In this document: positions 1-64,000 of the stretch, piece after piece | Position numbering within the stretch: position 1 is the stretch's first letter | How the letters are laid out: the number at the start of each line of letters is the position of its first letter | Assembly (NCBI GenBank): GCA_026120185.1 | Contig: JANUWF010001617.1 | Span: forward strand, 124,001-188,000 | Length of the DNA stretch: 64,000 bases | From: Voacanga thouarsii | Taxonomy: Eukaryota; Streptophyta; Magnoliopsida; Gentianales; Apocynaceae | Reading direction: 5' to 3' | Program-made: the position numbers and the translations under genes | Notes under the pieces: model-generated | Database searches by the model: none | Seen by the model: only the letters and a program-made list of their open reading frames with translations | What the model was told of the DNA's origin: nothing

Positions 1-603
1 ATATGAAGGAAAAAGTATTGTACAGATGCTTCAAAAGGTGCTCCGGCACGCTGAAATGGAGGACAAAAATAACCAGCTTGAATATTAAATGCATTAAATC
101 TCAAGCCCGAATACCCGGACTTTCATCTAACGGTCCCAGCTTCCCAAGAATAACCTCATGGTACGGTACTGATGGGGTGCAAGAAATTCTTCGACACAGA
201 GAAAAGGCAGTTTTTTTCCAATTATCTTTTTAATTATAAAAACAAGCTACTAGCCTACCAGATACTCTTCAAAAATCCTAGGCATAGAAATATTTGCACT
301 ATGTGCGGATGCCTACAATCAAAAAATGTAAAAGATTTCAACGGTACAACTCTTGAATATTAGCCACATCATTTGATGACTGACTAATATAGCTTTCCGT
401 CTATGCTTTAATACTTCATCTTCTTTCCTATCAATTAACTCTTCATGAAAATCCACCACCCATGCAGTATTACAGTAACAGTGTCTAAGGATTATTAATA
501 CTCAGCAGTTTTATAGATTCAATTATCATCTCCATTATACAAGTCACAGTAATTAACAGCATAAAAAAAGAGTAATTAACAAGAGGATAGCCTGATTTAT
601 TAC
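1..603. other. Intron of the PP2C gene, no exon recognised
   Basis: The donor at 603-602 on the minus strand opens an intron reaching the window edge. No frame here shows the next expected PP2C block. The short open frames at 3-363 have no recognisable domain. Confidence 0.5.
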
Positions 604-2318
604 CGTCCCAATACAAGAGCAATCAGAACAGTGGTTCCAGAGGTTCTGTCAAGAGATTTAGTATCAGCTAATGCATGATCAGTTTTCACAAAAGCATTGC
701 GAACAGCCCTCCTAATTCCTGCTGGAAAATATGAATCCTCAACAATGAATTTAAGGATGTTGTCTCTAGTGAATGAGGCTGCATCTACACCACCATGCCC
801 ATCAAATACCTGAAAGTAAAGGGCAAAAGTCAATTAACTAACTAAAACCAGAGTAGAAGGTAATGAGACCAATCAATTTTCCCCCAGACCCCCAGCAATA
901 CTGATATCACTTCAATAACAATGATTGAGAAGTTAACATGTTTGAAATACCTTATTGCAAAAGATCAAAGGTAATTTGTATATCAACTAATAGGAATGCT
1001 ACAAAATGATAGTAGATATCAGCCCAATAAAACTACATGGTTTAACAAAATAACTTTCATCTGCCTAGTAACAACAGAATATGTATTCTACAACATGTTC
1101 CTGAAAGAAAATGACATCTCAACTTCCAAGTTCATTTGAACAAATCAAGAACTGAAAAAAAGTACCCCATAAAAGGCTCCAGGAGAAGGGAAATTTGAAG
1201 ATGCACCAAGATGACTGTGAAGGTTATCCACACGGATATGCTCGTCCTCCATAAATTCTTTTGGTCCCTTTTCAGAATAGCTTCCTGAGCGAAACACAGG
1301 CAAAAACTCGGAGTTCTCACCTGATGATAATTCTTGACCAACAATAATACCATTGGATGATTCCTAGATATCAAAGCACAATTGAGTAATTAGTCAAATT
1401 CAAATTCCAAATAAATAGATCCTAAAGCAGTTCATTTAAAAAAGATATCAAACAAAAATGAAGAGATGGAAAAGGCAAAGGCTTTTCACAACTCTACCAG
1501 ACAATACATTCAGAAATTGCCCACCAAAGCTGAAGGTTCATACGCTAAGAAATGACCATGCTTCAAGAAGTTCACTTACCAAAAGCAGTTGTTGTTGTTG
1601 TGTGTGTGTGTGTGGGGTGGGGGGGGGGCGGTTCTCAAATAGGTATAACAGTGAAACTGTGGACGACTGAATCATAATGGTTTAAACATGCTGGTTCTCA
1701 GAGTTACTGTTATGATTTGAGATATTCATTTAACCATTTGAAAATCTCAATCTCAATTTCATGATTAGAACGGTATTTATGAGTTGTGGACATATGACAG
1801 GCAAAATCTAAACTACGGACAGTTTGCATTTTGCAATGCCTTCTTTTGAAAGATCTCCATGCCCCAATAATTAAGCCTTGAAACGCATAAAAAAGAAAAC
1901 TTTATTATCAAATATAACCATGTAGATTCAGCATCACAAGTTGAATGATCAAACTCTAGAACCATTTGCTACATTGCCCAATAGATCTCATATAGACAGC
2001 AATCAAATGAACTAGTGAAATTTGTACATGTCCCACGGCAGATAAGACAAATTCAAAATGAATTACAAAATCTCACATCCCAGAAATACCTCATTGAGAT
2101 TGCGATCTACTCACCAATTTAAGGGTACCTGGCAACAATGCTTGACTGATAGAATGCCGCATGACCGAGAGGTTTCTTGGTGGCTTCCCTGCCTTTGCCT
2201 GACCCAAATCGTCCACCTCCCCATGATTTTCATTTTCCATCATAGATGCATTACTCTTATCGACTCTGTTATCTAATAATTCACCATCATATGGTGAAGT
2301 ACCCGTGCCTGGAGCCAT
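604..2318 (-). CDS. Protein phosphatase 2C, 5' part (runs off left edge)
   Basis: Three coding exons join in frame on the minus strand: 2318-2115 (68 codons, starts ATG, MAPGTG), 1363-1166 (66 codons) and 809-604 (68 codons plus 2 nt). All have GT-AG borders. The product is a PPM-type Ser/Thr phosphatase that needs Mg/Mn. Residues 106-108 are MED, the first metal-site motif, after a typical [12 protein letters not shown] stretch. Residues 135-141 are VFDGHGG, the second metal-site motif. The frame ends at [13 protein letters not shown], just before the next conserved PP2C block, which lies outside the window. The N-terminal 68 residues are polar, without a signal peptide or membrane segment. 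The family regulates stress, hormone and kinase signalling in cytosol or nucleus; the exact Arabidopsis counterpart (DBP1 or PP2C27 type) is a guess. The exon before the ATG begins at an acceptor near 2337, so a 5'-UTR intron is likely. Confidence 0.9.
1585..1630. repeat. GTT/TG microsatellite followed by a G run
   Basis: GTT repeats pass into TG repeats and end in a run of G, inside the first coding intron of the PP2C gene. This is a simple-sequence tract expected to vary in length. Confidence 0.85.
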
Positions 2319-3300
2319 CTTTTCCCTCTCAAACACCTACCAATTCAATCCATTGAACCTCTAAAAACTCTATCCTTCTCTTGATACAACTTAAACTAAA
2401 TATACTTGCAACACCTCAGTCAGAGGCTATACAGCACATAGACAGCTGCACATGTATTTCTTGATCCTTAACTCTAGAATGGCACAAGAAAAGATCCTTC
2501 ATGCAGAGTAAGCATTAAATTTCCCATACTTTGGATTTTCCGAAAAAACCATACATGCCCACTTGCCAAGATTTAAACTTTCATCTATTTTGGATTAAAA
2601 TACTAAAACCCAAGTGGCCATTTTCTACAACCCAGAAAAAAAAAAAAAGAAAAGAAACTGAAGATGAACACAAATTGGCCTTGTGCTGTAAGGAAGAAAA
2701 ATAGAAAAAATACTTGCAGAGAACAAGTTCCACAAAGAAAATGAAAAGGCAAAGAAGAATGATTAAGAAAACTGAAGAGAACAGGTGGACAAGTAAGAAG
2801 AGACTAAAAGCAAAGCATTGTAGTAGGAAATGGAGGGCCCTCTGTGTATATGGCTATGAGAAGAATAGCGATCCCAGCTTTGAGCTTTCACGGCCGTTTT
2901 TGTAGGTAGGAAATTTGGGAGACCAAGCAAGCTGACACGTGGGGCAACTTCTAGGTGGCGGACTCTCTCTGCGCAAGTTGACCGCACCACGGCTATCCCC
3001 TTCTTGAAATCTTGAATTTGCTTGCCAGAGGGAGCCTCAAGAAGGCCCTCACCCCTCTCAAACCACCCTGCTTTCATTTGTGCATTGTCTTGTCGCTCAT
3101 CTTTCCAAAATTACCTGTGTGTGTTTGTTGTGTGTGTTTGTATATATATAACTACTAACTCCTTTTTTTTCCCCTCTAATAATAACAAGAAGAAGGGAGC
3201 TCAAATAAATAATGCTATTGTAGGACATATAAATCATATGATTTGGTAATTCTTCTTTCCTAATAGTATGATATTTTGAAATTTTGGTCCTCTTTCCCAT
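2319..3300 (-). promoter_or_regulatory. 5' leader and promoter region of the PP2C gene
   Basis: The sequence upstream of the ATG shows a consensus acceptor near 2337, so an untranslated first exon probably lies around 2700-3000. Both strands carry short frames but none has a recognisable domain. No clear TATA position can be fixed by eye. Confidence 0.4.
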
Positions 3301-4743
3301 CAATCTTTGTAGGGTGCACTTGCAATATAATTTAAAAAAAAAAATCTGTTTTAAAGCTAGTTTTAACCCAAAAAAATTTAATACAAATAAATTTTATTTT
3401 TAAGATTTTGATAATTTCATTATTAATACTAAGTAAATCGCAACATTAATTTTTGAACCCATGATTTTTTTATAAAATTCAATATCATACTTACATTAAA
3501 AATATTTTATAATTTAAATCCAAATATAAACATTTCATGTCTAATGAGGAAATCACTTTTAAACATTTTAATTTGTCTCATTTTGACAGAATCGAGATTT
3601 TAGAATTTTAAAATAAATTATAAATGATTCTATACTCTTTTATTTTTTCCACTTAGGTTCACTAATAAACAATATTTTACTTACGTGTTTCTTAATCAAA
3701 TTTTTAGTAATTTTATCACCTTTTGTTATCTAATTTATCACATACTAGCAGCTCAAATAGTAATTTAATGATCAAATTACTAACTCATAATTTATGAGAC
3801 TATAAATCGAAAATTAAAAGTAAGGAAATTAGCCTATTTGTGGTGTTTATAATGTTTTCATTATTAATATTTTTTTTCTCAACATTATCTCTAATGATTT
3901 TTTTCTACTATTATGATTCTTAATATTTTATTTTTTCTGCTTAAAAAATCAGTGAGGACAAATAAATTATAATAATAGAAAAAAAATATTAAGAATAAAA
4001 ATATTATAAATATTAAATTTTTTAAAGATCAAATAGATTAATTTTCTTTAAAAGTATTAAGAAAATAAAATTAAACACTTTCTAAAATCATTTGACGTTA
4101 AATATGTTAAAACTTTTAAACCCATACAGAGCTTAAATACAAACGCGTTATTTTATTTTATTTATTTATTTATTTATTTTTTGGTTGTTGGACTGGGAAT
4201 AGGGAAATAAAAAAATGTGAAATGGCATAGAATATCGGTTTAGTGAGCCTGTGAATTGAATTGGGCTGGGCTAGGCCTTTCCTTGTGAGTTAGATTGAAA
4301 TATGGTTTGGCTTATATAGCCCACATTAATTACATGTTTTTTGGGCTTTAATGTAAACCCATGTTAGACTGGTTTAGGCTGCCTTCTCGGTACCTAATTA
4401 TACAGGTTAATATAGTTATGGACGCAAACACAGATTGAATTGCCTTTTCCACCACGACAAGCCAAATTTCGAAATCGATATATATATAAAAGTCTATATA
4501 TATATATATAAGCTGAAGGGAAATGAGAAGTCTCATGCAGTGACATTTGGTTATATCTGTTGGTGACACTGGGCTGTTTTAATTTTCTTTTAAGTATCTA
4601 ACTTAATTAGATTTAGAAGTTTATTAGAATAATTTTTTTTAAAAAAATGAAAGGTCACCTGACTTAATTAGATTCAAATGCACATTATTTAAATTGAAAG
4701 CAATTTAAATGCAACTCAGATACTTCTCCCTATTAAATACTTA
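3301..4743. other. AT-rich intergenic spacer
   Basis: Very AT-rich, with homopolymer runs and a TA tract near 4480-4512. No supported gene; the minus-strand frame at 4348-4569 is low-complexity and has no domain. Confidence 0.6.
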
Positions 4744-4944
4744 TCTATATTAACTAATAAAATATATATGTATTTCATATTAATATATTGAAACGTGTGA
4801 TTCTTTGAATACTATTTAAATTTATTTTAAAATCTTAACTAATTAAATAATTAATTAAATTAATTAATAATATATGTATTTAATATTAATATATTAAATC
4901 TTAATAACATAACAACTCGTGCAACGCACGAGATATCAACCTAG
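4744..4944 (+). mobile_element. Probable small non-autonomous Helitron
   Basis: The 3' end has the three Helitron hallmarks: a hairpin at 4916-4932 (CTCGTGC-AAC-GCACGAG, 7-bp perfect stem), a spacer of 8 bases, then CTAG at 4941-4944 followed by T. The likely 5' end is TC at 4744 in TCTATATTAACTAATAAA, preceded by A, which fits insertion between A and T. The interior of about 200 bp is AT-rich and codes for nothing. The 3' end is better supported than the 5' end. Confidence 0.55.
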
Positions 4945-5391
4945 TACATATCAAATACGTAGAGGGGTTTACAATTTGGTTTAGTTTGATTTTGTTTAAT
5001 TTTTTAATTAAATTAATAATTTAAATTGTTAAATTATTTAAAATTTCAAACCGTTAGATTTAGTTTGTTTCGATTTGATCATTTTAACTCGATTCAAACT
5101 CAGAAGATACAATAATTCAGGACTTTGTTAGTAATGTGTAATTTCAAATATGACATAGATGGTAATAAAATAAAATAATAATTAGGTTAAAAGATTATCT
5201 ATAAATGTTCCTAATTTCTTTTTCAAAAGGCAAATTAGAAACCAACTAATGATTATATGATATTAACCAAAAAAAAAACCCTAAACATTATTTTGTTAAC
5301 AAATAAATATGTGCGTAAATTTAACAAATGAAATAAATAATTTCTATCACACAATAAATTTTAAATTCAATTCGCATCTTCATCGCTATCC

Positions 5392-5444
<53 letters not shown>

Positions 5445-6001
5445 TTTTCCCTAATATATCAAATATATATACGTGAACTTTTGTATATGTTGATAATTCG
5501 GGACAATCATTTTTTTAATCATTTTGATAACTAAGAAACTCTTATTTGTTAAATTTAGATGATCGAGTCATTGGAATAATAACTTAATTATCTAACAATT
5601 GAATCACAATTTAAAAAAAACAAAATTTAATTCCTAAAGATTTTTTTTTTTAACAGACTAAATAAATTTGATTAGAGTATTATCAGACTCAAGGACATCT
5701 CTAGCTAATATTCTTTAGATTAAAAGTAATCTACCTAGCATCTTTGGCAATTTTGCATTGGAGATAGTCTCAATTCTTTTTTTTTTTTTCTTTTTTACAA
5801 TTTTTGAAATTCTTAATCTATATATTTCATTTTTACATAATTTTATCCACTCAATGTGTGGCATAATTTGATAGAATTGTTCACGTGCACGTGGATATAT
5901 TGATTAAGGACAAACTTAGTACAACACGGAAGGAGATCCGAATCAAATAGCAATATGATAGAATTAGGTTCATTGATCACAACTAGAAAATATATATATA
6001 T
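4945..6001. other. AT-rich spacer with TA microsatellite
   Basis: No gene seen. A TA microsatellite lies at 5395-5442, and another TA tract at 5991-6001 is the target into which the copia element inserted. Confidence 0.6.
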
Positions 6002-6361
6002 TGTTATGAATTATTGGAATCTCCATTAATTAGTGGAAGCTCCACTAATTATGGATTTATGTGAATTATTAGAGAAGATTTTTATGGATATCCACCATTT
6101 AGTGGAGACACCACTAATTGAGATTAGTGAAAGATGATGTATGGCATGATGTATTCTACTAATTAGAGCTCTATAAATAGAGTTATCCTCGAAGTTTGTA
6201 ATACATTATCATTATCATTTTGTGAAAGAAAGATTAGAAAAAGAATTGTGAGAGAAAGAAAGAGAGAAGTTTGAAGAGAAATTCTTATGCAAATAATAGT
6301 TAAAATTTTCTTAGTGTGTAGTGTGTAGATTTTATTCTAACACTACCCTAATTTTATAACA
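6002..6361 (+). repeat. 5' LTR of the copia element
   Basis: TGTTATGAAT to TTATAACA, 360 bp. It contains TATAAATAG near 6173, a good candidate for the U3 TATA box. The sequence after it, CGTTATTAGCACGAG at 6362, sits at the primer-binding position but is not the usual plant tRNA-iMet site TGGTATCAGAGC. Confidence 0.92.
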
Positions 6362-6453
6362 CGTTATTAGCACGAGTCTCTACCGTTACAAAAGTCAGAA
6401 GACTAAGCACGAGTTTCTGCCGTTACCAAAGTCAGAAGACAGGTACGCATTTA

Positions 6454-7196
6454 TTGATCTATATGGCTAACCTCGCTAAACTCGAATTTGTAACCCTTGA
6501 TATTTCTGGAAAAAATTATATGTCATGGGTTCTCGATGCAGAAATGCATCTAAATGCTGAAGGCCTTAGTGAAACTATTCAAGCAAATAATAGTGCATCT
6601 GCACAACACAAGGCTAAAGCTTTGATTTTTATTCGTCGTCATCTCGATGAAAATTTGAAAATGGAATATCTTATTGAAAAAGATTCATATGTCCTATAGG
6701 TAAATTTAAAAGAAAGATTTGACCACCTGAAGATGGTCGTACTACCCACTGCACGGTATGAATGGTTGCACCTGAGGTTGCAAGATTTTAAAACCGTGAA
6801 TGAATATAGCTCCGCAATGTATAAAATTACATCTCAGTTAAAATTATGCGGAGAAAAAGTGACTGATGAAGATATGTTGGAGAAGACATTCTCCACCTTT
6901 CATGTCTCGAATATTGTCCTGCAGCAACAATATCGAGAAAAATGGTATACAAAATTTACAGATTTAATTATTGCCCTCCTCATTGCAGAGAAAAATAATG
7001 AGTTATTATTGAGAAATCATGAAACCAGACCAACTGGCTCAACAGCACTCCCAAAAGTGAATGCTGTTGGCTCCAGCAAAAGCTATCGTTATAGTCATAG
7101 TTGTGGCAGTGGCCGTGGTTATGGTCATGAACACACTCGATATTTCCCTTATCACAGAGAAATACTGGCCACTGAAGTGGAACAGAAAAGATAATA
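6454..7196 (+). pseudogene. copia gag (UBN2-type capsid), broken
   Basis: A gag-like frame runs from the ATG at 6454 and is cut by TAG at 6697. It resumes in the same frame (VNLKERFDHLK) and ends near 7196. It shows the copia gag features LDISGKNYMSWVLDAEMHL and, further on, YSSAMYKITSQLKLCG. These are typical of the UBN2 capsid domain, followed by a Gly/His/Arg-rich tail. The CCHC zinc knuckle that should follow is absent because homology stops where the RKD segment starts. One in-frame stop and the missing nucleocapsid make this non-functional. Confidence 0.85.
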
Positions 7197-7297
7197 AAGA
7201 AAAAAGATATTTCCATTAATAATAAGTATCACATCTTTTATTCATATCACTAGTGTTCATATGAACTTGAGGATACATGCTTATAGTTGCTCTTTTG

Positions 7298-8592
7298 TTA
7301 TTGAGCTAACAAATTTAAGATGAAGGTTTGTAATTGTTCTTTTTCAATATTTACATTAGAGGAAGACAAACAATTAGTAATTATGGATTTCAGCTCCTCT
7401 TTTTCGGCATCCTCCTGATTTTCTTTCCCCTTTGAGCCAGCATCGAGACTAACAGCAGAATTAGCCGTAAAATTACTGCGAAATGAGTCTTGGGATTTTA
7501 TGATCCCCTTAAGTTTATTATAATTAAATTTCTTATTATATTTGGCCTTGAAGCATGCTTGTCTCAATTTCTGTGTTTGGTCCTCTAACTGCGTATTAGG
7601 ACTTTCTTCCACCAACTGTTTTTCACATTCCAGTATCGCAATAGCTTCTTTCAACTTCTTCTCAGCCATATGTCCTCCTTCTTCTTTATTTTGCATTTCC
7701 TGTAAATCGAAGTGATATCATCGGTTATTTACTTATAAATCTTTCATAGTTTCATACTTGCAAATTATAAGTATGTATGAGAGAGAACCTGAACATTCTT
7801 GATTATGGTCTCCAAGCTCACCAACTTCCTGTGAGGCCATCGATGAATTCCTAACTCCCTACATCTTTTCTTGAGACGGGTTATGCCAATATTCAGTTCT
7901 TTGGCTGCGCTCTTGATTGATAGATAAAAGTACTGCGAAATTGTTTCTCTTGATAGTGTCTGTGAGTTATTGCCCTTTTTCTCTCTCTGCCTCTTAATCA
8001 TCTTCTTCTCCCCAGGAATTTTGTCTGCAATAATATCTTGAACTTCGATATTATGCATTTCATGAGTACTTACTCCGACTTCGTTGCCAAGACCACTCAT
8101 TATTTTTCCTAGAAAAAGAAAATAATATCAGTAAAGGTAATACCATTCAAAATCCATGTTTAAATATATAATAACCTGGAATCATATTTTGGCTTTGTTC
8201 AAAATCCATTAGAGAGTAGAAAGGATCATGCACAAGTATATCCTCATTCAAATGAATAGCATCAAGAGGAACAGTATCAAAAGCAGTCTCTTGTAGGGGC
8301 AGATCAACTTGGTCCAAAGCAATATGTTCAAAACTTCCACTGATTTACATAAAAAACAAACCAAAAGAGAGTTTAATTTCATTATCAAGCACACTAAAAA
8401 CAAATGGAAGCCCTCAAAGGTATCTCACCTAAAATTAGGAGGAAGCGGTTGGTTTGGAAAGGAAAACATATCAAAATCTTCTGCGTTCGAATTAGGCAGA
8501 AGCGGTTGGTTTGGAAAGGAAAATACATCAAAATCTGCTACAGAAATTGAGTCAAAATTTGACCATGTCTCAAATGAATTACGAGTCTCCAT
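7298..8592 (-). CDS. RKD: RKD transcription factor (RWP-RK domain), intact
   Basis: Four exons on the minus strand join in frame at GT-AG borders: 8592-8429, 8339-8176, 8108-7789 and 7699-7298. They total 1050 nt and give 349 residues with no internal stop. The start is the ATG at 8592 (METRNSF); the only upstream in-frame ATG would read through a TA microsatellite. Residues 1-109 are acidic and contain a duplicated motif (FDVFSFPNQPL, FDMFSFPNQPL). The RWP-RK DNA-binding domain is at about 161-216, with RWPHRK at 199-204, preceded by a Lys/Arg-rich stretch. The C-terminal 133 residues are charged and may form a coiled coil. RKD proteins are nuclear regulators of egg-cell and embryogenic identity. 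The gene lies antisense between gag and pol of a copia element. Whether it is expressed cannot be judged from sequence; the intact frame and splice sites speak for function. Confidence 0.9.
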
Positions 8593-8653
8593 ATCTGCTT
8601 TGTGATTTTTGTTTTTGATATTTACTAATGACTGATGATTGAGATATATATCG

Positions 8654-8698
<45 letters not shown>

Positions 8699-8874
8699 AG
8701 GAATAAGAAGAGGTAGATGGTAGGTAGAGGGTCGGAGGAGAAGAAAAGACAAGAGAGGAAGAGGAAAAGTCGGTACCGGGAAGAGTGAAAAAAAAAAGGA
8801 GATATTTTTTTTGGCATTTCCTGCTTGTCATCATTTTCTTATATTTCTTTTCTTATTCTCTTGTGAAATCATTA
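8593..8874 (-). promoter_or_regulatory. RKD 5' region with TA microsatellite
   Basis: Only about 280 bp separate the RKD start codon from sequence that is clearly copia pol. A TA tract at 8658-8693 lies about 65-100 bp upstream of the ATG, inside the leader or core promoter. Any more distal promoter elements must lie in retrotransposon DNA. Confidence 0.5.
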
Positions 8875-10790
8875 TTCCCAAAATTAGGGGGAGAACAGAA
8901 ACAGTACAAGAAAGATCGTGATTAGACAACATCATTAAATTATCTTGATCCGCATATAAGCGCGTGTGAACTTGAAGTTCAAAAGATAATTCATTTGTAA
9001 AGCATTGCAAATCAAATGCCAGACGCTTTTGTTGACTCTAGAAGAGTAACAAAATCGCATATTCCAACTATAAATGCTTCTATTCGAATTGAAATTCCAG
9101 CAGAACAAAATATTATACCTATAGCTGCTGAGTCAAAAACACGCCAGAAGCGTGGCCGACCTTTTGGTTCTAAAGATAAAAATCCTCGAAAGAAAAAAGG
9201 ATTAAATGATCCAGAAGATCATATTGAAGAAAAGAATGACAAAGACCAAGAGAGAACTGATGACAAAGAACTAGAAGTTGATGAAAGTAACACTGAAATT
9301 TCTATCAATTATACCACTTCCGGTAGAAGTTGGAATCGGATAGAAACTGTTATTGATAATATATTTGCATAAAATATATCTCTTGATGTTACACAGGATA
9401 ATGATGATCCTGAACCAATATCAGTTGATGAATATCGGCATAGAAAAGATTGGCTGCAATGGAAAGATGCGATTCAATCGGAGTTAAATGCACTGACAAA
9501 ACGTAAAGTCTTCGGACCTACAGTCCGAACACCAGAAGGTGTAAAACATGTTGGCTACAAATGGATATTTGTGCGAAAGCAACAATGGAAAGAGTGAAAT
9601 CGTTCGATATAAAGCGCGATTAGTAGCCCAAGATTTTTCACAAAGACCAGGTATTGATTATGATGAAACTTATTCTCCTGTTGTTAATGCTATTACACTC
9701 CGATATCTTATCAGTTTGGCAGTACATGAAAAGATAGATATGCGCCTATTAGATGTTATCACTGCTTACTTGTATGAAAATTTAGAAAATGATATTTACA
9801 TAAAAATCCCCAAAGGATTTCATATGCCAGAAGCATATACACATTATCCTCGTGAAAATTACTCCATCAAATTGCGGAAATCATTATATGGCCTGAAGCC
9901 ATCTGGGCGCATGTGGTTCAATTATCTTAGTGAATATTGATTGAAAGCGAGATTTAAAATGACCAGGTATGTCCATGCGTTTTTATTAAGAAATCTGGTT
10001 CTAAATTTGTGATATTAGCTATATATGTTAATGATTTTAATCTTATTGGAACTCTTGAAGAGCTCCAAGAAACAATTGATTATTCGACATCAAGGATGGT
10101 CGTAAAAGTATACTTTGCCTTGGTTTACAAATTGAACATTTGGCAAGTAGAATATTTATTCAACATATACAACAAAAATTCTAAAAAGATTTGACATGGA
10201 CAAAGCACATCCATTGAGTATTCCAATGATCGTCCGGTCCTTTCCGACCTCAAGAAGATGTTGAAGAACTTCTTGGTCCTGAAGTACCATATCTCAGTGC
10301 AATTGGTGTATTGATGTATCTTACTAATAATACACGACTTGATATTGCCTTTGCTGTCAATTTATTAGCAAGATTTAGTTCTTCACCAACATGACGATAT
10401 TGGAATGGAATTGAACAAGTCATTCGATATCTCCAAGCAGCTACTTCTTCAAATTATGCTGAAATTACAGCCATTCATGAAGCAAGTAGAGAATGATTCA
10501 TTATATCCGAGAAAGTTGTGGATTATCATATATCAGAGATATTCAAACTTCTCTTTATAAAGATAATGCAGCTGGCATAAGCATAATTACGAGGAGGATA
10601 TATTAAAGGAGATCGAACATAACATAGGTCACCAAACTCCAGAAGAAAGGTGAAATTGATGTGCTACAAATTCGGTCATATGATAACCTCGCAGACATTT
10701 TCACGAAGACTTTACCGACTGCAACATTTGAGAAGTTGAGATAAAATCGGTATGCGTCGGTTTAAAGATTTAAAGGAATCATCTCATCAG
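8875..10790 (+). pseudogene. copia pol remnant: integrase tail, reverse transcriptase, RNase H
   Basis: Homology begins at 8875 with FPKLGGE, the copia motif after the integrase core. It continues through CELEVQKIIHL (then a stop), a charged linker (RPFGSKDKNPRKKKG), the RT start (DWLQWKDAIQSELNAL), the RT core (YKARLVAQDFSQRPGIDYDETYSPV, given here only as a landmark near 9612) and LYGLKPSGRMWFNYL. The catalytic box reads YVND near 10024 instead of YVDD. RNase H traces (AIHEASRE, GGYIKGDRT, NLADIFTKTLP) follow to about 10750. Stops at 8999, 9370, 9595, 9938 and many later, plus frameshifts, rule out a working polyprotein. Confidence 0.88.
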
Positions 10791-10913
10791 GGGGAGTAAC
10801 AAACATACATATAGAATAGTGTACTCTTTTTCCTTCACTAGATTTTTTTTCCCACTGGGTTTTTATCTAGTAAGGTTTTAACGAGGCATATTCTTTATGT
10901 AATGGATGGACAT

Positions 10914-10924
10914 CCAAGGAGGAG
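10914..10924 (+). other. Polypurine tract before the 3' LTR
   Basis: AAGGAGGAG directly precedes TGTTATG of the 3' LTR, the position and composition expected for the plus-strand primer. Confidence 0.7.
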
Positions 10925-11289
10925 TGTTATGAATTATTGGAATCTCCATTAATTAGTGGAGGCTCCACTAATTATGGATTTATGTGAATTATTAGAGAAG
11001 ATTTTTATGGATGTCCACCATTTAGTGGAGACACCACTAATTGAGATTAGTGAAAGATGATGTATGGCATGATGTATTCTACTAATTAGAGCTCTATAAA
11101 TAGAGCTATCCTCGAAACTTGTAATACACCATCATTTTGTGAAAGAAAGATTAGTGAAAGAAATACTAGAAAAAGAATTGTGAGAGAAAGAAAGAGAGAA
11201 GTTTGAAGAGAAATTCTTATACAAAGAATAGTTAGAATTTTCTTAGTGTGTAGTGTATAGATTTTATTCTAACACTACCATAATTTTAT

Positions 11290-11293
<4 letters not shown>
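10925..11293 (+). repeat. 3' LTR of the copia element
   Basis: Second copy of the LTR, 369 bp. It differs from the 5' copy by about ten point changes, a deletion in the ATCATT tract and an added GTGAAAGAAATACTA segment. It is followed by TATAT and a TA tract to 11326. Confidence 0.92.
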
Positions 11294-11330
<37 letters not shown>

Positions 11331-11554
11331 CTCTCAAAATGGCTCTTCGTTTTCTCTTCCCCCGCCGAACCGGACTAGGATATTAGTTTTTGAGTAATTT
11401 CGTTATTTAGTTGACTACAGTTGCAATGGCCCACACACTTTTCTTTCTTTAATTTTCAAACTGCTTTTTTTTTTTTTTTTCTAGATAAGAGTTGCATTCA
11501 TAAAGAAATAACAAGTTTTGGTAATAGTGAAAAACCTTACCCCAATAAAATATT

Positions 11555-12166
11555 ACAATACATAAAATAAAAATAAACATACAAAAAAAACTTTTTAAAC
11601 TAATTTATCAGCCTTCACGAACAATAGCAGCCTGCGCAAACCAAATCCACCTAAATCCATGATCAGTAATTTAGAATACTCTGTGAATGAAGGGCCCAAA
11701 CCAATTGTTGGATAAAAGATTAACAACAAACACAATAAAAATAACAAGTATAAGGAAAAAAATATAGAATACATGCTAAAGAGATTTGGAGCTTAAGAAA
11801 GAAAGTCAAAGAAGATAAGTTTTGTGGGTTGAGACAAAAAAAGGGGATGAGATCACCAAAAATAGTGGGAAAGAAAGGATCTTTGGCCAAGATCCGAGCT
11901 TCGGCAGAGATCACCAAAAATAGTGGGAAAGAAATGATCTTTGGCCAAGATCCGAGCTCCGGCAGAAGCCGGAGCCTAGACCTGGCCAAAGAAAGGCAGA
12001 CGGAGATCAATAAAACGAAGACTCGAGGGAAAAATGGGTTAGAGAGAAAAAGTGAAAAAAGAGGATAATTTTCAAACTACCTTCACGGGACTACATAACT
12101 AACTTAGTAATACATCTTAAAAGTAAAATATGTTCGTCACTCTTGAACTTTTATTAATTTTAATTT
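11555..12166. repeat. Dispersed repeat block A, copy 1
   Basis: About 610 bp that recur at 14597-15193. The block contains an internal tandem duplication of about 60 bp around GCCAAGATCCGAGCT (near 11890 and 11946), which creates an open frame at 11829-12068 with no known domain. On the minus strand it reads GPSP-like hydrophobic frames also without recognised domain. Its family is unknown to me. Confidence 0.75.
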
Positions 12167-13084
12167 GGGCAAAATATGTCAACTACCCTTAAACTTTCAT
12201 AAATTTTGATTTCTACTATTGAATTTTAAAATACTTGATTTTAGCACTCGAACTTTTAAAATACATAAAAAATAACCCATTCAATAATAAAAGCTCAGGT
12301 ACAATACAAAATCTCTAGATTTTAACTCTCATTCTCCCATTTTTTATTTCTAAAATATTATTTTTCAACTTTAATCTCGCTCTCTTCTCTTCGAATTAAC
12401 TTTTTCATTAATTAAAATTATTAAATGCTCACGAAAGTTCATCACATGATTATGATCTATTTTATAGGTATTTTCATTTACTCAATTCTCACAATGTGGT
12501 GTCATCCTTCTAATTATTATAAAGTAACTTCTATATATGACAGGAAAAGACTATTGCGACTTGCGCGTCTCTCACTTTTCTTTTTAGATTTTTTTTTTTT
12601 ATAATTCACTTATACTTTCAAATTTATTCTTCCTTATTGTAGAGATGCCAAGAAAATTACTATTCGTCAAGAATTGAATCGATTTTTTTCTTCTTCTTCG
12701 TCTTTATATCTTACTTTTGATTATTAAAGGGTAAAATGTGTTATTTTTGTTATATGGTTAGATTCGAAAAAGTGCGAAAGAGTAATCTCAAGATTATTGA
12801 GTCGAATAAAATGTTTGAAATTAGATTTTATAATTGTTGTTGATAAATGAAGAAATTCGAAGAAAAAGGAGTGAGATTAAAGTTGAAGAATAATATTTTA
12901 GAAATTAAAAATAGGGGAATGCGAGCTAAAATTTGGTAATTTTGTGTTGTATTTGAGTTTTTATTGTTAAAAGGGTTATTTTTTAGGTATTTTAAAAGTT
13001 CGGGGGCTAAAATCATACATTTTAAAATTTGAGGGTGAAAATCAAAATTGATGAAAGTTTAAGGGTGACAAATATATTTTTCCC
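12167..13084. mobile_element. Mutator-type MITE with long terminal inverted repeats
   Basis: The ends GGGCAAAATATGTCAACT and (reverse complement) GGGAAAAATATATTTGTC begin inverted arms of about 240 bp: left 12167-12410, right 12835-13084. Both arms carry CCCTTAAACTTTCAT and, further in, the same CTTTAATCTCxCTC segment. A 9-bp direct repeat TTTTAATTT flanks it (12158-12166 and 13085-13093), the size made by Mutator-like transposases. The copy at 15180-15205 keeps the uninterrupted target. No coding capacity. Confidence 0.8.
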
Positions 13085-13504
13085 TTTTAATTTTTAATTT
13101 TTGAATTTTAAAATGTGAAAATTTAACTATTGAACATTTAAAACATTTAAAAAATAATATTTCTAACAATTGAAAATGTTAAGTGTTTACGGAAGTTTAT
13201 CACATGATTCCAACAACTCTCACAATGTGGTGCTAAATTTTCTTCTAATTCTTATAAAATAACTTCAATATATGATAGAAAAAATATTATTGCAACTTGC
13301 GTGTCTCTTGTTTCTCCTTTAAGATCTTTTTTTTTTTCTCTTAATAATTCATTTCTCCTTACAAATATACTCTTCCTTGTTATAGAAATGCGAATAAAAT
13401 TGCTATCCACTAATAATTGAATTTGAGTTTCTTTGTTATCTATCAATAATTGAATTTGATTTCTTTCTTTTTTCCCCCCCTTATTTTTATATCTAAAAAT
13501 ATAA
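13085..13504. repeat. Older, truncated relative of the same MITE family
   Basis: Continues the sequence interrupted by the 12167-13084 element and matches 15186-15600 closely. Its interior (CTCACAATGTGGTG near 13212, CAACTTGCGTGTCT near 13292) also matches the interior of the younger element, so it is an older copy of one family. Confidence 0.65.
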
Positions 13505-14290
13505 AAATAAATTAGGATTCAATTTTAGTATTAATTGAGATTTAAAATTTTAATAAAAATAACTGTGATTTTATATTGTGAACGAGACTAAATCAAAAAA
13601 AATTATTGAATATAATTGTTTATTTAAATAAAAAATTAAATTAAATAGAGCCGAAATTACATGTCTACATATAATAATATTTTTGCAAAAGAATTAATGT
13701 GAAATTAAAAAAAAATTGCTAAATGTTTTTGCTAAAGAATTTTTGCCATGCAGAGAAGTCATGTTTTTTTTTTTTTAAAGGATTTCTCTGTAGAAAAATC
13801 ACGCAGAGAAATCGAATTGTCAAACCTCGTGAAAATTTTAGGTGTACGTTATTGATATTTAAAATTAATTATAATTAATTTTTATACATAATTATAATTA
13901 AAATTTAGCATCTAAAATTTTAAATTAAACTCTAAAAATTAAATTTAAATTTAAAAAAATTAGAAAAATAAAAAATTATTATTTCAAAAATATTATGTTT
14001 AATGGATTAAAGATAATAAAATAAATTAAAAAGATTAAAATTTATTGTCATTTTCTTACGATAAAAACAAATTAAAATTTAATTTTAGTATTAATTGAGA
14101 ATTAAAATAATTTCAAATTTTAATAAAGATAACTGTCATTTTGTATTGTGAACGGAACTAAATAAGAAAATTTATTAAATATAATCGTTTATTTAAATAA
14201 AAAATTAAATTAATTAGAACTAAAATTACATGTCTAGTTAAAGAATTAATGTGAAATTCAAAAAAATAATAATAAATTGTTGTTGTTAAA
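13505..14290. repeat. Two direct copies of an AT-rich segment
   Basis: About 215 bp at 13505-13720 recur at about 14070-14290, sharing TTTTAGTATTAATTGAGA, TTGTGAACG and AAATTACATGTCTA. Between them is AT-rich sequence. No coding potential. Could be LTR-like or part of a larger duplication. Confidence 0.6.
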
Positions 14291-14596
14291 AATTGCAATG
14301 CAGTGAAATGTTTGAATTGATGAAATTGATGCAATTTGGCCGTTTGGCACCTCTTGTCTATCAGACACGAGGTGCACAATTTCATGGCCGCCATCTGCGT
14401 ATTTAATGCGTGAAAAATTTGAGAGCCAATTTTTGAAGAGTAGATCTCGCGTTTGTCAGACGCAAGGTGCCCTTGCACCTAGTGTCTAACAGACACGAGG
14501 TTCCTTCTCCAGAGAGATAACGCAAATTTTGTTCCTCCATCCAGAGCTACTTTTTAAAAGATTATCATTTTGGTCAAAACCCCTAGAGATAAACAT
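14291..14596. other. Segment with three hairpins sharing a TGTCT/AGACA motif
   Basis: Three imperfect palindromes lie at about 14354-14376, 14449-14469 and 14480-14503 (for example CTTGTCTATCAGACACGAGG). The stretch is less AT-rich than its surroundings. No gene recognised. Confidence 0.4.
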
Positions 14597-15193
14597 TGCA
14601 ATACATAAAATAAAGATAAACAAAAAAAAAAAAACTTTTTTAACTACTTTATCAGCATTCACGAATAACAGCGGCTTACGCAAATCAAATCCACCTAGAT
14701 CCATGATCAATAATTTAGAAGACTCTGTGGGGGAAGGGCCCAAACCAATTGTTGGGTAAAAGATTAACAACAAACACAATGAGAAGAACAAGTATAAGAA
14801 AGAAAACATAGAATACATGCTAAAGAGATGTGGAGCTGAAAAAGAAAGTCAAAGAAGATAAGTTTTGTGGTTTGAGACAAAAAAAGGGATGAGATCATAA
14901 AAAATAGTGGGAAAGAAAGGATCTTTGGCCAAGATTCGAGCTTCGGCAGAGATCACCAAAAATAATGGGAAAGAAATGATCTTTGGCCAAGATCCGAACT
15001 TCGACAGAAGCCGGAGCCTAAATTTGGCCAAAAAAAGGCAAACGGCGCTCAATAAAACGAAAACTGGAGGGAAAAGAAAAAGTGGGAAAAGAGGATAATT
15101 TTCAAACTACCTTCACGGGACTACACAGCTAACTTATTAATACATCTTAAAGTAAAATATATCCGTCATTTTTGAACTTTTATTAATTTTAAT
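14597..15193. repeat. Dispersed repeat block A, copy 2
   Basis: Second copy of the 11555-12166 block, with the same internal tandem duplication and the same order of flanking sequence. It runs without interruption into the older MITE copy at 15150-15985, giving the pre-insertion state of the site used at 12166/13085. Confidence 0.75.
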
Positions 15194-15985
15194 TTTTAAT
15201 TTTTGAATTTTAAAATGTGTAATTTTAACTATTGAACATTTAAAACATTTAAAAAATAATATTTCTATCAATTGAAAATATTAAGTGCTTACAGAAGTTT
15301 ATCACGTGATTCCAACAACTCTCACAATGTGGTGCCAAGTTTTCTTCTAATTCTTATAAAATAAGTTCAATATATGGCAGAAAAAAAATTATTGCAACTT
15401 GCGTGTATCTTATTTCTCCTTTAAGATCTTTTTTTTTTTCTTAATAATTCATTTCTCCTTACAAATATACTCTTCCTTTTTATAGAAACGCCAATAAAAT
15501 TGCTATCCACTAATAATTGAATTTGAGTTTCTTTGTTATCTATCGATAATTGAATTTGATTTCTTTCTCTCTTTTTTTTCTTATTTTTATATCTAAGTTT
15601 TGTTTATTAAAAGATTAAATCTATAATTTTTATTATATAGTTGGATTTGAAGATGCGCAAATGAGTATTCATAATATTATTGAGCCGCATAAGAGGTATA
15701 GAGTTAGATCTTGAAATTGCTGTTGATAATATGAAAAAATTTGAAGAGAAGATAGCGAGATAAAAATTAAAAAATAATATTTTAGAAATAGAAAATAGAG
15801 GGATGAGGGTTAAAATTTAGTGACTTTGTATTGTACTTAAAATTTTATTATTGGAATAACTATTTTTTTTAGGTATCTTAAATATTCGAGGATTAGAATC
15901 TCACATTTTAAAGTTCAAGAGTAGAAATCAAAATTTGAAAAAATTTAGGAGTAACTTATATATTTTGCTCTACATCTTACTAGAT
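15150..15985. mobile_element. Older MITE copy of the same foldback family
   Basis: The two ends are diverged inverted repeats (GAACTTTTATTAATTTT near 15175 against the AAATTTGAAAAAATTTAGG region near 15930). The interior matches that of 12167-13084. Ends cannot be set exactly. Confidence 0.5.
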
Positions 15986-17020
15986 ATATAATCCTAATTT
16001 AGCACCTTTTCCCTATTGTAATTCTATTCTGCCAAATACATTCCATAGACACTCCAACAAAATTAAGTGGTTAACCTTTTTCTTCAACTGGAAGTGAAAA
16101 TAGATCAATAAGTTATAGAAGGATATCTATCTATTTTTCTATACCTTATATTGAAAATGCCTTAATTCTAATTTGTCATTTCGAATTACTTCAAATTCAA
16201 AGCATAAACAAATTATCTAATGACTTAATTTTAGTCCTAAAAATTTATCCAAGAGAGCTTAAATATAAATTCGGAACATTTAGTACACAGTCTCTGCCAC
16301 ATTTGGAGGTGAACGCAAGATAAAAATTTTGGGAGAGCAAAAATTTAGGGTGACGCATAAGACTTGTTTATTGTCTGGCTAATAAAAAGGAATTGAGAGA
16401 AAATGGTTGAATGAGGCAAAAATATCTCAAACAAGTATTTTAATAAATTAATAAATATTAAAAATTTAGAATTTAGTAAATATAAAGGAAGATATAATGA
16501 AAAAAGAATTGAAAAGGACCCAATAGTATAACATATATATATAAATATTTTGTAATTTATAATTTAATATACTATAATTTAAAAAAATTAAAAAAATTTG
16601 AGAGCTACGAATATAAATATTTTGTAACTCATAATTTAATATCCTATAATTAGTAAGAATTTCAAAAAATAAAAAATAAAAAAGGTTGTATTGTGTGAGT
16701 GTGTGGTTGTCTTTGATCACGCTCTATAGCATTCATTCCATTTCAAAATATTTGTTTATGAAAATTTTTTATTTTGTTTTAAAATATTTCTTTATGTATA
16801 TATTTTTAGAATTAATCATTAATTTTTTTTATTTTACTTTTATTTATTTTAAGTTAATTGGAGAATTTTTTAAAACTTTTTTTCTTTTTATTTTTAAAAA
16901 TTACTTACAAACTAATAATTATTATATTTTTAATATAAATAAAATATAAATATTATTTAAATTATAATATTAACAAATATTTTAAGATAGAATTAGTATA
17001 TTATTAAACGTTACGGTTAA
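15986..17020. other. AT-rich spacer
   Basis: No gene seen. The open frames on both strands here (16466-16720 minus, 16686-16949 plus) consist of Phe/Ile/Tyr/Asn-rich low-complexity sequence. Confidence 0.55.
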
Positions 17021-17037
17021 CTAATTTAATAAACGTG

Positions 17038-17285
17038 TTTCATCCTGGCGTTCGTGGGAAACCTCGGAGAGAGGATACTGTGCCCCACTTTCCAATAATT
17101 GAACAAGAAGTTCAAAAAGGTCAGTCAGACTTTTCATTCGGGTAGATCCATTCAATGCGACAAGGGGGGTCCCATTGCCATATTCCAGAGCAGCCGTTGG
17201 CTTCCCACTCCGACTTGACGTCACGGTCCGCGCAATAGCGACCGATAGCGGGCAGTAGTCAGCCCGTGACATTGGGGGAGTAATA
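17038..17285 (-). other. GC-rich island with an open frame, possibly organellar DNA
   Basis: About 250 bp with clearly higher GC than the surrounding AT-rich DNA. The minus strand is open for 90 codons and its sequence is not low-complexity (MSRADYCPLSVAIART near the start). I do not recognise the protein. The sharp composition change and the lack of repeats suggest a transferred fragment, for example plant mitochondrial DNA, but this is inference. Confidence 0.4.
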
Positions 17286-17717
17286 TAAAACACGATACGT
17301 TAATACGATACGAAAATGATACGATTATAATTGATTAGAATTGGAGTTTCATCAGTTTAGATCGAAATAGGTCAATTCATTTAACTTTAAATGTGTACAG
17401 GTCATAAACGGGTTCAACCCGTTTTAACTCGTTTCAACCCACGAATCCGTTTAATTTTTTTAATATTTATATTTAATACTTTTTGTAATACCCTACAAAT
17501 TTCACTATAAAAAATTAGATACTTTAATTTTTTACATAAATTAATTAAATTAAATTTTATTATATGAATTAATTGAATTGTTTGTGTGTCTATTTTGTTT
17601 AATCATGTGAGACTTCTTAAATGATGTTAATATGGTTATTTGTTTGATATATGGTAAATGAATCATTCTTAATTAATTATTATTTAGTATCTATAATAAT
17701 AATAATAGTAATAATAT

Positions 17718-17752
<35 letters not shown>

Positions 17753-18230
17753 CAATAACTTTTAGCTAGAGAAAATAATTTCTTGAACAATCTAATTTTA
17801 TTGCAAAATTACATTTGTTTAGATTTTTAAGATTAAATCTTATAAATTTATTGAAATCTCTAGATATTTAGAGGGATGATTTGTTGTTTTATTGGCTATT
17901 TATGACTTTATGGGTTATTTTATTAGTTTTTTAATTTTATATGATTTGATTTAATTTTTAAAATTTTTTTGTATAATAGTGCATAGATTGGCAGGTTTAG
18001 TAGGTGTTCGGATTGACGGATTTAGTAATTATTTATTTAATTTTTGTATCTAATCGTGTCAATCCATTTTATAACACGAACAAATGAGTTGACACGACAC
18101 GACACGTTTATTAATCGAATCGTATTCGAATTGACCTGTCGAATGTAACTATCTTAAGTTCATACGACTTGCCAACCCACGACACACTACGTGACATGAC
18201 ATTAGCATGACGACCTGATGGAGAGGACCA
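17286..18230. repeat. Dispersed repeat with ACACGA/CGTGT-rich ends
   Basis: The left part (ACACGATACGTTAATACGAT near 17289) and right part (GACACGACACGACACG near 18092) carry related motifs in opposite orientation around an AT-rich core with ATT/AAT repeats at 17690-17755. This resembles a common class of plant non-autonomous repeats. Exact ends and target duplication could not be found. Confidence 0.4.
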
Positions 18231-20740
18231 CCATTGAAAATCAATATGCACGCAGCACACTTTAGCTCTCCTTCTTCAAATACAAAATATTTACGTAAAC
18301 TCACTATTTATATTTATATATACTACATATTGAATCTTTTAAATTGATATAAATTTTTAATGTATACAATTTATTAAAGTCAAATAGGTCTTACCAGCAC
18401 TCATTTTAATATCTAAGCAGGATTTAGAGGAGTAGAAGATAGTGTCCTTCCCCTCAAAATTTTTGAAATTTTGATTTTTTTTTAATTAAAATTTTGTAAA
18501 AAAAAAATTAAAAATTTTATTTTTATTTTCTTATCTTTTTTTATTTCCGACTCTAAATTTTTAATTTTATCCCTATAGATAAGATTTTAATTCAGTACCA
18601 ATCATCTATCTTGGTTTAAGTATAAAATAATCATGAGTCCAACTTTATATTATATGACATCTATTTTATATGTGGTCCACAACTCTACGATTCATGTAAG
18701 AATTTTTCCTCTAAAAAATCGCAATATCTGAAAATGACCCTTTTAGAAATATCAACTTCTCCACAAGAGAAAATGGTGCACTGGTCCTAACCCGGTTAAT
18801 GGTGACAGAACAAGATGTTATTGTCTCCTAGCATTTGGGCTTCATCTTTGATTGAAAGAAAATTGTGTAGTGGAGAGTCCTCCACCCCCCCCGCAACAAA
18901 GATAAAGAATAAGGAAATTCTAATTACAGACAGCTAAATGGAGTATGAAAACAAAGACTGAGGTGTATATAAAGAGCCGCCGTCAATCATACTGCATGTA
19001 GTAAATAGCGAAGAGATAGAATTTGAATCTCTAACAGTAATATTAAGTATTTTTTATCAGATAATAAATTATGTATAAAATTAATATTTTCATCTATAAT
19101 ACATAAAAAATTTACATGATTATTTGTTTTAAACAAAGTACTACCTACACTATTGCATTAGAAGGGGAAAAAAAATTGGTCTACCCAATTGATAACTATC
19201 AAATATATTAATATTAAATTTAAAATCTATCGATACAATAATAAATTTATTTATAATCAGACTAACTATATTATTTAACGTCAAATTTAAAAATATTTCT
19301 TTCCAATTTATATCTCAATAGTTTCTCCTATTCTATGATAGTATAAAGATCTATTTAATAAATTAATTAAATAAGTGTTTATTTTAATAAACATATTTAA
19401 TAACAAATAATATTAAATATGTAATTAATTAAATATATTTAATAATAAATTTTATTATCACTTATAAATTTTAAATAAAATAAAAGTTACTTAAGTATGA
19501 AATCTAAGTATTTTAAATAATTATCTAATTATTAATATTTAAAATAAATTATAATTAATTTAAATTTTAAAGCCTTATCTTCAAACTTTAATTTAAAAAA
19601 TTAATTTAAATATTTTAAAATTTCACTCCTCGAATTTTAATTTTATGGAAGGAGTCCTAACTAACTAACTTTGTCCTTTTCTGTCCGAGTCTCCCAGGGG
19701 AGGGTTGGCGTGCTTGGGTTGGAGGCTGTTGGAGCGCTGAAGAGGCTTATAATCTCTACCTACCAAACTTCCCAACACTCTGGTTGTGGTTAATCTATTC
19801 ATTCGCATTTATATAATCTCCAACAAGCACATTTATAATGCGATCCTCCTGAAAGATACATCCCAGTTCATGGGACCGCACATTCTTGTATTGTTTTACA
19901 GTGCAATGTGCAGCAGTTCTGCAGCCAGCCACATTTCAATTTTCCCAATCAAGAAATTTTATACACCACTCATGTACGCATCCATTTCCTGGATGACTAA
20001 AGTGATCAAACGCATGTCCTCCAAAGGCCCATATCATAATCATGTCAAGCCTCATGTTGACTTGAGTGGTGATTTTATGGGTTGTCTCTTGAGTACTAGT
20101 GGGCATGTGTGGAATCCCGTTTTCTACTTCATTCATTGTGTAGCTCACTGTTCATGGTCTGTTCATGGGTTGCGTGGGATCCCATTAGGTATGAATTTCT
20201 TTACTGGGCTAAACATAGGCCAAATTTATCTGTTCTAAGCTTCTAATTTAGAGGATTTGCCACACTTTTTGTTCAGCGTCTCTTTTTCTACTCTTTTAAG
20301 GATAGCATTCTTTTCTTGTGCTTTTTCTGTCTTCTTTATTCACATGGAATGGACTTCATATCACCCCAGGTTGCTAATGCATCAATGAGTGATTCTTGGT
20401 TGCAGCTGAAGTTGAGTATACGCAGAAACTAAATTCTAAATCATGTAAAGTTGCTGTCTTTTCTTTGAATTAGATGTGTATATGAGTTTCACATGTCTTT
20501 GTTGATTTGGGCTGCAACACTTTTCGAGTAGTTGAAAATTATTGCTCAGAAATATTATTATGAGCTTTTTGCTCTTTGTTAGTTGTTGATTTATCATGTG
20601 CCTAATTGAGTGGCTGGATAGTAATCATGGGTTTCATATATGACATGCTAAAAGTTCCCATATAATGGAGAAGAGATTTTGAAGTGAAGACTCTTGATTC
20701 TGAAGTTAAGTGTTCATCTTTTTCTGCTTAACAAATAACA
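18231..20740. other. Spacer and probable 5' leader of the GLR gene
   Basis: 18231-19640 is AT-rich spacer without a gene. 19640-20740 is less AT-rich and probably contains the promoter and an untranslated exon, since an acceptor AACAG lies at 20737-20741 just before the GLR start. The 150-codon frame at 19786-20238 shows no domain and overlaps this leader. Confidence 0.45.
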
Positions 20741-20759
20741 GGTTCTTGAAATAAGGCTT

Positions 20760-24765
<4,006 letters not shown>

Positions 24766-25390
24766 CCAATCTACATTGTTGGCACCATGTCTGATAGTGT
24801 TTAGTCGTTTGCTTTTATTTCTGCATGTGTATTGACTCAAAGGAAGAAGTGTTCTATAAAATGGCATTCCCTTAATACTAATAGAGATACATATACCATC
24901 CTATATTGGCCTACGAATGCACCAAAAGAGGGTAGCACAAGGTAGAAAGAATTTACTGAAGTTGTTGTAACCATATACAGTTCAAGAACTTCTATTATGC
25001 AAAATTTGCTTTACTTCTTAGGGAATTTTTCAAACCAATACTGACAGTCTCACATTATTTATCTCTCTCTCGCTCTCTCTCTCTGTCTCTCAAACTGAAA
25101 TGGTTGCTAAATTAACAGCTGTGATAGTACGTATACACAAAGTCAGGCCTTCTGCTAATCTAGAAATTATTCCAGTCTAGGTGAGGTATGCACAGTTAAA
25201 TTTTATCTACAGCTTAAATATATGATTTTTTTTTTTCATTTTAACATATTTTATTGTAAAAAAATATATTAAAGTGAGTAAATTTTGTACTATTTTTTTA
25301 AAAACCGAAATATTGCAAGTAGTGTACTAACCGTGTCAAAAGTCAAATGGTCCCTTGAATCTGTGTGTCAAGTTAAATGTAAACATTTAC
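24766..25390 (+). other. GLR 3' UTR and spacer
   Basis: Non-coding sequence after the GLR stop. It includes a CT-rich microsatellite near 25060-25090. ACATTTAC at 25383-25390 is the left copy of the target duplication of the next element. Confidence 0.5.
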
Positions 25391-25880
25391 CAGGGTTTTT
25401 TGGATTGGACCGGACCGACCGATCAAACTGATTAGATCATAAATCGATTCTCAAACCGGTCTGGTCCACCATTTTAAATCGAAAATCTAAAAAATCGATC
25501 AATTTTATTTAATCGGTTTGGATCGACCGGTCCAATCAGTGAACTGATGAATCGGCCAGTCCAACTAATTAAGCCGATCCTTCTTTTTTTTTCTCCTAAA
25601 TAAGATAATATATTCATAGAAAAAAAATAAATTATACAAATGAAATAAATAGTCTATAGTAATAGAGAAAATATCATATTTTCTTCTAATTTCGTTATTT
25701 ATGCATTTATGGACTTAAATTACGCTATATTATCGATCAATTTTATTCTTAAAAATATTATATTTTTAATTTTTAAATAATAATATTACCGACTCAATTA
25801 CGGTTCAATTACGATTGACTATTAAACCGTGAACCAATAAATTTTTCGATTCGATGTTCGGTCCGATTCTGAAAACAATG
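25391..25880. mobile_element. hAT-type MITE with 8-bp target duplication
   Basis: 490 bp. The left end CAGGGTTTTTTGGATTGGAC and the reverse complement of the right end, CATTGTTTTCAGAATCGGAC, form imperfect terminal inverted repeats. ACATTTAC is repeated exactly on both sides (25383-25390, 25881-25888), the 8-bp size expected for hAT. The subterminal regions are rich in GGACCG and CCGGTC words, and there is no coding capacity. Confidence 0.8.
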
Positions 25881-26143
25881 ACATTTACTATTGAATTGGA
25901 GGGAGCATTAAACATTTCAAAAATATGGCAGAAGAATTATACAATACAAGTTAAAAAGAAAAAGCAGCAATAGATTGTTATTGTAAACAACCACCAATAA
26001 CATCAGGTCATGATTCTGTTATATCATTCACTTGGTTATATTTACATATGTTTACATTTATGAACAACCATTAAACATAACTTACAGCAGCCTGTTAGCA
26101 GAAAACATAGACAATCATTCACAAGCCGCCACTAGCTAGATTA

Positions 26144-29100
26144 CTATATTTCAAAGTACTTCTTAATTTCATCATCTTCTCTACAGTACATGCTCATCAC
26201 TTTATATACCTCCATCAACAGTTTTGGAAACCTACTCCTGAAATAACCCTCATATCCTCCTGGTATTGGTCCCAAAAGCTCCTGAAATGAACACGAAAGA
26301 GAAGATTAGAATCAAACCACGAAGTTTAAACCCAAATAGCAGAGGGAAAAATGAAACTTCTGTTGGTAAATGATTGCATCTTCTAAAACACACCATCATT
26401 CATTCATTCTCAGAGTTATAATTAGGTAGTATAAATGGTGGTTGAACTAGTTAATTTGCACAACATTCCAGACCAAATAAAGATGGATCTAGATCTGTCG
26501 ACATTTGCAGGAAAGTAAGAAGCTTAAGAGGATCATTCTTTGCTTGAAATATAAATCTTGGAACAAATTGGAGCACAAAATATATCTTGTAGGAATACGC
26601 AACCAAAATATTCAACACCCAATGACATGGACCTTAAACATCACGGGAACATAAACCAAAGCATATGTATAGATGAATGTGATCCATCAAGAGTCAACAT
26701 GGAAAATAACCTGAATTTCTGCAGGGAGCTCTCTGTAATGATTCCGCTTATTTCGTATGACCCTCAGTAAATCACGTACACTGTCAAACTTATAGCGCCG
26801 GTACAGGCCTATGTTATCTAAAAATTCTGGTTCCATTTTTTCATCCCATTTTCCACCCAGAGTTACTGGTGCTGTACTTTCTACTGCCTTTAAAAGCTCA
26901 GAACCATCCTCTCCCCTGTCTTCTAGTTCTACCCTGTCACTTGCGTCAAGAAGAAACGACAATCGCATCTCCACACTCCAGAAAAGAGGATGAGATAGCA
27001 CCTGTGCTGCCCTTGGTCTGAGATTCAACAATTTATATTAGGAAGGATTCATGAAGATAGATAATCTGAAATTCTTGTCTGCAAAGTTTTGTTAAGAAAT
27101 TATAAACTATGGAAGAGCAGCACTTATAATAGTTTGTCCTTACCTCATTTCAGCAATGGGATTTAATAGATGGGAGAACAGATCTACAGCTTCAGGAATA
27201 TGCTCAACCAAAAAAAGGTCAACTTGGTTCTTAACAATATTGATATCACGTTCAAGACGACCGCCAAATGGATGTCTACCTCCAGTGATGCAGTAAAATA
27301 AAACACAACCTAGACTAAAAAGATCTACTGCCCTTGTTTGACGGCCATGAAGAAGTTGTTCTGGTGCTTGCCATCCTGAACTTCCATAACCTGCAGTAGC
27401 ATCCGTCGCATGAGTAAAGAACTAGTCCTCATACTCTAAATAGAGATCACTTTCAGGACAGCCAGATTACAGACAATCATAGCAAACATCATAGAAACCA
27501 TTTAGATCTAAAAGATGCAGGGGAAACAATCATAGCAAGTTGTCAAGTATTTAGATCACAATTTATGCGATAGCGAAGGTATCTTATAGGTGTGATTGCT
27601 AGAGTTGCAAAGGATGATCTAAAAGCCCTTATCAAATGTTTAATCTCAAATTCGAACTTGATCATTATATTAACTTGATTATTTGATTAAATTCAACTAA
27701 AGTCTGAAGACTCATCATCGATGTCATTATTATTGCTTAGATAGTTACTTGCTTAGAGAAACGTCTAAGACAAACTATCAAATTTGAGTTCAAACTTGAG
27801 CTAAATTAGATTATTGAATTTTCTAATTGAACTCAAGTCAATAAACTAAAAGGGGGGGAAAATCCTGAATTGAATTTGAGCATTGCTTAACCAGTTTGAA
27901 GGCGAGCTTGAAAATGTTAAGGTTCACTTCAACTCATTTAGACCCCTGGTAATTACCACTTAATGCAGAGCACTCCGTACAAATCTAACAGTCAAGCTGT
28001 AAATACATGCCTGTTGGCTGACCCAAGGAAGAAGTATCTCCAACAAGGCGCCTGCTGATACCCATATCAGAAAGCTTTGCACATAAAGACTTTTCCTTGA
28101 CTATCAAGATGTTTTGGGGCTTCAGATCCCGATGAATAATTCCTAATTCGTGTAGATGCACAAGTCCAGAAACCACATTCCTGTCTTACAGATTTCGAGG
28201 GAAAAAAAGAAACAAAAAGGGAATCAGTTAAGCAACCAGACCTTAAGATTTTGTAATGTAAAATAGATGCTTTTTACGTATACAAAGTTATCGTCATACA
28301 ATGGAGTAAGGCCACTAAAAAAAAGTTACACAACAATAGAAATCATTCACTATCAAGACATAAACAAAATAACATAATGCAAGTTCAAAGAATTTAAGAA
28401 AGTTTCCAGAGACACAGATCTAGTTATTTTCTAACGATGTAATATGTGCCCTTCTAACTTACAATTCCATCCATCCATAATAGACTATAGCGCCATAGCA
28501 CCTTCTTTTCTACTTGAGGAATAGCACCATAGCACCTAACTGTTAACAATTAATCATGTATTTGCAATATGATTGATCCTCCTATTCTTGCAACAGGAAT
28601 TAATATGATGTACATAAATACAATGTAATAATTTTCCTGTGAATTCAGAACTTAAACCAACATGTTGCGCCTGGCCTTCTTCGGCTCCTAAACCAATATG
28701 TTGAAATTGACCTCCTTCTGTAGCGTATTTTACAGACAAATAAAAGAGTGGAACTACAGACGAGTAATGAGATCTTAACTAGTGACTAAGTTTCAAAACT
28801 CCACAACCAATAAAGAGGATACAGCATCTTCATAATGAGGCTAAAGCCAAGAAAGCATATTCTATTAAAGTAGCTAATGGAAAATAGAGCTTTTTATGGT
28901 TCCTCTATATACAGTTGGAGCTCAATTGGAGTTCCATGGAAAAAGTCAGCAGAATTGAAGTCAGTAGTACATGAACTAAATATTTCCTTTTGCTTTTTCT
29001 GTCCTAATATTTATCTACAGATAGCTGAACCATAAAGTCTTCTTTTCTTCAATTACGCTAAGCAAAAAGCTCTTTCTACATCTAGACAAACTTGTGAACA

Positions 29101-32100
29101 AAGGTGTTGCATCCCATGATACAAACATAAATTGGGCACCTAATTATCATTTAGCATGCCCATAAACATGACAAGTTCAGATATTGGCATTACTTAGTGT
29201 ATTATTGTTGACATATTCCCTGAGTAATGGGATCCTTGTGTAGGACGGTTTAGTCTCAACAAAGACAAGCTTGATGACAAAAGCGGAGAATTCTGAAGCA
29301 CCGATCCCCTGAGTTGTGGTCTTTGTTCTATTTGATTTTCTTCCTGTTCTTCATCATATATGGTCTATTTAATCATAGTGTTCTACTAACTAATCATTCC
29401 CACATCCTGTGACAAGATTTCTAGACAAGATAACCTACTCTCTCCCTGTATCTATGTGTTACCACACATGTTTAATAAGTGATCACAAATGTGCCAGACA
29501 TTTATCAATTCAGCAAACAAATACAGTGGTTTAAGCATATCCCATAAACAGTGACATTTTAAAACATCAATTGCTAGGCTCATCTGCAAATTGGAATCAT
29601 AAGAATGACCTGACACCATAATCTGCTGGAAGGATATACAAAAAGTTCATTAGAGCAATATACTAACCTCATCAGTTCTAATAAAATCGGTGAAGGATAG
29701 CCATTCAGCATCCACAACTTAGTATCCTGCATATAAGCTTTAAGAGAATCCAACTTGATTCTACACTCTGTCATAATCTCAGAATCCAAGTTCTTGCTAT
29801 GAGTCGAGTTCTCATAAAAGTCTGAACACATAGCAATAAGATCATTCAAATTGCAAATACAGCGCTCAAGTGAAAGATACACAAAGTCTTGGTCTTGCTC
29901 CACTCCATACCAACGGACAATATTTTGGTGGCGATCAGAGGCAATAAGATTTTGGATTTCTTTGAAGGCAATATCATGGTGGGCCCTAACAAGACGCTTC
30001 ACAGCAACCAGTCGACCTTCATAAATTCCCTCAAGGACAACAGTACCGTTACTTCCTTTAGCAATCTCCTTGTTAGAGACGAATAATTTACCAATTGTGC
30101 GACCATCAACTCTAGCAGTTGTTTGATTGAGGTTCAATAAGTTACTGCTGTTATCCTTGTGCACAGATGTAACCTCACCATCTGAAAGTGGGTCTTGATC
30201 CATTTTCTCAGCACTGCTCCCACTCTTTCCAGATTTCCGAGATCTTTTCTTTTTGGAAGGTACAGATCTAGGAGCTCTACCACCAAAAAGTTCAACCCAC
30301 TCTAACATTCTAGCCACTGGGCCATGAAGGTAATTAATAAATGCTACAATAATAATAGATGAAAAGATCAAAGGGAAAGCAATTCTTACAAACACCATGC
30401 TTTGTCCATTGCTATAATTATTTTTTACGTCTCGCACCTGAGACCCGGAATCTCCCATCACTGATGACAAAGGAAGCACTAGTTCACTAGCATTCCTGTC
30501 ATGAGAATCTGTTATTTCACTTCCATTGCTTGGGGATGGAAGAAACTCTAGAACTTTATAAATATTTGGTTGTGAAGGTAGAACATCATTCGATCTTGAT
30601 GATGGAAGCAACATCTCTTGATGGTGAACTACAGGAAGTCCACTAGGCCTAGAGAAAGGTTCCAACATGTCCTGGTTGTGAAAGCGGTAGACAAGAGCTC
30701 TAGATTGACAAGGCAATGGCATATTAAAACCAGGTTCAGAAGCCCGTGAATCCAGAAGAGTCCCATCAAATGAATTTTCTATTTCTTGACATAGAAAAGC
30801 AGCCCCAATTTCAGCCACTGTCATATTCCAGAGAACTTTATTTGAGTCTGGGGCAAAAGATGTCAATAAATAATCAGTCCTTGTAATGTAAAGGGGTAGC
30901 TCATCATTCTTCATTTTTGCTCTAGACAGTCCCTGTTCTTCAACAGTGGTGTTATGGAGAATATTATTCTCGTTGTTGTTCTGAGTTGCTGTTGGAGGAC
31001 CAGACGTGTTATATGCGTAGATTAGCCTCCCAGTCTTGGCATCAACAAGAAAAGCAGTGGATTTTTTAGATCCAAGTACAATTCCTCCATCCTCAGCTAT
31101 CTGTGGTGTAGAACTTATGTACTCTTCAAGGGTCCTCATAAGTTTCTGAAGACAAGAGTATAATACAGAAAACAACATAAACAAGATATGCTAGAACATG
31201 GCATTCAGCAAAATAACTCTCATCATAATAAAGGCAGAAAAGAGTGAGAACTTCATCTAGTGACAACTGTCAACCATCATCACATGTACGTTTACACACC
31301 AGATAGAACATTGGTGGTCTTGACACAGTTTCCAAAACAATTCATATAAATCTTAAAGATATCATGCACAAAAACATACCACTTTACCCAGCCTGTTGTG
31401 AGCATATAATTCCCAGTCATCCCCACAATCAATGTAGTAATCGCTTCCCGTACCAGATGCATTTTCATTATCATTCTCATAGTTGACAGAAGCCTGATAT
31501 GAAGAGTAAATTGTTGGTCCAGAATCAAATGACCAGAGTGGTTTCATCGAATCCAGGTCCAGTAAATGCACTGTGCCATCCAAAGCAGCAACTAGCGCGG
31601 TTTCAGGTTCCCTGATTGGAGGGGGAAAAAGGATTTAAAAAGGAAGTAGGCCATGTAAATTGAATCGCTGAAAACAACCATGATGTGAGCAAAGAATCAA
31701 TATAGTCACATCAATACAAATAATATATCAATCTGAAACTTTCAGTCACTTCAGGGGCATTCAGGTCAGGCTTCTGCCAGATTTTGCGCATAAATATTCT
31801 GTAGCTTGTGGACATGGGACAACATGAATTAAATCTCACACTAGTTCGTACCACAGAAAAGGAACAAGAATGAATTCCTGTTCCAAGTTGTAATTGAACT
31901 CCAATTTCAGTTGAAAATTACCACTTTTTTCAAACTAATGCCATTTTGGCACTTTGAAGCACCAAATGTTGTCATTGTGTGATAATAATTAAAAAATAAT
32001 TTATTTTTTTTTAAAAAAAAAGCTGTGTACAGCACCCTTTTTCAGTTTTAGAGCCGAGAAATTTCCTATTTCTTTTTACACCTGGGGAAAAGTTCACCAC

Positions 32101-32721
32101 TTTCTGAGCAACCCAACAATTATGGTGCCAGCAGTATAACATAACTGCTTGAATCCTTACTTTTATCAGCAGATATGCACTTCAAAATTGATAACGACCA
32201 ATTCTACTTAGAGCTTTTATTTGGAGCAGTAAAGTATACTCAATATATACACTTTTTTACCCCAGGGAAAATACAAAATATTCAAGATATAGAGTCAAAT
32301 TAAACAAATTTGGAGGTAACAAACAAAAAAACTATTTTTACCATTCATGAAAAGGGAATTTCAGGATTTCCCAGAACTCCAGCTAAACGTTTCAAGAATA
32401 TATCAACCTATTAATCCTAATATTAAGCTTTTCAAAATGCAAAGAATATCATAACCAGCTCCCCCACTTCATCATGTCGATTTCCTGAAACCCACAAATT
32501 CTTTCCCAAAACAAACCAAGAAAAAACTGATAATTAAAAAGAATAGATAAAACTCACTTTGAATCAGACAATAGAGACCGCCTGGGCGGAGCCCGATTGA
32601 CCCCATTGAAACTTCTCCCAAGTAAACTCCTGTAAGCATCCAAAGAATTGCTAGCAGAGCCAACCCAGGAAAAAAATGTTAACCAAGTACATAATGTGAG
32701 GAGCACCAAAGGATGTTTCAT
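26144..32721 (-). CDS. IRE1: IRE1 ER-stress sensor kinase/endoribonuclease
   Basis: Seven minus-strand exons join in frame: 32721-32558, 31611-31380, 31145-29668, 28180-28011, 27390-27144, 27017-26711 and 26281-26144. They give 911 residues. A signal peptide (LLTLCTWLTFFSWVGSAS) precedes the lumenal sensor with LDGTVHLLDLDS and IAEDGGIVLGSKKST. A membrane segment lies at about 382-404, followed by a Lys/Arg-rich linker (KKKRSRKSGK). The kinase has the Gly loop KGSNGTVVLEG, Lys515 (VAVKRL), HRDLKPQN at 641-648 and DMG at 663-665, the plant IRE1 form of DFG. The C-terminal RNase domain includes RNKRNHYRELP. The protein sits in the ER membrane, oligomerises on unfolded proteins and splices bZIP60 mRNA. 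Intron 4 starts with GC (see findings). Whether this is the IRE1a or IRE1b type is not decided. Confidence 0.95.
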
Positions 32722-33111
32722 CTATGGCTAGAAACGCAAGCCGAAAACAAATTCGGGCCTTGTTCTTCCTTCAGATTAGGGGTCTTCTCTATGACCAAAA
32801 CTACTCCTGCCGGCAATATAATAGTTAATCATCAAGGTGGAAGATTGTGGAATTGGAACTCCGCAGAAGAGAAACTATAGGCGGAAAGGAAGATTCGAAG
32901 CTTTTGAAATCGATCGCCATGCCTTGGATTGTGTGATTACCGCGTTCTTGCGTCTCTTTAAAGTCGTCGGAATTCTGTCTCTTTAGCTGTCTAAAATTAC
33001 TTCCCAGTCAAAGCAACTCTGCTTTTCTTCTTCTCCTTTTTTTTTTTTTTTTAATTATTATCCTTCTCTCTTTTCCCCCAAGGACTTCCAGCAAAACGAT
33101 TTATAAGATTA

Positions 33112-33120
33112 GCCACGTCA
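33112..33120 (-). promoter_or_regulatory. UPRE/bZIP-type site upstream of IRE1
   Basis: GCCACGTCA, reading TGACGTGGC on the IRE1 strand, lies about 390 bp upstream of the IRE1 start codon. It matches the plant unfolded-protein-response element core (TGACGTGG) bound by bZIP28/bZIP60. It is one short match, so function is inference. Confidence 0.4.
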
Positions 33121-33603
33121 TTTTTTTTTACTGGTTTGACACGGCATGAATTGACGTAAAACAAAAATTGTAAAATAAATTATTTTTATTTATGAATTTA
33201 TAATTTTTTAAAAACTTGTTAAGTACTTACGAATCACTATGATATATATTTATTATATTTATTTTAATCTCATAAATTTATATGATCTTTTATATTTTTT
33301 TAAAAAAAATCATTTGAATTTGATTTATCACGTGTCACAATGAGAACCTTATATATATATATAAAGAGTTGCACAAAGTTAGTTTGATACTCATACGTTG
33401 CACGAAATAACGTAATAATAATATGCATTAAATAAATAACTTTTAATTATAGTTTTATAATTTTTTAAAAATTTTATTTATCAAATAACATTCATATGAA
33501 TCCATAACTTTCCAATTTTTTAAAAATATTCATTTAATTTCACCGCCTTAAGTGTCAATAAATAATACTAACACGTGTCACAATAAGAATTATCCGTAAT
33601 TCT

Positions 33604-33645
<42 letters not shown>

Positions 33646-34548
33646 TTACACACGTATATGGAGTGATTTCTCTTCTTTTATGAGACTATAGAAAGAATAT
33701 TCAAATATGATGATAATTTTACATCTCCCTTCATTGATATGTTAGGGCAAAAAACTAATTTATGATTTTGTTATAGTATTGCCGAGGTAATACTCTTTCT
33801 ATTTGAAAATATCACTTACTATTGTACAAACTATGCATACTAAAAAAGTTATAATATGTATAGAATTTTTAGAGAAAAAAAATTAAATTACTCTTGTTAT
33901 AAATTATAAATTACTTTAAATTTAAAAAAAATCAATTAATGTTATAATTTAGTAAAATAATAAATGATAATGATACAATTGAAAAAAAAATAAAAAATAT
34001 ATAATTGATTTTACAAAATAATAGATAATTTAAAAAAAAGTGAAAAACATGAATTTTTTTTTTTTAAATGGACGGAATAGTTTAATCTAATAGTTGAATT
34101 TGTAATTAAAAAATCAAATTTAATATCTGAATTATGGAAAATAAAAAATAAATGAAAAGAGAAGGATTTAATTTTTTAATATTGTAGGCATATTAAATTT
34201 ATATAAAATTCGATTTGCGTGAATGTCGATACACTATAAATTTTAAAAGCTAAATATATAATATATGTGATGTAATTCTTCAAATTAATGGCTTATAAAT
34301 TTTGAGTACATATATTTATTTTTTTCTTAATTGTTAAGCTAAAGTCTTTTTACAATAGTACACTTTTATTTATAAAAAAATAAATGACTCATGAACAAAA
34401 AATATATCTTCTATATAGAGAAAATTGAGTTGGTGATCATTGTTCATTTTTCGTCAATAGAGTATATTTATCTTTTCACTAGGCCAACCAAAATAATCCT
34501 ACGCACACACAGCAAAACAAAATATTGTTGGCCAAGATGTATTGTTGC
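33121..34548. other. AT-rich spacer with TA tracts
   Basis: No gene seen. TA microsatellites lie at 33350-33363 and 33606-33638. CACGTGTCACAATGAGAA near 33331 and CACGTGTCACAATAAGAA near 33573 are two related copies of a short repeat. ATTGTTGC at 34541-34548 abuts the next element. Confidence 0.5.
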
Positions 34549-36412
34549 TAGGGCTGTTCTGAAAAATCAAAATTCGAACCAATCCGATCGAACTAACCCA
34601 ACTCAACCCGAATTTTGATTTTTTGGGTTGATTTGGGTTGGGTTGGGTTAAGAAAATTAGGAACCGATAATTTAGTTCGGGTTTTTAAAATTATATAACC
34701 TAACACAACCCAACCCGTACCAATATAATTAATTAAATTTATTTAATTTTTAAAAAATTATTAAAACATTAAAAAAATATAAAATAAAAAAATGAAATAA
34801 GACAAATCCTAAAATCTAAATATCCTTTTAGACAAAATCACTTCAAGATCACGGACCTCTCTCTCTCTCTTTCACGTTCAATCGTTTCTGTTGTTCTGCT
34901 GTTGCGCTGCTGATCTGAGATCTCTAAGTTCACCCTCTTCTTACTCTACTAAGGTGCTGCCTATGCAAAGAAAGTTTTCATCAAAACTAATTCAAATCTA
35001 TCTCCAAAACTCATCAATCCTTACTTCCTATTCTTGGTATATATAGGATAAATATATAATTGTATGAGTTATCATTTTTGTTAAAGAAATGCGTTTGACT
35101 TGTATTTTTTTGTACTTTGCATACAAAAATTGAGTTTTCAAGGGCTATCAATTCAAGATGCCAAAAGGGCGTCTCAAAATTTTTCTTGACGGAGAGTATC
35201 AAAGTAAGAAGAGGCCTTGAGATCACAGTAAGAACAACTGCTTCAAAAAACATCAAGGTTGAAGTTGACAAGCCATTGGCTTTAACTTTGGGCCAAAATA
35301 CAGGAGGTGGTCATCACGGTAAGTTTTTTAATGCCTATCTTGGTAATTTGATCGAGCATTACATTTATAATTTTGGTGGTAATTAGTTGGGAAATCGCTA
35401 ATCATGCTATAGAAGGTGGTGGAAAAGTTAGAAAGTTGGGCTCAAAAGCAACTTCTCTAAAAATAAGTTTAATTTCATTACAACCTCTTCTCGATAATTT
35501 TTTCTTGATTTTGTGGGAAAGTTAGAACAAATGAAATCACACATTCTCTTATTTTTAGTCTTTTGACGAATGATCCACTGTTACACCATAGGATTTAGTT
35601 CATTTGTTTAGCTTCTTTAATCTGGTAAAAGAAGTTTGAGCATGAAAGGTATTGTCCAATGGTATAATTGTATCCTTATATTTGAACTTCTTTTCTACTG
35701 ACGCACAAGTTGGTCAGATTGTTTTTGTAATATTTTGTAATATTGTTAAGTCAGGGATTTTTACAACTAAAAATAAATTAAAATAAGATGGATGATGGTA
35801 TTCTTGTTGGTATTGTTTAATGTTGTTTTTTGTCTATTTATAAGCTTTTAAGAGTTCCATTTAGTTTACAGATAATAAATAAAGTATTGAGATTAATTTG
35901 TATCATTCTTTTTTAATTGCGATACTTGACTATATTTATTTATTATAGAATTTTCAAACTCTTCATGCACTGAAGCAGCTAAGGCATTTGGAGAAACAAC
36001 TCCAATTGTTGGTGATTGAAATTTACCTTTTATATCCAGGCTAATCATAACAGCAGTCCAAGCAAATGCCTACGATGGATTTCCAGTATTCATCATTTTT
36101 TGCTACTTTTGCTAATAGACTAATTTGTTACTGTATGGTCATACACTCATATGTTTGAAACTTTTCATATTACTTTTTGTTAGTATGTCTCAGATACATA
36201 TCTTGTTTATAAAATTAGAAATATGTTCTAAGTGGAAGGTTAAATTATGTACAAACCGATCAAATCAAACTAAACCAAACCGAACCAACCCAAACCGATG
36301 GTTTGAAATTTTAAATAGTTTAGTTTGGGTTTAAAATTTTCAAACTAAAATATTTATGTTAGATTAAAAATTTTTAAAAAAATCGAATCAACCCAACCCA
36401 TGAACAGCCCTA
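34549..36412. mobile_element. Non-autonomous hAT-like element with captured gene sequence
   Basis: The ends TAGGGCTGTTC and (right end) GAACAGCCCTA are perfect 11-bp inverted repeats. Both ends continue into long stretches rich in GGGTT/AACCC words. Flanks ATTGTTGC (34541-34548) and ATTATTAC (36413-36420) agree at 6 of 8 positions, consistent with an aged hAT 8-bp duplication. The interior of about 1.5 kb is not repetitive and contains at least one exon-like fragment (35190-35318). There is no transposase, so it is mobilised in trans if at all. Confidence 0.65.
35190..35318 (+). pseudogene. Captured exon fragment, ENH1/rubredoxin-PDZ-like
   Basis: The frame reads RRGLEITVRTTASKNIKVEV followed by DKPLALTLGQNTGGG and ends at a good donor (G|GTAAGT) at 35319. 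I take this to resemble the part before and into the PDZ-like domain of the chloroplast rubredoxin protein ENH1, from memory and not verified. The frame has no stop for 90 codons. The rest of such a gene is not present, so this is a fragment inside the hAT-like element. Confidence 0.45.
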
Positions 36413-36424
36413 ATTATTACAACT

Positions 36425-36720
36425 CGACTTCAAAAACGGTGGGCGATCTCGAATGTTGCGTGAAATTCCATTAGAAGCCCGAAATTTAGAAGCAAAGCTA
36501 TTTCCTCCACCAAGCCCAGAGATTTCCCTGTTTGCAAAAAGAGCAACAACCTTTCTTAGTATTTGTACTACTATTATTATCCAAGGAGGTAATAGTAGAG
36601 GAATCAGGCAAAGAAGAACCCTTCAGGTTGAGCTCACAAATCATAGGCTCAAACCAAGAGGAAATATCTGAAGGATTGTGATGAAAGGAATTTGTGACTT
36701 TTTCAATTTCTGCCGATGAT
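36425..36720 (-). other. Coding-like fragment, unrecognised
   Basis: On the minus strand a frame reads SSAEIEKVTNSFHHNPSDIS, then SSWFEPMICELNLKG and KKGCCSFCKQGN before a stop near 36500. Composition is protein-like and not low-complexity, but I cannot name the family. It may be another gene fragment or the 5' end of an unknown gene. Confidence 0.3.
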
Positions 36721-36879
36721 TTCTCCGATTAACAAAAACAACCAACAATCTTCTAAGCATGCAGACACTAAAACCTGTTTCTGTGGCAAAACATGTCTTT
36801 TTTTTTCTTTTGATGGCTATTGTTGAAGTTGATGATGAAGAAGACAATGATCATGATTTTGGAGGTTTTTGTTTACCTC

Positions 36880-37323
36880 TTGTTCCATAGGGCAATCTTA
36901 TATGCTCCTGTACTAGGAGAGTGATTTTTGCTAAATCTAACCTATGGAAAATACTTGCATAACCCGGTCGTTATAGATCATACTGCTTTATGTCTGCTTG
37001 GTTCTTGGATTTCAGTGGGGCAAAAGGAGAATATGTTTCCCAAAAAAAAAGGGGGGGGGGGGGGGGTTGAAATGAATAGCCTAGGATGATATTTCTTTCA
37101 ATTCTTCCTGAGCTATTAGGGCATTTGAGAAAATTCTGACTCATATCTTGGCGGGACGATCTTAGATGTTGCGTGTTATATGTGGGTTTTTCTTCTCACA
37201 ATTCCACATGCGATCTCGGATGTTGCAGCCATGGCGTGGTCATCTTCTCTTTGCTCTGAAACACAGATCTTATCTCACTTCATTTTTTCTTTAAATTTAA
37301 CAATTTTCAGTTTCCTCTTTTAG
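36880..37323. other. Spacer with an A/G homopolymer tract
   Basis: No gene seen before the NFS2-like exon at 37324. An A run followed by about 17 G lies at 37041-37067. Confidence 0.5.
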
Positions 37324-40300
37324 GACCCTAGGATTCCATTCTCAAGGAAGGAACTTGTGGATGCTTGTCAAAGTGTTCCACATATGGTAGTTGATGTCAG
37401 AAGCCTTGATACCGATTTTCTTATTACTTCTTCCCACAAGGTTAGGTCTTTCCATTATGCTTTAATGTCCAACCCTGCAAATGATTATTTTTATTAAGGA
37501 ATAATCATGCTTTAGATGTGTGGGCCTATAGGTATCGGCTTCTTATATGGCAAGACAGAACTCTTGAGTGCTATGCCTCCTTTCTTAGGCAAGCATTTCT
37601 CAGTTTTTCACTTAGGACAACATGAGGCTTTATTTTTGGAAAATTCATTTTTGAGCTGCTAATGCTATAATTTTTTTCTAAACCACAAGTGGTGGTGAAA
37701 TGATATATGATGTGTTTTTGGACCATTTCACTTATTCCGAACCTCCACATAGATGACACAGATGTAGAACTTTGTGTATTAAAGTTAACGTCACTGCATA
37801 GTTCTATTTTTTTTGTGCTTGATTACGTATTTAGATTTGTTTATCCAATTCACTGACTTTGCAAAGTTTTTGTATGATATGTCTCTGTTGTAATTTTCTT
37901 TATGTTCTTCTTATGTGTTACCAAGTCCTCTGAACTTGTATACTGCTTGTGTCCAAGGCTTGCACGACTTTTTCAGTGCTTATAATTGAACTTATGACCA
38001 TGGTAATATATCGAAAAACTATTCAGGTTGGTAGAAAACTTTCTTGTAGGGCCATAAATATTGAGAATTGGGTGAATGATTCAGTAACAAATGACATTTT
38101 ATTAATATTCCATTACATTAATCATGGGCTATTTGAAGGGATTAAGAATGTTAGGATCAAGGTTCAAGCTTTGTTACCATATCGTGTATGCAATCAGGCT
38201 AAGGGTGATACCCATACCATATTATTTTTTTGTATTGCTCAAACAACAGCAACTGATATCATCTTCCTGCACTTGCAACCCCCCTTTTGTCTCCCTTTCC
38301 CCACCAGAAAAAGAAAAAGAGAGAGTAGAAAAAGATACCCTCATACACATAAATGCAAAAGGTGATAAAGATGATAGAAAAGCGCAAAGGAGACCAGAGG
38401 AGGAACAAATATTACTTACCTTTTGTTATGAGTTCTTTTTGTTAAAGATCATGCTCCCTTCAGTTCTCAAACCTTTTGATATGTTTTGACTTGGCGTATA
38501 AGAGTAGTTTATCAACTTGATCATCCTAAAGATTATTTTGTAATCCGTTACCTTCCACAGTTTATATGGAGTTTAACCCATGGCAGCATCTGCTTAAGCA
38601 TGTATCCTCCTTTTCAGCATTATCTGTGTACTTATTTATCTTTGATAAGTGCATGATCTCTTTTCTAAAAAGTGATTTGTTCCATTTTCTATTACCAACT
38701 AATGAGTTTGAAATTCTTGATACATTTTTGTTCCTAAAAAATGCTGGGTGCATTACTAAATGTTATTCAATCTCCCTTTTTAACTTGATTTAGATTTGAA
38801 GCTAGGACACCTACAATTGGGAAAGCAATTGGCTTAGGGGGAACAATTGATTATCTCTCTGGCATACGCATGCAAAAGATACATGATTATGAGGTTAATC
38901 CTCAATTCCTTTTGTAGGATATGTGTTAGTCATGTGTACTACTTGTATGCAAAAAGTTTAATTTGATTGGTAACAAGAAGTTTTTTTTTCCTGTTTCTTT
39001 TTCCAAAATATGAGTAGATAACATTAAGAATTGCTCTTTTTCTTTTTCTTATCAGGTAATTGATATAACATGGTGATGCTAAAGACACATCACTAGCAGA
39101 AAGTGGGGATTGTAAGTGCTAAAAGATGCTTTTTGTGCTTTAAAGAGCAAGTTGATAACTAATAACTAATGAGAGAAAACTTTTGCTGATTTGAGATGAA
39201 AAAATCACTGAGTCCTCTTGCAATGGTTGGGTAGATTTTCTTCTTGTGATCAAGATTATGATAATGGTCTGACAGTGCTATGCTTTGCTGGGAAAATGTG
39301 TTATGTTCTCAAAGACTTTCTCCTATTTCATCTTCTACCTCTTACAGGTAGAGTTGGCTACCTACCTGTATCAAAGTCTTCGCTCAGTATCCAATGTTCA
39401 CATCTATGTGAAGGCATGAAAAACGGAAAACACAGGGCAAGCAGCAGAAGCGAAAAACAAAAACTGAAAAAAACTGAAGAACAGGGAACTCCGAACAGAG
39501 CCGACGCTGGCTTCGGCAACCCTAGCCGGTGTCGGTCATGCTCTGTATGGATTTTGAGGTTTAAAAAAAATACCTCTTTTCCTCGTTCTTATAATTGACT
39601 GGACCGGAATGTGTGCAACCGGGGTAGGTACGCTGGTGAAAACCTCTGATGCGATTCCTGCAAGTCTCCTACTCCGTCTTTGTACGTAGGTGAATACCAA
39701 ACTCTCGATCTTCCAGTATATGGCCCTACCTAATTCCGTTTGGTGAATAACTACAGAACTAAGGAATATTTTCTGGAGAGAGAGAGAGAGAGATGTGTGC
39801 TTCTTTTTCCACGCAGAAGAGTCTGTAAAAAACAACGATGATCTCCAATCCTCCTGTTTAACCTAAATAAAAACCCTAGGTTAAACTAGACTGGGCCATT
39901 GGGCTCTTAGTTTAGTCTTTTGGATTTAATTAATTATTCTAATTAGAACCAACTTAATGGCCTAACAAATAATTAATTTTTCAGCCTAAATAAATTAGTC
40001 CAATAAATAAACCTATATTAGTTTAGTCACAGGCTAATCTTTAATTATTCAAATTGGGGCAAAGCCTTGAATAATTAATTAACCCACCAAACTAATTTAA
40101 TTAATTCTCTCTCCATGGACCTTTATTTTATTCTAACCCAACAATTAAATCAGATTACTTAAATAAAATAAATTCTATTTAATTTAAGATCAATTCCTTA
40201 ACCCGTATTTAATTAGGACTCACGGTCTATACTAGGAACCAAAAGACACACCGCCTTGACTACTAAAATGACCAAAATACCTTTACCATATAAATAGATG

Positions 40301-41231
40301 TATTTTACATTTTAAATATTTCCTAATATCATCATAAGGAAATATTAACCCCAAGGACAATGCTATATTAGCAAAGTCTCCGACCTACAGGTGTAACGAC
40401 TAAAATACTCCTCTATACATCGCCGTACATTTAAAGATGAAGAAGTATAATAACACCTCTCTAAATGACATATATCATCCTTAGGCTTCTAGTCTAATGA
40501 TCCACGACTTCCTGGATTACTTCCGCTTTTCAAGGGAGCTACCTTAAAACAAACATTCAAGTTATGTTTCCCAGGGTCCTGGATATTTAGATCATTCAGA
40601 CAATCATAATGGGCGATATAGTATAGAAACTATCTTGTACAAGTCTATCTTAACTAACTAGTCACATATACCCAATATGCAAGTATATTGGCCCTATGAT
40701 AGAACCTCAACTATAACATATCAAAGTACATGCTTCCAACTTCGTCAAACCACCAACTCATACTTAAGTCATAGAGTACTAGTCCACGCTGTAGCAGTAG
40801 TAGTTTAGGTGTCTACCATATAGTACTTTTAAGAAACCATTACTACATGTCATGTTCTACATATTCGAAATACGCTTATATCATGAAGTGAGTGGACTAC
40901 TCACTGGCTAAAGGTAAGACATTCCTCATTTGAAATTCATAACATAATAATCTAAATATGATGAGATTCCTATTTTCATCAATCGATTAAGAACGAATGT
41001 TTATATGTTAAGTAACCCGTGATCCATACCTTACTGTGAAAGACCTCCATTCACATGGACTACTTACTTAAACACAATGGGTCTTTTCCAAACGTAATTG
41101 TGCATAAATGAAATATAAATTCACAAACAATTTTTGAAAATAAATTCTTTTATTAAAATATTCGATTTTTACATTAGAAACCTAGTCTAAGAGGGTATAT
41201 TTCCCAACACTATGGTCCTGCACCTTCACAA
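37324..41231 (+). pseudogene. NFS2: Cysteine desulfurase (NFS2/SufS-like), partial and split by a solo LTR
   Basis: Five exon-like pieces follow the order of the plastid cysteine desulfurase: 37324-37440 ([13 protein letters not shown] to SSHK, which holds the PLP lysine), 37516-37590 ([17 protein letters not shown]), 37691-37752 (GGEMIYDVFLDHFTYSEPPH), 38794-38893 ([20 protein letters not shown]) and 39348-39408 continuing at 41215-41231 (VELATYLYQSLRS, then VHIYGPAPSQ). The enzyme supplies sulfur for Fe-S clusters. The first half of the protein and everything after PAPSQ, including the active-site cysteine, are absent. The donor after 37752 is AT instead of GT, and the junction between pieces 2 and 3 does not splice in frame. 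The last exon is interrupted by the LTR at 39409-41209. Introns are kept, so it is not a processed copy. Confidence 0.8.
39409..41209 (-). mobile_element. Solo LTR inserted in the NFS2-like exon
   Basis: 1801 bp beginning TGAAGGCATG and ending TTTCCCAACA on the plus strand. Read on the minus strand it starts TGTTGGGAAATATACC, a common plant LTR start. CTATG is repeated on both sides (39404-39408, 41210-41214). Removing the element and one CTATG restores the NFS2-like reading ...VHIYGPAPSQ, which confirms both borders. No gag or pol is present. The open frames inside (39218-39598, 39536-39835) are chance frames. Confidence 0.85.
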
Positions 41232-41360
41232 GTAGTTAAAGGTGGTGGGGTGGTTCTTCATATCTTTAGTGCATCATTTTTTACATCCTTCTGGGAAACT
41301 GGGAATAGTTCTTCCACTCACTGAAGAGTGGATCTGGTATGGAAACGATATTTTTTTTTT

Positions 41361-42759
41361 GTCATCGATTGAGGTCATTTTTTTTGTAGTTGGTGGTGTC
41401 GCATCAAAGTTATTGAATTTCTATTAGGATTATTACTGAATTTGAGTTGGAGGGAGAAGAAGGTTGGGTAACTTTAAGTTTTGTAGTGATAGGCTGTAAT
41501 TGCTAAATTTTTTAACTCTAGATTATTCTTCCTTTTGTAGATTTCTAGAGTTAAAAGGGAGAAATTCTCACTGCAACATTTATTTTTTGGGATTAACTTG
41601 CATTACAAGACATTGACGAAATCATATTCATTTTGTACCTGCGAAAAATCTCATCTTTCTTCAGAGAGGCAGCTTTGTAGATTGAAGCTTTATCTGGTGT
41701 GTTTCATCTAATCTCTTTCTCTTCTTTTTTGGTGTTTTCTTATAGTTTATTTCTTGCATTCGTTTTACTTTGTTTTGTGAGATTATACTAATGGGTTGTT
41801 GATGAAAGTTCTCAAATACAGGGATTTTCATTTCTGTCATTTTTTTTGTCGACATTTGAAGTTTTTACACAGATCTTGAGGTGGGTTTTTATTTCTTTTG
41901 GCTCTGTATTCCCTGTCTTTGATTTTTAACTTCTTCAATAATATCACTAATTTTTTTTTTCTGTTCTTCTTGATAGTTCTCATTTTTCTGTATTATTTTG
42001 TGGAAAATATGTCTAATGGGCATTTAAATTTCTCATTTATTTCTCGATGGTCAGATTATGTTATATAAATAGTAGTAGTATTTCTCTGGAGTGTAATATG
42101 CTTGATCATATATAGTAGAATTTTTCCTAAAGTTCTTGTGACAAGACCTAAGAGATCAAGGCCCAAAGTCTAGAAATCTGGGTACTTTATTTTGATTAAG
42201 TCAGTAAATTCCTTCTGATTCTGATATATTTGAAGGGATTATAATTTAGGTTGTTAGGATTGATGTTTTCATATATTTGCCTTAATATTTGTTAATGCTA
42301 ATTCTTTGGTCACGACGAAATTTTAGGATTAAGGAAAAAATTTTAAGATCATTGGGTTTTTATTTTTAGAAGAATTATGAACTCAATTTAACATGCTGGT
42401 AAATAATCGGTTTTCAAACTATTATGTTTGTGAAATCTCTTTGACACTTCCATTTGTAAAGTATGAGTCTGGGAGAAAAAATAAAAATAAAAGCCTCAAT
42501 TGGAGTGGAGAAAACCTTTCCAATCTTTCTTTCTTTTGCACATTGCTAGCTGTTCTACAATCTATAGTTGAAAAGTGTTAGTGATTGGAAATTCCAACTA
42601 AACTGATTCTAAGTATTTATGCAATGTGTAAGATAATGCTTATTAAGTATTGTAGTATGGCTTAGCTGGATCTAATTATATTTGCAGGGGTATGTTGCTA
42701 GGGAATTTGCCAAACTGAGGGTTAAGCCTGGCGAACTGGCCATCATTTCTAAAGAGGCA
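41361..42759 (+). pseudogene. MDHAR: Monodehydroascorbate reductase (MDHAR) fragment
   Basis: The segment near 41368-41404 reads EVIFFVVGGVAS, like the end of MDHAR exon 1 with its FAD-binding glycine motif, degraded. The exon at 42688-42759 reads GYVAREFAKLRVKPG then ELAIISKEA, with a TTTGCAG acceptor and a GTATGA donor. It matches the cytosolic/peroxisomal MDHAR segment just before the conserved APYERPALSK. That next block and the rest of the enzyme are not found downstream. MDHAR regenerates ascorbate with NADH. This is a 5' gene fragment with its intron, lying directly behind the NFS2-like remnant. Confidence 0.65.
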
Positions 42760-45600
<2,841 letters not shown>

Positions 45601-45605
45601 CATCC

Positions 45606-45807
45606 ACTGGCTACAAATGCACTTTGATCAGGGGCTATAACCTTAGGTAATACTAGTTTAATCCTATTTAGCTAGGACATTAGAAATAAGTTTATATACC
45701 ATTTGTACTGGCTACAAATGCACTTTGATCAGGAGCTATAACCTTAGGTAATACTAGTTTAATCCTATTTAACTAGGACATTAGAAATAAGTTTATATAC
45801 CATATCA
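45606..45807. repeat. 101-bp tandem duplication
   Basis: Two adjacent units of 101 bp starting CTGGCTACAAATGCACTTTG (45607 and 45708) differ at only a few positions. The array directly abuts the TAA microsatellite. Confidence 0.9.
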
Positions 45808-45879
45808 CAAAGGCTAATATGCCTAAACTCATTAATATTTTATGGCTTACGGACTTTTGGAATTAATACAATTAGTATA

Positions 45880-47630
45880 TATATATAACCAATAGAGACA
45901 ATGTGAGCCCACCGACTTCTCTTCTTTCATGGGCTTATTGGGTTATGGTTTTTATTTTAATTATTGGGTTAGGATCTATAAAACTAAAACAATTAAGTAT
46001 TATACGTTGAGGGGCTAAGTGCAATTATTTAATTAGGAGGCTTTTATTAATTTCTTCATTATAGGTTTAGGCATGTCCTGAACGGTTACGTTATTTCTGA
46101 AGCTATTCCAGAAGAGGAGAAGAGTGAGAATCTGATAAGGGACTTGAGTCTTTGGCATCAACTCTTGACAAGTTAGCTTTTCTCTTGCGTTTTATGGTGT
46201 TTGTAACCTATGATTGAGATAAATTGTTCTTGAATTTAAGTTAGAGTGTTAGGGTTTTAAATTGGAAAAAATTGATTAGAGGATTAATTGTGCTGTTTGG
46301 ATTTCAAGTGAAGGTGAATAAATGTTTGAAGGCTTGAGTGGAAATTTTAAGAGGTTCCAAGAGGCCGAACTCAGTAGGTAAGGAAATTGAGTTTTCCTGT
46401 ATTTGGTTTTCTTTAAAATCAATGATGTCTCTCGATTTCTTTATGAAAGTAGTATTTTAATTATATGAAAATAGTATTGAACATGATATATTAATTGTAA
46501 TTTTGTACCAATGATTATGGTCATTGAAAGTTATAAGTTTAAGCTAAGTTTTATACCTATGTACTAATTTTCTTATTCATGTGATGTGAATGCTTATGGG
46601 TTTCGTTTTGGAAGGGAATTTCCCAACTTTATAAGCTATAAGGCCCTACTAAGGGGATACAATACCTAGGATAAGTTAAGGTTCTTCCAATGGGATATAA
46701 TAATTGGAAACCGATCAATTTAGTCAAATCAAGTCCCCAAGTATGAATTATTTTTGTGAATTAAGCTTTATTTAAATATGTTTAAGTGTGTATAAATGGT
46801 TTTTAGTGCACAAAACAATATTTTTCATGTTAAAGTGGGTGATTAGAATTGTGTTTTTGGTTTGAAAAGTTGTAGGTTAGATTTTGGGTGTTCTGAAAAT
46901 CACGCCTGCGCATTCCAGAACACATTTGGTGCTGGCACCCTCGCTCACACCCGGTGCCAGGCTCACACTGGCCGGCGCACTCGGTGCCGGCTGGGCTTCT
47001 CCAACCCGGTGCTGGGTACACTATGTTTTGACTCTGGTGCCAATTTTTCTCTGTTGAAGTGATGGTTTTCTTGCTTGTTTCGATCACCATTATTTTCACT
47101 GAATAAACCATATTAATTCAGTATTTATGTGCCAGATATGCCTCTTTTGGTTCAGTAATAAGTAAAGTTAAGAGATTCATTGTTCCTCTTTTTCTCTTTC
47201 TTCTTTTTTTTGGGTGATATTATGAGATTTTCACATAGTGTGACCAACCCACCAGAAAGCTATTTTAAGACCCCACGAGTTTTGTTGTACTATAAATTCC
47301 TAAACTCTTTTAATCAAACGTTTTGTAAATGTATATATATGTGTAGCATGCTTGATCCCGGATAAGCCAGATTTCTTTACTGAGCTAGTGAGCTTGCCTC
47401 TTATTTAACATCTGCAGGTTCTCAGTTAGATGAGGATGAGTTGGAAGAATGATTTGAAGAGAATCTAGAGTGATTAGTTATTTTTCATTTTCGTTCAATT
47501 TTATGTATGTTTTGTTTTAGATTTAAAAATAATGTAAGGATATTCTTTAAGTATTACTAGAATGTTATGTTTTGATTATTTATGGTATGTAAAGTTTGGA
47601 CATTTTCTTTTTAGGGTGTTGCCATGTCAT
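45880..47630 (+). repeat. LTR-like sequence, diverged
   Basis: Contains features common in long plant Ty3/gypsy LTRs: a GGGGCTAAGTGCAATT segment near 46011 and a GC-rich island at 46900-47040 with repeated GGTGCCGG-like words. A late segment GGGTGTTGCCA near 47615 resembles the GGTGTTACA end of such LTRs. Terminal repeats and a target duplication could not be fixed. The frames at 46830-47111 and 46862-47062 follow the GC-rich island and have no domain. Confidence 0.35.
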
Positions 47631-50600
47631 CCTCGACTCCAGGACATGACAGACAATCTCAAAGATATGAGTCATCTTGTAACACCCCTACTAAAGGTAA
47701 CAACGGAAGCATCTCCAATCTGGGTGTCGCCCCGTCTAGTTACCTAGACAAGGAGTCTTTATAATGAGAAATCCATCAGAGTATTATCCAAAAGGAAAAC
47801 GTCCGGACTTATTCTGTTGTTACTGTGGTATCGTCCTCTATCCGTAGGTCCTCCCAACTCCGGATCCTATAAAAAGGTAAGAAAAAAGACACGTGTGAGT
47901 GAAAAATCACTCAGTGAGTCCCGTGTATGCTAGTATTTATCAAAGAGGCAGAATACACAAAACTTTTACGAAATAACATATAATTTGTTCATTAGAAATG
48001 AATCCAAAACTCTTTAATGAAGAGTGTATTCAGAACTCAATCATTTTTGGAAAAACTGTATTTCATATTTCAAATCATTGTCCCAGTTTTCAAAATACAT
48101 GCACTTCTCCAACAGAAGGTCGGCCTATATGCAAGTCCCGCAGTCCTTACCTTCGGCTAAATGGTTTCTTGTGCCAGGGACTGCACCTTACAGTATGTCA
48201 CCTGTGTTAGCTGGAATGGTGAGCGTAAAAATATACCTCACCTTGTACCTAAAAAATCTTTTACTTGCCACCATAAGCCAGGGTCCCAATCTTGATGTCA
48301 ATCACCATCGAGGTGGCAAGAGATTGAACACACCGAGTGTACCCGCCCGGTATCATGTGAACAATTCACCATCATAATCAATAGGCAATTGCCAGGCTTA
48401 AAACGGCTAGCTAGGACGACTCATCTCAATGTCTGTTGCCCTGTTTAAAGTAAGATAATCCGCATAACTAATCAGGTTACTTGGGGTCGTCTATCTCTAA
48501 CATGGGCTAGTACAAAGATCAAAGTCCTTGCTGAGTACTTAACGTTACCAACTCCGTCTGACTGATCAGGCCAGAGGGTTATCTGATCTCACAGAATTTT
48601 CACATCAAAATAGTTTTTGGGGTAAAACAATATTTTTCCAAAATCATGATGAAACCAGATAAAGGGTTCAATTCACATGTCAAAATGTGTTTCTAAGAGT
48701 AACCGGGTCATTTTTCCGTATTCGATCACAAAAGTCATTTCTAAGGGAATTCAGGTTATTTTGTCGATACCCTATTCCAAAAGACTTTCTCAAGGTATTC
48801 AGGTCATTTTACCCTTACCCGATTTGAAAAATATTCACAAGAGTTCCAATAAGGATATTTTGGTCATTTACCGAATACCCGAGTTCCAAACGTTTTCATA
48901 AAATATTCCAATAAGGACATTTGGAACATTTTCCAAATACCTGATTAAAAAAAGAACGCATTTAAAGGAATCTAGAATTCTAATTCCAAAAGAGGATTAA
49001 ATTCAATATTTCCAAACATATTTTCATAAAATGTCCCAAACGGTATATAAAATAGCATTTTATGGAAAAACAAAGCACACTAATTTTAGAAAGAGTTTTA
49101 GAAATCCAAGGGACTCACCTTGTGTCCTAAGCAACCTTTTCCGTTCACGACCGTTTAACCTCCGTTTCTATCGTTTTTTACATTTCGTTGGCCGTTTGTC
49201 ACTAAACCTACACCAAACATCGTTTTCGGGTCAATATGTGTTTGGCCAAAAAATAGCCGACGGATAGTCGACGTCCAGCCAACGTGTCCGACGGTTAGCC
49301 GACGTTCAACCGTCTTTTAGCCGATGGGGCCGATGGTTAGCCAACGAGGCCGATGGTTAGCCGTCGGTCAGGGAAAACGTTTAACTTTCGTTCGCGTCGT
49401 TTTTCCATTATTTGATCAATTCTTTCGCTGTTCTTTTTCCACATCCTTCCTCCCTTCATAAACAAGGGATTTACTTCATGTTTCCCCAATTATTTTATCC
49501 AAAATCACACAATTAATCATTACTTTTCTGGAATTTCACTGGTTTGGCACACCATCTTATTTTGCACATAACTTTCAATTTACAACTCCGATTTGGCTCC
49601 ATGATATACCAAAACGACCGTAAAACTCTTAAATTTAATTTTGTATAGGCCATTTTTAGGTTTCTAGTTTCAGCACTACATTACTGGGTAAAAACAGCCT
49701 CAGTAGTTTTGCCTTAGTTTCACTATTCATGCTTTCCTTAACATTTTGCAATTTTTCAATTTGACACCATAACTTGTTTTGCCCATAACTTTTAATCCAC
49801 AAATCCAAATGATGTCAAACCAACTGTAAAATACCCTTAAGACATTCCTTTACAAGTTCAATTCATGGAGTACCAATTCTGTTGTCCTTTTTGTTTAGTT
49901 TTGAACACAAAGATCCAGTAATAAAATTCCGTTACTGATTTGGCACCTTTTACTATTTTTACCATAACTTTTGATTCGTAAATCCGATTAACCTCAAACT
50001 TGCTCCGAAATGTCTCTATGATCCTTAGCTACAAGGATATATACCTTTTTTGTTCAAATCTAAAAATGTTACATATTTACTGGATATAAAACCTCCCATA
50101 ACTTTCTGGAATTAAACCCATCGTCCATCAAAACACATTATATCTTTATTCCTTGTTTATTACATTAATTAATTCAATCTAATATTCCTTTTATCACCCT
50201 TAAAGCTACTAATTTCCAGTCATACATAAAACAACAAATTTCACCATAGTACAACAAGAAAACCGGCAGCCTCAATCATAACATATTTTCACACAACTTC
50301 ACATTACTAGTTTCCATACTTCATACATAACCTTTCATAATATGTATACCAAAATGATCTCTATACTTTATATAATAACTTTAATTTAAGCAAGGTAGAT
50401 CCTTACCTTTTCGTTGCTGCGTTTGGAGACTAAATAACCCAAGTATCTTCTTGTTCTTCCTTCTCTCTCTCTCTCCTCTCTATTTCCGAATTTCCTCTCT
50501 CTCTCTCTCTCTCCTCTGTTTTCTTTTTCCTTTCTCTTCTTTTTTCCTTCCGTGTTTGCTGCGAAATTTTGGCTGTCTATAGGGATGGTAATTCCCCGGA

Positions 50601-50779
50601 ATAAAGTGGGGGCCCGGCCCGATGGGGCCGGGGATTCCCCGATTTCTCGGCCCGTCAAGCGGGGCCAGGCCGGGGCCGGGGATCGCATGATCCCAGTCCG
50701 CCCGGCCCCAAATAGCCCGATGCTATATATGATTTGGAATTATATGTCTAGTGTGTGTATATATATAAAATAATTATAT

Positions 50780-53700
50780 ATCTAATGTTTGTATTGTATA
50801 TATATTAATATTGTAATATATAATGTATATATAGACACTATATGTGTAATGTATACTATATATAGCATATATATATAATTAGTAATTAAGTAGATAAGTC
50901 AAAAATTTTGCATGCTATATTTTTGTTGTGTCAGTGTAATAGAGAATCTATGCGAAAAAAAGACTTTCATTTCTAGCCTCTTATTTATTTTTAATTAAAA
51001 AAAAAAGAAATTATCTCCTTTTCTTTTTCACAACGAGTTTTCGATTTATCAGAAGGAAAATAGGGGATAGAACTAATAAAGAAGATACTACTAAAGAAAA
51101 TAAAAAAATAAAGTAGTAAAATACTTTAATTTAGTATACATAGAAATTAGAAGACTCTATAAATATCTTTATTTTTTTAAATCTCCCGAAAAAGATCTAA
51201 TAACAATATTATTTAATGGACATATGGAAAGTTAATCGGTTGTGAGTAAGAGAGGAGATTGATTGTTCCTTAAACAGGTATTTCAAAAGATATTCATCTA
51301 TCTAATTAATTAATAAGTGATAAAAAGACAATTCGTGATTCAGATACTTAGTAAGAAGGAATAGTAATCAAATTTAAATCATGGATTTATCTAGGATTAT
51401 AAGTGGGTAAATATTAAAAATACTTATATTTTTAAATGTATTATATGTATAAAATATTTTTATATGTTATATAAAGATAATAAGTGTATGTGTGTGTATT
51501 TTATTTATTCTTATTTCTCTAATATTCTAAATATTATATTTTAAAATTTTTAAAATAATTTGACTAAGAGTACTTTAGACAAGTTTATTCATAAAAATTA
51601 TTATTCTTAGAATTTTTTATTATTATATATCTAAAAAGACATTTATGAAATAGTTCAAATTAAAAAAAAAAGAGAAATTGAAAATGACATTATAAAGCGA
51701 CATGGATAGAAATTTATCTTTCAAAGCACTAAAGGTCTTAAAAGGCATGAGTAAAAAATATTTGGTTTATAAACCTGTATCTAGGTGAATAGTTTATTCA
51801 TTTCCTCCTACCTTAGATAATTATAATATTTTTTATAAATTATAAATTAAGTACTGAAATATTAAGATTTATAACATACAAATTTAATAGTGTTTTTGCC
51901 AAATTGAAAGTTTACATTGATATTACATAGATATGTAGCATTTCATTTGCTTGAGGGTCATGTTAATCTCTCTTATAATTGATAGAGTTTTTTTTTTTCT
52001 TTGCTAAATTTTATTACATATGGGGTTAATTACTTAATTTGCACACGTTTCTCATTTTTAGACCTTATTTGTTTTGATTTTAAAAAAATTTAAACACAAC
52101 AATTAATTAACAATAATAATTAACTAAATTGTAGGTGTTTAGAATAATTACTTATTTTATTACAAATTTTAAATTTATCTATTTAAATTTTAGATTTAAA
52201 TCTAAACATAATCTAAATGTTCTTTTTTTTTCCTATTTTTTTTTTAAGGACATGATAAAGGATTTGGACTATTTTGTTTTGCAAATCACTAGGTAAACAT
52301 GAATAGAAGTAATTAATTATCCTTATCTTGCAAATATCACAAAAAAATAAAACGGAACCACAATATAAATACATTTTAATGTAGTGTGTTTATTAATTTA
52401 ACAATAGAGATATTATTAAATTGATGAATAAAAAATAAAATAAAATTTAATAATTTAATAATATAACTTATATTTTATTTATGTTAGTTCAAAATAAAAA
52501 CAAAAAATATAATAAAAAATAGAACTTCACATAAATTAATCTTATATTAGCTCAAAAAATTAAAAAAATACTTTTAAAATATAAAACAAGATAAAAAACT
52601 CAACCCTACCCAATACCCATCTTCCTCTTCTCACGCCACCGCCGCCCTCTTCCTTCGCCCTCTTCCTTCGGTGCCGCCTCAAGCTCTGAGCCTTACATAG
52701 CTAATCTCGGTCGGCTTCTCTATTGTGGCTTGCGCCTCCTCCAGCCCTCCGTCTCAGGTTCTCCCATCTCTGCTGCGCCTTCTCTGTTTTTCTGTTTTGG
52801 ATGTGTTCTAGAAGTCCTGTTCTTGGCTTGTGCTCACATTTCGTCCTCATTTGGGAGCTGAACTGTTTTTGTTTCCTTGCCTCTTTGCAACTTAATTATA
52901 CGATTTAAAGTGGTGTTTGAGAGTGCTATTGTGATTATGTACATTGTGGTCAGACTTGTGATCAAGAATATTAATTTTCACATGTACAGTAGTATTGTGC
53001 TACATTTTCTCTGTATTTGGTATATCTTGGTTAAAAATTGGTGACAATTGTTTACCTGCTGTATCTGATGCATTCTGTGTCTAAGCTGCATCTCTGCTAC
53101 TCCTTCTCTGTTTTCTGTTCTGGATGTCTCCATTAACTGCATTTTCTGGATGTTATGCTGTGTCTAAGCTGCTCTTGGCCGCTGGTCTCGGCTTCTCTGT
53201 TTGTTTTCTGTGTTACCTTCAAGAAAATAGGTGTTTTTATGGCCTTTTTCAGGTTGGATTTGTCACAAATGAAGAAGAAAGACATCCTATCACTGTCTGC
53301 CACTTTCTTATTGCCGAGATCTTAGCTGCTGTCTAAGCTCTGCATTAACCATTTGTTTCCACTCATGAAATCTCAGGTCATTAGTTTGCAGAGATAGGAT
53401 GAATTCTTCCATGTGAAAAAGCTCTAGGCATATATTAGCTATTTGATTGAATGTATTGACAAAAATTGTTTCTTCATATTCAATTGAGCCTGCAGTTTCT
53501 ATATGCTCCATTGTGTCTAAAAGTAGTTTTTTTCCCTTTATCCTAAAGATTAAAGGGCAGAATTTGAGCCCTTTGTTCATGTTGTTGAGTCGATGGTTTT
53601 CTTTTGTATTTGTGTAAGGATTTATATGAAACTTTCACCAAAAAGTTCAAAAGAGTTTAAAGTCTACAAAGATCTAGTGTGTTTAACAAGGTTTTATATG

Positions 53701-55232
53701 AAACTTTCATCAATATGAATTATCTCTCACTGTTGATCATCAAGGGCTTTCATTCAAATTTTCATCAATATAGCTGCTGTGTTGAATAAAACTGCAGTTT
53801 CTATATGCTTTGATCATACCTGCTGTTTTTTTTTTTTTTTTTGGGTTGGTCAAGATGAAAGTGATACTCAAGCCATAGTGTAAAGTCCCCATAGCACATT
53901 TATGAGAGATCAATAGCCACTTCTTATGAGCCATATTATATTTCTGTTTGTCAAATATTGATGATGTTGGTAATGAATGTGGTGTGTTAACTACATTTTT
54001 TGGCATTATGATCTAAGTAAGTTTTAGTTGGATTGCCTCTTTATGCATTAAAGGCATCTTGGGGTATCTTTAGATTTCTGAAATTATGAATTTTCTTCTA
54101 ATTTGATATGCTTAGCCCAGAATAGCGCAGAATGGATCGCAAGGATTATTTTGGTATAAATTTTGTTGTGAGATTCATGGAATTTATAAGTTTGCTTAGA
54201 GAAATTGCTAGGTTTTGTGGGTAAGTATTTGTTGTGTGTGTGCCAGTTGATTAGGGGAGCTTTATACTATGTTTCATTTGGTGGATGGAAGTGTTAATGG
54301 CAGCTTGAATGGTTATTTATGGCTGAAAAAGAAATGGGAAGAAATGAAACGAAAAGGAGGTTTAATTGTTAAGAAAAATGGATTATTGATGTTATTGGTT
54401 TTGATTGATGATTTTATGTTGTGAAATTGCTAAGTCAGTTATTTCTAAAAACCAGAGGATTGAAGGGTGTTTTGATGGAATACGAATTGGATTAAGTATT
54501 ATATAATTACTACAAACAAAGAAGAACAAACGGATAATGTTATTTTGTAAGAAAAATACTTGAAACAATAGAAAGACTATCATAGTTTTGCCTCAGTAGT
54601 GCTACAACAATTTTGAGCCGTGTAATTGGAATTCATAAGATTGTAGTTGAATGTGTTATGAGAGTTTTGATGCAAATTTGAGGTTAATCGGAGTTATATT
54701 TGTAAAGTTATGCAAAAATCAAGATTGTGTGATAAATCTGAAAATGAATAAATTAATTTCAAGAAAATGGAATTAATTTGTTGTTTCAATGATGTTCAAG
54801 GGATGAATGAAAAGTTCAGAACTATTTCAAGAATAAGGGGTTCTGTTATGTGAAGAAAAACTATTCAAGAAGAAAAAGAAGAACTAGGAAATTAGCAATT
54901 TCCATATATTAGTAACTATTAGTTGTGAACTTTAGTTACTAAGCTAAAGTTGGAATGACCTTTAATGTAGGTTATTCATGCTAGGGCTTGGGTGAAAAGC
55001 TAGAAGCATATACCTACAGCTACATTGATATAGCAATAATGCTTTGCTAATTGCTAGTATTACTTGAGATGGCCTAAGTTAATTCACTAAAAGAAGGGTT
55101 GCTGTTTGGCCAAGATAATTCAACTTGAATGGCAATTAATTGCAATTACACATATACTTTATCATTGTAGTTAGAGTTATTTTCTATTACTCAATATTCA
55201 TCTTTTACATATTTGTCTTTTCAACTTAGTAG
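50780..55232. other. Non-coding interior of the hAT element
   Basis: 50780-52600 is AT-rich with no gene. 52620-52760 (CCACCGCCGCCCTCTTCC and neighbours) looks like the transposase leader. 52760-55232 shows only short frames without recognised domains, probably intron or leader sequence. Confidence 0.45.
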
Positions 55233-57368
55233 ATGTCACATCAAGATCAAATAAGTGAAAATTCAGTCAAACTCATGGAAGAAACTACTTCAACCCTAAG
55301 TGATAGTAGCAATCCAATGTCGTATCCTATGCAGCAAGTGATTATAGCAGTTAATGAGAGTATTGAACCTGAAGTTGGAGAATCTCAACAGCCAAAAAGC
55401 CAAAGTGATATTGGACCTATTGGAAGGCAAAAATAAGCAGTGTGGAGTCATTTTAGGCAAAAATGATAAATGGTAAACAAAAAGTTGAATGTATTTATTA
55501 CTCTCAAGAGCTTATTGCTGGTGCAAAAAATGGAACAAGGCATTTAAATGATCACATGAAATCATGCAAAAAGAGAAAGCAACAAGACATTAGATAAAGT
55601 TTTTTAGCAGGGAAGGTAACTGATCCTTCTTCAAATGTTACACAAATGTCGACTTATGTTTTTTGCCAAGAAGTTGCAAGGAGAGATCTTGCTGAGATGG
55701 TAGATATCCATGAATATCCGTTGTCTATGGTAGATCATTTTGGATTTAGAAAATATTCAAACTCTCTGCAACCTTTGTTCAAGATGATCTCAAGAAATAT
55801 TTTGAAGAAAGATATCTTAAAAAAATTTTATGATGAGAAAAAAAAGATAATGGCTTTATTGAACAAAAATCGTGGGAGGATTGCTGTCACTTGACTTGTG
55901 GACTGCTAATCACCAAAACAAGTCTTATATGGTTATCACTGCTCATTTTGTGGATAATGCTTGGCAATTGCAACATAGAATTTTGAGGTATTTTTTTGTC
56001 TTAACTTTTCTTCTTGAATTTGATTGTTTACCATAACGTAAAGCTAATTAGTTAATACTTACACATTTGCTCTTTTTCTTTTTTTATGTTATTGAAAGGT
56101 TTATCTATGTGCCATATCCTCATTCAAGTGATATACTTGCTAAAGTTTTAGAAGAAAGCTTATTTGATTGGAACATTGATAGGAAGTTATCTACAATTAC
56201 ACTTGATAACTGTTCTAGTAATGATGCCATTGTTGAAAATCTCTTGGGAAAACTTCAACCCAGCTCTCTTATGTTACGTGGGAGTTTTTTCCATATGCGT
56301 TGTTGTGTACACATCCTAAATTTGATTGTTCAAGATGGATTGTCAGTTATACATGAAGAGATTGAGAAGATTCGTGATAGTGTTAGGTTTTGGACAGCTT
56401 CACCTAAGAGACAACAGAGATTTGAAGAAGCTGCACATCAAATAGGTACTCCATGTTCCAAGAAGCTAATTTTAGATTGCAAAACTAGATGGAATTCAAC
56501 CTTTTGTATGCTTTCGACTGCATTGGCATACAATGATGTGTTTTATAGGCTGAAACATAAGGAGCGTTTATATACTTGCTTGCCAACTGAAGATGATTGG
56601 GTTTTGGCACAAGAGATTTGTGACCATTTGTGCATATTTTATGAGGCCACCTAAATATTTTCAAAAAGCAACTCTCCAACTGTAAATTCGTTTTTCCTAA
56701 CTACTTTTAATATTAGAATGGAGTTAGAGAAATGGCTTGCAAGTGAGAATCAATTGGAAAAAACAATGGCTGAAAAGATGGTTTATAAATTTGATAAATA
56801 TTGGAGAGATGTGCATGGAATTATGGGTGTAGCTGTAGTATTGGATTCACGGTATAAGATGACTTTGGTGGATTATGCTTTTCCACAAATATTTGGTGAT
56901 GATGCTCCTATGAAGATTGAGAAAACCAAGAAGTTTTGTAGTGATTTATTTTTTGAATACAAGTAAAAAAATGAGAAATCTTTAAGTCAATCAACAACTT
57001 CCTTATCAGTTCAATCTCTTCAACATCTTGGAAATCGGTCAACGACAACAGTGGAAAATAGACTTGCTAGATTTTATAATTTTGTAGCACAAAATGAGAA
57101 TAACTTGTAGACAAAGACAGAGCTTGATCAATATTTGGAGGAAAAAGTTTTACCATGGGGCACTGGGGAATTTGATATCTTAAATTGGTGGAAGTCAAAT
57201 GAAACCAAATATCCCATTCTTCACTTGATTGCTAGGGATATATTTTGTATTCCGGTATCCACAGTTGCTTCAGAGTCTGCATTTAGTACTGGAGGAAGAA
57301 TGGTAAACCCACATCCCAGCAAACTTCATCCAGATACACTTGAAGCTTTGATGTGTGTCCAGAATTGA
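55233..57368 (+). pseudogene. hAT-Ac family transposase, decayed
   Basis: From the ATG at 55233 a polar N-terminus leads into a BED zinc-finger remnant (AVWSHFRQK, RHLNDHMKSCKKRK). The RNase-H-like core follows with DNCSSNDAIVENLL, then HMRCCVHILNLIVQDGL and DCKTRWNSTFCML. The C-terminal hAT dimerisation domain is last (LNWWKSNETKYPILHLIARD, ASESAFSTGGRMV) and ends at 57368. Stops at 55435, 55594, 55892, 56652, 56965 and 57109, with frame breaks, prevent a working protein. All major domains are still in order, so the element was autonomous once. Confidence 0.88.
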
Positions 57369-57564
57369 TTGTGTACTGATATTTGTGCTAATAGTAAATG
57401 TATATATAATAAATATAAGTAATGAATTGTGTCGTCATTATATTTATATTTTAATCAATTATTACTCTTATAGGTTATTCTTTGAATGCTATAGAGTTTG
57501 GCTCTATTTTAGAAGACGTGGATGCCTATGATGAAAGTGGGATAATTTTTTAAAACTTATTATC

Positions 57565-57570
<6 letters not shown>

Positions 57571-57596
<26 letters not shown>
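57571..57596. repeat. TA microsatellite
   Basis: Short TA tract in the 3' part of the hAT element, downstream of the transposase. Confidence 0.85.
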
Positions 57597-57599
<3 letters not shown>

Positions 57600-59441
57600 T
57601 GTATTGTTAATTTGCTTTATTAATATTTCGAATAATGTACATATATTTAAAAAATTACTAACAATATTTCTTTTATAGGTGAGTGGAATTACCAAGGTTG
57701 GACTTGAATGAAGTTTGGATTTGGCAACTTCAACTTTTCTGGACTTATATTACATTGTATGCTTAAGTGAGGATATTCTTTACATTGTATTGTATGTTGA
57801 ACTTGGACTCTTGGGTTGTATTTCCAATTTGTTGTCTTGGTTTCTGTTTTCATTTTGTGGATTAATGTGTGTTGGGACAATTTGACTTGTAGTAGTTGAA
57901 TCTCCTTTTGTGAAAATAGGATGTCTTTGTCTTTTATTTGTATGAGGTTAGGAATTGTTTATTTACATGGATTATTATTGTATTTCCAATTTGTTGTCCT
58001 GGTTTATATTTTCATTTTGTGGATTGATGTGTGTTGGGACAATTGGACTTGTAGCAGTTGAATCTCTTTTTGTGAAAATAGGATGTCTTTGTCTTTTATT
58101 TCTATGAGGTTATGAATTGTTTATTTACAGGGATTATTAAATTTGGCTTGAGATGTGTTTTATTTAGGGAATATGGTGTTTAGAATTTTTAAATTTATTG
58201 TTGGGCTGAAATCGGGCCCCCGCTTCCCCACCGGGCTGAAACCGGGCCCTCGCTTCCCCGCCGGGCCGGGACCGGGGATTATTTTGTCCCCGGTGGGCTG
58301 GGGACGGGGGGACTGGGGCTACACGGGGGCGGGGTTGGGATTTCTAATCCCCGGCCTGCCCCCGGCCCGTTGCCATCCCTAGTCTAAAGCCATTTCAGCC
58401 GGCCTTCGTGGCCTATTTATAGAGAAGTATGCTCTTCAAGTCATAGATGCATTAAATGGTCTCAAATATTTGGAAGCCCTTGATTGGTCCTCCTAACTTC
58501 TTAGGTGTTATTTAGAGTATTCACGAATCTGATGTGATTTGGCAACTCTAGGAGTCTTTAGATCTTTATAGAATTTAAAATAAAGTTGTGGAATATCCTA
58601 GAAGGTCTTGGAATTATGTAGAACCTTCAAGAGTATTGGAGAATCTTGTAGAAATTCCTAGGATTCTCAAAAACCATTAGATATTTTCTAATCTTGCATG
58701 GCCATGCATATTCAACCTTGATTAATTTGTTCAAATCAAGATTAGCTTAATTAAATTTGGTCAAATAAAGTCAAAAGGTGGTCCAACTTAGTTAAGATTG
58801 TCATGCTTGAGGGCCATCCTTATTTATTTCTTATGGACCCTCTAAATTATCTCAACATATCACAACCAATCAAATAGAAGCACTTGACCTCATTAACCAA
58901 TCACTAAATGCTACTTATTTTCATCCATCAATCATAAGAAGCCACACTGTCTCATTTCCAATCGCAATTTCTATTTTCTTCAGAAATGATCAAAATCGGG
59001 CCCGTAACGGAAAAATATTTTATTTCACTATCCAACTCCAAAAATTCCACTTAATCCATTGGTAACACTTAAATTCTTCAATTCCCTCTCTACTTGGTCA
59101 AATTCGCGGTCAAAGTCACGAATGTGGTCAAAATGACCAAAATGCCCCCGATACCCTGGGTGGCACAATTCGCACCAAAACGTGCGTCTCATTGCACTGA
59201 TCAATTTCTCTTTCTAGAGTACCCTAAAATTTTTATTTTGTTAATCTTAATAGCCTTCCAAAAATTTAGAGTACGGGTAGAATAAATCTAATAACTATAT
59301 TCAGGTCCTGATAAAATTTTATTTCACCAAAGTATTCGTCTCAATACACCGATCAACTTTTGTTCTGGCCATTGATATGAATTCTCATCCCATTATAAAT
59401 AGTAACTAACCAAAAGTAAAAAGATAAGGTGTTACACATCT

Positions 59442-60180
59442 TTGTGATTTAGCATAAACAAAATAATTCATTACGAAGTATGACAAATGACTCAGCATAT
59501 GACGAAAATATTAGACATATTTTCAAATACTAGTAAAAGTTCGGAATGATTTGTAACTATATTTTTTATGATTTGCTCACCCTGAACTAGAGTAGCTTCC
59601 AACTACTTCATCAAAAAGTTCTGTATGTATATACCATGAGTCTTGTAAAGAACCAAGAATGTGTGCATAAGGGAATGAAATTGAGCTTCCGTGGGTATCA
59701 CTCAAAACCTTTTGTGAATACAAGCATCTTTTCTTCAAGTGTTTGTTCCTATGCTTACCTTCAAATAAAAACAACAGTGGAAAAATGGAAAGGGGAAAAA
59801 GAGAGTGAAGTGCCTCCGGTAGTAATCATTCAATATACGTTCGACTGTCAAAGAAGCGCTAAGATATTTTAAAATAATATGCGTGAGATATTTCAATAAA
59901 TAAAAAAATATGTAATTAAATATGCCAAAAGATAGTATTTTAATTCTTATTTTACTTTTTAATACATAATATATGATTCAAGAATCAACTTTTTATTTTT
60001 ATATATTATATGAATTATTCACTCTTGATATTTATCGTTATTATAAATTCCTTATAAGATTTTGACTAGTATTTTAGTTACCTTATTATTGTAGATGAAG
60101 AGATTCACAATATCTTTCGTCACCACTCTTGGTCATATCTAAGAGGGGGTGTGCCGTTTTGGAATTAAGAAAATGGAGAG

Positions 60181-60228
<48 letters not shown>

Positions 60229-60870
60229 GCCAAATTTTATGCAAAAGGAGAAATGACGTTGTTGTGTCTTTTTGTCCTTCTGTTTGCAGTAACACCAATT
60301 TCTCGCGGAGGAGCAAAAGTCTTTAGCTCTCTCTCTCTTTTAATTTTTTTTATTGTTAATAGATTTTTATATTTATATATTTTTAAGTCCAAAAGGTTCG
60401 AAGTTTAAAAATTCTTTGCCAAATTTATCCAAATGTGGTGATGAGAGATATTGAGAATTTCTCATTCTACAATATTAAAGTAAGCAAAATATTGATTAAT
60501 AGTTTTTAATGAATTTATAATATATTTACAATAGTAATATATATCAGAAGTCAATAATTTATATAGAGCATAAATATAAAAAATCGATTTTAAAATTATA
60601 TATTAAGTACTAGAGAATAAAATAAGAGTAAAATACTATCAATTAATATATTTAATTATATTTTTATTCATCAAATTGACTCACACAGTCACACTTCTTT
60701 CCCTGCAATGCTTTAATGTCTCTCTAACAGCCGAAATACTTTTACTCTTTTACCTACAGATATCAATAGTGTACGTTGAATGGCTACAAGTGGGGGCACT
60801 TCCCTCTTATTCTTTCCTTTTTTTACGATTGTTTCTATTTGAAGGCAAGCATAGAAATAAATAAGAAAAG
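59442..60870. other. Spacer with TA microsatellite and an inverted duplication
   Basis: No supported gene. A minus-strand frame at 59577-59774 (SWYIHTELFDEVVGS near its end) is protein-like but unrecognised. Its part around 59740-59822 recurs in opposite orientation at 60786-60860 (ATTTGAAGGCAAGCATAG). A TA tract lies at 60183-60224. Confidence 0.4.
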
Positions 60871-61075
60871 AGCCTTGGGTGGTGTGATGCCCGTTTTGTC
60901 TTTGAGTTGGAGTGTAGGGGTTCGACTCTTACGGGAGGCGAATCCATTCCCGCAATAAGAGGTGTACAGGCAACCTGAGGTGCACTGGCCATGAAGACAT
61001 ATTCCTCGATTTACATCCTCCACATAGTCCTAGGGGCGGGGCGATGGGCCCTTATGGGTTGGGTCTCAATCCTTT
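60871..61075 (+). mobile_element. tRNA-derived SINE
   Basis: About 205 bp with a tRNA-like head. A box-B match GGTTCGACTC lies near 60910, a box-A-like TGGTGTGATGC lies near 60882, and GCCT near the start can pair with AGGC near 60940. TAAGAAAAG is repeated exactly on both sides (60862-60870, 61076-61084), typical of target-primed reverse transcription. The unit ends in a short T-rich tail. It has no coding capacity. Confidence 0.7.
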
Positions 61076-61084
61076 TAAGAAAAG

Positions 61085-61447
61085 GTTTTTTTATTCGCAG
61101 AAGCTCACTTTCATTCTCTTATTGGTTCCATCATTTTTTTTTCTATTTCATTTTCCACTCCTTGTCTTCCACTTCTTATAAAAAAAATATAAAAAAACCT
61201 AATAGTTAATTACTTAAATATTTCATCTTATATTAAATTTTAAATGAAAAGAGTAACTTAGGAAGGTTTAAGATGTATTTTAATTGACATTATATTAATT
61301 TTTTTCAAATAAATGTATTTTTTTAATTTTATAAAAATTAATATTAATTGAATTGAAGTGAATAATAAAATTATTTTTTATATTTGGTGAATAATTTTTT
61401 TAATTTGTATTATATTTAATTATTTATATATTAAAACAAGGTTGAAG

Positions 61448-61504
<57 letters not shown>

Positions 61505-61818
61505 TTGTTATCCAATAAGACCCTAGTACTACTTTAGAAAAATATATTGAAGTATTCTCAATTTCCCTCCTTTTTCTCTACAACTGGAAAAGCATCTACG
61601 GTCCGTCAATACTGGAACGGAATAAGTGCCGCCGACATATATTTACGGACTCATCGTGCCCGACCCGGTTCCATAAACAGACGTCAAGAGTTTAACGGTA
61701 AAAACCATTGCTTTGCGTGGTGAAAGCAACTGCGGAAATAAACAAGACCCAAAGCTGCGGTAGCCATTTGATAAACCTCGCTTCCCCAAAACCCTCAGAG
61801 CTTATTGAGTTTCGAATC
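61085..61818. promoter_or_regulatory. Promoter and leader region of RRP44A
   Basis: AT-rich with a long TA microsatellite at 61450-61501. From 61560 the composition becomes balanced, as expected for the promoter and 5' UTR of the exosome gene whose ATG is at 61819. Confidence 0.45.
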
Positions 61819-63972
61819 ATGCTGCAGAACAAGACGTTCATGCGGAAAACAAAGCAAGGCGGAATCCGAAAAGTCTAGCGGCGACCTTAATCTTCAGATT
61901 TTTTTTTTTTTTTTAAATATTTGTTCTTCTGATGCTCGAAAACTAGGGTTTAAGTTGAAGATAAAACTTTGATAAATTGGTTTGTTTGCAGGTTGTTAGG
62001 GAACACTATTTGAGAGATGATATATACTGCGGAGCTCCGTTTTGCAATGCCTGTGATGTTTCTGGTGCTCGCTTGAGTAGTACGGCGTCCAAAATTATTA
62101 TTGTGGATACCAACGTTGTCCTCAATCAGGTTTATTTAATTATTTTTTTTCCAATCATTTTGAATGTTCGTATTTATTGGACCATGTAAAGACTGAGTTT
62201 TTTTTTTCCCCCTTTTAAATTGTTCTTGATTGCGTTTGTTTTTGGAATGTTCATTAGATTGACTTGCTGGAGAATCCTGCAATTGATGATGTGGTGGTGC
62301 TAGCCGTGGTGTTGGAGGAGGTTAAGAATAAGAATATTGGAATTTATAACAGACTCAGGGCTCTCTGCAGCAGCTCCTCCCGGAAATTCTTTGTCTTCTC
62401 CAATCAACATCACAGGTACTATTTTCAAAGATACTTCTGCGTATTCTCTATGTCGGAGTACTTCGTATAGTGCCTGATAATTATATCTATTGAGCTCTAT
62501 CATGATTCAGTTTAATTGACCTACATTTTGTTTGTCTCCTTAATTGAGTGTTTGTCTGTATATTCTCTTGATGTTTTTATTGATTGTTTACTAGCTCATC
62601 AGACAACCCATGAACAATGCCAAACTATAATTTTCGAAAATGCTCATTGATGGGTTACAACACAGTTACACACTTCAAAATTTGCATATTTCTAGTTTTG
62701 TGATTGCTTTTATGCTTTCATTACTTTTTTCTCTTTTCTGATCATAAATTGATAAGTAAGGTTTTCTGTTTCTTATTATCTCCTTCTCTTGCAAAGGGAT
62801 ACATATGTGAAAGAGATGGCTGGTGAGAGTCCAAATGATCGCAATGATAGAGGTTTGTCATTTTGCATTTCAAAAAATAGTTGTGAACTTTCTTTTTTGG
62901 GTTTAGTAGTGTATTGTTTTCATATTTAGGGTAGAGAATGTTGGAATGCTAATGTATGAGTAGAAATTCAGTGTCTTAGAGCGCATTCTTTTGCAAATAA
63001 TGATTTCTAGACTTAGATTATTGTACCACACAAGAGATAAATGAATCTACACATACACACACAGAAACATTATATTTGAAGTATATTGCTTTACTTATTT
63101 TTCCTTGTGTTGATTAGAATAACTGTTCTTCATGAGTAACTTTTTGCACATTTTTTTACTTTTGACACAAAAAAAAAAAAAAATAAGTTCAGCAATACGG
63201 GTTGCTACCCAATGGTATCAGAATCATCTTGGCACTGCTGTGCGGGTCTTATTGATCACCAATGACAGAGAGAATAAGAGGAAAGCCTTAGAGGAGGGCA
63301 TTTCTGCAGAGACAGGTCCGAAAAGTTATCCTCTTCTTTTGTCTTCGTTGCTTATCTCTTCATTATTAGACATTTGTTTGTGGTACTGTATGCAATTGCT
63401 GCTATTCTTATACTTGTCACATTTCTCTGAACCTTGTTTCTTACTACTATCTATATATTGGAAATGCTACCTTGAGATGACTGAACATGAATGGCTGGCT
63501 ATTTCAGTTGAATCATTTGTGAAATCACTTGATAAGCCGGAATTGCTAGACCTGATTGTTCAGCCTCCGTCTGAGGATGTTAGCATGGAGGATGTAGAGG
63601 ATCTCAGGCCTTCAAAGAGAAAAGTTGTATACCCTGAGGTATACTTCACATATCTTGTTTTATTTATGTAGAAAATTCCTTTATTTCGTCAAACTTTTTA
63701 TGTTTTTACCTGCCATGAACTTGTGGTTCAGCACAAGCCCATGTCAGAGATTACTTCTGGCTTGCGTTGTGGAATTTACCATCAAGGAAAACTTCGTGTA
63801 AACCGTTACAATCCATTTGAAGCATATGTTGGAAGTGAAAGTATTGGCGATGAAATAATCATAAATGGGCGTGCAAATATGAATAGAGCATTTGATGGTG
63901 ACATTGTGGCAGTAGAACTTTTGCCTCAAGAACTGTGGCATGAAGAGAAATCTCTAGTGATAGCTGATGAAG
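61819..63972 (+). CDS. RRP44A: Exosome nuclease RRP44A (DIS3), 5' part (runs off right edge)
   Basis: Seven exons join in frame: 61819-61872, 61992-62129, 62258-62415, 62797-62852, 63193-63315, 63508-63638 and 63732-63972. They give the first 300 residues, and the next donor is at 63973. The start MLQNKTFMRKTKQGG is the expected N-terminus. The CR3 motif has Cys31, Cys36 and Cys39 (YCGAPFCNACD). The PIN endonuclease domain follows with VDTNVV (Asp57) and VLLITNDRENKRKA, then the lead-in to the cold-shock domains (HKPMSEITSGLR, GSESIGDEIIINGR). The RNB exonuclease domain lies beyond the edge. In yeast and plants this is the processive 3'-5' nuclease of the RNA exosome, acting in the nucleus on rRNA precursors and other RNA. 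All splice sites are GT-AG, and the frame is clean. Confidence 0.95.
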
Positions 63973-64000
63973 GTTTGTTTCACATCTGTTGAGAATTGTA

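Follow-up and report, generated by a model that had tools for sequence, protein, structure and literature searches.

The antisense RKD gene found within a copia retrotransposon of Voacanga thouarsii is a standard part of a non-autonomous Ty1/copia repeat family, not a single odd locus. It occupies the place of the element's protease and integrase, and the damage carried by the different copies supports the view that the RKD frame was kept open in the moving lineages while gag and pol decayed. One copy lies in the window, the term used here for the whole stretch of 64,000 nucleotides that was analysed, where the copia LTR element spans positions 6002-11293 and is organized as follows.

6002..6361, plus strand: 5′ LTR of the copia element, 360 bp, TG...CA
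6362..7204, plus strand: leader and gag remnant, terminating at the RKD junction (7203-7207)
7205..8852, minus strand: host-derived segment with the whole RKD gene, about 260 bp 5′ of the ATG and 93 bp past the stop
7298..7699, minus strand: RKD exon 4, with the TAA at its end
7789..8108, minus strand: RKD exon 3, bearing the RWP-RK domain
8176..8339, minus strand: RKD exon 2
8429..8592, minus strand: RKD exon 1, with the ATG at 8592 and a 57-nt in-frame tandem duplication
8658..8693, no strand: (TA)n run inside the captured segment, upstream of the RKD start codon
8853..10924, plus strand: pol remnant (post-integrase region, reverse transcriptase and, by eye, the RNase H end)
10925..11293, plus strand: 3′ LTR of the copia element, 369 bp
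11294..11326, no strand: (TA)n on the right flank of the element; the left flank likewise ends in (TA)n

The two LTRs align over 354 sites, with 12 mismatches (10 of them transitions), 2 indels and a K2P distance of 0.035. Their TG...CA termini are those of a Ty1/copia element, as is the 5-bp target duplication read from other copies, and gag and the RVT_2 reverse transcriptase are likewise of copia type. The gag piece resembles plant copia gag proteins, the best being from Coffea and up to 75% identical, and scores below the cut-off of the gag Pfam profile, while the reverse transcriptase piece matches RVT_2 with E=2.1e-27 (Pfam). A plant copia gag is also entered under Corynebacterium sp. 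MC-13 on a 2.2-kb contig (P0200), most likely as plant contamination, and a search of viral contigs found no copia relative of the reverse transcriptase piece. The integrase expected ahead of the reverse transcriptase is missing from its place, which the RKD occupies in RKD copies, and the element is therefore classed as a non-autonomous derivative. In a preliminary description of this DNA, the gene was said to be bracketed by both LTRs, gag and pol remnants and a TATAT duplication; the LTRs, gag and pol stand, and the duplication has to be withdrawn because (TA)n on both flanks makes it unreadable in the window.

Elsewhere in the window, a GLR3.6-like glutamate receptor gene lies on the plus strand at 20739-24765, its closest relative being an unnamed entry (77% identical), with 76% identity to Coffea and Cinchona. 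A segmental repeat involves 11564-13496 and 14608-15971, in direct (75-98%) and inverted copies. We take 29580-31190, on the minus strand, to be an IRE1-like kinase exon (Pkinase below its cut-off), and 63123-63671 is presumably a PIN-domain exon with the look of RRP44/DIS3. An open frame at 56052-56654, without a Pfam match, is assumed from its look to be a piece of a hAT transposase.

The RKD gene of the window lies on the minus strand and has four exons, three GT-AG introns and a coding sequence of 1050 nt including the stop, giving a protein of 349 amino acids. Its RWP-RK domain (PF02042) is recognized by Pfam with E=1.4e-21; no RWP-RK match was found among solved structures. The in-frame 57-nt tandem duplication occupies 8433-8539, and RKD copies repeatedly differ by indels of 57, 114 and 171 nt. 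The gene model and sister copies confirm that a complete four-exon RKD lies antisense in the copia element at the place of protease and integrase. The reported contrast between an intact RKD frame with intact splice borders and a broken gag and pol was likewise correct: gag has one in-frame TAG at 6697-6699 and, by eye, one frame change near 7150-7172, and pol, also by eye, has at least five stops and at least six frame changes, whereas the RKD has none.

The protein carries an RWP-RK domain and groups with RKD1/2-type proteins, as expected of the RKD subfamily, and departs from the subfamily in the retention of its near-invariant residues. Of 55 such residues, judged over 120 plant RKDs, seven are altered in the window copy; the maximum in any of the 120 homologues is four. 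Only P173S is private to this copy, and the remaining deviant sites are common to 21 to 32 of 32 family copies, so that an explanation of the seven changes by decay of the window copy was rejected. Four of the seven sites are nearly fixed across the element family, with N269K and K271N in 32/32 copies, R273K in all 31 readable copies and L185I in 31/32. These family-wide changes may reflect an altered, weakened or relaxed function rather than a useful one.

The borders of the captured segment were set by comparison with sister copies that retain the integrase region, which places the left junction at about 7203-7207 and the right junction at or before 8852, and moves the right border inwards from the 8874 given earlier. 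About 1.65 kb of host DNA thus stands in place of about 1.7 kb of element DNA with zinc knuckle, protease and integrase. Eight loci were drawn by gag match from 40 scored gag matches. Five of them (L052-L055 and L058) have the RKD at the same junction, and the other three (L056, L057 and L059) have no RKD; the same flanks enclose in them the segment that the RKD replaces. Within the replaced segment, zf-CCHC is matched by Pfam in L059, the sole locus scanned for it, and a CCHC motif is visible by eye in L056 and L057. Pfam places gag_pre-integrs and SH3 above their cut-offs and rve below its own in both L057 and L059; Pol_BBD is above its cut-off in L056 and below it in L057 and L059.

The gag-side break is at the identical place in all 17 loci with gag. 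The RKD begins no more than 9 nt from this break in 13 of the 17, and 130-135 extra nt intervene in the remaining four (L012, L015, L026 and L028). These four show no match to the first 27 nt of the captured segment as it stands in the window, and perhaps carry that segment in an older and longer version. On the pol side, the distance from the RKD is at most 26 nt in 16 of 18 loci and 72-73 nt in L017 and L024. Terminal inverted repeats, as expected of a Pack-type element, were not found at the segment borders, where the only inverted pair is weak and A/T-rich (7175-7203 with 8834-8862, 72%). Its left arm is gag sequence, found too in sister copies that lack the RKD, and capture by a DNA transposon was rejected on these grounds.

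The genome, of 1.346 Gb in 1848 contigs, contains many such elements. A first look with the RWP-RK profile yielded 3618 candidates; the best 150 were scored, and all were above the cut-off and without stops, most commonly in an open frame as long as that of exon 3 in the window (120 aa). We took 20 loci of about 9.8 kb, on 20 different contigs, from rows 1-27 of these matches, and 17 of them showed the complete layout, LTR-gag-[antisense RKD]-pol-LTR. Of the other three, L013 retains the RKD and pol with a single LTR, L009 is an RWP-RK exon of distant relationship and L010 contains part of one element copy next to RKD-like exons. LTR divergence K ranges from 0.0055 to 0.106 over the 17 pairs, nine of which have an exact 5-bp target duplication (flanks compared by eye). 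A search with the RKD segment gave 3354 first-look candidates, and all 40 that were scored are full length (one minus its last base) at 95-100% identity, that is, the window and 39 others, the latter at 95-97% to the window's segment. The gag search gave 4620 candidates, of which 40 were scored; all of these are at 92-100%, the window among them. Copy numbers are lower bounds, as the majority of first-look candidates went unscored.

By their layout, target duplications and RKD-segment copies, these elements show that the host gene moves with the LTRs, as in other LTR-captured genes. The genome search proposed in the preliminary description, for element copies with and without the RKD, found both kinds (with it in 17 of 20 loci; five with and three without among the eight gag-picked loci), so that the capture inside a copia element was rightly called and its confinement to a single locus was not. 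The unreadable target duplication of the window could be taken to favour a unique capture, or a native RKD flanked by two separate copia insertions, but either is practically out of the question. Capture at one locus was rejected because 17 of 20 loci, on different contigs, have the same layout and 39 further full-length RKD segments exist, and two flanking insertions were rejected because, besides this shared layout, exact target duplications enclose the whole hybrid in 9 of 17 LTR pairs.

In a phylogenetic tree, the window RKD is joined first by Catharanthus (100/97), then by Coffea, Cinchona and Oldenlandia (88/92). A larger tree, of the window copy, 12 further family copies, 10 RKDs of other repeats and 23 plant proteins, unites all 23 RKDs borne by repeats in a single clade (100/99), with Catharanthus as its sister (100/99), and places the exons of L009 and L010 far outside it. 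Transfer from an unrelated plant was rejected, as the RKD tree follows plant relationships; the composition of the DNA gave no clear signal. Besides its introns, the captured segment has about 260 bp upstream of the ATG and 93 bp beyond the stop; it therefore did not come from a spliced RKD mRNA. Over 32 copies, the splice borders are largely preserved, with a donor GT in 88/96 and an acceptor AG in 86/96. The earlier view that the introns exclude capture as a spliced cDNA thus holds, and a route through RNA would still be available, since the RKD is antisense to the element RNA and its introns would be left unspliced in that RNA and survive the passage. Two routes of capture can be envisaged, a switch of template to antisense RKD RNA and DNA repair.

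The same RKD lineage is present in other repeats. A search with the Catharanthus RKD gave 6356 candidates, of which the best 123 were scored, with at least 176 matches, and led to ten further loci (L039-L048) in which neither gag nor pol of this element was matched; repeats of at least two kinds have therefore received RKDs of this lineage. Nine of the ten have lost intron 3 and L044 has lost part of it, whereas all ten keep intron 2 in whole or in part, so that a loss of both introns was rejected; the pattern calls for either an exact deletion or an RNA that had been spliced in part. L040, L043 and L048 have pieces of 1.2-2.9 kb in common at 88-90%, with frames that we take, from their look, to be hAT-like (Pfam gives no match), and a frame in L039 is presumably the RNase H of another copia. 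Three further loci (L049-L051) are broken RKD copies that retain intron 3, L050 and L051 being without most of intron 2; L051 also has, near its RKD copy, a frame that resembles a zinc-finger transposase by eye, with no Pfam match. Among the listed matches to the Catharanthus protein, most of them unfetched, no clear intact RKD1-type gene outside repeats was recognized.

The intactness of the window RKD had been read as a sign of selection or of late capture. From the window copy alone, this argument was rejected as weak, since the probability that a neutral frame survives is 0.03-0.42, depending on the indel rate (at half the LTR divergence, 0.0175). The evidence that the frame was kept comes instead from family-wide damage, indels and stops. 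Damage was compared with LTR age in 15 copies from the top of the RWP-RK list (L012, L014 and L016-L028), leaving aside L011 and L015, with long insertions in the RKD, and L013, with no LTR pair. With 4.2% of substitutions assumed to create a stop (a neutral-survival simulation implies about 3.5-4.1%), 13 stops are seen in the RKD against 12.1 expected, and 12 against 8.4 when exon 3 is removed. With lesions counted in the window's frame, gag has 46 stops against 6.1 and pol 39 against 7.6. RKD stops thus match the age of the copies and those of gag and pol exceed it, which indicates that the RKD was nearly intact when the copies landed and that gag and pol were already broken. Frameshifts, at 9 against 12-42 expected in the RKD, 82 against 6-21 in gag and 26 against 8-26 in pol, are less clear than stops. 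Measured against the common depth of the 15 copies, RKD stops fall below expectation, with 13 seen and 29.1 expected (P=0.0007), or 12 and 20.2 without exon 3 (P=0.035).

Variants shared among 32 aligned RKD copies (L010, L011 and L015 omitted) point the same way in part. Among indels present in at least two copies, multiples of three make up 6/10 in coding and 2/13 in noncoding sequence (p=0.039), so that four of the ten shared coding indels break the frame; among single-copy indels, the figures are 11/43 and 10/37 (p=1.0). Six stop sites are common to two or three copies, and 14 of the 32, the window included, are stop-free in the aligned codons. The ratio of nonsynonymous to synonymous changes in the RKD is 2.76, approximately neutral, for single-copy variants and 1.24 for variants in at least four of 27 copies (p=0.0024). 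No significant drop occurs in gag or pol (19 rows each), where the ratios are 4.3 and 4.6 for single-copy variants, 2.9 (p=0.11) and 3.7 (p=0.53) at two or more carriers, and 4.5 and 6.4 at four. The RKD drop persists without codons 151-216 for variants in at least four copies (p=0.028), is marginal if five carriers are required (0.055) and is absent if three (0.30) or two (0.51) suffice. It is gone when only transversions are counted (p=0.77 at four carriers), and nonsynonymous and noncoding variants in the RKD do not differ (p=0.28). On whether the RKD frame evolved neutrally, a check proposed at the outset, stops, shared indels and the ratio of 1.24 against 2.76 therefore speak against neutrality, while the transversion-only and noncoding comparisons show no constraint.

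Taken as a whole, these observations are probably best explained by a sequence of five steps. Host DNA of about 1.65 kb with the whole RKD gene took the place of the zinc-knuckle, protease and integrase DNA, giving rise to a non-autonomous family. The hybrid then spread by retrotransposition, presumably on the proteins of sister elements, of which copies with the integrase region are found in the genome. The introns, which the copies retain, would outlast each round unspliced, owing to their antisense orientation. New copies appear to have kept arising from lineages with an open RKD frame, gag and pol not being kept intact. Finally, the RKD protein would most likely have favoured the copies that made it, for example by promoting an egg or early-embryo state in which insertions are inherited. 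A more specific form of the last step can be put forward only tentatively: the family may have adopted an egg and embryo regulator whose protein, made from the antisense strand, would help the element to be transcribed and its insertions to be inherited, with the functions of gag and pol left to helpers.

Two other explanations of the open frame have to be weighed against this account. In one, somewhat doubtful but still to be taken seriously, the RKD would be a neutral passenger of LTRs and RNA signals mobilized in trans, and its apparent upkeep would be an artefact of sampling by RWP-RK score. The dated copies were indeed sampled by that score, none of the five gag-picked RKD copies, which are undated and carry eight stops in total, is free of lesions, and the absence of constraint in the two comparisons just mentioned would be expected. 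Against it, the exons other than exon 3 also match the number of stops predicted from age, which gag and pol of the same copies do not, the bias towards whole codons appears in shared and not in single-copy indels, and RKD stops lie below the whole-family expectation. The other explanation, which we consider unlikely, places the upkeep with the host: the working RKD of the plant would now be located in a single element copy or in a few of them, and host selection there would have preserved the frame of their descendants. The lack of a clear intact non-repeat RKD1-type gene among the listed matches would fit, and so would the position of the RKD-like exons of L010 and the RWP-RK exon of L009 far from the repeat-borne clade; yet only the best candidates were scored, and a native gene may be absent from the matches listed. 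Moreover, several subfamilies, with RKD segments down to 86% identity, kept the frame, so that several host-used sources would be required. Retrotransposition of a hybrid that probably profited from its RKD protein is the reading we retain.

In the acute transforming retroviruses of vertebrates, a host regulator displaces viral genes and the product is defective and helper-dependent. The family described here resembles them in having a host regulator in place of element genes and in its apparent dependence on helpers, and differs from them in being a copia element with an antisense, intron-bearing gene and in residing in germline copies. In plants, the nearest case is Rider/SUN of tomato, a Rider-mediated 24.7-kb interchromosomal duplication of an IQD gene (PMC4034497; PMC13317346), which, in the portion of the review available, is named as the only experimentally characterized transduced segment in plants (PMC13317346). 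There too, an entire host gene was carried along by a plant retrotransposon, and SUN acts in flowers and fruit; as far as the accessible text goes, that was one event at one locus, whereas the RKD is multicopy, antisense and a replacement of protease and integrase. Bs1 of maize likewise has host gene segments within the body of an LTR element (PMC13317346), but, from the same partial text, these are without full-length frames, in contrast to a whole intron-bearing gene with an open frame in the window copy. The accessible parts of the review and of surveys record many host genes captured by plant LTR elements (PMC13317346, PMC3726574, PMC4034497), including genes inside full-length LTR elements in rice (672), sorghum (1,343) and maize (424) (PMC3726574). 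Those sets, as given in the accessible text, are genome-wide collections of genes between LTRs, whereas the present case concerns one regulator that recurs across many copies of a single element, and the dated damage of the cargo is compared with that of gag and pol.

RKD-type genes altered by inserted DNA are also known from nucellar embryony, in CitRKD1/CitRWP of Citrus and MiRWP of mango. According to the available extracts, a MITE or chloroplast DNA is inserted there in the promoter of the host gene, whereas here the gene itself is borne by the element, and the link to nucellar embryony proposed in the preliminary description is unsupported. No report of an element-borne RKD was found in the literature searched, which takes in few of the subscription journals, none was found that joins RKD, RWP-RK, retrotransposon and copia, and among papers on RWP-RK with LTR retrotransposons none concerns capture by its title or the start of its abstract.

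Gene capture by plant LTR elements is thus already known, mostly, in the accessible parts of these sources, as fragments, single events or genome-wide counts. Here the standard content of a multicopy and apparently helper-dependent element includes the whole gene of a germline-type transcription factor, antisense and with introns. If the RKD protein is made and active, the family would parallel, in plants, the retroviruses that carry oncogenes and would allow a direct test of whether a mobile element manipulates egg and embryo identity. Even if the protein is not made, abundant RKD copies and their antisense RNA could silence or rewire the native RKD genes.
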